Source: Gordonia sp. SID5947
Lineage (GTDB): Bacteria; Actinomycetota; Actinomycetes; Mycobacteriales; Mycobacteriaceae
Assembly: GCF_009862785.1 (NCBI RefSeq)
Contig: NZ_WWHU01000001.1
Coordinates: forward strand, 4,340,001 to 4,404,000
DNA length: 64,000 nt
Reading direction: 5' to 3'
Part shown: piece by piece, positions 1 to 64,000 of the stretch
Layout: each line of letters opens with the position of its first letter
Position numbering within the stretch: position 1 is the stretch's first letter
Made by a program: the position numbers and the translations under genes
Notes under the pieces: model-generated
The model's input: the letters and a program-made list of their open reading frames with translations, nothing else
Told to the model about the DNA's origin: nothing
Databases searched by the model: none

Positions 1-807
1 GGGTCTCACCTGGGCGGAGATGCCGCTCATACTTCGTCATCCCGTCGAACTCGGCGGCAAGCTTGCCGACCCAGTCGTAGTCGGTGCGCGCGATGAAGTC
101 GCCATTCGAGTCGAAGAACTCATGTTGGAGGCGCGGAACCGGCAGACCGGCCTCGATGATCTGGGCACGGCCCCACGATTCACCCGCGTTCTCCGCGCCC
201 GCGTCGGCGAGGCCGAGTGCCCGGCGGGCCTGTGCAACACCGCGCCTGCGGTCCTCGAGAAGCGTGGCCAGCGCGTCTCGGTCGGCGCCATGTCGCAAGG
301 CCGAGTCGATGACCGCGAGCGCCTGCGCGAATCCTCCGCTGCAGGCGACATCGATCGCCGTCCGTTCCATCGTGGTCACGGCGAGACCGTCGATCATGGT
401 CACATCGGTCGGATCGAGCAGACCGGCATGGAGATGGCGTTGCTTCTCGACCCGCCCCCGGCCCGGAGGCCCGTGACGAAATGGACGCGGTCCAGTCGCG
501 GGTTCAGAAGTGACAGGTCGTGCTGCAGGGCCGCCGATTCGTGGCTCAGTGCAAACCCGCGGCCGCTGAGCTCGAAGGCGGCGGACGAGCGCAGGCGATG
601 TCGTTGCTCAGGTTTCGACGGCAGTTCGGCCGTCGGGACGAATGCGCCCGGCCATATCCGCGTGAGTTGCTCGTCGCTCACCGCGCGAGCGAGCTGGTTG
701 TCGGTGAAGCCTTGGGCCAGCGCGTCACGACGGAAGGTGATCCGGTCACGGCCGGCGGGGAAATCGTTCATGAAGGTTGGACGCATGAACCGCCTGATCG
801 GGTCCAT
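1..807 (-). CDS. AbiEi-like type IV antitoxin / DUF559-type protein, partial and frameshifted
   Basis: The N-terminal part (from about 807 down to 470) reads as a winged-helix AbiEi-type antitoxin region, and the C-terminal part resembles the Vsr-like DUF559 fold. The tail carries a D-x(n)-E-x-D-x3-K pattern (ARTDYDW then AAEFDGMTKY), a PD-(D/E)XK signature. The two halves lie in different frames. The C5 run at 455-459 is one base short, and restoring one base joins them into one protein that runs off the left edge. ATG 807 is the chosen start; 786 and 771 are in-frame alternatives. Such solitary genes are common in mycolate actinobacteria, usually with no AbiEii toxin beside them, and none is visible here. 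Whether it acts as an antitoxin or as a nuclease-like regulator cannot be told. Confidence 0.6.
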
Positions 808-828
808 GCCGAATCGGGTGCTGCCAAA

Positions 829-868
829 ACTCCCACAAACACGGTATGTATTGCGTGTTTGTGGGAGT
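829..868. promoter_or_regulatory. Perfect 15-bp inverted repeat, operator or terminator
   Basis: Arms actcccacaaacacg (829-843) and cgtgtttgtgggagt (854-868) are perfect reverse complements around a 10-nt spacer. The repeat lies between the fadD17 stop (885) and the AbiEi-like start (807), both read leftward. It could terminate fadD17 transcription, or be the operator of the AbiEi-like gene, since AbiEi antitoxins are known to bind inverted repeats in their own promoter. No T-run follows on the minus strand, which slightly favours the operator reading. Confidence 0.6.
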
Positions 869-884
869 CCTGCGTGCTCTTTGG

Positions 885-2525
885 TCAGCCGGGTGTGGCC
901 GCCGGGTGCCGGTAGCGATGGCCGTCGCGGACCCAGGTGGGTGGCTCCTGGGTGTCGCGCAGCGTTCGTTTCACGGTCTTGAACGTTGCCGTGTCGGGCA
1001 GGGCGTCGGTCACCCGGACCCGGTGCGGCCACTGCTTGGGCCCGAGATCGGATTGTGCGCGGAGGAAGTCGGTGAACGACTCCGCGTCCATCTCGCCGTC
1101 GCACACGAGCACCGCCTCGATCTCGTCGCCGATCTCGACCGGCACGCCGTAGACGGCGACCTGCCGGATGTGCGGGTGGCGCAACAGAATACGTTCGATC
1201 GGTCCGGTGCCGAGGTTCTCCCCGTCCACGCGAAGCCAATCGCCGAGCCTGCCGGCGAAGTGGAGATAGCCGGCGTCATCGACCCACGCGAGGTCGCCGG
1301 TGTGGTAGACGCCGCCGCGGAGGCGTTCCGACGATGCCTCGGGGTCGTTGTAGTAGCCGCTGAACAGTCCGGGTCCGGACGAGTTGACGATCTCGCCGAT
1401 CTCGCCCGCGGGAACCGGATCGCCGGTCTGCGGGTCGATCAGCGCGGTCGGGGCACGCAGAGGCCCGAGCGCATCCGGCGGAGTGTCGGGAGTTCGCGTG
1501 ATGGCGACACCACCCTCGGTGGAGCCGAAACCGTCGACGACACGGCAGCCGAAACGTTCGGCGAATCGGAGCCGGTCCCGGGCAGAGGCCTCGTTGCCGT
1601 ACATGATCCGTAGCGTGTTGTCGGCATCGTCGGGACGTTCGGGTGTGGCCAGGATGTAGTTCAGCGGTTTGCCGACGTAGTTCGCGAAGGTGACCCCGTG
1701 ACGACGGACGTCGGGCAGAAAACCGCTGGCGGAGAATCGATCCCGCAAGGCGATCGATGCACCGCCGGCCAATGCGACCGACCAGCCCGCGATGACCGCG
1801 TTGGAATGGAACATCGGCATCGCCAGATACACGCAGTCGTCGGGTCCGATCTCGAATCGCTCCGCGAGCATCCGGCCGCTCTCGGCGAACTTCCGTTGCG
1901 TGCAACGGACCGCCTTCGGGTCGCCGGTGGTTCCTGAGGTGAAGATCAGCATCATCAGGTCGTCGGGCTGGGGGGAGTGGTCTCGATACGCCGCTCCTTC
2001 GTCGCGGCTACTCGACCGTCCGGTGGGTGCTGCTCCTTCGTCGCGGCTAGTCGACCGTCGGGTGGGCGCTGCTCCTTCGTCGCGGTTCTCCTGTTGATCG
2101 AGTAGCGGCGAGCGGAGCGAGTCGCGTATCGAGATCACCCAGTGGTCATCGTCGACGTCGATCACCGGAACCCCGCCCAGATCCACATCGTCGAGCAGAT
2201 GCCGTGTTCGCTTGTCGGTCAACACGAGCTGACAGTCCGAACGCGCGACGTCCGCGGCCAGTCCCGCCCCTCGTCGGGTGGTGTTCAACCCGACGAGGAC
2301 GAATGCGCCCATCGCCGCGGCGCCGAGCAGATAGCTGAACTCGGGTGAGTTCTCCATGAGCACGCCGACGTGCGGCGGACGATCCGCGGGCAGCAGACGT
2401 CGCAGGGCGGTACCCCGAGCGGCGGACGCGGCCACATGGGAGCGCCACGAGATGAACTCGTCGTCGTGGCGAAGTCCGCGGTCGTCGACCTCTGAGAGCG
2501 CGGACAGCAGCGCTGCGAGTGTCAC
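885..2525 (-). CDS. fadD17: Steroid side-chain acyl-CoA synthetase FadD17
   Basis: ATP-dependent CoA ligase of the ANL superfamily, 546 residues. The AMP-binding P-loop (IFTSGTTGDPKAV) is near residues 192-205. The DGFGSTEGG motif, the YHTGDLAWVDDAGYLHF hinge region and a C-terminal Lys (TATFKTVKRT) follow. In M. tuberculosis FadD17 activates cholesterol side-chain carboxylates for beta-oxidation. The order fadE26-fadE27-fadD17 is conserved, and GTG 2525 overlaps the fadE27 stop by 4 nt, implying coupling. The protein is about 44 residues longer than the M. tuberculosis form. The excess (about residues 131-181) is encoded by a dispersed repeat at 1979-2137 that has entered the frame just before the P-loop, giving 13-residue repeats starting RDEGAA. 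Confidence 0.88.
   Translation of the reverse strand: MTLAALLSALSEVDDRGLRHDDEFISWRSHVAASAARGTALRRLLPADRPPHVGVLMENSPEFSYLLGAAAMGAFVLVGLNTTRRGAGLAADVARSDCQLVLTDKRTRHLLDDVDLGGVPVIDVDDDHWVISIRDSLRSPLLDQQENRDEGAAPTRRSTSRDEGAAPTGRSSSRDEGAAYRDHSPQPDDLMMLIFTSGTTGDPKAVRCTQRKFAESGRMLAERFEIGPDDCVYLAMPMFHSNAVIAGWSVALAGGASIALRDRFSASGFLPDVRRHGVTFANYVGKPLNYILATPERPDDADNTLRIMYGNEASARDRLRFAERFGCRVVDGFGSTEGGVAITRTPDTPPDALGPLRAPTALIDPQTGDPVPAGEIGEIVNSSGPGLFSGYYNDPEASSERLRGGVYHTGDLAWVDDAGYLHFAGRLGDWLRVDGENLGTGPIERILLRHPHIRQVAVYGVPVEIGDEIEAVLVCDGEMDAESFTDFLRAQSDLGPKQWPHRVRVTDALPDTATFKTVKRTLRDTQEPPTWVRDGHRYRHPAATPG
1979..2137. repeat. Dispersed TIR-bounded repeat inserted in frame in fadD17
   Basis: Bounded by tctcgatacg (1981-1990) and cgtatcgaga (2125-2134), exact reverse complements. 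Inside, a 39-bp unit starting gctccttcgtcgcgg occurs about three times. The 39-bp period and the net length keep the fadD17 frame open. Related copies lie at 3701-3756, 16998-17156 and 32482-32590. It encodes no transposase, so it is a non-autonomous or REP-like sequence. Confidence 0.85.
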
Positions 2526-3670
2526 ACCGGTGTGTCGGCGAGTACGGCACCGATGGAGGCGAGCACGACCGGCGACGACCCCAGGGTGAACTCGTTCTGC
2601 TTGGCGCGCAGGAAGTACCGGTGCACCGGGTGGCTCGTGTCCAACCCGACGCCACCGTGGACGTGCACGGTGGTGTGGGCGACGCGATGGCCCGCCTCGG
2701 TCGCCCAGAACTTGGCGGTGTTGATCGCCGTCCGCAGATCTGTCTCGGTGCCGGTCGGCGCATCACCATGGAGGTTTGCGAGCATCCACGCGGCCTGGGT
2801 GGTGGTGAGGGACAGGCCCTGGGAGTCGATGTAGCCGTCGGCGAGTCGCTGCGCGACCGCCTGGAACGAGCCGATCGCACGGCCGAACTGCTCCCGTTCG
2901 CGGGCGTACTCGGCAGTGAGTTCCAGTGCCCGGGAGACGATCCCGGACTGTTCCGCGCAGATCGCCAGTGTCAGGCGATCTGCGACGTCGTGGACGGCGG
3001 TGACGCCTCCGTCGAGGATGCGCTCTGGACCGACCGTCACGTCGGTGAAGTCGATCTGGCCGGTGGGGATCTTGCCGGTCGACGCGGTGGCGGTGACCTG
3101 CACGCCCGGATCGTCGGCGGGCACGACGACGGCGACCGGGCCGTCGGGGCCGATCGCGTTGACCACCAACGTGTTCGCGGCCACGGCGTACGGGACGTTC
3201 ACCTTGGTACCGGTGAGGGTGAGGCGATCACCGGACCGCGTCACCGCGGCGGTCGGGGCCGTCACGTCGGAGCCGAGGTCCTCTTCGAACGCCACGGTGA
3301 CGATGGTGTCGCCACCCGCGCCGGGGCCGAGGAGGGCCTCGCGCAGCGTCGCGGTGCCCCTGGCCGCGACGACGGGCAGTGCGGCGCAGGCGTGGACGGT
3401 GAACGGGACGCGGGCCAGCGTCCGACCGAGCTCCTCGGCGACGAGGGCGTTCTCGATCGCCGAGAGGTCACCGCCACGTTCGCCCGCCACATCGCTCGAC
3501 AGTTCGAGGCCGAGCAGTCCGGCGGTCCCCAGCTCGCGCCAGAGCTCGGTGTCGAGCGACGCGTCGGCGGCCTCGAGGTCGGCGACCCGCTCCGGAGTGC
3601 TGATCTTGGTGGCGATGTCACGCGCGAGCCCGCGTACGTCCTCGCCGGCTTCGGGAAGTGTGAAATCCAT
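2522..3670 (-). CDS. fadE27: Acyl-CoA dehydrogenase FadE27 (ChsE5-like)
   Basis: Acyl-CoA dehydrogenase fold, 382 residues from ATG 3670 (MDFTLPEAGED). By its place between fadE26 and fadD17 it is the beta-type partner of the heterotetrameric FadE26-FadE27 (ChsE4-ChsE5) enzyme. That enzyme introduces the alpha,beta double bond into steroid side-chain CoA esters during cholesterol beta-oxidation. The N-terminal helical domain, the middle beta domain and the C-terminal AEYAREREQFGRAIGSFQAV helix region are all visible. The upstream 86-nt gap to fadE26 holds half of the dispersed repeat, and the start has only a weak Shine-Dalgarno sequence. Transcription probably comes from the KstR-controlled promoter before fadE26. 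Confidence 0.87.
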   Translation of the reverse strand: MDFTLPEAGEDVRGLARDIATKISTPERVADLEAADASLDTELWRELGTAGLLGLELSSDVAGERGGDLSAIENALVAEELGRTLARVPFTVHACAALPVVAARGTATLREALLGPGAGGDTIVTVAFEEDLGSDVTAPTAAVTRSGDRLTLTGTKVNVPYAVAANTLVVNAIGPDGPVAVVVPADDPGVQVTATASTGKIPTGQIDFTDVTVGPERILDGGVTAVHDVADRLTLAICAEQSGIVSRALELTAEYAREREQFGRAIGSFQAVAQRLADGYIDSQGLSLTTTQAAWMLANLHGDAPTGTETDLRTAINTAKFWATEAGHRVAHTTVHVHGGVGLDTSHPVHRYFLRAKQNEFTLGSSPVVLASIGAVLADTPV

Positions 3671-3700
3671 TGTTCGTGCTGCTTTCGGTGTGGGGTGGTG

Positions 3701-3756
3701 TGGTCTCGATACGCCGCTCCTTCGTCGCGGCGACTCGACCAGCGGATGGTGGGCGG
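3701..3756. repeat. Partial copy of the dispersed repeat
   Basis: Contains one end, tctcgatacg (3704-3713), then ccgctccttcgtcgcgg and cgactcgaccagcggatggt. The opposite end is missing. It fills the gap between the fadE26 stop codon and the fadE27 start. The segment gcggatggtgg also recurs in the copy at 16998-17156. Confidence 0.75.
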
Positions 3757-4974
3757 CTACCGGCGCTGGTGCGGCAATCCGAGAGCAAGCATGCCGATGA
3801 TGTCGCGCTGGACCTCGTTCGTCCCGCCACCGAAGGTGAGGATCAGCGACGACCGCTGGAACCGCTCGAGCCGGCCCTGCAGGTGCGCGCCGGTGCTGCC
3901 ACGACGCAATGTCGCGGCGGGTCCGACGATCTCCATCAGCAATCGGTACGCCTCGGTGGCGAACTCGGTGCCGTAGACCTTCGTCGCGGACGCGTCGGCG
4001 GGGCTGGGGGAGGCGCCGGATGCGGCGATCGACGCGATCTTCCAGTTGATCAACTTCAAGAACTCGACCTTGGCGTGCACCCGTGCGAGGTTGCTCTGGA
4101 CCCACGCGGTGTCGATGACGCGCTGCCCGTCACCGGTCTTGGTGTGTTGTGCCCACTCGATCGTCTCGCGCAGCGCGGTCTGGATGGGGGCAGCACTGCA
4201 CAGTGCGACGCGTTCGTGGTTGAGCTGATTGGTCACCAACGGCCAGCCGCCGCCCTCCTCGCCGACCAGCGCAGAGGTGGGCACCCGGACGTCCTGGTAG
4301 TAGGTGGCACTGGTGTCGACGCCGGCCATCGTGTGCACCGGGGTGTAGCTGAATCCCTCCGCGGTGGCGGGCACGATGATCATGGAGATGCCGGAGTGCT
4401 TCTTGAGGCCGCGCTTCTTTCCGTCCTCGGTCAGGGCGCTCGGATCGGTTCGGCAGGCGAGCCAGATGTAGTCGGCGTAGGGGACCAGGCTGGTCCACAT
4501 CTTCTGGCCGTTGATCACGTATTCGTCGCCGTCGCGGATCGCCGTGGTTCGGAGCGCGGCGAGGTCGGTACCCGCGCCCGGTTCCGAGTACCCGATGGAG
4601 AAGTGCAACTGTCCCGCCGCGATCTTGGGCAGGAAGAACGCCTTCTGCTCGTCGGTGCCGTAGTGCATGATCGTCGGCGCAACCGAGTTGATGGTCAGGA
4701 ACGGGACCGGCGCGCCAGCGATCGCGGCCTCGTCGGTGAAGATCAGCTGGTCCATCATGGATCGGTTCTGACCGCCGAACTCGGTCGGCCAGCCGAGGGC
4801 GAGCCACCCGTCGGCACCCATCTGGGCAACCACGTCGCGGTAGGCGTCGCCCTCGCCGATTTCACCTTCGCCGCCGGTCAGGGCGGCTCGGCGCTCGTCG
4901 GTCATCAGGGCCGCGAAGTAGGATCGCAACTCCCGACGAAGGTCCGTTTGTTGGTCGGTGTAGGCGATGCGCAT
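3757..4974 (-). CDS. fadE26: Acyl-CoA dehydrogenase FadE26 (ChsE4-like)
   Basis: Acyl-CoA dehydrogenase of 405 residues (M. tuberculosis FadE26 has about 400). It starts at ATG 4974 (MRIAYTDQQ), with ggag 6 nt upstream. It should be the partner of FadE27 in the alpha2beta2 ChsE4-ChsE5 enzyme, which oxidises cholestenoyl-CoA-type side chains using FAD. FAD/substrate-contact segments are visible (SIGYSEPGAGTDLAALRTTA, then INGQKMWTS), as is the C-terminal FGGGTNEVQRDIIG region. It is transcribed leftward, divergently from fdxD, and a perfect KstR operator (5064-5077) lies between the two genes. It should therefore be induced when steroid-CoA intermediates release KstR. Confidence 0.9.
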   Translation of the reverse strand: MRIAYTDQQTDLRRELRSYFAALMTDERRAALTGGEGEIGEGDAYRDVVAQMGADGWLALGWPTEFGGQNRSMMDQLIFTDEAAIAGAPVPFLTINSVAPTIMHYGTDEQKAFFLPKIAAGQLHFSIGYSEPGAGTDLAALRTTAIRDGDEYVINGQKMWTSLVPYADYIWLACRTDPSALTEDGKKRGLKKHSGISMIIVPATAEGFSYTPVHTMAGVDTSATYYQDVRVPTSALVGEEGGGWPLVTNQLNHERVALCSAAPIQTALRETIEWAQHTKTGDGQRVIDTAWVQSNLARVHAKVEFLKLINWKIASIAASGASPSPADASATKVYGTEFATEAYRLLMEIVGPAATLRRGSTGAHLQGRLERFQRSSLILTFGGGTNEVQRDIIGMLALGLPHQRR

Positions 4975-5063
4975 CGGGTCTCCGTGTCCTGGGACGAGTG
5001 GGGCGGCCCGGCGATATGTCACAGTGATCAACCGGGGGATGGTGAGTGGTACTCGCCAACTTC

Positions 5064-5077
5064 TGAAACACGTTCTA
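5064..5077. promoter_or_regulatory. KstR operator in the fadE26-fdxD divergent promoter
   Basis: TGAAACACGTTCTA matches the KstR pattern TnnAACnnGTTnnA at every fixed position. It sits 90 bp before the fadE26 start and 54 bp before the fdxD start, so one site could control both directions. KstR is the TetR-family repressor of cholesterol catabolism in mycobacteria and rhodococci. Its gene is not in this window. Confidence 0.85.
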
Positions 5078-5131
5078 ACCTGAATGACACAGCCCGTCAA
5101 CCAGACGAACCGTCTCGAAGGAGTGGCCAGG

Positions 5132-5320
5132 ATGCGAATCAAGGCAGATTTCGACCTCTGTGAGTCCAACGCCGTGTGCGTGGGCATGGCACCGGATGTA
5201 TTCGACCTCGATGATGACGACTACCTGGTGATTCTCAAGGAAGAGGTCCCGGCCGAGCGTGAGGAGGAGCTGCGGCAGGTGGTGGCGAGCTGCCCCAAGT
5301 CCGCGCTCTCCCTCGAGTGA
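5132..5320 (+). CDS. fdxD: Ferredoxin FdxD
   Basis: Small acidic ferredoxin of 62 residues. ATG 5132 (MRIKADFDLC) has an aaggag Shine-Dalgarno sequence 8 nt upstream. Cysteines fall in a C-x5-C ... CP pattern (LCESNAVC near the start, SCPKSAL near the end), as in the single-cluster, probably [3Fe-4S], ferredoxins of actinobacteria. M. tuberculosis fdxD occupies the same position between fadE26 and hsd4A. The likely role is electron delivery to a steroid-oxidising P450 or oxygenase. That is inferred from locus and KstR control; no partner can be named from sequence. Confidence 0.88.
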   Translation: MRIKADFDLCESNAVCVGMAPDVFDLDDDDYLVILKEEVPAEREEELRQVVASCPKSALSLE

Positions 5321-5371
5321 CCCGAACGACGGGAATCTGACCAAGCGGTTCCCCTCCGAGCGCGTTCGTGC

Positions 5372-5385
5372 TAGAACAGGTTCTA
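5372..5385. promoter_or_regulatory. KstR operator upstream of hsd4A
   Basis: TAGAACAGGTTCTA matches TnnAACnnGTTnnA and is almost a perfect palindrome (ctagaacaggttctag). It ends 30 nt before the GTG start of hsd4A. It gives the hsd4A-yrbE4AB-mce4 operon its own steroid-responsive promoter, separate from the one before fdxD. Confidence 0.88.
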
Positions 5386-5415
5386 GTTTGTTGCAGCCTT
5401 GAGGAGGGAACTGGC

Positions 5416-6305
5416 GTGGGTCAGTCGTTGGACGGACGTGTGGCGGTCGTTACCGGAGCCGGTGGGGGGCTCGGTCGCGCTGAGGCGATCGGGTTGGCCG
5501 GTGAGGGAGCCACGGTGATCGTGAACGACCTTGCCGCGTCGCTCGATTCGAGTGATGTCATCGATGTGATCACGACGGCCGGTGGACGTGCGGTACCGGT
5601 CGCGGGGGACATCGGTGAATCCGCGACGGCCGCCGAGATCATGCGGACCGCCACCGAGGATCTCGGTGGTCTGGACATCGTGATGAGCAACGCGGGATCA
5701 CCCGCGACAAGATGTTGTTCAACATGACCGACGACGAGTGGGACCTGGTGATCCGGGTCCACCTCCGCGGACATTTCCTGCTCAACCGCAACGCGGCGAG
5801 CCATTGGCGCAGTGCCTCGAAGTCCGCCGGGGGGCCGGTCTACGGGCGGCTGATCAACACCGCGTCGGAAGCCGGGTTGCTCGGGCCGGGGGGCCAGGCG
5901 AACTACGCCGCGGCGAAGTCCGGGATCATCGCCTTGACGGTCTCGGCATCGCGAGCGCTCGAGCGGTACGGAGTCCGCGCCAATGCGATCTGCCCCCGTG
6001 CCCGCACACCGATGACCTCGGATGTCTTCGGAGCGGCGCCCGACGACGGCGCTGATCCGCTCGCGCCCGAGCATGTGGTGAAGCTGGTGAAGTTTCTCGC
6101 GGGAAATGATGCCGAAAAAGTTACCGGACAGGTCTTCGTGGTATACGGGGCCAAAGTTATGCTGATGGCCGCTCCGACGGTGGAAGAAACCTTCACTGCA
6201 GTGGGGGCTGCATGGGAAGATGGCGACCTGGCGAAGACGCTGACCAGCTACTTTGCCGACCGTGATGCGAGCCGGACGTTCTCGGCGAGTGAATTGGTCG
6301 ACTGA
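5416..6305 (+). CDS. hsd4A: Steroid side-chain 3-hydroxyacyl-CoA / 17beta-hydroxysteroid dehydrogenase (frameshifted in this sequence)
   Basis: Classical SDR with the Rossmann motif TGAGGGLG near residue 14, an SNAG motif and the catalytic Ser with Y-x3-K (NTASEAG ... NYAAAKSG). Hsd4A of M. tuberculosis (Rv3502c) oxidises hydroxyacyl-CoA intermediates of cholesterol side-chain degradation. GTG 5416 has a strong gaggaggg 8-9 nt upstream. The frame breaks at the GGG of 5694-5696. One more G restores AGITRDKMLFNM, the expected continuation, and a protein of about 296 residues. As written, the gene would be truncated right after the NAG motif. I treat it as intact with a probable sequencing deletion. 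Confidence 0.85.
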
Positions 6306-6395
6306 CCAGAACGTGTCTTGACCACGTGATAAGTTCGCGGTGTTCGCTGGGCGAGCACAGCGTCGGGGGGATTCCCCCGGGGGTAAGGAGTGCTG

Positions 6396-7160
6396 GTGTT
6401 TGAGAAGCTCGCCACGCCTATGGCAGGTGTTGGGGACTTCGTCGCCCTGGGGGTCGAATCCGCACGGGAGCTGTTCCGCCGGCCATTTCAATGGCGTGAG
6501 ACGGTCGAACAATCGTGGGCGATCGCTCGGGTCTCGATGGTTCCCACCCTGCTCGTGGCCATCCCGTTCACCGTGTTGGTCAGCTTCACGCTGAACATCC
6601 TGCTTCGCGAGATCGGTGCACAGGATCTCTCGGGTGCCGGCGCGGCGTTGGGCACGATCACCCAGATCGGACCGATCGTGACGGTGCTGATCGTCGCGGG
6701 TGCGGGAGCCACCGCCATCTGTGCCGACCTCGGTGCGCGCACCATCCGAGAAGAGATCGACGCGATGAAGGTGCTGGGCATCAACCCGATTCACCGGCTC
6801 GTCGTCCCGCGCATCATCGCGTCCACCGGCGTTGCCATCCTGCTCAACAGCCTGGTGTGCACGATCGGCATCGGCGGCGGATTCATGTTCTCGGTGTTCC
6901 TCCAGGACGTGAACCCGGGCGCATTCATCGCCAACCTCACGTTGCTCACCGGTTTCGGCGAGCTGATGATCTCGATGGTCAAAGCGGCCCTGTTCGGGTT
7001 GTTCGCCGGGATGGTGGGCTGCTACCAGGGGCTCAACGTCAAGGGTGGCGCCAAGGGCGTCGGGGACGCCGTCAACGAGACCGTGGTGTATTCGTTCATG
7101 GCGTTGTTCGTGGTCAACGTCGTGGTGACCGCGGTCGGTCTGAAAGCGACGGCGGGCTGA
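6396..7160 (+). CDS. yrbE4A: Mce4 importer permease YrbE4A
   Basis: MlaE/YrbE-type integral membrane permease of about 254 residues, one of the two channel-forming subunits of the Mce4 steroid importer. The MlaE signature is clear: SIPFTVLVSFTLNILLRE-like first hydrophobic segment, GAGATAICADLGARTIREEI, and DAMKVLGINPI. GTG 6396 lies 5 nt after aaggag; GTG 6390 is in frame but overlaps that site. It is the first mce4 operon gene after hsd4A and is followed after 3 nt by yrbE4B. Expression is likely from the KstR-controlled promoter before hsd4A. Confidence 0.92.
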   Translation: MFEKLATPMAGVGDFVALGVESARELFRRPFQWRETVEQSWAIARVSMVPTLLVAIPFTVLVSFTLNILLREIGAQDLSGAGAALGTITQIGPIVTVLIVAGAGATAICADLGARTIREEIDAMKVLGINPIHRLVVPRIIASTGVAILLNSLVCTIGIGGGFMFSVFLQDVNPGAFIANLTLLTGFGELMISMVKAALFGLFAGMVGCYQGLNVKGGAKGVGDAVNETVVYSFMALFVVNVVVTAVGLKATAG

Positions 7161-7163
7161 CCC

Positions 7164-8014
7164 ATGGTTCTTCCGTTCACCACCAGGTTCCGCACTGCCC
7201 GAGTTGCCGCGAAGCGTGCCGGCGAAGACTGGGATCAGATCGGCGATCAGGCCCTTTTCTACTGGGACAGCGTCATCGCCATCCCGCGCGCGATCAAGCA
7301 CTACAAGAAGGAGACCCTGCGTCTCATCGCCGAGATCTCGATGGGCACCGGCGCGCTCGCCATGATCGGCGGCACCGTGGTGGTCGTCGGGTTCCTGACG
7401 CTCTTCACCGGCGGCACCATCGCCGTCCAGGGCTACAGCTCGCTCGCCAACATCGGCGTCGAGGCCCTGACCGGCTTCTTCTCGGCATTCATCAACGTGC
7501 GCATCGCGGTCCCGGTGATCGCGGGTATCGCACTCGCGGCCACGATCGGCGCGGGCGCGACGGCGCAGCTGGGCGCCATGCGTGTCAGTGAGGAGATCGA
7601 TGCCCTCGAGACGATGGCGATCTCCTCGATCCCGTATCTCGTCAGCACCCGGATCGTCGCAGGGCTGATCGCGATCATCCCGCTCTACGCGCTCGCGTCG
7701 CTCGCGTCGTTCATCGCCAGCCGGTTCGCCACGGTGTTCATCTACGGACAGTCACCGGGTGTCTACGACCACTACTTCAACACGTTCCTCATCCCGTCGG
7801 ACATCCTCTGGTCCTTCGTGCAGGCGATCTGCATGGCCGTGGCCGTGATGCTCATCCACACCTACTACGGCTACAACGCGTCGGGGGGCCGGTCGGCGTC
7901 GGCGTCGCGGTGGGGAACGCGGTTCGCGCATCGCTCGTTGTTGTGGTCGTGATCACACTCTTGACGTCGCTCGCCATCTATGGCGCCGACGGCAAGTTCA
8001 ACCTGGCGGGATAA
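7164..8014 (+). CDS. yrbE4B: Mce4 importer permease YrbE4B (frameshifted near the C-terminus)
   Basis: Second MlaE-type permease, pairing with YrbE4A. Several hydrophobic spans are visible, with the family segment RVSEEIDALETMAISSIPYL around residues 138-157. The frame breaks in the G6 run at 7883-7888, after YYGYNASGG. With one extra G the protein continues through a last membrane span to YGADGKFNLAG and stops at 8012-8014, 5 nt before mce4A, giving about 283 residues. Without it the last span is replaced by a short Arg/Ser-rich tail. The restored end matches the family and the operon spacing. Confidence 0.88.
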
Positions 8015-8019
8015 GGGAC

Positions 8020-9198
8020 ATGGTCAGACGACAGGAGCGCAGCAGAGCGGTCCGCCGGACGGCGGCGACGGTCATGGTCGTGTCGCTGGTGGCGGTCATC
8101 GCGGCGGCGACCGGGCAGTTCCTCGGCTGGTTCGCGTCAACTACGCCGGTCACGCTGGAGGCGCCGCGGGCCGGACTCGTGATGAACCCGGACGCCAAGG
8201 TCAAGCTGCGCGGTGTGGAGGTCGGCCGGGTTGCGTCCATCTCGGAGAACGGCGACAACGCGGTCCTGAAGCTCGACATCGCAAGCGACCAGATGGCGCT
8301 CATCCCGGGCAACGTCACCGCCGACATCAAATCGAACACCATCTTCGGTGCGAAGGCGGTGAACCTCGTGGTCCCGTCGACCGGGGCGTCGGGGACGATG
8401 CAGTCGGGTCAGACCATCGACGCCGACCACGTGGTGGTCGAGCTCAACACGGTCTACCAGCAGCTTGTCGACGTGCTCGCGAAGCTGCAGCCCGAGAAGC
8501 TGAACGCGACGCTCGGAGCGATCAACACCGCCCTCTCGGGACGTGGTGATCAGGTCGGCGTGGCCGTCGATCAGTTGTCGAAGCTGGTGGGGACCACCAA
8601 CAAGCATCTCCCCGAGCTCAATTCACTGTTTCGCCAAACCGCCACCGTGACGAATGTGTATGCGGACTCGATGCCGAATCTGATGCGGACGGTCGACAAC
8701 TTCACCTATGTCGGAGACACGTTGGTGGACAACACCGCCAACCTCGACGCACTGCTGATCAATGCGACGGGGATGGCCAACACCATCAACGGCATCCTCG
8801 CCCCGTCGAAATCGACCTTGATCTCGGCGCTGTCGAACCTGAACCCGACGGCCCGGCTGCTCGGCTATCAGGCACCCGGTCTGAAGTGCTTCATCAACGC
8901 GGTCGCGGTGGCCGGTCAGAAGGCCGGACCCATCTTCGGTCTCAACGACGGCCTGCTGAAGCTCAACGCCGGCCTGTTGCCGGGCAAAGAGCCGTACCGC
9001 TATCCCGAAGACCTCCCGACGGTGAATGCGGATGGGCCGCCGACCTGTGTGGACGGGCTGTCCGACCAGGACTCCACCAAGCACACCCCGTTCTACGTGA
9101 GTGACACCGCGGCCGTGCCGTATCAGCCCCGCACCACGCCCAAGGCCGACAAGACAAAGATCTTCCAATTGTTGTTCGGAGCACCGCCCCGTGGATAA
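8020..9198 (+). CDS. mce4A: Mce-family protein Mce4A
   Basis: Mce4A, 392 residues. It has a basic N-terminus, one membrane anchor (about residues 14-38) and the MCE/MlaD domain following it (APRAGLVMNPDAKVKLRGVEVG onward), then a long helical region that would contribute to a periplasm-spanning tube. Mce4A-F together form the needle that brings cholesterol and other steroids across the envelope to YrbE4AB. ATG 8020 is 5 nt past the corrected yrbE4B stop, and the 3' end overlaps mce4B by 8 nt. Confidence 0.93.
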   Translation: MVRRQERSRAVRRTAATVMVVSLVAVIAAATGQFLGWFASTTPVTLEAPRAGLVMNPDAKVKLRGVEVGRVASISENGDNAVLKLDIASDQMALIPGNVTADIKSNTIFGAKAVNLVVPSTGASGTMQSGQTIDADHVVVELNTVYQQLVDVLAKLQPEKLNATLGAINTALSGRGDQVGVAVDQLSKLVGTTNKHLPELNSLFRQTATVTNVYADSMPNLMRTVDNFTYVGDTLVDNTANLDALLINATGMANTINGILAPSKSTLISALSNLNPTARLLGYQAPGLKCFINAVAVAGQKAGPIFGLNDGLLKLNAGLLPGKEPYRYPEDLPTVNADGPPTCVDGLSDQDSTKHTPFYVSDTAAVPYQPRTTPKADKTKIFQLLFGAPPRG

Positions 9199-10249
9199 TC
9201 GTGCCCGCGCATTTCGCGCAACTGTCATCAAGCTCGGAGCCTTCGCGGTTGTGATGATCCTGGTGTTCGTGGCGCTCGTCGTCGTCTTCAGCCAGTACCG
9301 ATCGGGTAAGTCCGAGGAGTACTCCGCACTGTTCACCAGTGCGTCGGCGATGAAGCCGGGCAGCAAGGTGAAGATCGCCGGGGTCCAGGTCGGTTCGGTC
9401 AAGGGTGTATCGCTCACACGCGACAACCAGGCCGAGGTGGAATTCACCGTCGACCAGCAGTACGCGCTGCCGACGTCCGTGCACGCCCTCGTCCGGTACG
9501 AGAATCTGACGGGCGACCGTTACCTCGAACTGCAGAAGGGGACCGGTGACCCGAGCGAGACGATCTCGCCCGGTGACCAGATCCCGGTGGGACAGACCGA
9601 ACCGGCGCTCGACCTCGACAAGCTCCTCGGTGGCTTCAAGCCGTTGTTCCGGACGTTGAACCCGGCTGAGGTGAACGAACTGTCGTCGTCGTTGATCGAC
9701 GTGTTCCAGGGGCAGGGGGCCGGCCTGAACAGCCTGCTGTCGAACACCTCGCAGTTCACCAACGCCCTCGCCGACCGTGACGCGCTGATCGGTCAGGTCA
9801 TCGACAACCTGAACCAGACCCTGACCACCCTCGACAAGGACCGCAAGGGGTTCGACGAGAGCGTCGATCTGCTCCAGCAGCTCGTCAGTGGGCTGTCGGC
9901 GCAGCGCGGCACCATCGGGAACGCGTTGACCCAGACCTCGAAACTGACGAACGGACTGTCCGATCTGCTGGTCTCCACCCGGCCCGACATCCAGTCCTCG
10001 ACGACCAATCTGGGCAAGACATCCGAGCAGTTCCTCAAGGGCGGCGACTACGTGAGCAGCCTGATCCAGCGACTGCCCGGTGACTTCAAGAAGCTGTCGA
10101 ACCTGGGCAGCTACGGCGCGTGGCTGCAGATCTGGCTCTGCAAGGTCCGGATCATCTTCAGTGGTCCCGGAGGTAAGCAGATCAGCTGGACCAACATCGA
10201 TGCGACAGGCGACACGACCGGACCCGGTGGGAGGTGCAAGTTCGAATGA
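9191..10249 (+). CDS. mce4B: Mce-family protein Mce4B
   Basis: Mce4B, 352 residues from GTG 9191, overlapping mce4A. One N-terminal membrane segment (FAVVMILVFVALVVVFSQY) precedes the MCE domain (SAMKPGSKVKIAGVQVGSVK). The helical C-terminal part contains repeated leucine-rich stretches and ends TGPGGRCKFE. It is a needle subunit of the Mce4 steroid importer. Its stop overlaps the mce4C start as ATGA. Confidence 0.92.
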   Translation: MDNRARAFRATVIKLGAFAVVMILVFVALVVVFSQYRSGKSEEYSALFTSASAMKPGSKVKIAGVQVGSVKGVSLTRDNQAEVEFTVDQQYALPTSVHALVRYENLTGDRYLELQKGTGDPSETISPGDQIPVGQTEPALDLDKLLGGFKPLFRTLNPAEVNELSSSLIDVFQGQGAGLNSLLSNTSQFTNALADRDALIGQVIDNLNQTLTTLDKDRKGFDESVDLLQQLVSGLSAQRGTIGNALTQTSKLTNGLSDLLVSTRPDIQSSTTNLGKTSEQFLKGGDYVSSLIQRLPGDFKKLSNLGSYGAWLQIWLCKVRIIFSGPGGKQISWTNIDATGDTTGPGGRCKFE

Positions 10250-11469
10250 GCCTTCCTTTCAGCGGAGTGTTCCGCAACAAACGGACGACGTCCGGCGAAG
10301 CCGACATCGCGCGCGAGGACAAGCGCGGCGGACGCAGTCGCGCGCAGATCGGTGTGATCGGCGTGGTGATCACCGCACTGGTGGTGATCGTGGCGATGCA
10401 GATGGACCGGCTGCCCTACCTTTCGCCGATCAGTACCTACAAGGCCTACTTCGACGATGCGGGTGGCCTGGTCTCGGGCGATGTCGTGACCGTCTCGGGT
10501 GTCAATGTCGGTACGGTGCAGAGTGTTTCGCTGGCGAACACCGACGGCGGCACCAAGGCGCAGGTGACCTTCCGGATGAACGACACCGTGCAGATGGGCA
10601 TCGACTCGCAGGCCGCGATCAAGACCGAGACCGTGCTGGGCCGTCGCAACCTGACGATCGTGCCGCACGGCCCGGACCGCATCCGGCCCGGCGGGGAGAT
10701 ACCCAACGAGAACACCATCGCGCCCTATTCGCTCACCGATGCACTCGAAGGGGCGACGGACACTCTCGCCGAGACCGACACCGACCAGCTCAACAAGGCC
10801 CTCGATGTCATGTCGGACACCTTCTCCGACACGCCTGAGCAGGTGCGCGGAGCCGTCGACGGGGTGGCGCGACTCTCGAAGTCGGTCGCCGATCGCGACG
10901 ACGCGCTGCGCGGTCTGCTCGGCAAGGCCAACCAGGTGACGAAGATCGTGGGCGACCGCAGCGAACAGATCAACCGACTGCTGCTGGACGCGAATTCGCT
11001 TGTCGGCGAGTTGCAGATGCGTCAGGCGGCGATCGCGCAGCTGATCACCGGGACCCGTGATGTGAGCGCACAGATCAGCGGCTTCATCAAGGACAACAAC
11101 GCTCAACTGACGCCGGTCCTCAACAAGCTCGACGGCGTCCTGAAGATCCTCACCGACAACGAGTCGAGCCTACGGTCGGCGATCGACGAACTCGGTCCCT
11201 ACGCCAACGTGCTCGGCGAGGCGGTGGCCTCCGGCCCGTACTTCTCGTCGCTGGTCGGCATCCCGACGTTCGGCGACTACACCGCTGTGTTCATGAAGAC
11301 CCTGCAGCGGAAGTATCCGGAGATCTGGCAAGCCTTCAACTACACGAACCCGTTGAATCCCAACGGTTTCAAGCTGGTTCCCGGGTACGACGACAGCGCG
11401 CCGAAGCCGAAGGCGCCCAAGCTGGAGTATCCGAAGGCGCCGGCTTCGACACCGAAGCAGGGGGGCTGA
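10246..11469 (+). CDS. mce4C: Mce-family protein Mce4C
   Basis: Mce4C, 407 residues from ATG 10246, which overlaps the mce4B stop (ATGA). gggagg lies 11 nt upstream, and GTG 10234 is a possible alternative start. A charged N-terminus (residues 1-35) precedes one membrane segment (IGVIGVVITALVVIVAM) and the MCE domain (DDAGGLVSGDVVTVSGVNVG). Long amphipathic helices follow, then a Pro/Lys-rich tail. It belongs to the Mce4 steroid transport complex. Confidence 0.92.
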   Translation: MSLPFSGVFRNKRTTSGEADIAREDKRGGRSRAQIGVIGVVITALVVIVAMQMDRLPYLSPISTYKAYFDDAGGLVSGDVVTVSGVNVGTVQSVSLANTDGGTKAQVTFRMNDTVQMGIDSQAAIKTETVLGRRNLTIVPHGPDRIRPGGEIPNENTIAPYSLTDALEGATDTLAETDTDQLNKALDVMSDTFSDTPEQVRGAVDGVARLSKSVADRDDALRGLLGKANQVTKIVGDRSEQINRLLLDANSLVGELQMRQAAIAQLITGTRDVSAQISGFIKDNNAQLTPVLNKLDGVLKILTDNESSLRSAIDELGPYANVLGEAVASGPYFSSLVGIPTFGDYTAVFMKTLQRKYPEIWQAFNYTNPLNPNGFKLVPGYDDSAPKPKAPKLEYPKAPASTPKQGG

Positions 11470-11470
11470 C

Positions 11471-12736
11471 ATGGGCATCGGTAAACGCGTCTGGGCGGTC
11501 ATCGCCGCGGTCGTACTGGCGATCTTGGTGATCGTCATCGGCTTCGTGGGTTTCACCAAGGCGACCACCAACACCATCACGGCGTACTTCCCGTCCGCGG
11601 GCGGACTCTACGACGGCGACCCCGTGAGGGTTCTCGGCGTGAACGTCGGCAAGGTGACCTCGGTCTCGCCGCGCGACGGTGACGTCGAGATCAAGATGCA
11701 GGTGGACAAGGACACTCCGATTCCGGCGGACGCCAAAGCTGTGGTGGTCGCCCAGAGTCTGGTGTCGGGCAGGTTCGTCCAACTGACGCCGGTCTATGCA
11801 GGTGGACCGAAGATGGCCGAGAACGCCGACATCCCGATGAACCGGACGGCGGTCCCAGTCGAATGGGACGACATCAAAAAGCAGCTCTCCAAGCTGACCG
11901 AGGCGGTCGGGCCCAAGGGCGCCGACCCCGGGTCGGCGGCCAAGGTGATCGACGTCGCGGACAAGAACCTCGACGGCAACGGGGCAGCGATCAATGCCTC
12001 CATCAAGGAACTCTCCGACGTGATGGGCACGCTCTCGGCAGGCCGCGGCGATCTTTTCGCCACCATCCGCAGTCTGCAGAAGCTCACCGACGCGTTGTCG
12101 ACGAGCCATGAGCAGCTGATGCAGTTCAACGGTCGCATCGCATCGGTCAGCAAGGTACTCGGCGACAACACCGACGAGCTGAACGGTGCCCTGCACAATC
12201 TCGATTCCGCGATGTCGGATGTGCAGGACTTCATCGACAAGAACGGCAAGGCGCTCTCCGGCTCGGTGAAGAACCTCTCGGACACCACGAAGATCCTGGC
12301 GGACAAGGACGAACAGATCCGCGGTCTGCTGCACTCGGGGCCACACCAGCTGGCGAACTTCTACAACATCTACAACCCGATGACCGGCTCGCTGTCGGGC
12401 ATCTTCGGTCTGGGCATGGGTGCCAATCTGATCACCCTGCTGTGCGGATCGATGCAAGCCAACGACCGGCCCGGGCAGAGTCAGGCAGAGGTGGACAAGT
12501 GCGTGGACACGCTCGCGCCGGTGCTCTCCTCGATCTCGATGAACTATCCGCCGTTCCTGACCAATCCGGTCACCGGGATCAATGCGCGGCCCGACCAAAT
12601 CCAGTACCAGAACGCCGACGTCAAGGCCCGCGCGCAGGCGGGGATCCGGCAGCAGGATGCGCAGACCCGCAAGAACGACAACAGCGGTGGCAGTGCCCTC
12701 GGCAATCTCCTCGTGCCTTTCGGGGGTGAGAACTGA
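11471..12736 (+). CDS. mce4D: Mce-family protein Mce4D
   Basis: Mce4D, 421 residues. The N-terminal membrane segment (VWAVIAAVVLAILVIVIGFV) is followed by the MCE domain (PSAGGLYDGDPVRVLGVNVG), a helical region and a Gln/Asn-rich C-terminus. The start is 1 nt after the mce4C stop, and the last base is shared with the mce4E start. It is a Mce4 steroid importer subunit. Confidence 0.92.
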   Translation: MGIGKRVWAVIAAVVLAILVIVIGFVGFTKATTNTITAYFPSAGGLYDGDPVRVLGVNVGKVTSVSPRDGDVEIKMQVDKDTPIPADAKAVVVAQSLVSGRFVQLTPVYAGGPKMAENADIPMNRTAVPVEWDDIKKQLSKLTEAVGPKGADPGSAAKVIDVADKNLDGNGAAINASIKELSDVMGTLSAGRGDLFATIRSLQKLTDALSTSHEQLMQFNGRIASVSKVLGDNTDELNGALHNLDSAMSDVQDFIDKNGKALSGSVKNLSDTTKILADKDEQIRGLLHSGPHQLANFYNIYNPMTGSLSGIFGLGMGANLITLLCGSMQANDRPGQSQAEVDKCVDTLAPVLSSISMNYPPFLTNPVTGINARPDQIQYQNADVKARAQAGIRQQDAQTRKNDNSGGSALGNLLVPFGGEN

Positions 12737-13986
12737 TGCGCCGCACGGGATTGGCCGCCCTTCTGGTGGTCGTGATGGCCGGCCTGTCGGCGTGTAGTTT
12801 CCAGGGACTCAACAGCCTGGCGATCCCGGGTGCGCAGGGCACCGGGAACGGTTCGTACGAGATCTCCGCGATCATCCCGACGGCGGCCGGCCTGGAATCC
12901 AACGCGCCGGTGATGATCGACGACGCGACCGTCGGCAGCGTCGGACCGATCACGTTGCAGGACTGGAATGCCCACGTGGACATCCGGCTGGACCCGGGCG
13001 TGAAGGTGCCGCGTGGGTCCCACGTGATGGTCGGTATGACGAGCGTGCTGGGATCGTCACATCTCCAGATCGTCCAGCCGGAGAATCCGACCGGCGGCGT
13101 GATGGAGGCGGGGGACGAGATCCCGCTCACCAAATGTCCTGAGCAGTCGAACATCACGACGAGTCCGGGCGCCCCGGCGGTGCCGGACATCAACGCGGCA
13201 CAACAGGTGGCGGCATGCACATACCCGACCACCGAGCAGGTGCTGAGCTCGTTGTCGGTGGTGCTCAACGGTGGTGGTCTCGCTCAGTTCGGCGACATCG
13301 TGCACGAGATGAACTCTGTCTTCACCGGCCGTCAGGAGACGATCCGCAAGCTCGTCCCGCGACTCGACACCCTGGTCGGTGATCTGAACCGGCAGAAGGC
13401 CAACATCATCAGGGCGACGGAGGGACTCGATCGGCTGGCGGCGTCGATCAACGAGCAGACGCCGACGGTGGAGAAGGCTCTCTCGGACGGGCCGGAGATC
13501 CTCGGGCTCCTCAACGAGCAGAAGCAGCAGTTCATCGACACGCTGGGAGCGTTGGGGAAGCTGTCGAAGACGAGCAACGACATCCTCGACGCCAACGACA
13601 AGGACATCAAGACCATCGTCTCGAACCTGGCGCCGGTGCTCGATCAGCTGCAGGCGACCGGACCGGCGCTCACACAGTCGCTGGGCTTCTTCCTCACCTT
13701 CCCGTTCTACGAGGGGGCCATTCCCAAGATCGTCAAGGGTGACTACGTGAACAGCGACCTCGTGCTCGACCTGAGTTTCCAACGGTTGTCCCGCGGCCTG
13801 CTCTCCTCGGTGGGTCTCGTCGGACCCGAAGGCATCGTCGGGCGGCAGGCCGGTGCGGCCAAGCGCGGCCTCGACCCGTTCACCTCGCCGCTGAGCCCGG
13901 CGGGCATGCAGCCGCGTGAGAAGAAGCCGTCCGGCCGCACCCCGGCCTCCTCGGCTCCGACATCGAAGAAGAGCGGGGGGAACTGA
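12736..13986 (+). CDS. mce4E: Mce-family lipoprotein Mce4E (LprN)
   Basis: Mce4E, 416 residues. It is the lipoprotein member of the set: hydrophobic signal sequence with lipobox LSAC, lipidated Cys20. The MCE domain (PTAAGLESNAPVMIDDATVG) and a helical region follow, then a Ser/Pro/Lys-rich tail. Lipid anchoring in place of the N-terminal span is typical of the E subunit in every mce operon. It overlaps mce4D and mce4F by one base each. Confidence 0.92.
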   Translation: MRRTGLAALLVVVMAGLSACSFQGLNSLAIPGAQGTGNGSYEISAIIPTAAGLESNAPVMIDDATVGSVGPITLQDWNAHVDIRLDPGVKVPRGSHVMVGMTSVLGSSHLQIVQPENPTGGVMEAGDEIPLTKCPEQSNITTSPGAPAVPDINAAQQVAACTYPTTEQVLSSLSVVLNGGGLAQFGDIVHEMNSVFTGRQETIRKLVPRLDTLVGDLNRQKANIIRATEGLDRLAASINEQTPTVEKALSDGPEILGLLNEQKQQFIDTLGALGKLSKTSNDILDANDKDIKTIVSNLAPVLDQLQATGPALTQSLGFFLTFPFYEGAIPKIVKGDYVNSDLVLDLSFQRLSRGLLSSVGLVGPEGIVGRQAGAAKRGLDPFTSPLSPAGMQPREKKPSGRTPASSAPTSKKSGGN

Positions 13987-15425
13987 TGAAGATCACGCGC
14001 TTTGTCCGTATCCAGCTGCTCATCTTCGCGATAGTCACGGTGATCTCGCTGATCGCGATGGCGATCTTCTACATCCGGATCCCGTCGATGTTCGGCATCG
14101 GCGAGTACCGCGTCGAGGTGAAACTGCCGAGCAGCGGAGGCCTCTACCAGAACGCGAACGTCAGTTTTCGGGGCGTCAACGTCGGCAAGGTGACGGCCGT
14201 CAAACTGACCGAGAACGGTGTGGTGGCCGATCTGTCGATCGGCAACGGAACCGAGATCCCGGTGTCGTCGCAGGCCGCGGTGCGCAGCGTCTCGGCGATC
14301 GGTGAGCAGTACGTGGAGTTCACCCCGGTGCCCAATGGGCCGACCGGTCACCTGCACGACGGCTCGGTGGTCGACAGCGGGCAGGTGCCCGTCGAGATCT
14401 CGACGATGCTCGACCAGGCGAACGCGTTGCTCGGGAAGGTCGGCGACACCAAACTGCGTTCGGTGATGGACGAGGCCTTCGAGGCCTTCAACGGCACCGG
14501 TGAGCAACTGCAACGTCTGCTGGATTCGATGACACTGCTGGTCGGCGACGCCTCCAAGAACACCGAGCCGCTGATGAAGCTCATCGACCAGGCCGGACCG
14601 CTGCTGTCCACCCAGTCGCAGACCGCCGACGACATCCGCTCGTGGACCGCCGACGTCACGAAGTTCACCGACCAGCTGAGGGCCAACAACCCCGAGGTCA
14701 CCGACATCCTCCAGAAGGGCCCGTCCACGGCGTCGCAGACGCAGGAACTGTTCTCGTCGATGAACCAGACGCTGCCGATGCTCATCTCGAATCTGGGTGT
14801 GTCAGCGAAGACGCTGGCCGTCTACCACCCGAATCTGCAGCAGATCGTGGTGATCTATCCGCGACTGATCGCCGCCTTGGTGACAGCGCTGAACACGGAG
14901 AACGGCCACTACGGGGCAAACGTGGACTTCGCGCTGGGGTTCCAGGACCCGGGAACCTGCACGATGGGCTTCATCCCCGCGTCGCAGTGGCGATCGCCGG
15001 CGGTTCAGACCGCCCGGGACATCCCGCCCGGCATGCTGTGTCGCGTGCCGCAGGATTCGAACCTGGCGGTGCGTGGTGCCCGCAACTTCCCGTGCGCGGA
15101 GTTCCCGGGCCGCCGGGCGCCCACGCCGGAGGAATGCCGCACGGGTTACAAGCCGAAGGGGGAGAACGTCCCCTTCCCGAAGGGCCTGCCCTTCGGGCTC
15201 AAAGCGCCGGTGAGCGGGCAGGCGAAGCCTGCGGCCGGTGAGGCAACCCAGGCCACTCCGTCGAGCTACACGCCCGGCGCCGCGGTGTATGCCACCCCGT
15301 ACGATCCGAAGACGGGTGACTACATCGGTCCGGACGGCAAGACCTACAACGCCGGTCTCGGGCAGGATTCACAAGGACAAGACAGTACATGGGAGAGCAT
15401 GATCAGCAGCACGGTGCAGAAGTGA
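13986..15425 (+). CDS. mce4F: Mce-family protein Mce4F
   Basis: Mce4F, 479 residues. The N-terminal membrane segment (LLIFAIVTVISLIAMAIFYI) is followed by the MCE domain (PSSGGLYQNANVSFRGVNVG), a helical region and a C-terminal extension containing four cysteines and YDPKTGDYIGPDGKTY. That extension resembles the C-terminal domains of other F subunits. It is the last core subunit of the steroid importer, and its 3' end overlaps the next gene's possible start (ATG 15389 or GTG 15422). Confidence 0.92.
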   Translation: MKITRFVRIQLLIFAIVTVISLIAMAIFYIRIPSMFGIGEYRVEVKLPSSGGLYQNANVSFRGVNVGKVTAVKLTENGVVADLSIGNGTEIPVSSQAAVRSVSAIGEQYVEFTPVPNGPTGHLHDGSVVDSGQVPVEISTMLDQANALLGKVGDTKLRSVMDEAFEAFNGTGEQLQRLLDSMTLLVGDASKNTEPLMKLIDQAGPLLSTQSQTADDIRSWTADVTKFTDQLRANNPEVTDILQKGPSTASQTQELFSSMNQTLPMLISNLGVSAKTLAVYHPNLQQIVVIYPRLIAALVTALNTENGHYGANVDFALGFQDPGTCTMGFIPASQWRSPAVQTARDIPPGMLCRVPQDSNLAVRGARNFPCAEFPGRRAPTPEECRTGYKPKGENVPFPKGLPFGLKAPVSGQAKPAAGEATQATPSSYTPGAAVYATPYDPKTGDYIGPDGKTYNAGLGQDSQGQDSTWESMISSTVQK

Positions 15426-16359
15426 CCTCGGATAAACCCGAGGACACCACGCCCGACCCCAGCCCGGAAACCACGGAGGATTCTGCGTCGGCCCCGTCGA
15501 CGCCTGTTCGGCGTGCCCCGGTTCGCAAGGCCCCGCTCGGTCGGGGCCGGAAACGACCGTCGCAGCCGGCAGAGGGCGGCGGTGACAAGCCGGCGTCCGA
15601 AGTGTCGTCGTCGGAGGGCGCCGACGCGGCTTCCGCCGAACCGGTGGGCGCCGATGAACCGGCGGCTGTCACTGATCCCGGCACCACCACTGCGGGTGCG
15701 GAGCGCGCGAGCACCGGCGACTCCGGCGTCGAGGAGAGGACCACCGCGGTCGCGGGGAACAGGTCACCTATCGCGAGCGTCGGCGTGCGCGCACCGCAGC
15801 GGCGCAGCGCAGCCGTGACAGCCGTCTGACCGGCGACGGCTCGTCGGTCCGTTACAAGGGCACCGACTCGTCGAGGACGAAGCACATCGTCCTGGCGTCG
15901 GTGTGCGGTCTCGTGATCGTGGCGCTCGTCGCGGTCTCGGTGGTGTTCGCAGTCGGCATCAACCGCTATGACGAGAAGAACGACCTGCGTGCCGAGTACT
16001 CGGACTTCGCGTCCCAGATGATCGTCAACCTGACCACGCTGAACCCGGACAGCGTCGACGACGCGCTGAAGACGCTGCAGGACAAGACGAGTGGCAAAGC
16101 CCAGCAGCAGATGCAGGACTCGATGAAGCAGGCCGTCGGGCTGGTCAAGGACCAGAAGATCGACACCAAGACAACGATCTTGTCGGAGGCCGTCACCAAG
16201 GCGGAGCCGGACGAGGGAACCGCCATCGTCGTCTACGGATGGCAGATGAAGAATCCGGATCCCAAGGAGGAGACGATCGTTCAGACGTTCCGGTGGCGGG
16301 TGCAGATGACCCGGATCAACGGCGACCTCAAGATGACCAACTTCGAGTGGGTGACGTAG
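15389..16359 (+). CDS. Mce-associated membrane protein (frameshifted)
   Basis: Homologue by position of the Mce-associated proteins Rv3493c/Rv3492c. The first about 120 residues are a low-complexity Pro/Ala/Glu/Ser cytoplasmic tail. After the frame break come a basic stretch ([17 protein letters not shown]), a membrane span (VCGLVIVALVAVSVVFAVGI) and an extracytoplasmic NTF2-like domain. The break is at GGGG 15754-15757, and one extra G joins the halves into about 323 residues. ATG 15389 has aagga upstream; GTG 15422 overlaps the mce4F stop as GTGA and is equally plausible. Mas proteins stabilise Mce complexes. Confidence 0.75.
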
Positions 16360-16962
16360 ATGCGTGTCACCACCGGTCGCATCGTCGCGGCATCATTGGT
16401 CATCCTGCTCGTCGCCGCGACGGCGGTGACGGTCTTCCTCGGTATTCGGTTCTTCGACGACCGGGCCACCGAGAACGCCCGCAATTCCTCGCTGGAGGCG
16501 GCAAAGGGCTATGCCACCACCATGTTCGGGTACACGCCGGAGAATGTCGATCAGCACATCGCGGAGTCGAAGTCGGTGTTGACCGGGGCGGCCAAGCCGA
16601 CCTACGACGACCTCGTCACCAAGAACAATCTCGCCGCCGAGGTGCGTAAGCAGGGTGTCGTGTCCGCGGTGACCATCCAGGACGCAGGCGTGGTGACCAA
16701 CACCAAGGACACCTCGCAGGTGCTGATCTTCATGAATCAGTCGGTCACCCGTAACAAGAAGGAACTCGTCCGCGTCGACCCGAGTCGCCTGACCTTCACC
16801 ATGGTCAAGCAGGGGGATCGGTGGATGATCAACGGGATCGATGTGATCACCGACGATTCGTTCCGTAGCCGCATCGAACAGACGGACACGCCACCGCCCG
16901 GTGCTGTGCCGTTGCCGGCGCCATCGTCTACGCCTGCCCCGTCCTCGCCGCCTGCCGGCTGA
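16360..16962 (+). CDS. Mce-associated membrane protein, second copy
   Basis: Mce-associated protein of 200 residues starting directly after the preceding stop (TAG-ATG). One N-terminal span (GRIVAASLVILLVAATAVTVFL) is followed by an extracytoplasmic NTF2-like domain and a Pro/Ser-rich tail. It is the last gene of the mce4 transcription unit, and it ends before a repeat copy and a strong hairpin. Its function is assumed from position; it probably supports assembly or stability of the Mce4 importer. Confidence 0.85.
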   Translation: MRVTTGRIVAASLVILLVAATAVTVFLGIRFFDDRATENARNSSLEAAKGYATTMFGYTPENVDQHIAESKSVLTGAAKPTYDDLVTKNNLAAEVRKQGVVSAVTIQDAGVVTNTKDTSQVLIFMNQSVTRNKKELVRVDPSRLTFTMVKQGDRWMINGIDVITDDSFRSRIEQTDTPPPGAVPLPAPSSTPAPSSPPAG

Positions 16963-16997
16963 CGAAATCACTCTGGGGTCACGGACCCTGTCGGAGA

Positions 16998-17156
16998 TCT
17001 CGATACGCGCCCTCGCTTCGCTCGGGTGCTACTCGATCGCCGGATGGTGGCTGGGTGCTACTCGATCGGCGGATGGTGGCTCGGGTGCCATTCGATCGGC
17101 GACGCCATGTTCTGTTGGTCGAGTAGTCGACGAGCTTGCGAGGAGACGTATCGAGA
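16998..17156. repeat. Complete intergenic copy of the dispersed TIR repeat
   Basis: Ends tctcgatacg (16998-17007) and cgtatcgaga (17147-17156) are exact reverse complements. Inside, a 29-bp unit beginning gggtgctactcgatcg is present twice plus one degenerate copy. The right part, ggtcgagtagtcgacgag then gcgaggagacgtatcgaga, is nearly identical to the copy at the end of ispD. It occupies the 257-bp gap between the mce4 operon and the convergent aldehyde dehydrogenase, with no gene in it. Confidence 0.85.
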
Positions 17157-17171
17157 CCTCGCGCGAACAGA

Positions 17172-17206
17172 AACGGGGCCGACCACGTGTGGTGGTCGGC
17201 CCCGTT
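17172..17206. terminator. Bidirectional hairpin between mce4 operon and aldehyde dehydrogenase
   Basis: Perfect 15-bp stem: aacggggccgaccac (17172-17186) and gtggtcggccccgtt (17192-17206) around a 5-nt loop. On the minus strand the stem is followed by tttctgttcg, so it best fits termination of the aldehyde dehydrogenase message. It can also stop the rightward mce4 transcript. Confidence 0.8.
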
Positions 17207-17219
17207 CTCCTGTGAGAGA

Positions 17220-18722
17220 TCAGGATTCGGAGGTGTATCCCATCGGCATGAGGATCGACTTGTGCTCGACGTAGGATTCGAGTCCCTCGCGGCCGTTCTC
17301 GCGGCCGATGCCGGAGTTCTTGTAACCGCCGAAGGGTGAGCCGGGATCGATGGCGTACCAATTGATCCCGAGCGTGCCGGTGCGAACCTGCTTGGCGATC
17401 GCCACGCCGCGCTCGACGTCGGCAGTCCAGATCGAACCGGCCAGACCGTAATCGGAGTCGTTCGCGATCGTCACAGCCTCGTCGACGGTGTCATAGGCGA
17501 TCACACTGATGACCGGGCCGAAGATCTCCTCGCGGGCGATCGTCATGTCGTTGGTGACGCCGGTGAAGATCGTCGGGGTGACATAGAAGCCGTTCTCCAG
17601 GCCTTCGGGACGGGTGCCCTCGAGTACGGCGGTGGCGCCTTCTTCTTTGCCCTTCGCCACGTAGCCTTCGACCTTGTCGCGCTGCTTGGCGGTGATGATC
17701 GGTCCGAGGCCCGTGCCCTCCGCCGTCGGCAGCCCCGGGGTGAAGGTCTTCGCGGTGGCGACCATCGCATCGACGATCTCGTCGTGACGCGAGCGCGGCA
17801 CCAGAACGCGGGTCTGGGCGACGCACGCCTGTCCGGCGTTGATCAGGCCGGCCGAGAAGACCAGCATGTGGATGTTCGCCTCGAGATCGACGTCGTCGAG
17901 GACGATCGCAGCCGACTTGCCGCCGAGTTCGAGCGAACAGCGCTTGAGGGTCTCGCCGCAGCGGGCGGCGATCGCTCGGCCCGCGGCCGTGGAGCCGGTG
18001 AAGGTGATCTTGTCGACGTCGGGATGGTCGACCAGCGCCTGGCCTGCGGCGACACCACCCGGCACCACCGAGATCACGCCCTCGGGGACGCCTGCCTCGA
18101 CGAAGAGCTCTGCGAGCAGGTTCGCGTTGAGCGGGGTCTCGGGCGCGGGCTTGAGCACGATGGAACAGCCGGAGGCGAGCGCGGGACCGAACTTGTTGCA
18201 CAGCAGGAACAATGGCACGTTCCACGCGATGATCGCGCCCACGACGCCGACGGGCTCGCGGGTCACCAGTGTCTCGCCGAACAGCCCGGCGCGCTTCTCC
18301 TCCCACGCGAAATCGGTGGCGGCGGCGGCATATCCCTGCAGCACTCCGGTGCCGGCGAGCCCTTGGAGGGTGGTGACGTCGGTCGGGGTGGCGCCCATCT
18401 CGGCGGAGACCAGGCTGCTGATCTCGCCCATGCGTTCGTTGATCAGATCCGCCGCGCGGCTCAGGACGGCTGCCCGCTCGGCCGGCGGGGTGTCGCGCCA
18501 GACCCCCGACGCGAATGCCGCCCGTGCGGCCTTGACCGCGTTGTCGACATCGACCTCGTCGGCGAGGGGTACGGAACCGACTCGTTCGCCGGTGGCGGGC
18601 GAGAACACCTCGAGCGTCTCGGTCGAATGCGGATCCACCCACTGTCCACCGATGAACAGCTGCGGTTGGTCGCCGGCGCCGACCAGGTCGGATGCCGGAC
18701 GGGACTCGACGGTCTCGGTCAT
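17220..18722 (-). CDS. NAD(P)-dependent aldehyde dehydrogenase, KstR-linked
   Basis: ALDH superfamily enzyme of 500 residues. It carries the general-base Glu in ELGGKSAAIVLDD and the nucleophilic Cys in NAGQACVAQT (about residue 297). The C-terminal FGGYKNSGIGRENGREGL segment is typical. ATG 18722 has aggag 8 nt upstream. A perfect KstR operator lies 46 bp before the start. Its place beside the mce4 operon and this operator suggest it oxidises a steroid- or side-chain-derived aldehyde, such as a product of P450 attack or of side-chain cleavage. The substrate is inference only; the motifs define the family, not the substrate. Confidence 0.85.
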   Translation of the reverse strand: MTETVESRPASDLVGAGDQPQLFIGGQWVDPHSTETLEVFSPATGERVGSVPLADEVDVDNAVKAARAAFASGVWRDTPPAERAAVLSRAADLINERMGEISSLVSAEMGATPTDVTTLQGLAGTGVLQGYAAAATDFAWEEKRAGLFGETLVTREPVGVVGAIIAWNVPLFLLCNKFGPALASGCSIVLKPAPETPLNANLLAELFVEAGVPEGVISVVPGGVAAGQALVDHPDVDKITFTGSTAAGRAIAARCGETLKRCSLELGGKSAAIVLDDVDLEANIHMLVFSAGLINAGQACVAQTRVLVPRSRHDEIVDAMVATAKTFTPGLPTAEGTGLGPIITAKQRDKVEGYVAKGKEEGATAVLEGTRPEGLENGFYVTPTIFTGVTNDMTIAREEIFGPVISVIAYDTVDEAVTIANDSDYGLAGSIWTADVERGVAIAKQVRTGTLGINWYAIDPGSPFGGYKNSGIGRENGREGLESYVEHKSILMPMGYTSES

Positions 18723-18767
18723 AGATGTGCTCCTGGGTGGTGGTGTGAACTACTCCACAACCGATAC

Positions 18768-18781
18768 TAGAACACGTTCTA
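18768..18781. promoter_or_regulatory. KstR operator upstream of the aldehyde dehydrogenase
   Basis: TAGAACACGTTCTA matches TnnAACnnGTTnnA at all fixed positions and is palindromic apart from the centre. It links the aldehyde dehydrogenase to the steroid regulon. Confidence 0.85.
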
Positions 18782-18848
18782 ACTTCGGGGCCAGGGGTGG
18801 TCGTCGCCCATCACCGACGAATCCGGCCTCAGCAACCCGCCCAGGGCG

Positions 18849-19508
18849 TCAACGGCCGAATCGGATCATTGCCGTGAGCCCTTCGACCACATCGTCGAGA
18901 ACCGTGATCTGTTCTGACACGGTGTTGCATTCGAGCAACTGCTGCCGGTCGGCGGGGCCGATGGGCAGGCGGATGGCCCACTCGAACAAGCCGTGGTCGC
19001 CGAGGTCGGCGACGTCGAAATCGGGTAGACCCACCGGCACCGCCTCGGGCCGGGTGGCGGCCACCTCGTCGACGAAGGCGCGCAGCGCGCGCCCGAGTTC
19101 GATGACCCGCGGGTGATCGTCGGGACCGATCCGCGGCTCGGGGAGATCCTCGGTGACGGCCTTCGGATAGGGATCGTCGGGCAGCCACTCGACGATGCGG
19201 ATCCGCGTCGTACCGGTGCAGGTGAGCGAGGCCCGACCATCGGGTTGGCGGATCAGGTTCTCGATCCGGGCGAAGGTGCCGACATCGTGTCGGACGTCGC
19301 CGCCACCCACCTCGTGGCCGCGTGCGATCAGCACCACGCCGAAACCTGCGTCGACGGGCCCGTCGACCACCGATCCCTGCTCGTCGGTGCCGACGCAGTC
19401 GGCGAGCATCTGCCGATATCGCGGCTCGAAGATCCGTAGCGGTAGCGGCTCACCGGGCAGCAGCGCGGTCCCCAACGGGAACATCGGCGTGCCCGGGGCG
19501 CGCGGCAC
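18849..19508 (-). CDS. LON-substrate-binding-domain protein
   Basis: About 219 residues with the N-terminal substrate-binding domain of Lon-type proteases (MFPLGTALLPGEPLPLRIFE, then EPRYRQML) but no AAA+ or protease domain. Stand-alone LON-domain proteins are common in bacteria and their role is not well defined. The gene follows mhuD after 5 nt on the same strand, so they are probably cotranscribed. GTG 19508 is the chosen start; ATG 19484 (MFPLG) is also possible. Neither has a clear Shine-Dalgarno sequence, consistent with translational coupling to mhuD. Confidence 0.8.
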   Translation of the reverse strand: MPRAPGTPMFPLGTALLPGEPLPLRIFEPRYRQMLADCVGTDEQGSVVDGPVDAGFGVVLIARGHEVGGGDVRHDVGTFARIENLIRQPDGRASLTCTGTTRIRIVEWLPDDPYPKAVTEDLPEPRIGPDDHPRVIELGRALRAFVDEVAATRPEAVPVGLPDFDVADLGDHGLFEWAIRLPIGPADRQQLLECNTVSEQITVLDDVVEGLTAMIRFGR

Positions 19509-19513
19509 GCCTG

Positions 19514-19822
19514 TCAGGCGCTGGGTTTGGCGTCGAGGACGACCTCGAACTCGAGCAGATCGGCTCCGCTCGCCACCGGCTTGGCGCGCTCGCCGGAGTG
19601 AGCCTCCTTCGCCGGGCCCGATGCCCATGCCTGGAAGTCCTCTTCGGACTCCCACTGGGTGACCACGAAATACCGGTCGTCACCCTTCACCGGGCGCAGC
19701 AACTGGAAACCGAGGAAGCCCTTGGAGCCGTCCACGGAGTGGGCACGGTTCGCGAACCGCTTCTCGAGTTCCGGTCCGGCACCGTCGGGAACCGAAATCG
19801 CATTGATCTTCACAACTGCCAT
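19514..19822 (-). CDS. mhuD: Heme-degrading monooxygenase MhuD
   Basis: ABM-fold heme oxygenase of the IsdG/MhuD family, 102 residues from ATG 19822. The key residues fall at the exact M. tuberculosis positions: Asn7 (VKINAIS), Trp66 (FQAWASG) and the heme-ligand His75 (KEAHSGE). MhuD opens heme to mycobilin and releases iron without CO. The surrounding order (mhuD, hydrolase, mutY, canB) matches the Rv3592-Rv3588c region. No iron-box operator was recognised upstream. Confidence 0.9.
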   Translation of the reverse strand: MAVVKINAISVPDGAGPELEKRFANRAHSVDGSKGFLGFQLLRPVKGDDRYFVVTQWESEEDFQAWASGPAKEAHSGERAKPVASGADLLEFEVVLDAKPSA

Positions 19823-19886
19823 GGGCCCCACCCTACTGGCATGCTGGAGTGAGGTATCGACAGTTCAGTGACCGAGCGGAGGTGCC

Positions 19887-20267
19887 ATGGCACGCGGGAA
19901 ATTGGAACCGGGGCCCGATCACCCCATCACGGTGTCGCCGACGGGTGGTCGCGTCGTCGTCAAGGTGGGCGACGCCGTCGTCGCGCGGACGTCGGATGCG
20001 TTCACCCTGCGCGAGGCGGAGTACCCGCCCGTGCAGTACATACCGCGAGAATGCGTCGACCCCTCGTTGCTCCGCGACAGTACGACCACCACGTTCTGCC
20101 CGTACAAGGGCGAGTGCAACTACTACGACCTCACCCTGGAGTCCGAGGTGCTGACCGACGCGGTCTGGATCTACCGGTCCCCGTACGACGCCGTCGCGGA
20201 GATCGCCGACCATGTCGCGTTCTATCCGGGTCGGGTGTCGGTCGACGTCGACGTGGCGTCGGGCTGA
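19887..20267 (+). CDS. DUF427 domain protein
   Basis: 126 residues containing a DUF427 domain (PRECVDPSLL, then FCPYKGECNYYDL). ATG 19887 has gcggagg a few nt upstream. The family is widespread in actinobacteria and proteobacteria and has a compact beta fold; no reaction is established that I can support here. It is transcribed divergently from mhuD and followed 29 nt later by a hydrolase gene that has its own leaderless-type promoter. Confidence 0.82.
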   Translation: MARGKLEPGPDHPITVSPTGGRVVVKVGDAVVARTSDAFTLREAEYPPVQYIPRECVDPSLLRDSTTTTFCPYKGECNYYDLTLESEVLTDAVWIYRSPYDAVAEIADHVAFYPGRVSVDVDVASG

Positions 20268-20283
20268 TCCGCGGCCGCTGCCA

Positions 20284-20289
20284 TACCCT
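20284..20289 (+). promoter_or_regulatory. Leaderless-type -10 element
   Basis: taccct, 6 nt before the GTG start of the hydrolase at 20296. The spacing would place transcription initiation at the start codon. Confidence 0.45.
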
Positions 20290-20295
20290 GGCATC

Positions 20296-21198
20296 GTGAC
20301 CGCCGCCGATACCGAGCCCCGCTCCGCGATCGCGCAGTCGGCCGGCACCGAGATCGGTCTGCTCGATCACGGCGGGCCCACCGACAGTGACGGCCAGCCG
20401 ATTCGCGGTGTCGGCCCGATCGTCCTGCTGCACGGGCTGATGGGACGCGGACGCACGTGGCGCCGCCAGATCCCGTGGCTGCGTCGGCACGGTCGGGTCT
20501 TCACCTTCGACGCCGCCTTCCACACCGGCGCCGACGTCGAGGCGCCTGCCGACCGCGCTGAGTTGAGCACCGAGCGTTTCGTCACCGATCTCGCCGAGAT
20601 CCTGGTGTGGATCGATCAGGGGCCTGCCGTTCTGGTGGGCCACTCGATGGGCGCGCTGCACGCCTGGTGTACCGCCGCGGCGTATCCGGAGATGGTGTCG
20701 GCGTTGGTGATCGAGGACATGGCGCCCGACTTTCGCGGGCGGTCCACGCGCAGCTGGACGCCCTGGTTCGACAGCTGGCCCAATCGGTTCGAATCGATGT
20801 CACACGCGCAGGAGATGTTCGGTGAGGTCGCCGGCCGCTACTTCTACGAGGCCTTCGACGACGGGCGGTTGCACGGCAGCCTGCCCGTCTGGTCGGAGAT
20901 CGCCGAGGAGTGGGGTGGTCGCGAATTCTGGTCCGAGTGGGAGACGGTGAGGGTTCCGTCGCTGGTGATCGAGGCCGAACACTCGGTGACACCGCCGGGC
21001 CAGATGCGCATGATGTGTTCGACCAGCGGCCGGGCGCAGTACCTACAGGTGCCCGACGCCGGGCATCTGGTGCACGACGACGCCCCGGACATCTATCGCG
21101 GTGCGGTGGAGGCGTTTGCGGCCGGACTGCCGACCACCTCGGCCGGCTGGGTCATCAATTCGCCTCCCCTGCAAGACAAAACCGACCGTCGTCGGTGA
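20296..21198 (+). CDS. Alpha/beta hydrolase
   Basis: Alpha/beta hydrolase fold, 300 residues from GTG 20296. It shows the oxyanion HGLMG segment, the nucleophile elbow GHSMG (about residue 117-121) and the C-terminal catalytic His in DAGHLVHDD. It corresponds by position to the hydrolase Rv3591c near mutY in M. tuberculosis. The substrate is unknown. Its 3' end overlaps the convergent mutY gene by 44 nt. Confidence 0.85.
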   Translation: MTAADTEPRSAIAQSAGTEIGLLDHGGPTDSDGQPIRGVGPIVLLHGLMGRGRTWRRQIPWLRRHGRVFTFDAAFHTGADVEAPADRAELSTERFVTDLAEILVWIDQGPAVLVGHSMGALHAWCTAAAYPEMVSALVIEDMAPDFRGRSTRSWTPWFDSWPNRFESMSHAQEMFGEVAGRYFYEAFDDGRLHGSLPVWSEIAEEWGGREFWSEWETVRVPSLVIEAEHSVTPPGQMRMMCSTSGRAQYLQVPDAGHLVHDDAPDIYRGAVEAFAAGLPTTSAGWVINSPPLQDKTDRRR

Positions 21199-22051
21199 GT
21201 TCGACCAGACCGTCACTGAGCAGTGAGTCGAGGGCCCGGTCGCGCTGTGCGGTGTCGGTGGTCCACACGGTGTCCAATCGTGCGCGGAGCACCGGCTGAT
21301 CGGTGCCACGCAGGACGTCGAGTAGCAGTCCGCGGACCTGTCGGTCGGTGCCGGCGAACTTCTGTACTTTGCGGACGGGCCCGGTGTGGGCGGGCCTGCC
21401 GAGCCGGATCCAGGTGCAGTCGACGAGCGGACAGTCGTCGCACCGCGGGTTGCGGGCCGTGCACACCAGCGCGCCGAGTTCCATCAGCGCGGCGGAGAAT
21501 CGCGGTGCCGTGGCGTCGACGGAGTCGTCCGCGCGGCGCGGCAGGAGGGCGGTGGCATCGGCGAGGTCGGTGCGGGACGGATTGCCCGGCTGTTCCCGGC
21601 CGTGCACCGCCCGGGCGATGACCCGCCGGACGTTGGTGTCCACCACCGGAACCGACTGCCCGTAGGCGAAGCAGGCCACGGCCCGGGCGGTGTAGTCCCC
21701 GATGCCGGGGAGTGTGAGCATGGTGTCGACGTCGTCGGGGACGCGATCGTCGTGGTGCTCGGCGAGTACCGTCGCGCACTCATGGAGTCGCAGCGCCCGG
21801 CGGGGATAGCCGAGCTTGCCCCACGCCCGCAGCACCTCGCCCGGCGATGCGGCCGCCATGGCCGACGGCACCGGCCATCGCTGCACCCACTCGCGCCACG
21901 GCCCGACCACGCGGGACACCGGCGTCTGCTGCAACATGATCTCGCTGATCAGGATCTGCCAGCCGGACAGTCCGGGTGCGCGCCAGGGGAGGTCGCGCTC
22001 GTGGAGGTCGAACCAGCCGAGCAGAACGGCCGGTGGCACACTAGTGGCCAT
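21155..22051 (-). CDS. mutY: A/G-specific adenine DNA glycosylase MutY
   Basis: 298 residues, within the short actinobacterial MutY length. It removes adenine opposite 8-oxoguanine. Visible are the catalytic Glu segment (ISEIMLQQT), the helix-hairpin-helix (TLPGIGDYTARAV), the catalytic Asp (PVVDTNVRR) and the [4Fe-4S] motif C-x6-C-x2-C-x5-C (CTARNPRCDDCPLVDC). The C-terminal NUDT1-like domain is reduced. Its ATG (22051-22049) overlaps the ATG of divergent canB (22050-22052); an internal GTG at 22039 is a possible alternative start. The 3' end overlaps the hydrolase gene. Confidence 0.9.
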   Translation of the reverse strand: MATSVPPAVLLGWFDLHERDLPWRAPGLSGWQILISEIMLQQTPVSRVVGPWREWVQRWPVPSAMAAASPGEVLRAWGKLGYPRRALRLHECATVLAEHHDDRVPDDVDTMLTLPGIGDYTARAVACFAYGQSVPVVDTNVRRVIARAVHGREQPGNPSRTDLADATALLPRRADDSVDATAPRFSAALMELGALVCTARNPRCDDCPLVDCTWIRLGRPAHTGPVRKVQKFAGTDRQVRGLLLDVLRGTDQPVLRARLDTVWTTDTAQRDRALDSLLSDGLVELTDDGRFCLAGEAN

Positions 22052-22685
22052 GAGCCAAGTGACTCCCACCGAAGCCTGGAAGATCCTGCAGGAAGGGAAT
22101 GATCGGTTCGTCGCCGGCGAGTCTCAACATCCCAAACAGGGTATCGAGGATCGCGAGCGTCTGACATCGGGACAGCACCCGCACGTCGTGTTGTTCGGCT
22201 GCTCGGATTCGCGGCTGTCGGCGGAGATCATCTTCGATCAAGGACTCGGCGACATGTTCGTCGTCCGCACGGCGGGTCAGGTCATCGACTCGGCAGTGCT
22301 GGGGTCGCTGGAGTTCGCCGCCGAGGTCCTCGAGGTCCCGCTCATCGCGATCCTCGGCCACGACAGCTGCGGCGCGGTGAAGGCGACGCTCAACGCGCTC
22401 GACAACCTGGAGATCCCCGGCGGTTACATCCGGGAGCTCGTCGAGAAGGTGAGTCCCAGCATCCTGGCCGGCCGCAGTGAGGGGCTGACGCGCGTCGACG
22501 AGTTCGAGGCGCGGCACGTCCTGGAGACCGGTCGGCAGCTGATCGAGCGCAGCCGCGTCATCGCGGACCGGGTTGCCGACGGAAGGCTCGCGATCATCGG
22601 GCTCACCTATCAGCTCGGCGAGGGACGGGCACAGATCCGCGGCGTCATCGGACAGATCGACGGCGTCGAGACCGTCGACGCCTGA
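22050..22685 (+). CDS. canB: Beta-carbonic anhydrase CanB
   Basis: Beta-class carbonic anhydrase of 211 residues, interconverting CO2 and bicarbonate. The zinc ligands and catalytic dyad are in CSDSR (Cys, Asp-Arg) and GHDSCGAV (His, Cys), 55-60 residues apart. The segment EIIFDQGLGDMFVVRTAGQ is characteristic of the Rv3588c group. The start ATG 22050 overlaps the divergent mutY start. No clear Shine-Dalgarno sequence precedes it. Confidence 0.92.
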   Translation: MSQVTPTEAWKILQEGNDRFVAGESQHPKQGIEDRERLTSGQHPHVVLFGCSDSRLSAEIIFDQGLGDMFVVRTAGQVIDSAVLGSLEFAAEVLEVPLIAILGHDSCGAVKATLNALDNLEIPGGYIRELVEKVSPSILAGRSEGLTRVDEFEARHVLETGRQLIERSRVIADRVADGRLAIIGLTYQLGEGRAQIRGVIGQIDGVETVDA

Positions 22686-22789
22686 ACCGACCGACTGCGG
22701 GCTGAACCCCAACTTTAGACTTTTGGCCGGTCAGGCCCTGTTTGTGCGACACGCCGAGCGGGATCGGACGCGGCGTGAACAGGGGCCGT

Positions 22790-22795
22790 TAGCGT
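22790..22795 (+). promoter_or_regulatory. Leaderless-type -10 element
   Basis: tagcgt, 7 nt before GTG 22803. It supports 22803 rather than the in-frame GTG 22794 as the start of the downstream membrane protein. Confidence 0.5.
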
Positions 22796-22802
22796 GGGTC
22801 CC

Positions 22803-23588
22803 GTGATCGAACCGCAAGGCCCGCTACCACCTGAGATCTATTGGCGACGTCGGATCGTCGCCATCGGTGGTGCCGCCGTCGCGCTTGCGTTGATCATCGG
22901 ACTCATCATCTGGGCGACCGGGAGCAACGGTGGCGACCCGTCGAATTCGGCGGCCTCGTCATCCGTTGCGTCGTCGACGGCGTATTCGAGTGAGCCGCCT
23001 GCCGAGTCCTCCGACCCGTCGGCCAGCGGTCAGGTCTCCGGTGGGGGAACCGGTGGCAGCGGTTCCAGTAGCGGAGTGCCCGGCGCAGACGCTGCCGCGG
23101 GGGTCGGCGGTTCGGCCGTGTCGTCGTCGGTGCCCGCGCCGAGCGGAGCCGCGCAGGCTCCGGGCCCCGTGCCGGCATCCGGCCTGTGCCCCGACGCGAA
23201 CATCTCGGTGGTGCTGTACACCGACAAGCCGACCTACTCGACCGGCGATCAGCCGGTCTTCACGATCGTCACCACCAACGCCGGTCTCACCGACTGCACG
23301 CGCGACGTCGGCAAGGCGGCGCAGGACGTGGTGGTCCGCACCCTCGACGGCACGCGGACGCTCTGGTCGGCTCGTGACTGCTCGCCGTTGCAGACGGTCA
23401 ACAACGTGAACCTCAAACCCTCGCAGCAGGTGCGCGACACCATCACATGGTCGGGCACCACGAGCAGCCCCGGCTGCGACAAGCCGCGCGTGCCGATCGC
23501 GGTCGGGGCCTACCAAGCCATCGGGAAGATAGGGGAGAAGGAGTCCGCGCCGATCACGTTCAACGTGGTGGCGCCGGCCCAGCCGTGA
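22803..23588 (+). CDS. Membrane-anchored protein, Rv3587c-like
   Basis: About 261 residues. A short N-terminus (IEPQGPLPPEIYWRRR) and one membrane span (about residues 18-38) are followed by a long Ser/Ala/Gly/Pro linker and a C-terminal extracytoplasmic domain with three cysteines (DCTRDVG, RDCSPL, SPGCDK). It matches Rv3587c in architecture and in place, between canB and disA. Function unknown; a cell-envelope role is likely from topology. Confidence 0.8.
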   Translation: MIEPQGPLPPEIYWRRRIVAIGGAAVALALIIGLIIWATGSNGGDPSNSAASSSVASSTAYSSEPPAESSDPSASGQVSGGGTGGSGSSSGVPGADAAAGVGGSAVSSSVPAPSGAAQAPGPVPASGLCPDANISVVLYTDKPTYSTGDQPVFTIVTTNAGLTDCTRDVGKAAQDVVVRTLDGTRTLWSARDCSPLQTVNNVNLKPSQQVRDTITWSGTTSSPGCDKPRVPIAVGAYQAIGKIGEKESAPITFNVVAPAQP

Positions 23589-23601
23589 CTCCGTCGATTC
23601 G

Positions 23602-23638
23602 GTAGCAACAATCCGCGGTGGGCGCGGAGTATTGCTAC
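23602..23638. terminator. Imperfect hairpin between convergent genes
   Basis: gtagcaacaatccgc (23602-23616) pairs with gcggagtattgctac (23624-23638), with a three-base mismatch in the middle. It lies between the converging ends of the Rv3587c-like gene and the LacI-type regulator, so it may terminate both. Confidence 0.55.
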
Positions 23639-23647
23639 GAAATCGCC

Positions 23648-24654
23648 TCAGGTGGTGGCGCGGACGACGAGTTGCACGGGTAACCGGACGGTCTCCGCTT
23701 CGTCGCCGGCCGCCAGTTCGAGCAACCGTCGGGCCGCCGTCGCGCCGATCTCGTGCGCGGGCGAGCGGATCGTGGTGAGCGGCACCGGTAATTGCGCGAC
23801 GACGGGGATGTCGTTGTAGCCGACGAGCGCCAGGTCGTCGGGGATGCGCAGGCCGAGGTCGCGGGCGACGCCCATGACGCCGATCGCGATGGTGTCGGAG
23901 ACCGTGAAGATCGCGGTGGGACGCGCGGGGAGTCGAGCAGGGCGCGGCCGGCGGCGATGCCGCCGTCGACCTCGAACGTGGAGTGCACGATCCGGTCTGC
24001 GGGCAGTTCGACCGACGCCCCGCGGAGCGCGTCGCGAAAGCCCGCCAAGCGGTCGCCCGCTGTGGTGGCGTGGCGAGGCCCGGCGACGACGGCGATGTCG
24101 GTGTGCCCGCGGTCGAGCAGGTGCCGTGCCGCGAGGTGGCCGCCCCGGAGGTCGTCGCCGCCGACGAAGGGCAGGCCGGACCCGGCGTGGCGGGTCACCG
24201 CGAGCATCGGGACGTTGCCGATGCGGAGGCTCTCGATGAACGGCCGCCCGGGATCGTGCAGACTGCTGAGGAGCAGGCCGTCCACCTGGCGGCCCACCAG
24301 CAACTCGATCGCGCGGCGCTGGGCGTCGAGGTCGTCGGGCGGGCTCGACAGCAGGACCGAATATCCCGCGAGGGAGGCGGCCTCCTCGATGCCCTGATAG
24401 GTCGTCGCGACCACCCCGTCGGTCAGGCGGGTCATCACCACGCCGAGGGTGGTGGTCTTCCGCGTCCGCAGACTGGCTGCCCAGAGGTTGGGCTGATAGC
24501 CGAGTTCCACCGCGACCTCGCGCACCCGTAGTGCCGACGCCGACCAGCCGTCGACCGGTTCGGGCTGACGCAGGACGCGGGAGGCGGTGGAGACGTGCAC
24601 ACCTGCGCGTTCGGCGATCTCCTTGAGGGTCGGAGCCCGGTTCCCGTCTCGCAT
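23648..24654 (-). CDS. LacI-family transcriptional regulator (frameshifted)
   Basis: LacI/GalR regulator with the N-terminal helix-turn-helix (TLKEIAERAGVHVSTASRVL) and a periplasmic-binding-like effector domain. The start ATG 24654 has a strong aaagggaggtg sequence. The frame breaks at the GGGG run 23927-23930 (CCCC on the coding strand); one extra base joins GRALLDSP to RPTAIFTVSDTIAIGVMG and gives about 336 residues ending at 23648. It faces gcdH. Tandem operator-like sites lie between the two genes, so it probably controls glutarate catabolism and perhaps itself. Confidence 0.8.
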
Positions 24655-24720
24655 GCACGCTCACCTCCCTTTGGTCCCACGCCGGTTGACGGCTCAACGC
24701 AGCAGCCCTACATTAGTCGA

Positions 24721-24744
24721 TGCAAACGTTCTTGCAATCGTTCT
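24721..24744. promoter_or_regulatory. Tandem LacI-type operator sites
   Basis: Two adjacent 12-bp copies, tgcaaacgttct and tgcaatcgttct, differ at one base. Each has the central CG and flanking A/T pattern of LacI-family operators. They lie in the 112-bp gap between the LacI-type gene and gcdH, 23 nt before the gcdH start. Confidence 0.65.
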
Positions 24745-24766
24745 CGCACGCTCGATGGAGGCCCCG

Positions 24767-25954
24767 ATGTCCCGACCGCAGACCCTGAGCCAGCTCTTCG
24801 CGCTCGATTCACTTCTCGAGCCGGAGGAGATCGCGATCCGGGACACCGTCCGGAAATTCGGCGACGAACGTCTGCGGCCGCACATCGCGGAATGGTTCGA
24901 GGACGGCCGGCTCCCGGCCCGCGACATCGCGAAGGAGCTGGGGTCGCTCGGTGCGCTCGGTATGCATCTGGAGGGCTACGGCTGCCCGGGCCTGAGCGCC
25001 ACCACCTACGGCCTCGCGTGTCTCGAACTCGAGGCGGTGGACTCCGGCATCCGGAGCCTGGTCTCGGTGCAGGGTTCGCTGGCCATGTTCTCCATCCATC
25101 ATTGGGGCAGTGCGGAGCAGAAGCAGGAGTGGTTGCCGCGCATGGCCTCTGGCGACGCCATCGGATGCTTCGGGTTGACCGAGCCCGATTTCGGGTCCAA
25201 TCCCGCCGGGATGCGTACCCACGCCAAGCGTGACGGCGACGACTTCGTGCTGAACGGCACCAAGATGTGGATCACCAACGGCTCGATCGCCGACGTCGCG
25301 GTGGTGTGGGCGCAGACCGATCTGGAGGAGGGTGCGGCCGGCATCCGCGGGTTCGTGGTGCCGACCGACACGCCGGGCTTCTCGGCGCCGGAGATCCACA
25401 AGAAGGTCTCGCTCCGGGCGTCGGTCACCTCGGAGCTGGTGCTCGACGGCGTCCGCCTGCCGCAGTCGGCGATGCTGCCGGAGGCGCGCGGATTGCGCGG
25501 CCCGCTCACCAGTCTCGGCGAGGCTCGCTTCGGGATCATCTTCGGATCGGTGGGCGCCGCCCGGGACTGCCTCGAGGTGGCCGTCGACTACGCCAAGACG
25601 CGGGAGGTGTTCGACAAGCCCCTCGCCGGATATCAGCTGACCCAGGCCAAGATCGCGGACATGGCACTCGAGGTCGGCAAGGGTCATCTGCTGGCTTATC
25701 ACCTCGGCCGGCTCAAGGACCGCGGCGAGATCACCCCGGAGCAGGTCAGCACGGGCAAACTCAACAATGTGCGCGAGGCGATCGCAGTGGCCCGCCAGTG
25801 CCGGACAATCCTGGGCGCCAACGGGATCACGCTCGAATACCCGGTCATCCGCCACGCCAACAACTTGGAATCGGTGCTCACCTACGAGGGCACATCCGAG
25901 GTACATCAGCTCACCATCGGCAAGGCCCTGACCGGCGAGGGCGCATTCCGGTGA
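24767..25954 (+). CDS. gcdH: Glutaryl-CoA dehydrogenase
   Basis: FAD acyl-CoA dehydrogenase of 395 residues, closest in pattern to glutaryl-CoA dehydrogenases: FGLTEPDFGSNPAGM, LNGTKMWITNGSIAD and the catalytic-Glu segment TYEGTSEVHQL near the C-terminus. The enzyme oxidises and decarboxylates glutaryl-CoA to crotonyl-CoA in lysine and glutarate breakdown. ATG 24767 has ggag 6 nt upstream. The stop overlaps the GTG start of the CoA-transferase (GTGA). The pairing supports the glutaryl-CoA assignment over a generic acyl-CoA dehydrogenase. Confidence 0.85.
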   Translation: MSRPQTLSQLFALDSLLEPEEIAIRDTVRKFGDERLRPHIAEWFEDGRLPARDIAKELGSLGALGMHLEGYGCPGLSATTYGLACLELEAVDSGIRSLVSVQGSLAMFSIHHWGSAEQKQEWLPRMASGDAIGCFGLTEPDFGSNPAGMRTHAKRDGDDFVLNGTKMWITNGSIADVAVVWAQTDLEEGAAGIRGFVVPTDTPGFSAPEIHKKVSLRASVTSELVLDGVRLPQSAMLPEARGLRGPLTSLGEARFGIIFGSVGAARDCLEVAVDYAKTREVFDKPLAGYQLTQAKIADMALEVGKGHLLAYHLGRLKDRGEITPEQVSTGKLNNVREAIAVARQCRTILGANGITLEYPVIRHANNLESVLTYEGTSEVHQLTIGKALTGEGAFR

Positions 25955-27093
25955 GCGGTGCCCTCGACGACCTGGTGATCGCCGACTTCGGCCGGGTGCT
26001 CGCCGGCCCGTATGCGACCATGCTGCTCGCCGACCTCGGGGCGGAGGTGATCAAGATCGAACGGCCGGGTGCCGGCGACGACACCCGCAGCTGGGGACCG
26101 CCGTGGGTCGGCGATCCCGACGACGCGCAATCGTCGTACTTCTTGTCGGTCAACCGCAACAAGCAGTCGGCCGCACTGGATCTCACCGACCCCGACGACC
26201 TCGCCGCCGCCCGACGACTGGTCGCGCGCGCCGACGTGGTCGTGGAGAACTTCCTGCCCGGCACGATGGACCGGCTGGGTCTCGGGTACCGGGACGCCGT
26301 GTCGATCAATCCCGACGTCGTCTACTGCTCGGTGACCGGATTCGGCGGCGACCATCAGCTCCCCGGCTACGACCTCCTCATCCAGGCTGTCGGCGGCCTC
26401 ATGAGCATCACCGGTGCCGATCCGGACCATCCGACGAAGGTCGGCGTCGCGATGGTCGACGTGATCACCGGATTACATGCCGCCGTGGGCATCCTGTCGG
26501 CGTTGCGCCACCGGGACCGGACCGGCGAGGGGCAGCGGATCGAGGTCAACCTGCTCTCGTCGCTGCTGTCGGCGTTGGTCAACCAGACGTCGGGCTACGT
26601 GACGGCCGGGGTCGTCCCGCATGCGATGGGCAACCGCCATCCGAGCATCGCGCCCTACGAGGTCTTCGAGACCGCCGACCGCCCGCTGGTACTCGCCGTC
26701 GGCAACGACCGTCAATTCGCTGCGCTCGTCGACGCTCTCGGCAGGCCGGAGATGGCTTCCGACAACAGGTTTGCGACCAACAGCGACCGGGTCGCGCATC
26801 GAGGCGATCTCGTCGACATCCTGAATTCGCTTCTCTCCCAGGACACCGCCGACAACTGGTTCGCGGCACTCACCGGCCGGCGGGTGCCGTGTGGTCCGCT
26901 CAACGACATCGCGGATGCCATCGCGCTCGCCGAGCGACTCGGACTGACGCCTGTCGTCGAGATAGACGACCCGCGACGTGACGATCCGATCCGACAGGTG
27001 GCCAATCCGATCCGGATGAGCGCGACGCCCGCGACCTACCGCTCGGCGCCGCCACGCCTCGACGAACACGGCGTGCTGTTCCAGGACGCGTAG
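25951..27093 (+). CDS. CaiB/BaiF class III CoA-transferase, probable glutarate CoA-transferase
   Basis: Family III CoA-transferase of 380 residues from GTG 25951. It shows the ADFGRVLAGPYATMLLADLG N-terminal block, SVNRNKQSAALDL, and the Asp-bearing GYDLLIQAVGG segment that forms the acyl-Asp intermediate in this family. It is translationally coupled to gcdH. The human homologue SUGCT makes glutaryl-CoA from glutarate and succinyl-CoA. By context this enzyme likely supplies glutaryl-CoA to the neighbouring dehydrogenase. Substrate not proven from sequence. Confidence 0.82.
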   Translation: MSGALDDLVIADFGRVLAGPYATMLLADLGAEVIKIERPGAGDDTRSWGPPWVGDPDDAQSSYFLSVNRNKQSAALDLTDPDDLAAARRLVARADVVVENFLPGTMDRLGLGYRDAVSINPDVVYCSVTGFGGDHQLPGYDLLIQAVGGLMSITGADPDHPTKVGVAMVDVITGLHAAVGILSALRHRDRTGEGQRIEVNLLSSLLSALVNQTSGYVTAGVVPHAMGNRHPSIAPYEVFETADRPLVLAVGNDRQFAALVDALGRPEMASDNRFATNSDRVAHRGDLVDILNSLLSQDTADNWFAALTGRRVPCGPLNDIADAIALAERLGLTPVVEIDDPRRDDPIRQVANPIRMSATPATYRSAPPRLDEHGVLFQDA

Positions 27094-27112
27094 CGAGTCG
27101 TCGCCGCCGTCG

Positions 27113-28195
27113 CTACTCGTATCGCTCGATGCTGCTCTCGGCCAGCCGCGACAACCCCTCACGGATGTGACGGGCCCAGATGCTGCCGATGCCCTCGACC
27201 GCCTGGAGGTCGGCGGCGCTCGTCGCGAGGAGGGCCTGCAGCGTTCCGAAGCTCCGCACCAGCCGGTCGACGTGCGCGAACTGCAGCCGCGAGATCCGCG
27301 CGAGGAGCCGGTAGCCGCGCGGGCTCATCGCGGTGTCCTGGGCCTCGATGGTCGTCGGATAACCGAAGGCCCCGGACAGCAGGGTGAGGTCGAGCAGGTC
27401 GGCGTCGGACAACTGCTCGATGCTCTCGAGGGCCTGCCGGACCTCCTCGGTGCTCGCCGGCTCGGGGCTGGCGTAATAATCGCGGACCAACAACTCACGC
27501 ATGGTGTCGTTGTCGCTGATCAGTTCTTCGAGTTGCAGACTCACCTGGCGGCCGTTGGCGCCGAGCTCGAGAACGTACTCCTCGATCTCGACCGACACCC
27601 GCCGGACCATCTCCATCCGCTGCGCGGTCGACATCGCGTCGCGGAGCATCACGTAGTCCTCGATCTCGGCGCGCGACAGTCCTGCGATGACCTCGTCGAG
27701 GCGGGTCTTGTACCGCTCGAGCGTCGCGAGGGCGACGTTGGCGCGCGACAGGATGGGATCCGGACTCTCGACCACGCGCCGCGCGCCGTCGACGTAGACG
27801 CTCACGATCGACATCGACGCGCTGACCGAGATCACCGGATGTCCGATCTGGATGGCGGTGCGTTCGGCGGCGCGATGTCGCGTACCCGACTCCTCGGTGG
27901 GGATCGACGGATCCGGCACCAGCTGGACGTTGGCCCGCACGATCCGCTTGCCGTCGGTGGAGAGCACCACGGCACCGTCCATCTTGGCGAGCTCGCGCAG
28001 GCGGGTGGGGGCGAACTCGACGTCGAGGTGGAACCCACCGTCGCAGATCTTCTCGACGTCGGAATCGTGACCCAGGATGATCAGGGCGCCGGTGCCGCCG
28101 CGCAGGATGCGTTCGAGGCCGTCGCGCAGGCCGGTACCCGGGGCCACCCGTGCCAGGGTCTCCCTGGTCAGCTCTGACTTCGCGATCTCGACCAT
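27113..28195 (-). CDS. disA: DNA integrity scanning diadenylate cyclase DisA
   Basis: DisA, 360 residues (M. tuberculosis 358). The DAC domain with the DGA (KMDGAVVLS) and RHR (GTRHRAAER) motifs makes c-di-AMP from two ATP. A helical spine and the C-terminal HhH DNA-binding domain ([16 protein letters not shown]) follow. The start ATG 28195 (MVEIAKSEL) has gaagagg 8 nt before it. In M. tuberculosis disA directly follows radA; here a thioesterase gene on the opposite strand separates them, so disA needs its own promoter. Confidence 0.93.
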
Positions 28196-28249
28196 CACGC
28201 CTCTTCTCCGTGGCACGCACGCGGCTGTCCGCCGGCGGCCGTACACCGA

Positions 28250-28255
28250 TAGGGT
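28250..28255 (+). promoter_or_regulatory. Leaderless-type -10 element
   Basis: tagggt, 8 nt before the GTG start of the thioesterase (28264). It shares the 68-bp gap with the promoter that must drive disA in the other direction. Confidence 0.5.
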
Positions 28256-28263
28256 ATCGGGAC

Positions 28264-28811
28264 GTGAAGAGTGGTTTTGTGGTGCCCACCGACCTGGACC
28301 CCGTCGAACGTCACCCGAAGGCCGTGCGGCCGGGTGAGCGGATGCGGATGCACAATCCGATGTGTTACGGGTGTGGTGAGGATTCGCCGCACGGTCTGCA
28401 CCTCGAGATGTATGCCGGTGAGGACTTCACGATCACCGCGTCGATGACCGTGGAGACGCACTTCGAGGGGGACCGGGGGTGTTGCACGGCGGCATCCTGA
28501 CCACCGCCTTCGATGACGTGATGGGGATGGCGCCGCTGCTCGTCGGTCCGTCGGCGGTCACCGGGCACCTCGAGGTCGACTTCCTGCGCCCCATCCCGGT
28601 CGGGTCGACGCTGGAGTTCACCGCCACCCTGCTCGGCCGTCAGCGTCGCAAGCTCTACACCGAGGGTGTTGCCCACATCGGTGACCCCGATCAGCCGGTC
28701 GCGGTGGCCCACGCGATCTTCGTGTCGATCAACGCCCGCGAACATTTCGCGGATCACCTCGACAAGAGCCAGATCTCGGACGAGTACAAGCGGCGCCTGT
28801 CCCGCCCCTGA
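28264..28811 (+). CDS. PaaI-type hotdog thioesterase (frameshifted)
   Basis: Hotdog-fold thioesterase of about 182 residues after correction. The N-terminal region contains [15 protein letters not shown], and the catalytic block is [17 protein letters not shown]. The frame breaks at GGGGG 28467-28471; one more G gives [12 protein letters not shown], the expected sequence. GTG 28264 is the start supported by the leaderless-type promoter. It hydrolyses an acyl-CoA of unknown type. It lies between disA and radA on the opposite strand. Confidence 0.78.
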
Positions 28812-28820
28812 CCTCGCGGC

Positions 28821-30200
28821 TCAGAACGGTGCGTCGACCATATTCGCCAGCCCCGCGCGGACTGCCTGTTCGAGGTCACCGACGCGGGTGACGCGGATCC
28901 CCGACGGCAACGTCTCGTCGGTGCCGGCCGGGATGATGGCGTGACGGAAGCCCAGTCGCTTGGCCTCGGTCACCCGTTTGGCCACCGCGGACACCCGCCG
29001 AACCTCGCCGGCGAGCCCGACCTCGCCGATCGCGACCGTGGTGTGCGGGATGGGGGTGTTGTCGAGCACCGAACTCACCGACAGTGCGATCGCCAGATCC
29101 GCGGCCGGCTCGGTGACGCGCATTCCGCCGACCGTCGCGAGATAGACCTCTTGATCGTTGAGAGGCGCGCCGAGCCGAGCCTGCAGCACGGCCAGCACCA
29201 TTGCCACGCGGGCCGAGTCGAGGCCGGAGACCGCTCGGCGGGGTGTCGCCATCGTGCTCTTGTTTGCGAGCGCCTGGATCTCACCGACCAGTGCGCGCTT
29301 GCCGTCCATCGTCACCATCGTCGTCGAACCGGTGACGTCGGCCTCTCGCTGATGCAGGAAGATCCCGGACGGGTCGGGTACCTGATGGATGCCGTCGTCG
29401 CGCTGTTCGAAACAGCCGACCTCGTCGGCAGCGCCGAAACGATTCTTGATACCGCGCACCATCCGCAGACTGGAATGCTTGTCGCCCTCGAAGGACAGGA
29501 CGACGTCGACCAGATGCTCGAGCGAACGTGGACCGGCAACGGCGCCGTCTTTGGTGACGTGTCCGACGAGCACGACGGCGATCCCGCGATTCTTGGCCAT
29601 GGACACCAGGGCGGTGGTCACCGCGCGGATCTGGGTGACGCCACCGGTGACACCATCGGTTCCGGTCGCGACGACCGTCTGGACCGAATCGACCACCACG
29701 AGTGACGGATTCACCTCCTCGACATGGCCGAGGATGGTCGCCAGATCGGTCTCGGCCGCGAGATACACGTTCTGGTGGACGGCATCGGTGCGCTCGGCGC
29801 GCATCCGAACCTGTCCGGCCGACTCCTCGCCGGTGAGGTAGAGCGCCTTCTGGCCGCGGTGGGCCCAGTGTTTGACCGTCTCGAGCAGCAGTGTCGACTT
29901 GCCGACGCCCGGTTCACCCGCGAGCAGGATCACCGAGCCGGGCACCACGCCACGCCCGAGGACCCGGTCGAGTTCTTCGATGCCGGTGGGAATGGCGACC
30001 GACGAGTTCGCATCGACCTCGGTGATCGGTCGGGCCGGCCGGGTCGGGACGATGCCGCCGACCGCGTTGCCGCCGCCGCCACCGATCGGGGCGGCTTCGT
30101 CGACCGTGCCCCATTCGCCGCATTCCGGGCAGCGGCCCACCCATTTCGCGACCGCGTGCCCGCAGGCACTGCAGCGGAAGGACGACTTCGGTTTTGCCAC
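28821..30200 (-). CDS. radA: DNA repair protein RadA
   Basis: RadA/Sms, 459 residues. It has an N-terminal C4 zinc finger (CSACGHAVAKWVGRCPECG), a RecA-like ATPase with Walker A (GEPGVGKST) and the RadA-specific KNRFG motif, and a C-terminal Lon-like domain (VGGMRVTEPAADLAIALS). It promotes branch migration during recombination. GTG 30200 is preceded by taggct 6 nt upstream on its strand, consistent with a leaderless message. Confidence 0.93.
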   Translation of the reverse strand: MAKPKSSFRCSACGHAVAKWVGRCPECGEWGTVDEAAPIGGGGGNAVGGIVPTRPARPITEVDANSSVAIPTGIEELDRVLGRGVVPGSVILLAGEPGVGKSTLLLETVKHWAHRGQKALYLTGEESAGQVRMRAERTDAVHQNVYLAAETDLATILGHVEEVNPSLVVVDSVQTVVATGTDGVTGGVTQIRAVTTALVSMAKNRGIAVVLVGHVTKDGAVAGPRSLEHLVDVVLSFEGDKHSSLRMVRGIKNRFGAADEVGCFEQRDDGIHQVPDPSGIFLHQREADVTGSTTMVTMDGKRALVGEIQALANKSTMATPRRAVSGLDSARVAMVLAVLQARLGAPLNDQEVYLATVGGMRVTEPAADLAIALSVSSVLDNTPIPHTTVAIGEVGLAGEVRRVSAVAKRVTEAKRLGFRHAIIPAGTDETLPSGIRVTRVGDLEQAVRAGLANMVDAPF

Positions 30201-30206
30201 CCGGTC

Positions 30207-30212
30207 AGCCTA
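30207..30212 (-). promoter_or_regulatory. Leaderless-type -10 element of radA
   Basis: taggct read on the minus strand, 6 nt before GTG 30200. Confidence 0.5.
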
Positions 30213-30261
30213 GTGACCGCCCCTGACAACCGGCCGGTGACAGTCCCCGCAACGCAATCCA

Positions 30262-30291
30262 CCCCCATCCCGGTCAGTCCGGAGATGGGGG
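30262..30291. terminator. Hairpin downstream of lpqE
   Basis: cccccatcccgg (30262-30273) pairs with ccggagatggggg (30279-30291) with one bulged base. It lies 36 nt past the lpqE stop and before the radA promoter. There is no T-run, so it may be a pause or protective hairpin. Confidence 0.5.
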
Positions 30292-30326
30292 CGGATGGTT
30301 CGAATGTCGGCAGGCGCCGGCGGAGC

Positions 30327-30962
30327 TCAGTGCTCGACGGGCGGGGCCTCGGCCTCGCGGATCTTGTCCTGGCGCGGCAGGCTGGTGCCGGAGTCGACCG
30401 GTGTGTCGACGGTGGCCTCGCCGGACTTCTCGAAGCGGAACTTCAGCGGTGTCGTCAGGCCCGGTGCGACCGAGTCGCCTGCTCCCGACAGCGTGACCGT
30501 GAGGCGCTTCTCCTCGTCGGTGGTCTGGACGTCTTCGGGCTCGAGCAGCCCGACCGGCTTGCCGGCGCGAAGTGCCTGTCCCGCAGCGATGCTGGTGTCA
30601 CCCTCGATGGTCACCTTGCCGCCGGCAGGGGCGTCGATGGCGACCAGACGGTCGTTGAGGACCGGGTCCACGTTGCTGATCACGAACGAGATCTCGAACG
30701 GCCCGCCGTTGCCGAAGACCTCGTCGGACTTGTCGGTCGGGTACATGATCTGCACGTTGCGCAGCTGCATCGAGCCGATGTTGGCCAGGTTGCCGTTGAC
30801 GGCGGGTTCCTGGCTCGCCGTCTGCGAGATCTGGCCCGCGCCGCACGCGGTGCTGCCGAGTGCGAGAGCGATGCCCGCGGCGGCGATCGCGGTCACCTTG
30901 GCCGTACGCCCCATGCGCGTACGGACAGCCGAACGCCGAGCGGTTTTCCGAAGCACTGACAC
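30327..30962 (-). CDS. lpqE: Lipoprotein LpqE
   Basis: Exported lipoprotein of about 211 residues. GTG 30962 has ggagg 5 nt upstream; ATG 30914 is an in-frame alternative. A basic n-region and hydrophobic segment end in STAC before GAGQISQTA, the conserved LpqE start of the mature protein. The mature domain resembles copper-chaperone-like PCuAC folds. It lies between radA and the divergent carD, as in M. tuberculosis. Function not established. Confidence 0.85.
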   Translation of the reverse strand: MSVLRKTARRSAVRTRMGRTAKVTAIAAAGIALALGSTACGAGQISQTASQEPAVNGNLANIGSMQLRNVQIMYPTDKSDEVFGNGGPFEISFVISNVDPVLNDRLVAIDAPAGGKVTIEGDTSIAAGQALRAGKPVGLLEPEDVQTTDEEKRLTVTLSGAGDSVAPGLTTPLKFRFEKSGEATVDTPVDSGTSLPRQDKIREAEAPPVEH

Positions 30963-31269
30963 CCGTTCCTCCCAGGTATTCGAAAGGCCGATACGCACAT
31001 GCGTGAACCCTGCACTACGCAGCGTAGTGGGCGGCGATGGCAAAAGTCCGATCGGGTGCCGGATTGGTGCCGCGGACGGTGGTGCGATGATGTGCCGGAG
31101 TGGGTTTCGGCGCCGGCGCTGTGGGGCCGATCACGGCCCGGTTTGTGCTGGTCCGTAGCCCCGCGAGGTATGGCCGGACGGCCCGGTACAGCGCGTTGAC
31201 CTGCACCGTTGTGTGGGCCCTCTCGGACGCCCGTGCTAGACTGGGTCTACTCGAAAGGGGCACGGAACA
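30963..31269. promoter_or_regulatory. lpqE-carD divergent regulatory region
   Basis: This 307-bp gap holds no gene. At 31013-31029 lies cactacgcagcgtagtg, an 8-bp perfect inverted repeat around one base, a candidate operator placed to act on lpqE. tagact at 31237-31242 is a possible -10 for carD, about 28 nt before its TTG start, with aaagggg (31253-31259) between. No good -35 was seen. Confidence 0.5.
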
Positions 31270-31758
31270 TTGAATTTCAAAGTTGGCGACACCGTTGTCT
31301 ACCCACATCACGGTGCTGCTCGGGTCGAGGACATCGTGACTCGGACCATCAAGGGCGAACAGATCGAATATCTCGTTCTCAAAGTTGCCGATGGTGACAT
31401 GACCGTTCAGATCCCCTCGACGAAGCTGGAATACGTCGGTGTGCGTGACGTGGTCGGCGCGGAGGGTCTCGGTGAGGTTTTCGAGGTGCTTCGCGCCCCG
31501 CATACCGAAGAGCCCACGAACTGGGCACGCCGCTTCAAGGCGAACCAGGAGAAGCTCATCTCGGGCGACATCATCAAGGTTGCCGAAATCGTTCGTGACC
31601 TGTGGCGTCGCGAGCAGGACCGCGGACTGTCGGCAGGCGAGAAGCGCATGCTGACTCGCGCTCGCCGTGTCCTGGTCGACGAACTGTCGCTGGCGCAGAA
31701 CACCGACGACGAGAAGGCGACGAGCATTCTCGACGAGGTGCTGGCCGCGGCCTCCTGA
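31270..31758 (+). CDS. carD: RNA polymerase-binding transcription factor CarD
   Basis: CarD, 162 residues, the same length as the M. tuberculosis protein. It stabilises the RNA-polymerase open promoter complex. The N-terminal RNAP-interaction domain ([20 protein letters not shown]) and the C-terminal helical DNA-binding domain ([20 protein letters not shown]) are both intact. The start is the rare codon TTG 31270; no ATG or GTG fits the conserved N-terminus. Confidence 0.95.
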
Positions 31759-31800
31759 TCCGACTGAACTACACGTGACTGGCATCCCGGCGGCGCCGGA

Positions 31801-32616
31801 GTGACGGTGAGTGTGGTCGTTCCGGCCGCGGGGTCGGGGAGCCGGCTGGGTGAGTCGATCCCGAAGGCTTTCGTCGATCTGGGCGGCGGTACGACCATTC
31901 TCGAACGCTGTGTCGACGGCATCCTGCGAGCGGGTGTCGCCGACACGGTCGTCGTGGTGGTTCCCGCAGATCTGATCGACGAGGCCGCGCGCCTCGTCCC
32001 CGATGCCACCGTGGTGGCAGGTGGATCCCATCGGTCGGAATCTGTCCGCGCCGGTATCGCCGGCACCGACTCCGACATCGTGCTGGTCCATGACGCGGCA
32101 CGTCCCTTCACGCCGCCCGAGGTGTTTCATCGGGTCGTCGAGGCAGTCCGTTCCGGTCATCCATCGGTCGTCCCGGGGCTGCCGGTGGTCGACACGCTCA
32201 AAGAGGTCGAACCGGTGACGGGCTCGTCGACGCCCGGCGAGCTGGTTGTCCGGACCGTCGATCGCGAGCGTCTACGTGCCATCCAGACCCCGCAGGGGTT
32301 CACCCGCTCCGCGCTGATGCAGGCCCACGCCGATGCGTCCGGCCTGGCCACCGACGATGCGGGACTGGCCGAACGTGCCGGTATCCCGGTCCACGTGGTG
32401 GCGGGTGACCCGCTGGCGATGAAGATCACCACCCCGTGGGATCTCCGCATCGCGCGGGACATCACCGCCGAATCATCTCCCGCCGGTCGAGCCACCCCTT
32501 CTGCCGGTCGAGCCACCCCTTCCGCCGGTCGGGAGAGGCCTGCCGTTGGTCGAGTAGTCGACGAGCGCAGCGAGGAGACGTATCGAGACCACCCGACCCA
32601 GGAGCACCGGTCATGA
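31801..32616 (+). CDS. ispD: 2-C-methyl-D-erythritol 4-phosphate cytidylyltransferase IspD with repeat-derived C-terminal tail
   Basis: IspD attaches CMP to methylerythritol phosphate in the non-mevalonate isoprenoid pathway. The nucleotide-binding loop [21 protein letters not shown] and the C-terminal [14 protein letters not shown] are present. The normal fold ends near residue 225. A further 45 or so residues (two AGRATPS units, a degenerate third, then [13 protein letters not shown]) are encoded by the dispersed repeat at 32482-32590. The extended frame ends on the ispF start (ATGA). The protein has 271 residues against about 231 in M. tuberculosis. GTG 31801 is 42 nt after carD. Confidence 0.93.
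32482..32590. repeat. Copy of the dispersed repeat forming the ispD 3' end
   Basis: A 21-bp unit beginning gccggtcgagccacc occurs twice plus one degenerate copy (32482-32540 or so). Then come ggtcgagtagtcgacgag and the end cgtatcgaga (32579-32588). The opposite terminal repeat is not present. It lies wholly inside the ispD frame. Confidence 0.8.
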
Positions 32617-33077
32617 GAGTCGGCATCGGTTCCGATGCGCACCGTGTCGACGCCGCGGCGCCGTGCTGGATGGTCGGACTCCATTTTCCCGACGCGCCGG
32701 GTTGCGAAGGTCATTCCGACGGAGACGTCGGAGCGCACGCCCTGTGTGATGCGGTGCTCTCCGCGGCCGGACTCGGTGATGTCGGCTCGGTCTTCGGAAC
32801 GGGACGTCCCGAGTGGGCCGGGGTCTCCGGGGTGCGGATGCTGGAGCATGTCCGGCAGCTCGTCGCGGAGGCCGGGTTCCACGTGGTGAACGCCGCGGTC
32901 CAGGTGATCGGTAACCAGCCCAAGATCGGCCCGCGGCGTGATGAGGCCCAGCGGGTGTTGGGTGCGGCGCTCGACGCGCCCGTGTCGGTGTCGGCGACCA
33001 CCACCGATGGACTGGGAATGACCGGCCGGGGCGAGGGTGTGGCAGCCGTCGCCACCGCGTTGCTCGAAGGGCGCTGA
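32613..33077 (+). CDS. ispF: 2-C-methyl-D-erythritol 2,4-cyclodiphosphate synthase IspF
   Basis: IspF, 154 residues. It cyclises CDP-methylerythritol phosphate, releasing CMP. The zinc-site D-x-H (SDAHRVD) and H ([14 protein letters not shown]) motifs and [16 protein letters not shown] near the C-terminus are conserved. ATG 32613 overlaps the stop of the repeat-extended ispD frame, and ggag lies 8 nt upstream, just past the repeat. Confidence 0.95.
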
Positions 33078-33089
33078 GACCGAGGCCGT

Positions 33090-33095
33090 TAGGGT
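33090..33095 (+). promoter_or_regulatory. Leaderless-type -10 element
   Basis: tagggt, 7 nt before GTG 33103 of the FGGY kinase. It suggests the kinase is transcribed separately from ispF. Confidence 0.5.
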
Positions 33096-33102
33096 GTAGC
33101 AC

Positions 33103-34602
33103 GTGGATCTGTTGCTCGGAATCGACATGGGTACCGGCAGTTCGAAAGGGGTGCTCGTCGACACCTCGGGCTCGGTTGTCGCCGCCGAGACGCTGTCGCA
33201 CAGCGTGTCGTTGCCGCGGCCAGGGTGGGCCGAGTTCGATCCGGACCGGGTGTGGTGGGACGAGGTCTGTCATCTCAGTCGGCGTCTGGTGGCCCAGGCG
33301 CCGCGCGGAACACGGATCGCCGGAGTGTGCGTGAGTGGGGTCGGTCCCTGTCTGGTGCTGACCGACGAGGAACTCGATCCGTGCCGCCCGGCGATCCTTT
33401 ACGGGATCGACACCAGGGCGAGCGAGGAGATCGACCTCTTGACCCTCGAGCTCGGCCCGGAGCAGATCATCGAACGTGCCGGCACCGTGCTGTCGAGCCA
33501 GGCGGTGGGACCGAAGATCGAATGGGTTCGCCGCCACGAGCCGGAGGTCTTCACCCGCGCCCGCCGCTGGTACAGCTCCAATTCGTATGTCGCGGCGAAA
33601 CTCACCGGCGAGTACGTCATCGATCATCACACGGCGAGTCAGTGTGACCCGCTCTACGAGACCCGGCACTTCCGGTGGAACGATGCGTGGGCCGAACGGA
33701 TCTGCGGCCATCTGCCCCTCCCACGCCTCGTCTGGCCGTCCGAGGTCGTCGGACATGTCCACGATCAGGCTGCCGAGGCAACCGGGTTGCCCGCGGGTAC
33801 GCCGGTGGTCGCGGGCACCGTCGACGCGTATTCGGAGGGGTTCTCGGTAGGGGTCCGCAAGTCCGGCGACCAGATGCTGATGTACGGCTCCACGATGTTC
33901 CTCGTGCAGATCATCGATGCCTACCACAGCGATCCGGCACTCTGGACGACGGCGGGGATCGAGGCCGACACACTGGCTCTGGCGGCGGGCACCTCGACGG
34001 CGGGCAGTCTCATCAACTGGTTGCAGACCATCACGGGGGGAGCGGCGTTCGACGAGATCACCGCCGAGGTGGCAGCCGTTCGACCCGGCAGTGAGGGATT
34101 GCTGGTGTTGCCGTATCTGGCTGGTGAACGCACCCCGGTGTTCGACGCCAAGGCGCGCGGTGTGGTGGCCGGGGTGACGTTGCGGCACACACGCGGTCAT
34201 CTGTTCCGAGCTGCCTACGAGGGGATCTCGTTCGGCATCCGGCAGATACTCGACAGGTTCGACGACGCGCATGTCGCGACGCGCAGTGTCGCCGTGGGTG
34301 GCGGGGTGCGCAGCGATGTCTGGGTGCAGACGATGAGTGATATCACCGGTCGCCCGCAGCTCATCCCCGAGCAAACCATCGGGGCCAGCTACGGCGACGC
34401 GCTCTTGGCCGCCATCGGCGTCGGATTGGTTCCCCCGCAGACGGATTGGGCCAAGATCGCCCGGGTTGTCGAACCGCGGCCCGAGTATCGGGAACTATAC
34501 GACGACCTCTATGCCACGTGGCAGGAGCTCTATCCGGCAACGAAGTCGCAGGTCCATCGCTTGACCGAGATCGCCACGTCGGGGCATCAACCCATCGTGT
34601 AG
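33103..34602 (+). CDS. FGGY-family carbohydrate kinase
   Basis: FGGY kinase of 499 residues with the N-terminal phosphate-binding loop GIDMGTGSSKGVLVDTSG. The C-terminal actin-like domain has AVGGGVRSDVWVQTMSDI and GASYGDALLAA. The family phosphorylates sugars or polyols such as xylulose, ribulose, glycerol and erythritol. Its place at the edge of a tetritol-type island suggests a ketotetrose, pentulose or polyol substrate. The 3' end overlaps the convergent SDR gene by 16 nt. Confidence 0.82.
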   Translation: MDLLLGIDMGTGSSKGVLVDTSGSVVAAETLSHSVSLPRPGWAEFDPDRVWWDEVCHLSRRLVAQAPRGTRIAGVCVSGVGPCLVLTDEELDPCRPAILYGIDTRASEEIDLLTLELGPEQIIERAGTVLSSQAVGPKIEWVRRHEPEVFTRARRWYSSNSYVAAKLTGEYVIDHHTASQCDPLYETRHFRWNDAWAERICGHLPLPRLVWPSEVVGHVHDQAAEATGLPAGTPVVAGTVDAYSEGFSVGVRKSGDQMLMYGSTMFLVQIIDAYHSDPALWTTAGIEADTLALAAGTSTAGSLINWLQTITGGAAFDEITAEVAAVRPGSEGLLVLPYLAGERTPVFDAKARGVVAGVTLRHTRGHLFRAAYEGISFGIRQILDRFDDAHVATRSVAVGGGVRSDVWVQTMSDITGRPQLIPEQTIGASYGDALLAAIGVGLVPPQTDWAKIARVVEPRPEYRELYDDLYATWQELYPATKSQVHRLTEIATSGHQPIV

Positions 34603-35378
34603 CCGCCGTCGACAGGGATGTCGACGCCGTTGATCATGCTCGCGGCATCCGAGCAGAGCCATGCGACGGTGTTCGAGACCTCGTGCGGGAGTGCGAAGCG
34701 GCCCAGCGGGATTCGCGAGAGCATCGGGGCCGCCTTTGCCTCGTCACCCCAGACTCGCTGACCCATCTCGGTGAGGACGACCGTCGGACACACCGAATTG
34801 GCGCGGATGCCGTACGGTCCGAGCTCCTGCGCGAGAACCTTGGTGGCCATGACCAATCCGGCCTTGGACGCGCAGTACGCATAGTGCTCGGACAGCGGTG
34901 CCAGCGCGGCGGCCGACGCCACCGTCACGATCGAGCCGCCGGTGCCCTGTTCGACGAGATGGCGGCCCACGGCGGCGGCAAGGAGTGCCGGAGCCCGGAG
35001 ATTGATCGTGATCGTCGCGTCGAAATGTCCGGGATCGATGTCGATCGCCTTCTCGGGGTACGAGACCCCGGCGTTGTTGATCAGTATGTCGAGTCCGTCG
35101 AAGGGGTCGACCGCGAGATCGGCGAGGCGCTCCGGCGCGGACACGTCCGCGAGATCGATGGCCACCGTCTCGACGTCCACACCGAATTCTTCCGTCAGAT
35201 TCGTACGCGCAGAGGCGAGTTCGGTCTCGTCCCGGCCGGTCAGCACCAATCGCAGCCCGGCCGCGGCCAGAGTGTGGGCGATGTCGGCGCCGATTCCCTT
35301 GGTGGCTCCGGTGATCAATGCGCGTTTGCCGCGCAACTCGAGATGGCCGGTGTGCTGGGTGCTGGGCATGGTTGTCAC
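34587..35378 (-). CDS. SDR-family oxidoreductase, probable sugar-alcohol dehydrogenase
   Basis: Classical SDR of 263 residues: TGATKGIG cofactor motif, LINNAG, the Ser of VASAAALAPLSEHYAYCASK with Y-x3-K, and DIPVDGGYTMG at the end. GTG 35378 has gagg 7 nt upstream. The adjacent SorC regulator and the polyol genes suggest it oxidises a sugar alcohol; D-threitol dehydrogenase of M. smegmatis is an SDR in a similar cluster. Substrate is inference. Confidence 0.8.
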   Translation of the reverse strand: MTTMPSTQHTGHLELRGKRALITGATKGIGADIAHTLAAAGLRLVLTGRDETELASARTNLTEEFGVDVETVAIDLADVSAPERLADLAVDPFDGLDILINNAGVSYPEKAIDIDPGHFDATITINLRAPALLAAAVGRHLVEQGTGGSIVTVASAAALAPLSEHYAYCASKAGLVMATKVLAQELGPYGIRANSVCPTVVLTEMGQRVWGDEAKAAPMLSRIPLGRFALPHEVSNTVAWLCSDAASMINGVDIPVDGGYTMG

Positions 35379-35430
35379 TGGGTCACCTCATGGCTGGTCG
35401 GGTGGTGCGTTGTCGTGGATGGAACGGATG

Positions 35431-36480
35431 TCAGGCGCCGGTGACGGCGCCGTCCGGTAGAGCATCGGCGCGCTCGACGATCGCGAGCGCCGTCGCCGGG
35501 TCGGTCACCAACTGATTGAAATATCCGCCGCGCGCGCCGGCGATGACGGATTCGACCTTGTCTGCGCCCACGGCGACGGCGATACCGACGGGGACGTGGC
35601 GCAGCAACTCGAGTTCGACGGCGATGAGTCGGTCGCCGCCCTCGAAATCCACCGCAGCGCCGTCGCGATCGAAGAACCGCGAACACACGTCGCCCACCGA
35701 ATCTCGAAGGGAGGCGGATGATGTGGGGACGAATTGCGGGATGTCCGAACGCATCAGCGGTGGGGCGCCGACACCCATCAATGCTGCGCGCGCGTGTGGC
35801 CAGAGGCGGACGATCCGCTCGATCGTCGGATCGTTGAGCAGCGAACGGTAGAGGTCGGGTCCCGGCAGCGCCGGTGCGAACAGGTAATTCGGACGCCCGC
35901 CGACCCGATCGGCGATCAGTCGGGTGATCTCATTCGTCTGATACCAGGCCTCGGGCTGATCGTTGCCTCCGACGGTGGGTACCACGAGTACGCCGGGCAG
36001 CGAGGCCAACTCGAACTGGGCGACCTCGTAGACGGTCCGACCCGACGACACGAGCAACACGTCGCCGGGCAGCAGTCCGGCGCCGGCGAGCGCGCGGGCG
36101 ACGACCGGCGCGAGCGTCCCGCCCATCACGTCCACGCTGGTACGACCCGGCCCAGGCGCCGGGAGAGGGAGACTCAGGTGCACCGAGGTCAACCCGATGG
36201 CGCGTGCCACCCGGTCGGCGAGATCGCCGTTTTCGGCGCCGGTCGGGGGAACGACCTCGATACGGACGATGCCCCGCCGCTTCGCCTCGGCCAGGAGACG
36301 GCTGACGGTCGCCCGGCTGGTGCCGAGTTGAGTGGCGACCTCCGCCTGCGTCGCGTCCTCCGAGTAGTACAGCTTCGCGGCGGCGTAGAGCAGCGCAGGA
36401 GAAAAATGGCCGTTCTCGGCGTCGTGCGGCGCCGGATGGCCGGCGGCCTGGCTGTTCTGTGCTGACCGTCCCACGCTCAC
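35431..36480 (-). CDS. SorC/DeoR-type sugar-responsive transcriptional regulator
   Basis: 349 residues. It has an N-terminal helix-turn-helix (DATQAEVATQLGTSRATVSRLL) and a C-terminal SorC sugar-phosphate-binding domain (VSSGRTVYEVAQ, AVGADKVESVIAGARGGYFN). SorC regulators usually bind a phosphorylated sugar as inducer. GTG 36480 (or 36474) starts it. It lies between the SDR and the divergent dehydrogenase-transporter operon, which it probably controls. Confidence 0.85.
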   Translation of the reverse strand: MSVGRSAQNSQAAGHPAPHDAENGHFSPALLYAAAKLYYSEDATQAEVATQLGTSRATVSRLLAEAKRRGIVRIEVVPPTGAENGDLADRVARAIGLTSVHLSLPLPAPGPGRTSVDVMGGTLAPVVARALAGAGLLPGDVLLVSSGRTVYEVAQFELASLPGVLVVPTVGGNDQPEAWYQTNEITRLIADRVGGRPNYLFAPALPGPDLYRSLLNDPTIERIVRLWPHARAALMGVGAPPLMRSDIPQFVPTSSASLRDSVGDVCSRFFDRDGAAVDFEGGDRLIAVELELLRHVPVGIAVAVGADKVESVIAGARGGYFNQLVTDPATALAIVERADALPDGAVTGA

Positions 36481-36644
36481 GAGTATGTCATTGAACAGAT
36501 GATCATGAAATGAATTCTGTGAACATTCGTTCTGGACATTTGCTACGACAGCTCGCTACTGTGACACCAGCCACACGGCAGGCCCAGCGTGATCCGCCCA
36601 ATCGGGCTGGAGGGCAGCCGAGACCGGACGGAGAAGGAGAGCGG
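36481..36644. promoter_or_regulatory. Divergent promoter region of the sugar-alcohol island
   Basis: A 164-bp AT-richer stretch between the SorC gene and the dehydrogenase operon. tgaaca occurs at 36492 and again about 28 bp on, with tgatcatgaaatgaattc between, a plausible SorC operator arrangement. gaaggagag just before 36645 is the dehydrogenase Shine-Dalgarno sequence. No exact operator can be fixed by eye. Confidence 0.45.
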
Positions 36645-37733
36645 ATGTCCGACCAGATTCCCGAGAAGATGCAGGCGGTGATCTGCCATGGTCCCGAGGA
36701 TTACCGCCTCGAGGAAGTGGCGGTGCCCCGGCCGGGACCGGGTGAGGCACTGGTCCGGGTGGAGGCCGTCGGCATCTGTGCGAGCGACCTGAAGTGCTAC
36801 CACGGTGCGGCGAAGTTCTGGGGCGACGAGAATCGGCCGGCGTGGGCCGAGACGATGGTGATCCCCGGTCACGAATTCGTCGGGAAGGTCGTCGCGCTCG
36901 ACGAGGCCGCCGCAGGCCGCTGGGACATCGCGGTCGGCGACCGCGTGGTCTCCGAACAGATCGTGCCCTGCTGGGAGTGCCGGTACTGCAAGCGCGGCGA
37001 GTACCACATGTGCGCGCCGCACGATCTCTACGGATTCAAGCGGCGGACGCCGGGCGCGATGGCGAGTTACATGGTCTACCCGGCTGAAGCGCTGGTGCAC
37101 AAGGTGTCTCCTGACATCCCCGCCCACCACGCTGCCTTCACCGAGCCGCTGTCGTGCTCGCTGCACGCCGTGGAACGAGCACGGATCAGCTTCGAGGACG
37201 TCGTGGTGGTGGCCGGCTGCGGTCCCATCGGCCTGGGTATGGTCGCCGGTGCACGCGCCAAGAACCCGATGCACGTGATCGCTCTCGACATGGCGACCGA
37301 GAAGCTCGAACTCGCCGCCAGGTGCGGCGCCGACAGGGTGATCAACATCGCCGAGGAAGACCCGGTGGAGATCATCCGGGACCTCACCGACGGCTATGGC
37401 GCCGATGTGTACCTGGAGGGGACAGGGCACCCGTCAGCCGTCCCACAGGGACTCAATCTGCTGCGCAAGCTCGGCCGTTACGTGGAGTACGGCGTCTTCG
37501 GCAGTGACGTGACCGTCGACTGGAGCATCATCAGCGACGACAAAGAACTCGACGTGCTCGGCGCCCATCTCGGGCCCTACTGCTGGCCTGCGGCCATACG
37601 CATGATCGAGTCCGGCGTGTTGCCGATGGACGACATCTGCAGCCACCAGCTCCCGCTCGCCGACTTCCAGAAGGGCCTGGATCTCGTCGCGAAGGGCACC
37701 GAATCGGTCAAGGTCTCGCTCATCCCGCAGTGA
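36645..37733 (+). CDS. Zinc-dependent alcohol dehydrogenase, probable erythritol/threitol dehydrogenase
   Basis: MDR-family dehydrogenase of 362 residues. It has a catalytic-zinc Cys (GICASDLKCYHG) and GHE segment (IPGHEFVGKV), structural-zinc-type cysteines (CWECRYCKRGEYHMC) and a Rossmann GCGPIGLG. Sorbitol/threitol-type dehydrogenases have this layout. It heads the ten-kilobase operon of transporter, kinase and isomerase genes. In M. smegmatis an enzyme of this type oxidises erythritol and L-threitol to L-erythrulose. I infer a similar role from the whole gene set. Confidence 0.82.
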   Translation: MSDQIPEKMQAVICHGPEDYRLEEVAVPRPGPGEALVRVEAVGICASDLKCYHGAAKFWGDENRPAWAETMVIPGHEFVGKVVALDEAAAGRWDIAVGDRVVSEQIVPCWECRYCKRGEYHMCAPHDLYGFKRRTPGAMASYMVYPAEALVHKVSPDIPAHHAAFTEPLSCSLHAVERARISFEDVVVVAGCGPIGLGMVAGARAKNPMHVIALDMATEKLELAARCGADRVINIAEEDPVEIIRDLTDGYGADVYLEGTGHPSAVPQGLNLLRKLGRYVEYGVFGSDVTVDWSIISDDKELDVLGAHLGPYCWPAAIRMIESGVLPMDDICSHQLPLADFQKGLDLVAKGTESVKVSLIPQ

Positions 37734-37794
37734 TCGGGACCGATGTGGACATCACCGACGGCGACATGACAGTGATACGGAGGACAGGGGCCAG

Positions 37795-39216
37795 ATGAGT
37801 GGAGAACGGTTCGGCGGACCGCAGATGTCACGCCGGAACATGTTGCGGGCGTTGGGGCTCGCGGGTGTAGCGGCCGCCACGGTGCCGGTGCTCGGTGCCT
37901 GCGGGATCGGCGGCCGAACCGATGCGCCCAACGGTGCGTCGGCGATCACCGGCGGCTTCGACTGGCGCAAGGCGGCCGGATCGACCATCAACATCCTGCA
38001 GACCCCGCACCCGTACCAGCAGTCGTATCAACCACTGCTGCACGAGTTCACGGAGCTCACCGGGATCAACGTCAACGTCGACCTCGTCCCCGAGGCCGAC
38101 TACTTCACAAAGCTCAACACCGAACTCGCCGGGGGCACGGGCAAACACGATGCGTTCATGCTCGGGGCATACTTCATCTGGCAGTACGGTCCGCCAGGGT
38201 GGATCGAGGACCTCGGGCCATGGTTGCAGAACTCCGCGGCCACCAGCGCCGAATACGATTTCGACGACATCTTCGAAGGTCTGCGGACGTCCACCCGCTG
38301 GGATTTCGAGACCGGTAGCCCGCTGGGGACAGGCGGACAGTGGGCGATTCCATGGGGTTTCGAGAACAACGTGGTCGCGTACAACAAGGCGTACTTCGAC
38401 AAGCGAGGTATCCGCCTGCCCGACCGCTTCGACGACTTCGTGCAGCTGGCCATCGACCTCACCGATCGGTCCGCGAACCGGTACGGGATAGCCACGCGTG
38501 GATCGAAATCATGGGCGACGATCCATCCCGGGTTCATGACGCAGTACACCCGTGAGGGGGCGATCGACTACTCCTTCAACGGCAACGAGCTGGTGGCCGA
38601 GATGGACAGTGACAAGGCGATCGACTTCACCGAGAAGTGGATCGAGATGCAGCACAAGGCCGGTCCGACGTCGTGGACCACATACGACTACCCCAACGCC
38701 ACCGGTGATCTGGGGGACGGGACCGCGATGATGGTCTACGACGCGGACTCGGCGACATACCCGAAGAACAAGCCCGGAGCCAGTGCACAGGCGGGCAACC
38801 TGGGCTGGTACCCCGGCCCGGCCGGGCCGGACGGCAACTACAAGACCAACCTGTGGACGTGGAGCTGGGCGATGAACGCCAACTCCGCCAACAAGCTCCC
38901 GGCCTGGCTGTTCATCCAATGGGCGACCGGTAAAGAGTCGATGAACAAGGCCGTGGAGGGCGGGATCTATGCCGATCCGGTACGGAAGTCGGTGTTCGAC
39001 ACGACTTTCAAGAAGGTGGCGGCCGACCAGCCCGGATATCTCGAGACCTTCGAGACGGTGATCGGATCTTCGAAGATCCAGTTCACACCCCAGAAGAAGT
39101 TCTTCGACACCACCAAGGACTGGGCGGTCGCGCTGCAGGACATCTACGGCGGGGATGATGCGTCATCCCGGCTGAGGAGCCTCGCCAAGACCAACACGTC
39201 CAAGGTCAACCTGTAG
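37795..39216 (+). CDS. ABC transporter substrate-binding lipoprotein (Tat-type signal)
   Basis: Solute-binding protein of 473 residues, of the family that binds sugars and polyols. The signal carries a twin-arginine motif (SRRNMLRALG) and a lipobox LGAC with lipidated Cys36. It would therefore be exported folded and then anchored. The mature part has the extended WTTYDYPNATGDLGDGTAMM and WSWAMNANSANK segments typical of these binders. ggagg lies 11 nt before ATG 37795. It precedes two permease genes. Confidence 0.85.
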   Translation: MSGERFGGPQMSRRNMLRALGLAGVAAATVPVLGACGIGGRTDAPNGASAITGGFDWRKAAGSTINILQTPHPYQQSYQPLLHEFTELTGINVNVDLVPEADYFTKLNTELAGGTGKHDAFMLGAYFIWQYGPPGWIEDLGPWLQNSAATSAEYDFDDIFEGLRTSTRWDFETGSPLGTGGQWAIPWGFENNVVAYNKAYFDKRGIRLPDRFDDFVQLAIDLTDRSANRYGIATRGSKSWATIHPGFMTQYTREGAIDYSFNGNELVAEMDSDKAIDFTEKWIEMQHKAGPTSWTTYDYPNATGDLGDGTAMMVYDADSATYPKNKPGASAQAGNLGWYPGPAGPDGNYKTNLWTWSWAMNANSANKLPAWLFIQWATGKESMNKAVEGGIYADPVRKSVFDTTFKKVAADQPGYLETFETVIGSSKIQFTPQKKFFDTTKDWAVALQDIYGGDDASSRLRSLAKTNTSKVNL

Positions 39217-39230
39217 GAGTTCTGGCATCC

Positions 39231-40187
39231 ATGACGACGCAGACCCCCAAGGCGCCCCCCGCGACGCCGAAGCAACCAGCGCAGCCGGCGGCCAGAGACC
39301 TCCCGGAGGTGCCGACCTGGCGACGTAAGGCGCGACCGTACCTTCTCTCGCTGCCCGCGCTGATCATCGTGATCGGCATCCTCTACCCGTTCTTCGTCGG
39401 CGCGTACTACGCGTTCCTCAACTATGCCGCGGTGAACCCGGACCCCCACTTCGTGTGGTTCAAGAACTTCGCGTCGGTGCTCGGCGATCAGATCTTCTGG
39501 AAGAGCGTGTCGGTCACCGCGATCTTCGCGGTCGTCGCCACCGCGGTGGAGACGGCACTCGGGGTCGGCCTCGCACTGTTGCTGAACCGGTCGAGCTTCG
39601 TCGGGCGGATCTTCGAGAAGGTCCTGATCCTGCCGTTGATGATCGCGCCGGTGATCGCGGGCGTGATCTGGAAGCTGATGTTCAACCCGCAGTTCGGCAT
39701 CCTCAACCATGTTCTGGGGCTGGGCAACACCTTCGACTGGCTCTCGAGTTCCAACGCGCTCTGGTCGGTCATCCTCGTCGATCTGTGGATCTTCACGCCC
39801 TTCGTCGCGATCCTGGTGCTGGCCGGCATCCGGTCGCTGCCCAAGGAACCGTTCGAGGCCTCCGAGGTCGACGGCGCGAATTGGTTCTACATGTTCCGCA
39901 AGCTCATGCTCCCGATGATCTGGCCCTACATCCTGGTCGCGGTCATCTTCCGGTTCATGGACAACCTGAAGGTCTTCGACCACATCTACGTCCTCACCGC
40001 AGGTGGCCCGGGTGTCGCGACCCGCACCCTGCAGATCGGGGCGTTCGAGGATTCGATCATCAATCTCGACTACTCGCGTGGCAGCACATACATGCTGCTG
40101 CTCTGGATCATCGTGTTCATCACAGCGCGCATCCTCGTGAGCGTGCTCGGCAAGGCGCAGCGTCGTGCTGCCGGAGCGGAGTCCTGA
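39231..40187 (+). CDS. ABC transporter permease, MalF type
   Basis: Six-span carbohydrate permease of 318 residues, with a Pro/Lys-rich cytoplasmic N-terminus. The EAA loop that docks the ATPase is EASEVDGANWFYMFRKLMLP. It starts 14 nt after the binding-protein stop and precedes the MalG-type permease by 1 nt. It imports the island's sugar alcohol. Confidence 0.87.
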   Translation: MTTQTPKAPPATPKQPAQPAARDLPEVPTWRRKARPYLLSLPALIIVIGILYPFFVGAYYAFLNYAAVNPDPHFVWFKNFASVLGDQIFWKSVSVTAIFAVVATAVETALGVGLALLLNRSSFVGRIFEKVLILPLMIAPVIAGVIWKLMFNPQFGILNHVLGLGNTFDWLSSSNALWSVILVDLWIFTPFVAILVLAGIRSLPKEPFEASEVDGANWFYMFRKLMLPMIWPYILVAVIFRFMDNLKVFDHIYVLTAGGPGVATRTLQIGAFEDSIINLDYSRGSTYMLLLWIIVFITARILVSVLGKAQRRAAGAES

Positions 40188-40188
40188 C

Positions 40189-41082
40189 ATGCCGAAGTTG
40201 AGGAAGCCATCGCTGGCACCGGCCGAATTGTTGCCGGGGCGGAAGCGATTCACCGCAGGCTCGGTGGCGGCCGACCTCACGGTTCTCGTGTGGTTCGTCT
40301 TCTCGCTGTTCCCGATCGTATGGATGTTCTTGCTGGCGTTGAAGAACGACGAGCAGCAGACCACCACCTTCTTCCGCTTCAGCCCGACCTGGGAGAACTT
40401 CGGCACCGTGTTGTCGAGCAGGGGAACCGAACTGACCAGTGTGGACTTCAAGGCATCGCTGCTGACGAGTCTCATCAACTGCGGTGGTGCCGTGATCGTT
40501 TCCCTCGTTATCGGTATCCCGGCTGCCTATGCGGCCGGCCGCTGGCAGTATCGCGGCTCCAACGACCTGATGTTCCAGATGCTCTCGTTCCGGTTCGCGC
40601 CCGAGCTGATGGTGATCGTGCCGCTGTTCGTGATCTACAACCAGATCGGTCTCTTCGACACGAAGGTCGGAATGATCTGGGTGCTGCAGCTGGTCACCAT
40701 GCCGCTGGTGGTGTGGATTCTGCGATCGTATTTCCAGGATCTCCCGGAGGATCTCGAGCAAGCGGCGTTGCTCGACGGCTACACCCGCAAGCGCGCGTTC
40801 GTCATGGTGGCTCTGCCCATCGTCCGTCCGGGCATCGCGGCAGCCGCGCTGCTGGCGTTCATCTTCGCCTGGAACAACTACATCTTCCCGCTGATCCTGG
40901 CCGACAGCAACGCCAGCACGGTCACCGTCGCGATCACCAAGTTCCTCGGCGGAGGCGGGCAGGCCTACTACAACCTGACGGCGGCGGCAGCGATCATCGC
41001 GGCCCTGCCTCCGTTGATCCTGGCGCTGACGATTCAGCGGTATCTCGTTCGTGGACTCTCATTCGGGGCGGTGAAGGCCTGA
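40189..41082 (+). CDS. ABC transporter permease, MalG type
   Basis: Second carbohydrate permease, 297 residues from ATG 40189 (MPKLRKPSLA). EAA loop: EQAALLDGYTRKRAFVMVAL. Hydrophobic spans and the periplasmic WNNYIFPLILADS segment match MalG-type subunits. The stop overlaps the next gene as TGATG. Confidence 0.87.
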   Translation: MPKLRKPSLAPAELLPGRKRFTAGSVAADLTVLVWFVFSLFPIVWMFLLALKNDEQQTTTFFRFSPTWENFGTVLSSRGTELTSVDFKASLLTSLINCGGAVIVSLVIGIPAAYAAGRWQYRGSNDLMFQMLSFRFAPELMVIVPLFVIYNQIGLFDTKVGMIWVLQLVTMPLVVWILRSYFQDLPEDLEQAALLDGYTRKRAFVMVALPIVRPGIAAAALLAFIFAWNNYIFPLILADSNASTVTVAITKFLGGGGQAYYNLTAAAAIIAALPPLILALTIQRYLVRGLSFGAVKA

Positions 41083-42215
41083 TGGCAACACTCGATCTCT
41101 CACAGATCACCAAACGGTTCGGAAAGGTCACGGCGGTCGACGACCTGTCGGTCGCGATAGAGAACGGTGAGTTCTTCGTCATCCTCGGGCCGAGCGGCGC
41201 CGGGAAGACCACCACCCTGAAATCCATTGCGGGCCTGGTGGACGTGGACGGCGGTTCGGTACACATCGGCGGCGTCGACATGACGCGGGTCGAGCCCTAT
41301 CACCGCAACGTCGCGATGGCCTTCGAGAGCTACGCGCTGTACCCGCAGAAGACGGTCAGCGAGAACCTGGCGTCGCCGCTCAAGTCCGGCCGCACCGGGA
41401 AGTACTCGGATGCCGAGCGTGCGGAGCGAATCGATCAGGTCACCACCACGCTGGGCATCAACCATCTGCTCAAACGGTTTCCGCGGGAACTCTCCAACGG
41501 ACAGCGGCAGCGCGTGGCACTGGGCCGGGTGCTCGTCCGTCCCGCCGACGTGTATCTGCTCGACGAACCCCTCAGCCATCTCGACGCGAAGCTCCGTGCC
41601 GCGATGCGGGCCGAACTCAAACAGCTGGGCGCGATGTCGAACACCACGACGGTGTACGTCACGCACGACTATCAGGAGGCGCTGGCACTCGGCGACCGGA
41701 TCGGGGTGCTGCGAGAGGGTCGTCTCGTCCAGATCGGCACACCGGCAGAACTCTGGAACCGTCCTGCCGACACCTTTGTCGCGCGCTCGCTCGGTCAGCC
41801 CGAGATGAACCTGCTCGACGGAGTCGTCGACGACGGAGTGGTGCGCCTCGGGGACGGTCGGCTCGAGGTCGCGGTACCCGACGGCCTTCCGGTGTCGCGT
41901 GGTGATCGGATCCGAGTCGGGATGCGGCCGTGTGACTTCCATGTCCGTGGCTCACAGGTCGACACCTCGGTCGACGTCGAGTTGCGCGGCCACGTGGTGC
42001 TGGCCGAGAGACTCGGCCGGAACATCGAACTCACCGTCGAGGTCGCGGGCGAACAGTTGATCGCACTGACAACCGGGCGGCACGGGGTGGGCGAAGGCTC
42101 AGATGCCGTGATGTCCATCGCCCGCTCAGACGTCCATTTCTTCGCAGCGGGAGACGGGGACACCGTCCGTCTCGGCGGGAACCGGCACGAGACATCCGTG
42201 GAGGCAGCACGATGA
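41082..42215 (+). CDS. ABC transporter ATPase 1, MalK type with Q-loop Glu
   Basis: MalK-like ATPase of 377 residues. Walker A GPSGAGKT at 36-43, signature LSNGQRQRVAL, Walker B VYLLDEPLSHLD and H-loop YVTHDYQEAL are intact, and a C-terminal TOBE-type domain follows. The Q-loop reads MAFESYALYP: residue 82, Gln in almost all such ATPases, is Glu. It is one of two different ATPases in this operon, so the importer probably uses an ATPase heterodimer. Confidence 0.88.
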   Translation: MATLDLSQITKRFGKVTAVDDLSVAIENGEFFVILGPSGAGKTTTLKSIAGLVDVDGGSVHIGGVDMTRVEPYHRNVAMAFESYALYPQKTVSENLASPLKSGRTGKYSDAERAERIDQVTTTLGINHLLKRFPRELSNGQRQRVALGRVLVRPADVYLLDEPLSHLDAKLRAAMRAELKQLGAMSNTTTVYVTHDYQEALALGDRIGVLREGRLVQIGTPAELWNRPADTFVARSLGQPEMNLLDGVVDDGVVRLGDGRLEVAVPDGLPVSRGDRIRVGMRPCDFHVRGSQVDTSVDVELRGHVVLAERLGRNIELTVEVAGEQLIALTTGRHGVGEGSDAVMSIARSDVHFFAAGDGDTVRLGGNRHETSVEAAR

Positions 42216-43369
42216 GTTTCACCCGCGGTCGCGGCGCGACGACCACCACCACAGACAACACCGCAGGGGCACAGAGTCTCACTCTCGACGCACTGGTCAA
42301 GACCTACGCGGCACGTGGGCGGGAGGAGTTCACCGCCGTGAAGGGGATCGACCTCGCCATCGAGCCGGGCGAGCTGGTGGCACTGCTGGGGCCGTCGGGT
42401 TGCGGCAAGACCACCACCCTGCGGATGATCGCCGGCCTCGAGACCGTGACCAGCGGATCGATCAAGATCGGGGACCGGGAGATCTCGGATCTGCCCGCGG
42501 CCAAGCGAGGTGTCGGTGTCGGCTTCGAGAGCTACGCGCTCTACCCGCCGATGTCGGTCCGAGAGAATCTTCTCTACGGGCTCAAGGCCCGCAAGGTCTC
42601 CGGCGCCGAGCAGATGGTCGATTCGATCGCGACCCGTCTGGAGATGGAAGACCTGCTGTCGCTACGCCCCGCGGGGCTCTCCAGCGGCCAGAAGCAACGC
42701 GTGGCGCTGGCCCGGGCACTGGTGCGCAACCCGCCGGTCCTGCTCCTCGACGAACCGCTGAGCCATCTCGACGCCTCGGCGCGCAACCGGGTGCGCCGCG
42801 AGTTGAAGGTGCTGCAGCGCGAGTTCGGTTACACCACGATCGTGGTGACCCACGACCAGGTGGAGGCGTTGTCGCTCGCCGACCGCCTCGCCGTGATGGC
42901 CAACGGGGTCGTGCAGCAGTTCGGTACGCCCGACGAGGTCTTCGACGATCCGGCGAATCTGTTCGTCGCCCAGTTCGTCGGCGAGCCGCAGATCAACGTG
43001 GTGCCCGGCGTGGTCCGCATCGTCGACGGTCGCACCCGGGTCGAGATCGGCGCCGGCGCGGGGTATCTGGAGTCGTCGGCGACCTCGGTTCCGGACGGCA
43101 CATCGGTCACCGTCGGGGTGCGTCCACAGGACTGCGCACTGGCTCGCGGGACTCGCGAGGACGCGGCCGGCGTCGACGCGGAGGTGGCATGGTTCGAGCA
43201 TCTCCTGGAATTCGGGTTGACGACATCGACCGTGCCGGGGATGGAAGAGGGCATCGTGACCGTCACCCCGGCACAGGACACCCACCAGGCGGAGGAGCGG
43301 GTCGTGCTGACCGCGTCGCCGGAGCGCGTGTACCTGTTCGACACCGAAAGCGGAGATCGACTGCGATGA
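42212..43369 (+). CDS. ABC transporter ATPase 2, MalK type with Q-loop Glu
   Basis: Second MalK-like ATPase, 385 residues, with a longer N-terminus. Walker A GPSGCGKT, signature LSSGQKQRVAL, Walker B VLLLDEPLSHLD and H-loop VVTHDQVEAL are present. The Q-loop again has Glu (GVGFESYALYP, residue 106). A TOBE-type C-terminal domain follows. It overlaps its neighbours by 4 nt on both sides (ATGA), pointing to balanced synthesis with ATPase 1. Confidence 0.88.
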   Translation: MSFTRGRGATTTTTDNTAGAQSLTLDALVKTYAARGREEFTAVKGIDLAIEPGELVALLGPSGCGKTTTLRMIAGLETVTSGSIKIGDREISDLPAAKRGVGVGFESYALYPPMSVRENLLYGLKARKVSGAEQMVDSIATRLEMEDLLSLRPAGLSSGQKQRVALARALVRNPPVLLLDEPLSHLDASARNRVRRELKVLQREFGYTTIVVTHDQVEALSLADRLAVMANGVVQQFGTPDEVFDDPANLFVAQFVGEPQINVVPGVVRIVDGRTRVEIGAGAGYLESSATSVPDGTSVTVGVRPQDCALARGTREDAAGVDAEVAWFEHLLEFGLTTSTVPGMEEGIVTVTPAQDTHQAEERVVLTASPERVYLFDTESGDRLR

Positions 43370-45119
43370 CCAAGCTGTACAACGACCCGGCACGCTTCAC
43401 CGAGGACATGCTCGCCGGTTTCCTCGACGCGAATGCGGAGCAGGTCGTCGGGGTGCCCGGAGGTGTCGTCCGCGCGACCGCCACACCCCCGGGCAAAGTG
43501 GCCGTGGTGGTGGGGGTGGCTCGGGCCATTACCCCGCGTTCTGCGGCGTCGTCGGCGCAGGGTTCGCCGACGGCGCGGTGGTCGGGAACATCTTCACGTC
43601 TCCGTCGGCCGACGAGGCGGCCGCGGTGGCACGTGCCGCGCACGGTGATGCCGGCGTCCTCCTGACCACCGGGAACTACGCGGGCGACGTGATGAACTTC
43701 GGTCTCGCCGTCTCCGAATTGCGTTCGGAAGGTGTCGACGCACACTATTTCGCGGTCACCGACGACGTCGCGAGCGCGCCGGCGGGACACGAGGAGAAGC
43801 GTCGCGGGATCGCGGGTGATTTCACCGTGTTCAAGTGCGCGAGCGCGGCGGCTGAGGCCGGTCTCGACATCACCGGGGTGGTGCGGGTGGCGGAAGCCGC
43901 GAACGCCGCCACGCGCACACTCGGCGTCGCCTTCGACGGCTGCACGATGCCGGGTGCCGATCATCCGCTGTTCACCGTGCCGGCGGGCACGATGGGTGTC
44001 GGCCTCGGAATCCACGGGGAACCGGGGGTTTCCGACGAGCCGCTGCCGCGGGCGGACGAGTTGGCCCGGACGCTTGTCGACGGCGTGCTCGAGCATGCTC
44101 CGCAGTCGTCGTCGAAACGTGTCGCGGTGATCCTGAACGGCCTGGGCCGTACCAAGTACGAAGAGCTCTTCGTCGTCTGGTCCACGGTGGCCGGGCTCCT
44201 GCGGGACCACGGATATACCGTCGTCGAACCGGAGGTCGGGGAGTTGGTCACCAGCTTGGACATGGCCGGCTGTTCACTCACCGTGATGTGGCTCGACGAC
44301 GAGCTCGAGAAATATTGGCGCGCACCGGCGGACACTCCCGCGTATCGCAAGGGGGCGATGTCTCGGTCCGGTGGCGAACGGCGCAGCGTCGACGAGGGCG
44401 CGGCCGGGCGAGGGCAGCGGGATCTCGCGGCGCTCGCCGACGACGACGGTCGCGCAGGCGGCGCCGTGGTGGCGCGAGTATTGCAGGCGATGGCCGAGAT
44501 GCTGGTCGCGGCGGAGGAGGAACTCGGCCGGATCGACGCCGTCGCCGGAGATGGCGATCACGGTCGCGGCATGGTCAAGGGATCGCGGGCCGCAGCGTCG
44601 GCGGCCGATCAGGCGGTGGCCGCCGGTGCCGGCCAGGGGTCGGTGCTCGGTGCGGCAGGCAAGGCCTGGGCCGCGAAGGCCGGTGGGACCTCAGGTGTCT
44701 TGTGGGGTGCGCTGCTCGGCGCGATCGGGACCAGACTCGGCGACACCGGGCGCCCGGAACCGGCCGCCCTCGCCGGAGGTCTCCGGGACGGTTACGACGC
44801 GTTGGTCGCCCTCGGCGGAGCGGCTCCCGGTGACAAGACGATGCTCGACGCCCTGCTCCCCTTCGTCGACGACTTCGAACAGCGCGTGGCCGACGGGCAG
44901 GAGTGGCGAACCGCCTGGCGATCGTCGTCGGAGAAGGCCGCGGAGGCGGCCGAGGCCACCGCACGACTTCGCCCCAAGGTCGGACGTGCCCGGCCGCTGG
45001 CCGAACGGAGTCTCGGCACACCCGATGCCGGCGCCACCTCGTTGGCCATGTGCCTCCATACGGTCGCCGACGCCATCGCGGGCGTCACCGAGAACACGAC
45101 GACGGAAGGAATCCGATGA
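43366..45119 (+). CDS. DhaK-DhaL fusion kinase, probable erythrulose kinase (frameshifted)
   Basis: ATP-dependent dihydroxyacetone-kinase-type fusion of about 584 residues after correction. The DhaK half has GGGSGHYP and the His that binds the substrate carbonyl (LGIHGEPG). The DhaL half has the Mg-binding [11 protein letters not shown] motif. The frame breaks at GGGGG 43512-43516; one more G restores [18 protein letters not shown]. Such fusions phosphorylate dihydroxyacetone or, in M. smegmatis tetritol clusters, D- or L-erythrulose. The neighbouring dehydrogenases and isomerase favour erythrulose here. Confidence 0.82.
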
Positions 45120-45595
45120 GTCCAGAACTGCGTATCGTCGTCGGATCAGACGATGCGGGCTACGAATACAAGGAAGCCCTCAAGGCCGACCTGAAGGCCG
45201 ACGAGCGGGTGGCCGAGGTCGCCGATGTCGGAGTCGGGTCCGACGACCACACCGACTACCCCCATGTCGCGGTGGCCGCGGCCCGGATGGTGGCCGACGG
45301 GAAGGCGGACCGTGCCCTGCTGATCTGCGGCACCGGGCTCGGCGTCGCCATCAGCGCCAACAAGGTCCCCGGCATCCGGGCGGTCACCGCCCACGACAGC
45401 TACTCGGTCGAGCGTTCGGTCCTGTCCAACAACGCGCAGGTCTTGTGTTTCGGTGAGCGCGTCGTCGGGCTGGAACTCGCGCGTCGACTGGCCAGGGAAT
45501 GGTTGGGCTACGAGTTCGACCCGACCAGCGCCTCGGCGGCGAAGGTCGACGCCGTGCGCGGCTACGAGGGGCAGAGCACCGGAAGCGCCTGCTGA
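45116..45595 (+). CDS. RpiB/LacAB-family sugar-phosphate isomerase
   Basis: 159 residues of the RpiB family, with the catalytic Cys in [16 protein letters not shown] and the HDSYSVERS segment. The usual phosphate-binding HNDAN stretch of ribose-5-phosphate isomerase B is changed ([14 protein letters not shown]), as in tetrulose-phosphate isomerases. It would convert erythrulose 4-phosphate to erythrose 4-phosphate, which enters the pentose phosphate pathway. ATG 45116 overlaps the kinase stop. It is the last gene of the island. Confidence 0.83.
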
Positions 45596-45635
45596 GAGGC
45601 GGCGGGCCGCGCGCGTTCGCCGACGTCAAACCGGG

Positions 45636-45641
45636 TAAGAT
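45636..45641 (+). promoter_or_regulatory. Leaderless-type -10 element of cysS
   Basis: taagat, 8 nt before GTG 45650. It gives cysS a promoter independent of the sugar island. Confidence 0.5.
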
Positions 45642-45649
45642 GGCACGTC

Positions 45650-47044
45650 GTGACCCTGCGCCTTTATGACACCGCTTCCCGAGAGGTGCGCGACTTCGTT
45701 CCGCTGCACCCCGGACACGCATCGGTGTACCTGTGTGGTGCCACCGTCCAGGGTGTGCCCCACATCGGCCATGTGCGCAGCGGAATCGCTTTCGACGTGC
45801 TGCGGCGCTGGCTCGAACACCAGGGCCTCGACGTCCTGTTCGTCCGCAACGTCACCGACATCGAGGACAAGATCCTCCGCAAGGCCGAGGAGGCCGGCCG
45901 GCCCTGGTGGGAGTGGGCGGCAACCCACGAGCGTGCCTTCGACTCGGCCTACGACGCACTCGGGGTGCTGGCACCGTCGGGCGAACCGCGCGCCACGGGT
46001 TTCGTCACCCAGATGGTCGAGTACATGCAGCGACTCATCGACCGCGGCCACGCCTATGAATCGGATGGCAACGTCTACTTCGACGTGCTGAGCCTGCCCG
46101 ATTACGGGGCGCTCTCCGGGCACCGTCTCGACGACGTCCATCAGGGTGAGAGCGCGGGAACCGGCAAGCGCGACGCACGTGACTTCACGCTGTGGAAGGC
46201 CGCGAAGCCGGGTGAGCCCTCGTGGCCCACACCGTGGGGTCCCGGCCGTCCCGGCTGGCATCTCGAATGTTCGGCGATGGCCACCTCGCTGCTCGGTCCG
46301 GAGTTCGACATCCACTGCGGCGGTATGGATCTGATCTTCCCGCATCACGAGAACGAGATCGCGCAGGCGCATGGCGCGGGCGACCCGTTCGCCCGCTACT
46401 GGTTACACAACGGGTGGGTGACCATGGGCGGCGAGAAGATGAGCAAGTCGCTGGGCAACGTGGTGTCGATCCCGGCCATGCTGTCGCGGGTCCGTGCGGT
46501 GGAACTGCGCTACTACCTGGGCAGTGCCCACTATCGCTCGATGCTCGAGTACTCCGAGGGGGCGCTGACCGAAGCGGCCGCCGGATACCGTCGGGTCGAA
46601 TCCTTCGTCACGCGGGTGTCGTCGCGTGTCGGTGAGGTCGCGGTCGGCGAGATCCCGGCCGACTTCGCCGCCGCGCTGGACGACGATCTCGGCGTACCCG
46701 CCGGTCTGGCTGTGGTGCACAACGTCGTACGGCAGGGGAACACCGCACTCGAATCGGGCGACGGAGCGGGAGCGCTCGCGGCGGCGGCGTCGGTGCGGGC
46801 GATGATGGGCATCCTCGGTGTGGACCCGCTCGACGAGCACTGGTCCGACGACACCGCGGATGAGAGTGCGGCCACCGCCGCGCTCGACGTCCTGGTGCGC
46901 GCCGAGCTGGAACGCAGAACGCAGGCGCGCGCGGAAAAAGACTGGGCGACCGCGGATTCGGTCCGCGATCGACTCGCCGAGGCCGGTATCGAGGTCACCG
47001 ACACACCGGACGGTGCGCAGTGGTCGCTGAAGGGAACGTCCTGA
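45650..47044 (+). CDS. cysS: Cysteinyl-tRNA synthetase
   Basis: Class I synthetase of 464 residues that charges tRNA-Cys. HIGH is HIGHVR (near residue 40) and KMSKS is [11 protein letters not shown]. The zinc-ligand region includes YLCGATVQG, the LECSAMA Cys and the [10 protein letters not shown] histidines. In M. tuberculosis cysS1 follows ispF directly; here the sugar island separates them. It is followed after 1 nt by rlmB. Confidence 0.95.
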
Positions 47045-47045
47045 C

Positions 47046-47999
47046 ATGGCAGGGAACTCCAAACGTAAAGGCGCGGTGCGCAAGACCGGCAGCAAGAAGG
47101 GGCAGACCGTCGGTTCGGGTGGGCAGCGACGTCGCGGCCTCGAGGCACGCGGCGCCACCCCCAAGGCGGTGGACCGGCCGTACCATCCTGCCCACAAGCG
47201 CGCCAAGGCGGCGGCCAAGACCACCGGCGGCCGGGGCGGCGCACGCACCCGCAAGGACGACGGCCCCGAGTACGTTCTCGGACGCAACCCGGTGGCGGAG
47301 TGTTTGCGCGCCGGTGTGCCCGCGACCGCGCTGTACCTCGCCACCAATTCCGAACCCGACGAGCGTGTTGCCGAGAGTGTGAAGATGGCAGGCGATTTCG
47401 GCATCGCGATCCTCGAGGTCGGGAAGAACGAACTCGATCGCCTGTCGTCGAACGGTATGCACCAGGGCATCGCCCTGCAGGTCCCGGAGTATCAGTACGC
47501 CCACCCCGACGACCTGATGCGCGCCGCCGTCGACAGCGGTACTCCTCCGCTGCTGGTGGCCCTCGACAACATCACCGATCCGCGCAACCTCGGTGCGGTC
47601 ATCCGTTCGGTCGCGGCGTTCGGCGGCCACGGCGTGCTCATCCCGCAGCGCCGCAGCGCGAGTGTCACGGCGGTCGCGTGGCGGACCAGTGCCGGTGCGG
47701 CCGCTCGGCTGCCGGTGGCGCAGGCGCCGAACCTGACTCGCACGCTGAAGGATTGGGCAGCGGACGGGACTCAGCTCGTCGGCCTCGACACCGAAGGGGA
47801 TGTGTCCCTCGACGACTACGACGGCACCGGGCCCACCGTGATCGTGGTCGGTTCCGAGGGCAAAGGTCTGTCGCGGCTGGTGCGCGAGACCTGTGACTCG
47901 ATCCTGTCGATCCCGATGGCCGGTGACGTCGAGAGCCTCAACGCCTCGGTGGCCGCCGGCGTCGTACTGGCCGAATTCGCTCGCCAGCGACGACAGTAG
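47046..47999 (+). CDS. rlmB: 23S rRNA (guanosine-2'-O-)-methyltransferase RlmB/TrmH family
   Basis: SpoU-class 2'-O-methyltransferase of 317 residues. A basic, disordered N-terminus (about 75 residues) precedes the substrate-binding domain ([12 protein letters not shown]) and the knotted SPOUT domain with motifs [26 protein letters not shown] and [15 protein letters not shown]. It uses SAM. The coupling with cysS matches Rv3580c-Rv3579c. Confidence 0.92.
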
Positions 48000-48014
48000 C
48001 CCCGCCCCGGCCGC

Positions 48015-48020
48015 TAGACT
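48015..48020 (+). promoter_or_regulatory. Leaderless-type -10 element of pxpA
   Basis: tagact, 7 nt before ATG 48028; no Shine-Dalgarno sequence is present. Confidence 0.55.
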
Positions 48021-48027
48021 TCGCGGC

Positions 48028-48792
48028 ATGGGTGGACGTAGCCGATCAGCCGATCTGGTCATCGACCTGAACGCCGATCTCGGCGAGGGTGTCGGCGACG
48101 ACGCGGCCATGCTCGGTGTGGTCACCAGTGCGAATGTCGCCTGCGGATTCCACGCCGGAACGCCGGCAGAGCTGATGGCGACCTGTCGAGCGGCGGTCGA
48201 CGCGGGAGTACGGATCGGGGCGCAGGTGTCGTATCCGGACCGCTCGGGTTTCGGCAGGCGGTTCATGGACGTCGCCCCCGACGAGCTGACGGCCGACATC
48301 ATTTATCAGATCGGTGCCCTCGAAGGTGTCGCACGCGCGGTCGGCGCCGAGGTGTCATACGTGAAACCGCATGGCGCACTCTATAATTCGATCGTCAGTC
48401 ACGATGTCCAAGCCGGCGCGGTGGTCGCGGCGATCGTCGAACTCGGACGGTCGCTGCCGTTGATGGGATTGCCGGGATCGGTGGTGTTGCGTCGCGCCGA
48501 GGAGGCCGGGATCCCGATCATCGCAGAGGCCTTTGCCGATCGTGCCTACCGGCCGGACGGGACGTTGGTGCCGCGCACCGAGCAGGGCGCGGTGCTGACC
48601 GACAGCGACGAGATCGCTCGACGTGTGGTCGGTCTGGTCGCCGACGGCACCGTCACCGCCGTCGACGGTTCGGTCATCGTCGTCGATGCCGAGTCCGTCT
48701 GTCTGCACGGTGACACCCCCGGTGCAGTCGGTCACGCGCGTGCCGTCCGTGACGCACTCCGGGAGGCGGGTGTCTCGGTCTCGGCCCTGTGA
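48028..48792 (+). CDS. pxpA: 5-oxoprolinase subunit A (LamB/YcsF family)
   Basis: LamB/YcsF protein of 254 residues. It has IDLNADLGEGVGDDAAML, CGFHAGTP, the YPDRSGFGRR segment and VKPHGALYN. PxpA works with PxpB and PxpC to hydrolyse 5-oxoproline with ATP. Neither partner is adjacent here, so they must be elsewhere or the complex is incomplete. Confidence 0.88.
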   Translation: MGGRSRSADLVIDLNADLGEGVGDDAAMLGVVTSANVACGFHAGTPAELMATCRAAVDAGVRIGAQVSYPDRSGFGRRFMDVAPDELTADIIYQIGALEGVARAVGAEVSYVKPHGALYNSIVSHDVQAGAVVAAIVELGRSLPLMGLPGSVVLRRAEEAGIPIIAEAFADRAYRPDGTLVPRTEQGAVLTDSDEIARRVVGLVADGTVTAVDGSVIVVDAESVCLHGDTPGAVGHARAVRDALREAGVSVSAL

Positions 48793-48818
48793 GGTCTGGG
48801 GCCGCGAGTGCCGACCGA

Positions 48819-48902
48819 AGTTGCCGTCGGCGAAAAGGTGGTTGCTGTCGGCAAGAAGGTGGTTGCTGTCGGCGATGAACGGGTTGCTGTCGGCGGACAA
48901 AG
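48819..48902. repeat. Four tandem 21-bp repeats
   Basis: Four units of 21 bp, each beginning ggttgctgtcggc (the first agttgccgtcggc), run from 48819 to 48902 in the gap between pxpA and the esterase. Units differ at 3-6 positions, mostly in the last third. In the minus direction they would encode a repeated ADSNHL peptide, but no convincing gene covers them. Confidence 0.8.
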
Positions 48903-48934
48903 CCGGGTTCGGTCGACGGGCGACGTGTGTCGTC

Positions 48935-48940
48935 TATGTT
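48935..48940 (+). promoter_or_regulatory. Leaderless-type -10 element
   Basis: tatgtt, 7 nt before ATG 48948 of the carboxylesterase. It follows the tandem repeats by 32 nt. Confidence 0.5.
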
Positions 48941-48947
48941 GGGGTAC

Positions 48948-50498
48948 ATGACATCGATCGATAGCAGGGTTACCACCGCCGATGGCATCGTCGAGGGGGC
49001 GCGGGGTAAGCGCACCCGGCGGGGCACCATCAGCTGGAAGGGCATCCCGTTCGCCGCGCCGCCCGTGGCCGGCCTGCGCTTTCGCGATCCGCAGCCGGTC
49101 AATCCGTGGCCCGGCGTCCGTGACTGCACCCGGTTCGCCAAGGCGGCGATCCAGGAGAAGCAGTTCACCGCGGTGGCACCCGGCAGGTATCAACCGACGG
49201 GCGAGGACTGCCTCACCCTCAACGTCTTCGCTCCCGAACGGCCGTCGTCGACCCCACGACCGGTGATGTTCTTCATCCACGGCGGTGCGTACATCCTCGG
49301 CACCGCGGCCACCCCGCTCTACGACGGGTCCCTGCTGGCCCGCGCGCAGGACGTGGTGGTGGTGACCGTGCAGTACCGATTCGGGCCGTTCGGGTTCCTC
49401 GACTTCGGCGCGTACGCCACCGAGGACCGGCCGTTCGACTCAAATCTCGGCCTCAAGGACCACGTGGCCGCGCTCTCGTGGGTGCGGCGCAACATCGCCG
49501 CGTTCGGCGGCGACCCCGACAACGTGACGGTGTTCGGTGAGAGTGCCGGTGGTACCTCGGTGGTGAGCCTGCTGAGCACGCCCGCGGCGAGTGGCCTGTT
49601 CCACCGCGCGATCGCCGAGAGCCCGGCCACCGAACTCGTCATCGGCAAGGACTCGGCACGCATCTACGCCGAAGAGTTCCTGCGCCTGCTGCGCGACCCG
49701 CAGCGCCGGTCCACCCGGGTCGACACCGACGCCGAGCCGATATCGGCTGCCGATGCGCAGACGCTGCTCGCGCGGTCGTCGGCGAACGAGATCATGCGTG
49801 CCGGCGACCGTCTGATGAAGTTCGCCTCCGCGGCCGGCGTCGACGACCCGATCCCGTACGGCCCGGTCGTCGATGGAGATTATCTGCCCGCGTCGCCGCT
49901 GGACGCGGCCGCGGCCGGCACGACGCTTCCGCTGCCGCTGATCATCGGCAGCAACCACGACGAGGGACAGCTGTTCACCAAGTTCTGGAATGTGTTGCCG
50001 GACGCCGAGAAGGCGCTGGTCCGGGTCAATGACGAACAGGATCGTCGGGAGATCAGGGCGTTGTACAACGGCGGTGAGCGCGACGACATCCAGCTCGCGG
50101 CCGACGCGGTCTTCTGGGCGCCGATGGTGTCTTTCGCCGAGGGACACAGCCGGGTGGCGCCGACCTACGTCTACCGATACGACTTCCACACCCGCATCCT
50201 GGCGGCGACCGGCGTCGGGGCGACCCACGCCACCGAACTGTTCGCGGTGTTCGGCGCCTATCGCACAGCGCTGGGTGCCGGTCTCGCGGTCGGGGATTGG
50301 CGTTCCACCGGTCGGGTGATCGCCGATGTGCAGGACCGGTGGGGTGCATTCGCCACCGCCGGGGTACCCGGGGTGGGATGGCCGGCCTACGAGACGGGCA
50401 GCCGCAAGGTGCTGGTCATCGACGATCCCGATCGGGTGCAGACAGATCCGGAGGGCGCCCGCCGCGCCGCGTGGCAGAAGGTCCACGCCTCGGCCTGA
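48948..50498 (+). CDS. Type B carboxylesterase
   Basis: Carboxylesterase/lipase family protein of 516 residues with no signal peptide. It has the oxyanion region FFIHGGAYILG, the nucleophile in FGESAGGTS (about residue 205), the acidic residue in IGSNHDEGQLF and the His in GATHATELFAVFG. It hydrolyses carboxylic esters of unknown type. The stop codon sits in a palindrome shared with the convergent hydrolase. Confidence 0.88.
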   Translation: MTSIDSRVTTADGIVEGARGKRTRRGTISWKGIPFAAPPVAGLRFRDPQPVNPWPGVRDCTRFAKAAIQEKQFTAVAPGRYQPTGEDCLTLNVFAPERPSSTPRPVMFFIHGGAYILGTAATPLYDGSLLARAQDVVVVTVQYRFGPFGFLDFGAYATEDRPFDSNLGLKDHVAALSWVRRNIAAFGGDPDNVTVFGESAGGTSVVSLLSTPAASGLFHRAIAESPATELVIGKDSARIYAEEFLRLLRDPQRRSTRVDTDAEPISAADAQTLLARSSANEIMRAGDRLMKFASAAGVDDPIPYGPVVDGDYLPASPLDAAAAGTTLPLPLIIGSNHDEGQLFTKFWNVLPDAEKALVRVNDEQDRREIRALYNGGERDDIQLAADAVFWAPMVSFAEGHSRVAPTYVYRYDFHTRILAATGVGATHATELFAVFGAYRTALGAGLAVGDWRSTGRVIADVQDRWGAFATAGVPGVGWPAYETGSRKVLVIDDPDRVQTDPEGARRAAWQKVHASA

Positions 50499-50513
50499 CC
50501 CGCGCGGGTCAGG
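50494..50513. terminator. 20-nt perfect palindrome holding both convergent stop codons
   Basis: cctgacccgcgcgggtcagg is its own reverse complement. The carboxylesterase stop is TGA at 50496-50498, and the hydrolase stop is the mirror TGA at 50509-50511. The short stem without T-run may still limit read-through in both directions. Confidence 0.6.
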
Positions 50514-51318
50514 GCGCCCAGTGACTCGCCGGATCCGCCGCGAGGAACGAGACCACCAGCGGGTTGAAGAGCTCCGGCGACTCCACCGGCAGGATGTGGG
50601 TGCCCGGTAGCACGGCGAAGCGACCGCGGGGAAGCACTCGGGAGAGTGCGAGGACGTGCTCGAGACGGACGACGCCCCGGTCGGCCGCGACCACCAGGGT
50701 CGGCGCCACGATATCGGCGAAGTCGTCGAGCTCGTATTCGGGCTCGCGGCTGAGCATGGCGACCGTCTTGTCGTACACGTCGTCGAAATGCTCGGGGCCG
50801 TCAGGTGATACGGCGACATATCCACTGCGCAGGAATTCCACCGTGGACGGATTCCGTTGCTGGATCAGGCTGAAGAACTCCGCGGCCTCCTGGCCGTCGG
50901 TGTTGACGTAATTGGCCACCAGCACCATCCGGTTGACCAGGTCGGGTCGTTCACGGGCGACGAGCAGGGCAACCACCGCACCGTCGCTCCAGCCCACCAG
51001 ATGGGCGGGCGTGCGCACCACGGTCTCGAGGTAGCCGATGGTCTCCGCGGCCATGTCGGCGTAGCTGAACGGGCCGTCGTGATCGGGTGAGTGACCGTGC
51101 CCGCTGCGCTCGGGTGCGTAGACGTTCAGTCCGACGCCGGTGAAGTCGGCGATCTGCGCGCCCCACGTGGCCGCCGAGCCGAACGCACCGTGCAGCAGCA
51201 CGATGGCCTGGCCGGAGGGATCACCGCCGTGGAAGTGCCACAGCGCTCGTCCGCCGACATCGACGTAGACGCCGCCGTCGACCTGTACACCCGCGGTCAC
51301 GCTCGACACTTCGCCCAT
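50509..51318 (-). CDS. Alpha/beta hydrolase
   Basis: 269 residues from ATG 51318 (MGEVSSVTAG). It has HGAFGSAATWG for the oxyanion hole, the nucleophile in VGWSDGAVV and the C-terminal His in LPGTHILPVESP. It resembles haloperoxidase/esterase-type hydrolases. It is convergent with the carboxylesterase and divergent from the glycan cluster. Substrate unknown. Confidence 0.85.
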   Translation of the reverse strand: MGEVSSVTAGVQVDGGVYVDVGGRALWHFHGGDPSGQAIVLLHGAFGSAATWGAQIADFTGVGLNVYAPERSGHGHSPDHDGPFSYADMAAETIGYLETVVRTPAHLVGWSDGAVVALLVARERPDLVNRMVLVANYVNTDGQEAAEFFSLIQQRNPSTVEFLRSGYVAVSPDGPEHFDDVYDKTVAMLSREPEYELDDFADIVAPTLVVAADRGVVRLEHVLALSRVLPRGRFAVLPGTHILPVESPELFNPLVVSFLAADPASHWAP

Positions 51319-51494
51319 CGTTCCAGAACTGCCCGCCCATCGGGAAACGGTTGCGACTCGAAAGGGCAACGACGTGCGAGAACGGGATTATCTCTGACAC
51401 ATCCGCGGTCGGTCGATTAGGTTCACTTCAGTAACAATGCGTCGTCCGGCAGGTGTGCGGACGACCGCGGGGCGGTCGCGAATGAAGGGGTCCG

Positions 51495-53474
51495 ATGGAC
51501 GTTCGTCAGAGGTCTGGTCGTCGTGTCGGGCTGCGCCCGGCCGTCTTCCTGGTCGTCTCGGGCTTGATGGTGGCATTGTGTGCAGGAACAGGTCCTGCCC
51601 TGGCCGCTCCGGGCGATCCGCCGCCTCCGATGGGTCTCGGTCAGCTGGGGGCGTCGTCGACGATCTCCCTACCCGGTCAGCAGGGCGAGACCAGTCTCAC
51701 CCTGCCCGTCCCGAAGGACCTCACCCCGTCGGTGCTGCGCGGCAACGTGCAGATCCCCGCGTTCGTCACCGGTGGCAGCATCGACGTCCTGCAGGGCGAC
51801 CGGCTGATCTCCCGGACCCCCGTCAGCACCGCACCGAACGCGCCCATCGAACTTCCGCTACGTGGGGTGCGCGTCGAGAAGAACGCCGCGGACATCGTCC
51901 TGCGCGGATATCTGCGCGCAGAGGGGTTCTGCCAGTTCGACGCCGATCACGCGCTGCGCATCACCAACACCTCGGTCGCCTACACCGGGCGTGAGGCGAT
52001 CCCGACGGACGTCGCGGAGTTTCTCCCGCCGGTGCTGCGTGGGCTCACCATCTACATCCCCCAGGACGTGAAATCGGCGGAGGGCGAGGCCGCGGTCAAC
52101 CTGGCGACCGCGGTGGTGTCCAACTACGGGTCCGCGCAGGTGCCGATCGAGACCGTGGCGCTGCCGCGCGGCGCGACACCGCCGACGGTGCCGGGTCCTC
52201 TCGAACGACAGATCGTGATCAACACGGATGCCTCGCCCGGTTTGAGTCTCCACGACAACCGAGGTAGCGCCTACCTCGAGATCGGCGGTTCGTCCGACGA
52301 ACTGGTGACGCAGACGCAGTTCCTGACGTCCAGCCTCGCTCCGATCGCGCTGAGTTCCTCGGCGGTGGCCGGATCTCTCCGGGCCGCGCCGCAGATCGCG
52401 CCGGATGTGACGAACCTTTCCGACCTCGGCGTCTCGGACCAGAGCGTGACCTCGGCGGCCTGGCCGAGTCTCACGGTGGGTATCGACCAGACCCGCTTGG
52501 GCAGGCCGTCCAAGGGGATCCGGGTCCAGCTCACCGGCTCCTACAGCCCCGGCCCGGCCGACGCCGACGGTCTGCTCTCGGTGCGGATCGGGGACCGGGT
52601 GATCTCGACGATCCCCACCGACGAGAGCGGTACCTACGACACCTGGGTCGACGTCCCCGACGAACTGCTGAGCCGGTACACCGAGCTGACGGTGACCCTC
52701 GAGCGAGGGAACCTCGGTGAGAGCTGTGGCACCGGGTATCGCAGCACGTTGAGCCTGAGTTCGGCGGGTGAGGTCCAGACCGAGGAGGCCGATCCGCCAC
52801 AGCCGGGCGGTTTCGGCTCCCTGCCGCAGGCGCTGATGCCGCGGACCCAACTCGCATGGACCAAGGGAGATCCCGCCGACGTGTCCCGGGCGGTGTCGAT
52901 CGCGTCGGGTCTTCAGAAACTGTCGGCCGTACCGCTCGGGCTCGACGTGGTGTCGATGGACGACGCGGGTTCCTCCGATCAGCCGGCGATCCTGATCTCG
53001 TCGGACGGCGGTGGGCTGCCCGATCTGAACCTGCCTCTGCAATCGGACGGCCGCACGCTGAAAGTTGTTTCCGGTTCGGGTGATTCGGAGCAGACGTCGT
53101 CGGTGACCCTCAATCCGGGTGTCAACTTCGGAGCGCTCGAGGTCACCCGCGCGGGTGACCGTAGCCTCCTGGTCGCGACGTCGACGAACGATGCGCGGGA
53201 TCTCGACGGCCTGCTGAGCTGGCTCTCGACCGGAGATCGCTGGTCGTCGGCCGGCGGGGACGCGATCCTCCAGGTGGCCGGTCACGACCCGGTGTCGGTG
53301 GCCTCCGACGAGATGAATGCTGGTCAGCAGCAATCCGATTCGGATGCCGCGGAAGCAGGGTTCGCGATCGCGGGTGTTCTGGTGGCGGCCGTGCTGCTCG
53401 CCGGGCTGGTGGTGCTGGGCACGATCCTGCTGCGCAGGCGACGTCACCGCGGTCCGACCACGCCGACGTCATGA
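51495..53474 (+). CDS. Exported BcsB-like protein of an envelope-glycan synthase cluster
   Basis: 659 residues. A Sec signal (cleavage after GPALA, about residue 37) precedes a large extracytoplasmic region and a C-terminal membrane anchor (AIAGVLVAAVLLAGLVVLGTILL) with a basic tail. The repeated beta-rich modules, including LRGVRVEKNAADIVLRGYLR, RPSKGIRVQLTGSYSPG and VTLERGNLGESCGTGYRSTL, resemble the cellulose synthase subunit BcsB. That protein guides the nascent glycan and anchors beside the synthase. The next three genes overlap, with the GT2 synthase third. aagggg precedes ATG 51495. Assignment rests on domain pattern and context. Confidence 0.72.
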   Translation: MDVRQRSGRRVGLRPAVFLVVSGLMVALCAGTGPALAAPGDPPPPMGLGQLGASSTISLPGQQGETSLTLPVPKDLTPSVLRGNVQIPAFVTGGSIDVLQGDRLISRTPVSTAPNAPIELPLRGVRVEKNAADIVLRGYLRAEGFCQFDADHALRITNTSVAYTGREAIPTDVAEFLPPVLRGLTIYIPQDVKSAEGEAAVNLATAVVSNYGSAQVPIETVALPRGATPPTVPGPLERQIVINTDASPGLSLHDNRGSAYLEIGGSSDELVTQTQFLTSSLAPIALSSSAVAGSLRAAPQIAPDVTNLSDLGVSDQSVTSAAWPSLTVGIDQTRLGRPSKGIRVQLTGSYSPGPADADGLLSVRIGDRVISTIPTDESGTYDTWVDVPDELLSRYTELTVTLERGNLGESCGTGYRSTLSLSSAGEVQTEEADPPQPGGFGSLPQALMPRTQLAWTKGDPADVSRAVSIASGLQKLSAVPLGLDVVSMDDAGSSDQPAILISSDGGGLPDLNLPLQSDGRTLKVVSGSGDSEQTSSVTLNPGVNFGALEVTRAGDRSLLVATSTNDARDLDGLLSWLSTGDRWSSAGGDAILQVAGHDPVSVASDEMNAGQQQSDSDAAEAGFAIAGVLVAAVLLAGLVVLGTILLRRRRHRGPTTPTS

Positions 53475-54991
53475 CCACCGGCACCGCGCCGGCAGCTGCG
53501 GTCCGCGGTCCGGGACTACGTGAGCGTCTCGCACAGAACCCCGGGGTCGTGGTGGCGGTGCGGTGGGGCCTCCTCCTGGCGTCCACGGCCATCGCGTTCT
53601 GGCAGACCCTCGGAGCGGTGGTCGACGAGATGCGCGCCGGCACGATCATCACCTACCTGCCGGCCGCCGTGATCCTCGTCGGAATCGCCGCAGTCGGCAT
53701 ATCCTGGCGCCGCGCAACGGAATTGCCGATCTACGACCGTCAGACCGATGCGATCGTCGGGGTGGTCCTGCTGCTGGTGGCCATCTCGGTGAAGGTGATG
53801 AACCTCCGGTATCCCGATGCGTACCTCACCTCGCACGTCGACCTGCTCGCCCTCTGGGTGTTCCTGCTGGGCGGTGCCTGCATGGTGTTCGGGTTGCGGC
53901 CCGTCGGGCGGTACGGATGGGCGTGGTTGCTGCTGTTGATGATCTTTCCGGTGCCGTACCGGATGATCGTGCTGCCGCTGGGCGGTGACTCGCTCGCCGC
54001 CGGTGTGGTGATGGTCCTGTTCGGTGCGATGGCGACCGGCGTGGCGACCGGACGGACGCGCCGGCGGGGGTTCGCCGGTGCGGCCATCGCGGCGGCGGTC
54101 GGCGTGGCCGCCCTGATCGGGGTGCGGGTGCTGTTCCCGGACGCGGCGCGGATCGTCTACCAGACCGTGCCTGCGGTGGGCGCCGCCCTCGTGGCGAGCG
54201 CCTGGCTCTACGTCGACTATCGACGTCAGCCCCACGAATCCTGGAGTCCCCTCGGCCGATCCATGTACCCGGTGTCGGTGCGCAAGGTAGGGCGTCCCGG
54301 GATCGCGCTGGTCCTGTTCGCGGTCGCGATGTTCTTCATCCCCATCCCGTCCTATGGCGACATACCCAGCGCGCGTGTCGACGGGCTGAACACACGCCCT
54401 CCGATGGCTGTGCCGTCGGGCTGGGTGCAGGGCAGCGTGACTCGCTACGACTGGGTGACCCGTCTCTATGGTCCCGAATCCAGCATGACCGTCCAAGATC
54501 TCTTCCAATCGCAGGGCAGCACCCAGTTCGACAAGTTCGCCCGCCCGCGCAAGGTCCAGGTGAACGCCATCGAGGCTTCGAATCCGTTGCGGTTCGAGGT
54601 CTATCCGGCGATCTTCGTCTACGACCTCGTCGGTGACCGGTTCAGCGACCCGATGCCGGTCGAGCTGCCCCACGGCGTCACCGGCTATCTGCAGACGATC
54701 GTCGACGACGACAGCTACCTGACCTTCAACCGGCTGTACTGGACCTGGACCGACGGACGGCGCACGCAGCGGGTCAATCTGCTGTCGGTCGACAACCACG
54801 AACCCGACGCCGCCTTCCCGTCCCCGGACCTCACCGTGGCACGCAACATGTCGACATTCCTGTCCGTCCTGTTCCGGGGCAACGCGGTCACCATCGACCT
54901 CCAACCTCAGCTCAAGGACCGGGATCTGCTGGTCGGGTGTGCCACCGACCTGATCAACACGCAGGTCGACGCGATCGGGGGAGAATCGTGA
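53471..54991 (+). CDS. Polytopic membrane protein resembling an exosortase fused to an EpsI-like domain
   Basis: 506 residues. The N-terminal about 270 hold some seven membrane spans, including LLLLMIFPVPYRMIVLPLG, a segment typical of exosortases. After a further span comes an about 210-residue extracytoplasmic domain (RYDWVTRLYGPES onward) comparable to EpsI. The Cys-Arg-His centre expected of an active exosortase is not visible: no Cys follows the FPVPYR segment within the membrane part. It may therefore be a non-proteolytic relative serving glycan export. ATGA overlap with the BcsB-like gene and GTGA overlap with the GT2 gene. Family assignment is tentative. Confidence 0.6.
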   Translation: MTTGTAPAAAVRGPGLRERLAQNPGVVVAVRWGLLLASTAIAFWQTLGAVVDEMRAGTIITYLPAAVILVGIAAVGISWRRATELPIYDRQTDAIVGVVLLLVAISVKVMNLRYPDAYLTSHVDLLALWVFLLGGACMVFGLRPVGRYGWAWLLLLMIFPVPYRMIVLPLGGDSLAAGVVMVLFGAMATGVATGRTRRRGFAGAAIAAAVGVAALIGVRVLFPDAARIVYQTVPAVGAALVASAWLYVDYRRQPHESWSPLGRSMYPVSVRKVGRPGIALVLFAVAMFFIPIPSYGDIPSARVDGLNTRPPMAVPSGWVQGSVTRYDWVTRLYGPESSMTVQDLFQSQGSTQFDKFARPRKVQVNAIEASNPLRFEVYPAIFVYDLVGDRFSDPMPVELPHGVTGYLQTIVDDDSYLTFNRLYWTWTDGRRTQRVNLLSVDNHEPDAAFPSPDLTVARNMSTFLSVLFRGNAVTIDLQPQLKDRDLLVGCATDLINTQVDAIGGES

Positions 54992-56505
54992 GAAACGGCG
55001 AGACACGTGGTGTCGACGAGTTGCTGGCCGACCCGGACTACCGTGAGGCCGCACTGTACGACGCCGTGGAACGGCTCCGCGACGAGGACCCGGAGATGAC
55101 CGCGTCGGTGCCGTTCAGCCGCGGGCAGAAGATCATCGGGCTCTCGCTGGTGGTGGTCATCGTCGCGCTCCTGGTGATCTTCCCGATCGCCACCATCGCC
55201 GCCCTGGTGTCGATCGCCACCGTGGTCTACATCCTCGCGCTGGTCGACCGCGTCCTCATCTTCCGGCGCGGGTTGGTCAACGGCGCGATCGTGATCACCG
55301 ACGACGAGGCCATGGCGATCGCCGACGACGATCTGCCGCCCTACACGGTGCTCGTGCCGGCGTACGGGGAGCCGGAGGTGGTGGGCGACCTGATCGCCGC
55401 GATGGAGTCGTTGGAGTACCCACCCGACAAATTGCAGGTGCTGTTGCTGCTGGAGGAAGACGACGCGCCGACGATCGAGGCGGCCCGCGACGTCGGCGAC
55501 AACGATCTGGTGACCGTGGTCCTGGTGCCGCCGGCACAGCCGCGCACGAAACCCAAGGCGTGCAACTACGGGCTGCACTTCTCCACCGGCGACATCGTCA
55601 CCATCTACGATGCCGAGGACCTGCCCGATCCGCTGCAGCTGCGCCGCGTGGTCGCCGCATTCCGTGGTTCGGACGACTCGGTGGTCTGCATTCAGGGCAA
55701 GCTGAACTTCCACAACTCGCGCGACAACGTGCTCACCGAATGGTTCACCGCCGACTACGGGATCTGGTTCAGCTACCTGCTACCCGGCCTGATGGTGAGT
55801 CGCTCGCCGATTCCGTTGGGGGGGACGTCGAACCACTTCATCCGCGCCGTGGTCGACGACATCGGCGCCTGGGATCCGTTCAACGTGACCGAGGATGCGG
55901 ATCTCGGCGTACGGATCGCGGGGCGGGGATACCGCACCGCCGTGCTCGATTCGCTGACGTTGGAGGAGGCCAACGTGGACGCGATCAACTGGGTACGGCA
56001 GCGCTCACGTTGGTACAAGGGCTACATGCAGACGTGGCTGGTACACATGCGCCGTCCGGTCGCACTGTGGCGGATCCTGGGGGCGGTCGGGTGGTATCGG
56101 TTTACGCTCCTCATCGCCGGCACCCCGCTGATCGCGTGCATGAACATGGTCTTCTGGCTGATCATGGTGATCTGGTTCGCAGGGCAGCCGAAGGTGTTCG
56201 CGGACATCTTCCCCGGGCCGATCTACTACCTCTCGCTGGTGTCGCTGATCTTCGGTAACGGTGCCGCCATCTACATGAACCTCATCTCGATCCGGGAGGA
56301 CGGCCGCAGCAAACTCATCTGGTCCGCGCTGATCGTGCCGGCCTACTGGGTCTTGATGAGCATCGCCGCGATCAAGGGGATGTGGCAGATGCTGTTCAAT
56401 CCGTCGTACTGGGAGAAGACCTTTCACGGCCTGTCGACCAGTTCGGAGGAGGCAGGTGACGACGAGGAGGCCGCCGAGCCGTCGACGAGCGCGGGTACCG
56501 CATGA
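54988..56505 (+). CDS. Membrane glycosyltransferase family 2, cellulose-synthase-like
   Basis: 505 residues from GTG 54988. Two N-terminal spans are followed by a cytoplasmic GT2 domain with VLVPAYGEPEVV, the metal-binding YDAEDLPDP, the acceptor-side TEDADLGVR and Q-x2-RW (RQRSRWYKG); C-terminal spans and an acidic tail follow. This order is that of processive synthases such as BcsA, but no PilZ domain is present. It probably polymerises and extrudes a beta-linked glycan with the BcsB-like protein. The sugar cannot be read from the sequence. Confidence 0.85.
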   Translation: MRNGETRGVDELLADPDYREAALYDAVERLRDEDPEMTASVPFSRGQKIIGLSLVVVIVALLVIFPIATIAALVSIATVVYILALVDRVLIFRRGLVNGAIVITDDEAMAIADDDLPPYTVLVPAYGEPEVVGDLIAAMESLEYPPDKLQVLLLLEEDDAPTIEAARDVGDNDLVTVVLVPPAQPRTKPKACNYGLHFSTGDIVTIYDAEDLPDPLQLRRVVAAFRGSDDSVVCIQGKLNFHNSRDNVLTEWFTADYGIWFSYLLPGLMVSRSPIPLGGTSNHFIRAVVDDIGAWDPFNVTEDADLGVRIAGRGYRTAVLDSLTLEEANVDAINWVRQRSRWYKGYMQTWLVHMRRPVALWRILGAVGWYRFTLLIAGTPLIACMNMVFWLIMVIWFAGQPKVFADIFPGPIYYLSLVSLIFGNGAAIYMNLISIREDGRSKLIWSALIVPAYWVLMSIAAIKGMWQMLFNPSYWEKTFHGLSTSSEEAGDDEEAAEPSTSAGTA

Positions 56506-58268
56506 ACCGCCGGCAGATCATCGCGCTGTTCGTGGTGGTGTGGATCCTCTACCTCATCGCCGGGGTGCACCTCGCCACCGAGGTCCGGTTCTTCATGGGG
56601 GACTCCCTGTCCCGCGTGCAGTCCGCCCAGAGCGTGCTGTTCAGCCGCGATCCGCATGTCTCCGCGATCGGCTTCATCTTCACGCCGCTGACGGCTCTCG
56701 CCCAGCTGCCACTGACCGCGCTGACCCCGATCTTCCCGGCGATGACCACCTCGGCGATCTCGGCGGCGATCATGTCGTCGGCGTTCATGGCCGGGTCGGT
56801 GATCCAGGTGTCCGGGATCGCGCGCGATCGTGGTGTGGCGCCGTGGATCTCGATCACCGTGACACTGGCCTACGCACTCAACCCGATGATCGTGTTCTAC
56901 GGCGCCAACGGGATGAGCGAGGCGCCGTATCTGTTCTTCCTCGCGTGGGCGGTCAGGCGCGGTATGCGGTGGAACGACACCGACGACGTCCACGAGTTGG
57001 TCACCGCCGGCATGGCTCTCGGTTTCGCCTACCTGACACGCTATGACGGCGCGGCGGCAGCACTGGCCGGCGGGATCGTCGTCGCCGTCGCATCCTACCG
57101 GCGTTCGCCCAAGGACGACCGGGTGTCCCGGAGTCTCCTCGACATGGGCATCTTCGCACTGCCGAGTGCCGTGGCCTTTGTGGTGTGGGCGATCACGAGC
57201 TGGTTGATCACCGGTAGCTTCTTCGCGCAGGTGGCATCCCAGTACGGCAACACGGCGATCCTGGAGCTGTCGGGCGGCAGCGGATCGTCGAATGCCTTCA
57301 CCGCTCTGAGGTTCTCGCTCGTCGAGGTATTGATCCTCGCACCACTGTTCCCGCTGTTGCTGGCCCTCGTCATCGTCGTCCGGCGGCGCTGGGGGCGCCT
57401 GGCGCCGCTGTTGGCGCCACTGCCGCTGATCGGTGCGGTGCTGTTCTTCCAGATCGTCAGCTATGCCCGGGGTTCCACCTTCGGGTTCCTGCGCTTCTAC
57501 ATCACCGTGGTCCTGCTGGCGGCGGTGGTCGCGCTGATAGCGGTACCGGCGAGCAGATCACAGCCCTTCCGGCGGCTGGGCACGGCCGCCCACATGCCGG
57601 AGGTCGCCGATCGCCGCAAGGAGAAGACTTATGTCGCACTGGGTCTCGTCGCGGTCGTCACCATGCTGGTGGCGGTTCCGGTGACCGCGTACGGCATGAC
57701 CTCGACGAAGTATGCACCCCAGGAGTTCGCGCTCGAGCAAGTGATGTTCCCCGATCCCGATTCGGTGGACCAGAAGGACCTCGACGCCCAGCGGACGATC
57801 CGGTCGTTCTCCACGGAACGGTCCCTGGCCCAGTATCTCGACGCGCTGCATCTCCCGGACGGCAGCGTCCTGTGCGACACCGTGTACGGCTTCGCCGTCA
57901 TCGCGCAGTCGGCGCGTCCCAAACAGTTCGTGATCCCGTCGGACGAAGATTTCGCCGAGGCCGTGAACGACCCCGTGGCGCACCACATCCAGCTGATGCT
58001 CTCGGTGCCGCTGACCGGCCGTGGCGCCTCGGACGCGCTGAACATCCGTTATCCCACGCTCTACGAGAACGGCGGCGGCATCGGGGTGTTGATGGTCGAA
58101 GCGCCCAACCAGGGTGCGGATCTGCCGGACTGGCGCATCTATCGGGTCACGCCCGCCGCAGAGATGACCGAAGCGGAACAGATCAAGGTGGATGAGTCGG
58201 AGAAAGAGGACGCGGAGGAAGCGGCGACATCTTCCGCGGGTGGACCGACACGGGCCGTGACCGGCTGA
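56502..58268 (+). CDS. GT-C-fold membrane glycosyltransferase
   Basis: 588 residues, about ten to twelve spans. The first extracytoplasmic loop has acidic residues (MGDSLSRVQ, FSRDPHVSA) as in GT-C enzymes, which use polyprenyl-phosphate sugars outside the membrane. YALNPMIVFYGANGMSEAPY is characteristic of the mannosyltransferase-like group. An extracytoplasmic C-terminal domain and a Glu/Ala-rich tail follow. It overlaps the GT2 gene by 4 nt. It could decorate or prime the polymer made by the GT2 synthase. Confidence 0.8.
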   Translation: MNRRQIIALFVVVWILYLIAGVHLATEVRFFMGDSLSRVQSAQSVLFSRDPHVSAIGFIFTPLTALAQLPLTALTPIFPAMTTSAISAAIMSSAFMAGSVIQVSGIARDRGVAPWISITVTLAYALNPMIVFYGANGMSEAPYLFFLAWAVRRGMRWNDTDDVHELVTAGMALGFAYLTRYDGAAAALAGGIVVAVASYRRSPKDDRVSRSLLDMGIFALPSAVAFVVWAITSWLITGSFFAQVASQYGNTAILELSGGSGSSNAFTALRFSLVEVLILAPLFPLLLALVIVVRRRWGRLAPLLAPLPLIGAVLFFQIVSYARGSTFGFLRFYITVVLLAAVVALIAVPASRSQPFRRLGTAAHMPEVADRRKEKTYVALGLVAVVTMLVAVPVTAYGMTSTKYAPQEFALEQVMFPDPDSVDQKDLDAQRTIRSFSTERSLAQYLDALHLPDGSVLCDTVYGFAVIAQSARPKQFVIPSDEDFAEAVNDPVAHHIQLMLSVPLTGRGASDALNIRYPTLYENGGGIGVLMVEAPNQGADLPDWRIYRVTPAAEMTEAEQIKVDESEKEDAEEAATSSAGGPTRAVTG

Positions 58269-58275
58269 TCCCGGG

Positions 58276-59394
58276 TCACCCGACCTTCTCGGCGACGACC
58301 TTCCAGGCGGGGTCGTCGGGGCCGATGTCGTATGTGCACTCGTCGGGCCGCGGGTCGGGGACAAAGGCCCAGAGCAATCCACCTGCGGTCCCCGCCGCCC
58401 GCTGTTCGGAGAGCTTGTCGCGGAACTGATCCGCGCGGGTCGCCACCGGCAGACAGGAACCGGCGTTGATACCGATCTCGTTGACCACGATCGGTTTGCC
58501 GAGGCGGCGTGCCTGCTCGATCCGGGTCGGCAGATCGCTGCCCGCCGGACCGTAATCGGTGGGTCCCCCGCCGTAGTCGTGGAAGTCGAGGACGTCGACC
58601 TGCGCCGACGCCCCGACCGTGGCATAGTCGTCGCCTTCGGTCCCGCACTGATCACCACCGATGAGCCCGGCGAAGATCGGACGGGCGGGATCGATGGAAC
58701 GCAGTTGCTCGCCCGCCTCGTCGAAGAACGTCCGCAGTACCGCGGCGCCGCCGCCCGGACATTCGCGCGCCTGCCAGTCGCAGCCGCGGTCGCTGCAGAT
58801 ACTGGCCTCGGGTTCGCCCACCAGTTCCCAGCCCGCGACGGTCGGCCGGCCCTTCCATCGGTTCACGGCGGTGGTCATCCACTCGGCGAAGGTCATGCCG
58901 CCCGATGATTTCTTGGTTCGCCAACCGTCGGCGTACCAGGAACGGTCCTTGAATCTGCCGTCCTCGCAGGCGCCGGTGCTGCCGGTCAGCACGGGAAGGA
59001 TCATCTGTCCGTGGCGGGCGGCGGCGGCGAAGACCGCGTCGAGCGGACCGTAGTCGACCAGTCCCGACGTCTTGTCGACAGCGAACATCGCGAACAGACT
59101 GATGCGGGTCAACGCGCGCGGCGGGAGGGCGGCGAAGTACTTGTCGAGGTCGACCTCGGCTCCACAACCCCGGTTGACCGACCAATCGGTGCCGAGTTGG
59201 TAGGCGTTGAAGCCCGTCGGCCACCAGTCGTGTCCGTCGAGCTGAAGGCCGGTGGGGGTGGTGGTGACGCGGCCGCTGAAATCGTTGTGGTCGCTGGAGC
59301 CGTCGGAAGAACTCGACGTCGAGCATCCGACTGCGACGATCGACGTCGCAACCAGAAGGACGTACAGCCAGGCAACCGTCCGGAGCCGATGCAC
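58276..59394 (-). CDS. Lipoprotein glycoside hydrolase (GH5/mannanase-like)
   Basis: 372 residues from GTG 59394. The signal ends in AVGC (Cys24), predicting a surface lipoprotein. The (beta/alpha)8 hydrolase shows the acid/base Glu in WELVGEPEAS and the nucleophile Glu in VVNEIGIN, the clan GH-A arrangement. It is convergent with the glycan cluster, 7 nt beyond its last gene. Cellulose operons often carry a dedicated glycanase, and this one may trim or release the polymer. A leaderless-type tagtct lies 6 nt before its start. Confidence 0.8.
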   Translation of the reverse strand: MHRLRTVAWLYVLLVATSIVAVGCSTSSSSDGSSDHNDFSGRVTTTPTGLQLDGHDWWPTGFNAYQLGTDWSVNRGCGAEVDLDKYFAALPPRALTRISLFAMFAVDKTSGLVDYGPLDAVFAAAARHGQMILPVLTGSTGACEDGRFKDRSWYADGWRTKKSSGGMTFAEWMTTAVNRWKGRPTVAGWELVGEPEASICSDRGCDWQARECPGGGAAVLRTFFDEAGEQLRSIDPARPIFAGLIGGDQCGTEGDDYATVGASAQVDVLDFHDYGGGPTDYGPAGSDLPTRIEQARRLGKPIVVNEIGINAGSCLPVATRADQFRDKLSEQRAAGTAGGLLWAFVPDPRPDECTYDIGPDDPAWKVVAEKVG

Positions 59395-59400
59395 AGACGG

Positions 59401-59426
59401 AGACTACTCCGCCGCGGCAGTAGGGT
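59401..59426. promoter_or_regulatory. Divergent pair of leaderless-type -10 elements
   Basis: tagtct on the minus strand (59406-59401) lies 6 nt before GTG 59394, and tagggt on the plus strand (59421-59426) lies 7 nt before ATG 59434. Both genes are thus served within a 39-bp gap. Confidence 0.55.
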
Positions 59427-59433
59427 CCGGGTT

Positions 59434-59916
59434 ATGGATGTCGATCTCAATCGGGTGGCCGGTGCGCTCGGGTGTGTCGCGGCCGGGGTCATCGTGGTCG
59501 CGGGATGCGGATCGTCGGGGGACGTCGCGGTCTCGAGTGTGTCGCCGACCCCCTCGTCGTCGGAGGTGACATCGGCGACTGCCGCACCGGTCGCGACGCC
59601 GGTGCTGCGGCCGCCGTATGTCGACCATGTCGACTGGGTGCAGACCGACGTGGGGGCCAGCCTGCAGATCCACCCGACACCGTCGGGACGGCGGACCGAC
59701 GATCAGCGGGGCGCGGACGTCGCCTGGAGCGAGGTGCTGGCGATGGAACCGGATGCCGACACCCCGGGCATGCGTGCACAGTTCGACTGCCACTGGGATT
59801 TTGCGCGCGCGGTCGAGCCCGACAAACCGAGCTGGAACATCGAGCCGTCGCGGCCGGTGGTCACCGATCAGGTGATGATCGAGACCCGCTGTAACCCGGG
59901 CGCGCCCGAGGAGTGA
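59434..59916 (+). CDS. DUF2599-type lipoprotein
   Basis: 160 residues. The signal ends in VAGC (Cys25); a Ser/Thr/Pro/Ala linker and a small domain HVDWVQTDVGASLQIHPTPS, typical of DUF2599, follow, with two cysteines (FDCHWDF, ETRCNPG) that could pair. Surface lipoprotein of unknown role, expressed divergently from the glycoside hydrolase. A short direct repeat, cgtcgatcgggc, occurs twice just after the stop. Confidence 0.75.
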   Translation: MDVDLNRVAGALGCVAAGVIVVAGCGSSGDVAVSSVSPTPSSSEVTSATAAPVATPVLRPPYVDHVDWVQTDVGASLQIHPTPSGRRTDDQRGADVAWSEVLAMEPDADTPGMRAQFDCHWDFARAVEPDKPSWNIEPSRPVVTDQVMIETRCNPGAPEE

Positions 59917-59956
59917 CGCGTCGATCGGGCACGAAACTCGTCGATCGGGCGCGGGG

Positions 59957-60832
59957 TCAGCGCGTCGCGAACGTGCGCCGGTGGCCGGCCCAGCGGCAGA
60001 CCACATAGATCACGAACGAGATCGTGGTCACGAACACCGAGACAGGTAGGCCCGGCGCCAGCGACAAGATCAAGCCGCCCACCGCGGCGATCTCCGCGAA
60101 CACCACCGACAACACGATCACCGTCGTCGGGTTCGCGGTGAGTCGGGCGGCGGCCGCAGCCGGTGTGATCAGCAACGACATCACCAACAGGGCGCCGATG
60201 ATCTGGACGCCCTGGGCGCACGCGAGACCCATCAGCACGGCGAAGACCACCGACAGGGTCCGGACCGGAACCCCGTGCGCGAGGGCGACACGCGGATCGA
60301 GCGACGCGAACAACAGTGGCCGGTAGATCACCGCCATGCCGATCACCACGATGACGGTCGTGATCGCGACCGCAGTCAGACCACCGGTGCCCACGCTGAC
60401 GACCTGTCCGGTGAGCATCGCGAATCCGGTTCGCGCACTGCCGTAGAGGGACAGGAAGAGCACGCCGAGGCCGAGACCGAAGGCCATCACCACACCGATC
60501 ACCGAATCCCGCTCGCGCGCCCGGTTTCCCATGAATCCGAACACTGCCGCGACTACGACCGCGCCGATCACACCACCGACGTTGATGCTGATGCCGAGCA
60601 GAAGGGCGGCCGAAGCCCCGGTCACCGACAACTCGCTGATGCCATGGACGGCGAAGGACATCTGCCGGGCCACGATGAGGGGACCGAGGATGCCGCCGAG
60701 CAGACCCAGCAGCGCGACCGCGATGAGCGATTGCTGGACGAAGCCACGCCCGAGGAGTTCGGCCGTCTCGCCGAGATCCCAGAGTCTGCTGATCTGTATC
60801 TCCGCGGCCGCCTGCGGGATTGCGACGGTCAT
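59957..60832 (-). CDS. znuB: Zinc ABC transporter permease (ZnuB family)
   Basis: ABC-3 family metal permease of 291 residues with about eight spans, including AVHGISELSVTGASAALLLG and the GVQIIGALLVMSLLITPAAAA segment. It forms the channel of a zinc (or manganese) importer with the ATPase and binding protein upstream. ATG 60832 overlaps the ATPase stop (ATGA). Confidence 0.87.
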   Translation of the reverse strand: MTVAIPQAAAEIQISRLWDLGETAELLGRGFVQQSLIAVALLGLLGGILGPLIVARQMSFAVHGISELSVTGASAALLLGISINVGGVIGAVVVAAVFGFMGNRARERDSVIGVVMAFGLGLGVLFLSLYGSARTGFAMLTGQVVSVGTGGLTAVAITTVIVVIGMAVIYRPLLFASLDPRVALAHGVPVRTLSVVFAVLMGLACAQGVQIIGALLVMSLLITPAAAAARLTANPTTVIVLSVVFAEIAAVGGLILSLAPGLPVSVFVTTISFVIYVVCRWAGHRRTFATR

Positions 60833-61713
60833 GTGAGGCCGGACCGCCCTCCGTCGTCGCCCGGTTGGACGCCGGCCGTCGGTGGCTCGGGCCGATGCTC
60901 GCAGTGGTGAGCGTCCTCGCCGCCGATCACCAGCAGCCGTCCGTTGACGCGCAACACCTCGACGTCACTTCCGTACAGGTTCGAGAGGGTTTCGGTGGTC
61001 ATCACCTCGTCGGGCGTGCCGATGCGGAAGTGTCCACCGACCAGGTAGAGCACCCGATCGACGTAGGGGAGGATCGGGTTGATCTCGTGAGTCACGAACA
61101 CGATGGCGGTGTCGGCGTTGCGACGGCGTTCGTCGATGAGTTCGACGACGAGCTGCTGGTTGGTCGGGTCCAGGCTCGACAGCGGTTCGTCGCAGAGCAG
61201 CAACGCCGGATCGCCGGTGAGCGACTGGGCGACCCGCAGCCGTTGTTGTTCGCCACCGGACAGCAGGCCCATCGGGGCATCGGCGTAGGCGGTGGCCCCC
61301 ACCTCCGCCAGCGCTGCGTCCACGAGCCGCTTACGGCGCGCTCGACCACGGAGCCCGATACCCCAGCGGCCGCCGTCGACGCCGAAGCCGACGAGGTCGC
61401 GGCCACGCATGGCCATCGGATCGGAGTCGTCGGCGTGCTGCTGCGGGATGTATCCGATCGCGTCCGTGACGTCGAGGTGGCCCGAGTCGAGCGGGTACTG
61501 ACCCAGGAGGCAACGTAGAAACGAGGTCTTGCCGGAACCGTTCGGACCGAGCACCGCGATGAACTCGCCGCGCGCGATGCGCAGATTCAGGTCGTCCCAG
61601 AGAACCCGCGTCCCGAAGGCCAGTCGTCCGTGCTCGAAGGTCGCCACCGCGCCCGGCCCGGCGGCGGTCGTCCGGGCGGCCGCCGGGGTGGCGCTGTGGT
61701 CGGGATCAGCCAT
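60829..61713 (-). CDS. znuC: Zinc ABC transporter ATPase (ZnuC family)
   Basis: About 294 residues. Walker A GPNGSGKTS, Q-loop IPQQHADD, signature LSGGEQQRLRVAQ, Walker B LLLCDEPLSSLD and H-loop FVTHEIN are present. ATG 61713 lies 4 nt after the znuA stop; ATG 61731 inside znuA is an in-frame alternative. It energises the metal importer. Confidence 0.87.
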   Translation of the reverse strand: MADPDHSATPAAARTTAAGPGAVATFEHGRLAFGTRVLWDDLNLRIARGEFIAVLGPNGSGKTSFLRCLLGQYPLDSGHLDVTDAIGYIPQQHADDSDPMAMRGRDLVGFGVDGGRWGIGLRGRARRKRLVDAALAEVGATAYADAPMGLLSGGEQQRLRVAQSLTGDPALLLCDEPLSSLDPTNQQLVVELIDERRRNADTAIVFVTHEINPILPYVDRVLYLVGGHFRIGTPDEVMTTETLSNLYGSDVEVLRVNGRLLVIGGEDAHHCEHRPEPPTAGVQPGDDGGRSGLT

Positions 61714-61717
61714 GGTG

Positions 61718-62647
61718 TCAGTGTGCGGCATGGTCACCCAGGGCGGCGCTCAACGCCTGGATCTGTCCGGACTGCCACGCGATGTAGTCGGTGACGCCGT
61801 CGGGCAGGGTCTCGGTGAACTTCACCACCGGGACACCCGACTTCTGGGCGGACGCCAGCACGCTCTCGGTGACCGAATCGACCGCCTGCGTGTTGTAGAC
61901 GAGGGCATGGACGGTGCGAGACGAGAGCAGATCCTCCATGGCGGCCCGGTCTGCGGCCGATGGGGACTGCCCCTCCTCCACCGATTGGGTGAAACCGGCG
62001 GGCGCCACGTCGATGAGTCCGGCCTCGTCGAGCAGATAGCCGGCCAGCGGTTCGGTCTGCGCGACCTTGGTCCCGTCGTGAGCCGCCTTGATGTCGGCCA
62101 ACTGCCCACGCAGACCGGTGATCTTCTCGTTGAAGGCCTTCGCGTTGGTGCGGAATGTCTCGGCGTTGGCGGGGTCCTTGTCCGCCAACGCGTCGCCGAC
62201 CTCCGTCGCGACCTCCCCGACGACGGCCAGGTCGTAGAAGACGTGCTCGTTCATGTCACCGTGATCGTGACCGTCGCCGGCGTCGTGTCCCTCGCCGGCC
62301 AGCAGGTCGAAGGCGTTGATCGCGGTCGCCTCCGAGCCCTTGATGGCGTCCTCCATGTAGGCGTCGTAGTGGCCGCCGTTCAACACGACGACATCGGCGT
62401 CGGTGACCTCGGCGGTGTCGGCGGCGGAGGCCTCGAACTCGTGGGGATCACCTTCGGAGTTGGTGTACAGCGAGGTCACGGTGGCCTTGTCGCCTGCCAC
62501 CGCCGACGCCACGGAACTCCACACGTTGGTCGAGGTGACCACCGTCGGCGTGCCGGAGTCGGTGCCGTCGTCGGTACCCGAGCACCCGGCCAGGGCCATG
62601 GCCCCCGCTCCGAGCAGGGCAACAGTTGCAGCCAGTGTTCGCCTCAT
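61718..62647 (-). CDS. znuA: Zinc-binding lipoprotein (ZnuA family)
   Basis: Cluster A-I metal-binding protein of 309 residues from ATG 62647. Lipobox LAGC, lipidated Cys22. The metal-site histidines include DPHEFEAS and the DMNEHVFYD segment, preceded by a His/Asp-rich loop (GHDAGDGHDHGD) typical of zinc rather than manganese binders. First gene of znuABC, with gaggcggag upstream of the start and a Zur-like site in its promoter. Confidence 0.9.
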   Translation of the reverse strand: MRRTLAATVALLGAGAMALAGCSGTDDGTDSGTPTVVTSTNVWSSVASAVAGDKATVTSLYTNSEGDPHEFEASAADTAEVTDADVVVLNGGHYDAYMEDAIKGSEATAINAFDLLAGEGHDAGDGHDHGDMNEHVFYDLAVVGEVATEVGDALADKDPANAETFRTNAKAFNEKITGLRGQLADIKAAHDGTKVAQTEPLAGYLLDEAGLIDVAPAGFTQSVEEGQSPSAADRAAMEDLLSSRTVHALVYNTQAVDSVTESVLASAQKSGVPVVKFTETLPDGVTDYIAWQSGQIQALSAALGDHAAH

Positions 62648-62669
62648 CGTGTTCTCCGCCTCACGCAAA

Positions 62670-62696
62670 TGACAATCGTTACCGAAAGGAGTGTAG
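62670..62696 (-). promoter_or_regulatory. znuA promoter with Zur-like operator
   Basis: On the minus strand tacact (62696-62691) is a good -10, and cggtaacgattgtca (62684-62670) follows it at the expected start of transcription. The latter is an imperfect palindrome similar to zinc-uptake-regulator boxes. Assignment is by resemblance and context. Confidence 0.5.
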
Positions 62697-62889
62697 GGGA
62701 GTCCCCGTGCGAGCGGCGAATCGGACCGGCCACACGGGCTCGCGACACCGATAGCCATCAATTCAATCGTGTACTATCGATATCGCCCTGACGGGAAGCG
62801 CGGTGACTACCCTCGGGTCGTGGGGCACCGGACATGAGGAGCAGCGAAATGGGTCGGCGTATCCACACGATGCGGCGCGGCGGTGCCGC

Positions 62890-63273
62890 GTGACCGAAGA
62901 GCGAACCACCCCGACGGCCATGCAATATGTGCGATACGCCTACGGGGCGAAGCTCCCGCCGTCGATGAACGAATGGGTGACGCGTGATCTGGCCGGACCA
63001 GGTGCGACGATTCGGATGGTCGTCCGCTGGGCGATCCCGTGTCTCTTGCTGATCACGCCGATGTTGTTCGTACCGGCGGATCTGGTGGTGCGGCTCAACA
63101 TGACGATCCCGATCATCATCCCGTACATCTTCTTCTCGATCGCGCTCAACCGGGTGTACCGCCGTCACCGATTGAGTCAGCACGGACTCGATCCCGACCT
63201 GGTCAACAAACTCGAGCGGGACCGCAACGCCGACCTCTACGACGAGTACCGGAGGAAGTATCGCGGGCGGTGA
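62890..63273 (+). CDS. DUF5313-type membrane protein
   Basis: 127 residues from GTG 62890. The MQYVRYAYGAKLPPSMNEWV start, two membrane spans (about residues 50-90) and the C-terminal RVYRRHRLSQHGLDPDLVNK segment match the DUF5313 proteins of mycolate actinobacteria. Function unknown. The 242-bp gap before it holds the znuA promoter and, near 62770, an AT-rich stretch (gtgtactatcgatatcg) that could be its promoter. Confidence 0.75.
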   Translation: MTEERTTPTAMQYVRYAYGAKLPPSMNEWVTRDLAGPGATIRMVVRWAIPCLLLITPMLFVPADLVVRLNMTIPIIIPYIFFSIALNRVYRRHRLSQHGLDPDLVNKLERDRNADLYDEYRRKYRGR

Positions 63274-63285
63274 GCCCTCGGCGAC

Positions 63286-63891
63286 TCAGCCGCGTGGTAC
63301 GCGTGCCCCGGCGGTCGTCACCACCGGGACGACGAAGCGCTCCAGCATGACTCGCTCGTCTGCCGCGGTCTCGCCCGGACTCGTCAGCAGCGAGAGGATG
63401 ACACGCACCACCCACCGCGCGCGGTCACGTCGTTGCGTGGGGTCGACATCCGGGGCGATGTCGCCCAGGAACTCCACCGCGATCTCCTCGATGGCGGGTG
63501 AGAGCAATGCCAGATTCGCCGACCGTGCCGCAGCGTCGGAGACAAACCAGGCGGATAGGGCTGGATTCGATCGCACACCGTCGACGGCCGTGGTCACCGC
63601 GGCAACCAGCCGGGCGCCCGCATCGGGTTCGTGCCGCACTGCTGCGGCGATCGCTGCGCCCAGCTCGGTCGCGGCGCGATCGACATACGCGGCAAGCACT
63701 TCCGACTTTCCCGGATAGTATCGATAGAGCGTGGCGCGTGAGCATCCCGCGGCGGAGGCGATGTCACGCATGGTCACCATGGACACACCTTTCTCGATGA
63801 ACATCTGCTCGGCGATGTCGAGGATGCGTTGTGCGGCGAGCTCGGCGCGTTCGGGTGCCAGCCAGTCGGCCGTGGCCCGGGTATCAGACAT
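63286..63891 (-). CDS. TetR-family transcriptional regulator
   Basis: 201 residues. The N-terminal helix-turn-helix is VTMRDIASAAGCSRATLYRYY, followed by a helical ligand domain of the type found in mycobacterial TetR proteins. Its ATG 63891 lies inside the end of the P450 gene (8-nt overlap), so the two are coupled and it probably regulates that P450 operon. Confidence 0.87.
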   Translation of the reverse strand: MSDTRATADWLAPERAELAAQRILDIAEQMFIEKGVSMVTMRDIASAAGCSRATLYRYYPGKSEVLAAYVDRAATELGAAIAAAVRHEPDAGARLVAAVTTAVDGVRSNPALSAWFVSDAAARSANLALLSPAIEEIAVEFLGDIAPDVDPTQRRDRARWVVRVILSLLTSPGETAADERVMLERFVVPVVTTAGARVPRG

Positions 63892-64000
63892 GGAACGGCA
63901 CGAAGGTCGGTCGTCGGACGTAATTGCCCTGCGCCCACTCGATCCCGTCGACGTCGACGGTGAAATCGGGGTGTCGCGAGAGCAGTTCGGTGAGGGCGAC
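63884..64000 (-). CDS. Cytochrome P450, C-terminal fragment
   Basis: Only the last 38 codons are in the window. They read ALTELLSRHPDFTVDVDG ... YVRRPTFVPFHV, the conserved C-terminal end of actinobacterial P450s after the heme-binding Cys, which lies off the right edge. The P450 subfamily cannot be decided. It overlaps the TetR start by 8 nt. Confidence 0.75.
   Translation of the reverse strand, partial: VALTELLSRHPDFTVDVDGIEWAQGNYVRRPTFVPFHV

Follow-up and report, generated by a model that had tools for sequence, protein, structure and literature searches.

Four overlapping genes of Gordonia sp. SID5947, together with a neighbouring gene for a GH5-like hydrolase, would form a machine that polymerises, exports, decorates and trims a surface polysaccharide that is probably a beta-mannan-type polymer; the probability given to this reading is about 0.5. 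The locus lies in a window of 64,000 nucleotides (contig NZ_WWHU01000001.1, positions 4,340,001 to 4,404,000), and all positions below are counted from the first letter of that window. The gene set, its overlaps and conservation, the motifs, the missing exosortase residues and a genome without a PilZ or GGDEF match are read directly from the DNA.

51495 to 53474, plus strand: gene 1, exported BcsB-like protein, 659 aa
53471 to 54991, plus strand: gene 2, degenerate exosortase, 506 aa, in which a multi-helix membrane part is joined by fusion to a soluble domain
54988 to 56505, plus strand: gene 3, processive-type GT2, 505 aa, membrane-embedded, without PilZ
56502 to 58268, plus strand: gene 4, probable GT-C, 588 aa, a polyprenyl-phosphate-sugar dependent transferase
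58276 to 59394, minus strand: gene 5, GH5-like exported hydrolase, 372 aa, convergent, 7 nt past gene 4

A conserved set of overlapping genes

The junctions of genes 1 to 4 read ATGA at 53471, GTGA at 54988 (where the start codon of gene 3 is GTG) and ATGA at 56502, so that every overlap is of exactly 4 nt; the four-gene set proposed for 51495 to 58268 in the initial annotation, including its ORF positions and 4-nt overlaps, is thus borne out by coordinates and junction letters alike. The set is also conserved in actinobacterial genomes: among 79 related loci, chosen via gene 2, it is complete in 75, and it is complete in all 65 uncut loci. Since, in addition, the four genes are collinear on a single strand in 61 of the 79, their grouping is not a matter of chance. 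They lie near one another in relatives of at least six genera, Mycobacterium neoaurum also carries the locus, and each of the five genes, gene 5 included, is under purifying selection. Neither the locus nor an inactive exosortase is treated in the titles or abstract beginnings of the literature matches listed.

The linked gene 5 had been overlooked in the initial annotation. It is present in 50 of the 79 loci; of the uncut loci, 47/47 non-mycobacterial and 0/17 mycobacterial ones have it, and the GH5-like hydrolase is part of the set outside the mycobacteria.

An exosortase relative without its catalytic site

Two parts of gene 2 can be aligned to intact exosortases.

53981 to 53986, plus strand: Gly171-Gly172, within the part that aligns with the catalytic Cys of intact relatives
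54380 to 54970, plus strand: soluble C-terminal domain, spanning roughly residues 304-500, which aligns with that of intact exosortases

The remote relatives of gene 2 support its descent from exosortases: a search of other genomes with its profile brought up four intact exosortases, three of them at 4e-28 to 5e-22 and one at 1.5e-15, and smaller searches added two more, at 4e-33 and 2e-6; five of these proteins match the Pfam exosortase family (PF09721) at 59-88 bits over its length, and the sixth scores 40.9. Gene 2 of this genome itself matched no Pfam family, no protein of this Gordonia genome exceeded the PF09721 cut-off, and comparing gene 2 by profile with a narrow group of exosortases was unsuccessful. 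The catalytic Cys, Arg and His are each present in all six intact relatives, all of which belong to other Actinomycetota, whereas Cys and Arg occur in 0/85 Mycobacteriales copies of gene 2 and His in 7/85, its column being uncertain. The Cys column holds Gly in 82 of the 85 copies, and the Cys common to the C-terminal domains of intact exosortases is also missing from gene 2. The label exosortase/EpsI-like thus stands for the ancestry of the protein and fails for its Cys-Arg-His site, and gene 2 would not act as an exosortase.

That gene 2 is nevertheless an enzyme, in which a new active site replaces the exosortase triad and acts, for example, on the glycan or another protein, is considered unlikely. 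Seven polar residues (Asp89, Arg90, Asp93, Arg143, Arg147, His443 and Lys482) are invariant in 35/35 sequences, and dN/dS values of 0.16 and 0.28 indicate purifying selection, both in favour of such an activity; however, the IHDRxxD motif is shared by four of the six intact forms and need not mark a new site, and no solved fold matches the whole protein, whose AF2 model has a pLDDT of 86.3.

A CTERM-tailed protein is encoded near the intact exosortase in 5/6 cases, and in three of them its gene occupies the slot held here by gene 1; by genome, CTERM tails accompany the intact form in 5/5 and the degenerate form in 0/6. A search of this Gordonia genome for VPEVP-type tails only gave no match at E<=0.01. 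GT2 and GT-C genes stand beside the intact exosortase in two of the six loci (L122 and L135), the former with two GH5-like genes nearby as well; in the other four (L100, L120, L121 and L125, 3.8-10.4 kb) no GT2 or GT-C match was found nearby. In the GT2 tree, the loci with BcsB and a degenerate exosortase fall on one side of a branch (99/97), and that group nests inside an exosortase-linked clade (100/98). With the exosortase/PEP-CTERM system (EpsH; in the available part of PMC1569441) gene 2 shares descent and a tie to polysaccharide genes, but differs from it in the loss of Cys and Arg from every copy and in a genome lacking VPEVP-type tails.

Synthase, partner proteins and the candidate polymer

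The motifs reported earlier for the GT2 are present, each invariant in 35/35 aligned sequences.

55609 to 55620, plus strand: DAED, residues 208-211 of gene 3
55888 to 55896, plus strand: TED, residues 301-303 of gene 3
55999 to 56013, plus strand: QRSRW, residues 338-342 of gene 3

Gene 3 matches PF13641 at 99.1 bits, and its closest relatives in PDB and NCBIfam are cellulose synthases: BcsA chains head the PDB list for its profile (best 3.2e-16), and the best NCBIfam model is CelA, at 51.9 bits (cut-off 699.1) vs 40.8 for PgaC. A PilZ domain was not found in gene 3 at E<=1, as the initial annotation had claimed when it placed the enzyme outside the usual c-di-GMP control; such control is even less likely than was argued there, because neither a PilZ nor a GGDEF domain was found anywhere in this genome.

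In gene 1, a hydrophobic segment at the N-terminus is followed by two units of beta-sandwich plus alpha/beta type and by a C-terminal membrane helix with an Arg cluster.

53346 to 53444, plus strand: C-terminal helix of gene 1, residues 618-650, with Arg647 and Arg649 nearly invariant

By sequence search its likeness to BcsB is weak (12.1 bits against a cut-off of 21); the predicted model, on the other hand, has the BcsB fold across its full length, and this prediction supports the BcsB-like identity proposed before. The link between gene 2 and BcsB is not strict, as gene 2 went undetected alongside the gene 1 homologues of five out of 13 genomes; among these five, G309 carries a divergent copy of gene 2 in a second cluster. 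In gene 4, Asp34 is invariant (34/34), and the PMT_2 family (PF13231) is matched at 23.1 bits, below the cut-off of 26.1, a homologue in locus L134 reaching 27.9; a probable GT-C-like protein as part of the set, as first described, is supported.

It is very unlikely that the GT2 and the GT-C make a lipid-linked oligosaccharide for protein or lipid glycosylation, with the BcsB-like protein as a mere carbohydrate-binding surface protein. Several Actinomycetota do pair GT2 and GT-C without a detected BcsB (GT-C in 7/16 loci, BcsB in 1/16), yet the QRSRW and TED motifs and the membrane helices resemble those of processive synthases, and the BcsB-like gene is there in 65/65 uncut loci.

Gene 5 has two presumed catalytic residues.

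58813 to 58815, minus strand: Glu194 of gene 5, presumed acid/base, invariant in 24/24 and aligned to PDB mannanases
58477 to 58479, minus strand: Glu306 of gene 5, presumed nucleophile, invariant in 24/24 and aligned to PDB mannanases

The gene 5 profile has 13 PDB matches at E<=0.1 (best 1.3e-11), one of which bears the name Man5A and the other 12 that of a mannanase or mannan mannosidase; this likeness to beta-mannanases points toward mannan. Searched as a single sequence, gene 5 weakly matches a mannanase at 0.011 and then endocellulase E1 at 0.02. Pfam Cellulase/GH5 (PF00150) has no match in this gene 5 and is matched by 7 of 24 relatives, at best 2.8e-5. In GH5 beta-mannanases, Asn precedes the acid/base Glu; the preceding residue is Asn in the four PDB mannanase rows shown and Gly in all 24 gene 5 sequences. 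A GH113 gene lies two genes away from a related GT2 in locus L132. The plasmid cluster CP128455.1 of Geobacillus stearothermophilus resembles the Gordonia locus in having BcsB, GT2 and GT39 in a row, its GT2 being 45.5% identical to gene 3 over 76%; it differs in that a probable mannose-1-phosphate guanylyltransferase (241 bits, below the NCBIfam cut-off of 373) heads the cluster and its GT2 has an MshE-type c-di-GMP-binding domain, and no gene 2 match was found in it.

Cellulose or another beta-glucan, made from UDP-glucose by what would then be a Mycobacteriales cellulose synthase, is a possible though rather doubtful product. The predicted BcsB fold, the CelA and BcsA matches of the GT2 and the second place of endocellulase E1 for gene 5 all fit it, as do a GH26 in the exosortase locus L121 closest to endoglucanase H and not to a mannanase, and the presence of the locus (L081) in M. 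neoaurum, which the accessible parts of two reviews (PMC6364259, PMC7952908) name with M. cosmeticum as a carrier of putative cellulose synthase parts. Against it stand the gene 5 profile and the GH113 of L132, which point to mannan, the probable GDP-mannose-forming enzyme of Geobacillus and a CelA score far under its cut-off. A beta-mannan is thus probably the better reading, by the likeness of gene 5, the GH113 of L132 and the head of the Geobacillus cluster.

A candidate machine, compared with known systems

Where the polymer and the part of gene 2 are concerned, we infer that the locus probably encodes a c-di-GMP-independent synthase-exporter with a non-catalytic exosortase subunit, and that the polymer is probably of the beta-mannan type. 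The GT2 would draw on a nucleotide sugar of the cytoplasm, likely GDP-mannose. Like BcsA, it would have a membrane channel of its own, by which the growing chain reaches the BcsB-like protein on the outside; no c-di-GMP input would be needed. The dead exosortase would have lost protein-tail cutting and would instead keep the complex together, in the simplest case by attaching to the BcsB-like protein at its membrane helix; the gene of this protein takes the slot that the CTERM-protein gene has in three intact relatives. The GT-C would attach side sugars taken from a polyprenyl carrier, and the GH5-like protein may release or trim chains.

With the BcsA-BcsB cellulose synthase, the locus shares a GT2 with D, D, TED and QxxRW and a nearby gene for a partner of predicted BcsB fold; unlike that system, it has no PilZ, a degenerate exosortase and a GT-C in addition, a GT2 far from the CelA cut-off and a mannanase-like hydrolase profile. 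In the XrtG systems of Gram-positive bacteria (TIGR03110/TIGR03111; PMC12854382, available part) an exosortase gene likewise adjoins glycosyltransferase genes, but the Gordonia GT2 scores 25.3 bits against TIGR03111, the XrtG-system glycosyltransferase (cut-off 363.95), and an active exosortase is absent. The clostridial ccsZABHI cluster, in the sections available of PMC7710045, also combines a GT2, a membrane-anchored carbohydrate-binding partner and a GH5; there, however, CcsA has PilZ, CcsB is no BcsB homologue and CcsH/I are acyltransferases. The same sections describe a BcsA/BcsB-like pair of Clostridioides difficile with a GH113, alike in BcsB, GT2 and mannanase-type hydrolase, for which a ManNAc-rich polymer is argued; it differs in its epimerase and deacetylase, and those sections mention neither an exosortase relative nor a GT-C.

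Mycobacterial biofilm matrix contains a cellulose-like polymer whose genes are described as unidentified in the accessible parts of PMC6364259, PMC7952908 and PMC12167362. It is a speculative and rather improbable extension that, in mycolic-acid bacteria, a former protein-tail cutting and transferring enzyme has become a fixed, non-catalytic exporter subunit, that this dead exosortase holds a BcsB-type protein, the replacement of its former cargo, by the anchor, giving a beta-mannan synthase without c-di-GMP, and that this is also the long-missing system for the cellulose-like polymer of non-tuberculous mycobacteria and rhodococci. For Gordonia, Rhodococcus, Nocardia and some of the non-tuberculous mycobacteria, the locus supplies genes that can be tested; it argues for testing mannan alongside cellulose, and gene 2 would be a case of a sorting enzyme that has become a likely structural component of a sugar-polymer exporter.

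Layout and distribution of the set

Genes 1–4 are all encoded on the forward strand and are joined by three 4-nt overlaps, as had been stated in the initial annotation and is borne out by inspection of the junctions in the sequence; gene 5 is convergent with gene 4, from which it is separated by 7 nt. Gene 4 is likely, judging from its sequence, to encode a GT-C enzyme.

51495–58268, forward strand: genes 1–4 (BcsB-like protein, degenerate exosortase, GT2, probable GT-C)
58276–59394, reverse strand: gene 5 (GH5-like protein)
59957–62761: zinc-type ABC transporter (permease, ATPase and binding protein), beyond gene 5 and also close to the set in 12 Gordonia loci

A pattern scan of the GTDB species genomes returned 152 stretches with relatives of gene 2, the best 80 of which gave 79 loci; because these loci were picked by gene 2, the test of conservation is informative for genes 1, 3, 4 and 5. 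The search for a conserved four-gene set, which had been proposed from the sequence alone, recovered all four genes in 75 of the 79 loci drawn from these best 80 of 152 stretches, the four incomplete loci measuring 4.7–12.3 kb, and in every one of the 65 loci that span 21 kb or more. The order 1-2-3-4 on a single strand is kept in 61 of the 79; in the remaining 14 full-set loci (seven from Rhodococcus, three from Prescottella, three from mycobacteria and one from Gordonia), the genes lie near each other, and the order differs or one gene is split. The set occurs in Gordonia, Millisia, Williamsia, Rhodococcus, Prescottella, Nocardia, Antrihabitans, Mycobacterium and Mycolicibacterium, the nearest named locus being that of G. 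hankookensis (gene 2 at 81%). Its distribution is not universal: gene 2 is found in 12 of 25 Gordonia genomes, in two pieces in one of them, and the profiles of genes 1, 2 and 5 match 13, 12 and 11, respectively, of 150 genomes from the order, a count in which the gene 2 profile also picks up intact exosortases. Gene 2 was not found at E ≤ 1e-10 in five of the 13 genomes with gene 1; one of these five, G309, has a second cluster that includes a gene 2 of divergent sequence.

Variant arrangements were also observed. A diverged second version with the gene order 2, 3, 1, 4 is present in two genomes of the family (L113, 12301–18914; L117, 6115–12726), gene 1 homologues occur in L110, L111, L112, L114, L115 and L116, with genes 2–4 not detected within the 17-kb stretch, and a second copy of gene 2 lies close to the set in the mycobacterial loci L058, L075, L090, L094 and L097. 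In genome G090, fragments of genes 1, 2 and 3 across several frames (L124, 7179–10342) look like a broken copy. Two contigs are possibly mislabelled: L034 bears a Kitasatospora label, yet groups by identity with Williamsia, and L035 is flagged UNVERIFIED_CONTAM. In L051, L095, L064 and other mycobacterial loci, the set often adjoins what we take to be ribosomal protein genes, resembling rpsC and rplP, and often precedes a gene that is presumably an arylsulfatase. According to two papers on mycobacterial biofilms, some mycobacterial species, including M. neoaurum, encode putative cellulose synthase parts, and M. tuberculosis is apparently without BcsA and BcsB (PMC6364259, PMC7952908); the locus is present in M. 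neoaurum ATCC 25795 (L081).

Gene 2 and the exosortase triad

Family profile searches found no credible family for the window's gene 2 copy. The Pfam exosortase profile is touched by six of 56 gene 2 relatives (best 6e-6) and, in a second set, by one of 35 (best 2.8e-6); in L070, the sole case with the range seen, residues 25–155 match positions 2–120 of 254, that is, the first half only. The gene 2 profile matched, in other Actinomycetota, six proteins with Cys followed by [SA]G, NxxR and H (the intact relatives), five of which score 59–88 bits across the whole exosortase profile and the sixth (in G126) 40.9 bits. The IHDRxxD motif of gene 2 is common to four of the six, and its C-terminal domain can be aligned with theirs too. 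In the three intact proteins tested, no NCBIfam exosortase subtype reaches its cut-off, and the general exosortase/archaeosortase signature does.

Residues were counted in 85 gene 2 copies, 84 from the loci (longer than 450 aa) plus the window copy: the Cys column holds Gly in 82 and Cys in none, the Arg column never holds Arg, and the His column holds His in seven, the residue opposite each catalytic position being unsure because the alignment is gapped around Cys and His. Despite these gaps, gene 2 has no conserved Cys; a conserved Cys column is absent from the 35-row gene 2 alignment, in which at most six rows share a Cys, and the Cys of the C-terminal domain is present in 6/6 intact relatives versus 0/85 gene 2 copies.

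The intact forms (L122, L125, L135, L121, L100 and L120, in genomes G261, G356, G482, G029 and G126) represent an Actinomycetota exosortase type with a VPEVPxAxLLPL-like CTERM tail. Five of the six loci encode proteins ending in such a tail, a membrane helix and Arg residues; no such protein was found in L120. A tail profile was built from nine seed tails, all from the five intact-form genomes. It matches all five, with 20 matches at E ≤ 0.01 in G261; at least one match per genome is by construction, because the seeds come from these genomes, and the further matches in G261, G482 and G029 are not. The profile matches none of six genomes with the degenerate form, nor G394, where the protein in slot 2 is unassigned and the one marginal exosortase is unrelated. 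In L100, L125 and L135, the exosortase gene is immediately preceded by the CTERM gene, and in Gordonia the corresponding slot, directly before gene 2, is occupied by gene 1. GT2 and GT-C genes adjoin the intact exosortase gene in L122 and L135, and were not matched in the other four intact loci (3.8–10.4 kb).

The GT2 synthase and c-di-GMP

The GT2 motifs of gene 3 are invariant in 35/35 sequences, and BcsA is the top match of its profile (3.2e-16). In a 34-row GT2 tree, the rows with BcsB and a degenerate exosortase fall on one side of a branch (99/97), and a wider clade (100/98) adds two intact-exosortase rows and L123, a locus with BcsB not detected and the triad lost, perhaps independently; L134 was placed in the former group on the strength of its BcsB and its gene order, and the protein in its second slot is at most a candidate exosortase relative. 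Additional sequence at the N-terminus is present in several GT2 relatives that fall outside the exosortase-linked clade; in the Geobacillus relative (L130, 7305–9197, on a plasmid typed as conjugative) it is an MshE-type c-di-GMP-binding domain, and gene 3 has no such extension. The window's genome yields no PilZ and no GGDEF matches, with 5 and 8 of 14 controls positive, respectively.

Gene 5, the polymer and the retention of gene 2

Gene 5 was found in 50 of the 79 loci and in all 47 uncut (at least 21 kb) non-mycobacterial loci, among them the doubtfully labelled L034 and L035, either downstream or upstream of the set; it was found in none of the 17 uncut mycobacterial loci, nor in L068, the single uncut unassigned MAG. 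Its two presumed catalytic Glu are invariant, and the residue before the acid/base Glu is Gly in place of Asn (24/24). Against the PDB, its profile gives 13 matches at E ≤ 0.1, of which 12 bear the name of a mannanase or a mannan mannosidase and the other is Man5A, and the single sequence gives the mannanase 3ziz (0.011), endocellulase E1 (0.02) and a mannanase (0.49). A GH113 gene, whose PDB matches are all beta-mannanases (7/7), lies two genes from a Hyphomicrobiales plasmid GT2 relative, and the Geobacillus cluster runs probable mannose-1-phosphate guanylyltransferase (TIGR01479 at 241 bits, below the 373-bit cut-off), BcsB, GT2, GT39. Against mannan stands a GH26 gene (L121, 4673–5863) adjoining an intact exosortase gene, with endoglucanase H, which we take to be a lichenase, as its nearest match. 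On these comparisons, the polymer is more likely to be mannan or glucomannan, which is a preference and not a result.

Between the window and two Gordonia loci, dN/dS calculated with our own Nei-Gojobori script is 0.12–0.29 across all five genes, and 0.16 and 0.28 for gene 2; the low values indicate that the degenerate exosortase is retained, not decaying. Its gene position and descent suggest that the gene 2 protein may act as a scaffold, which would grip the helix of the gene 1 protein.
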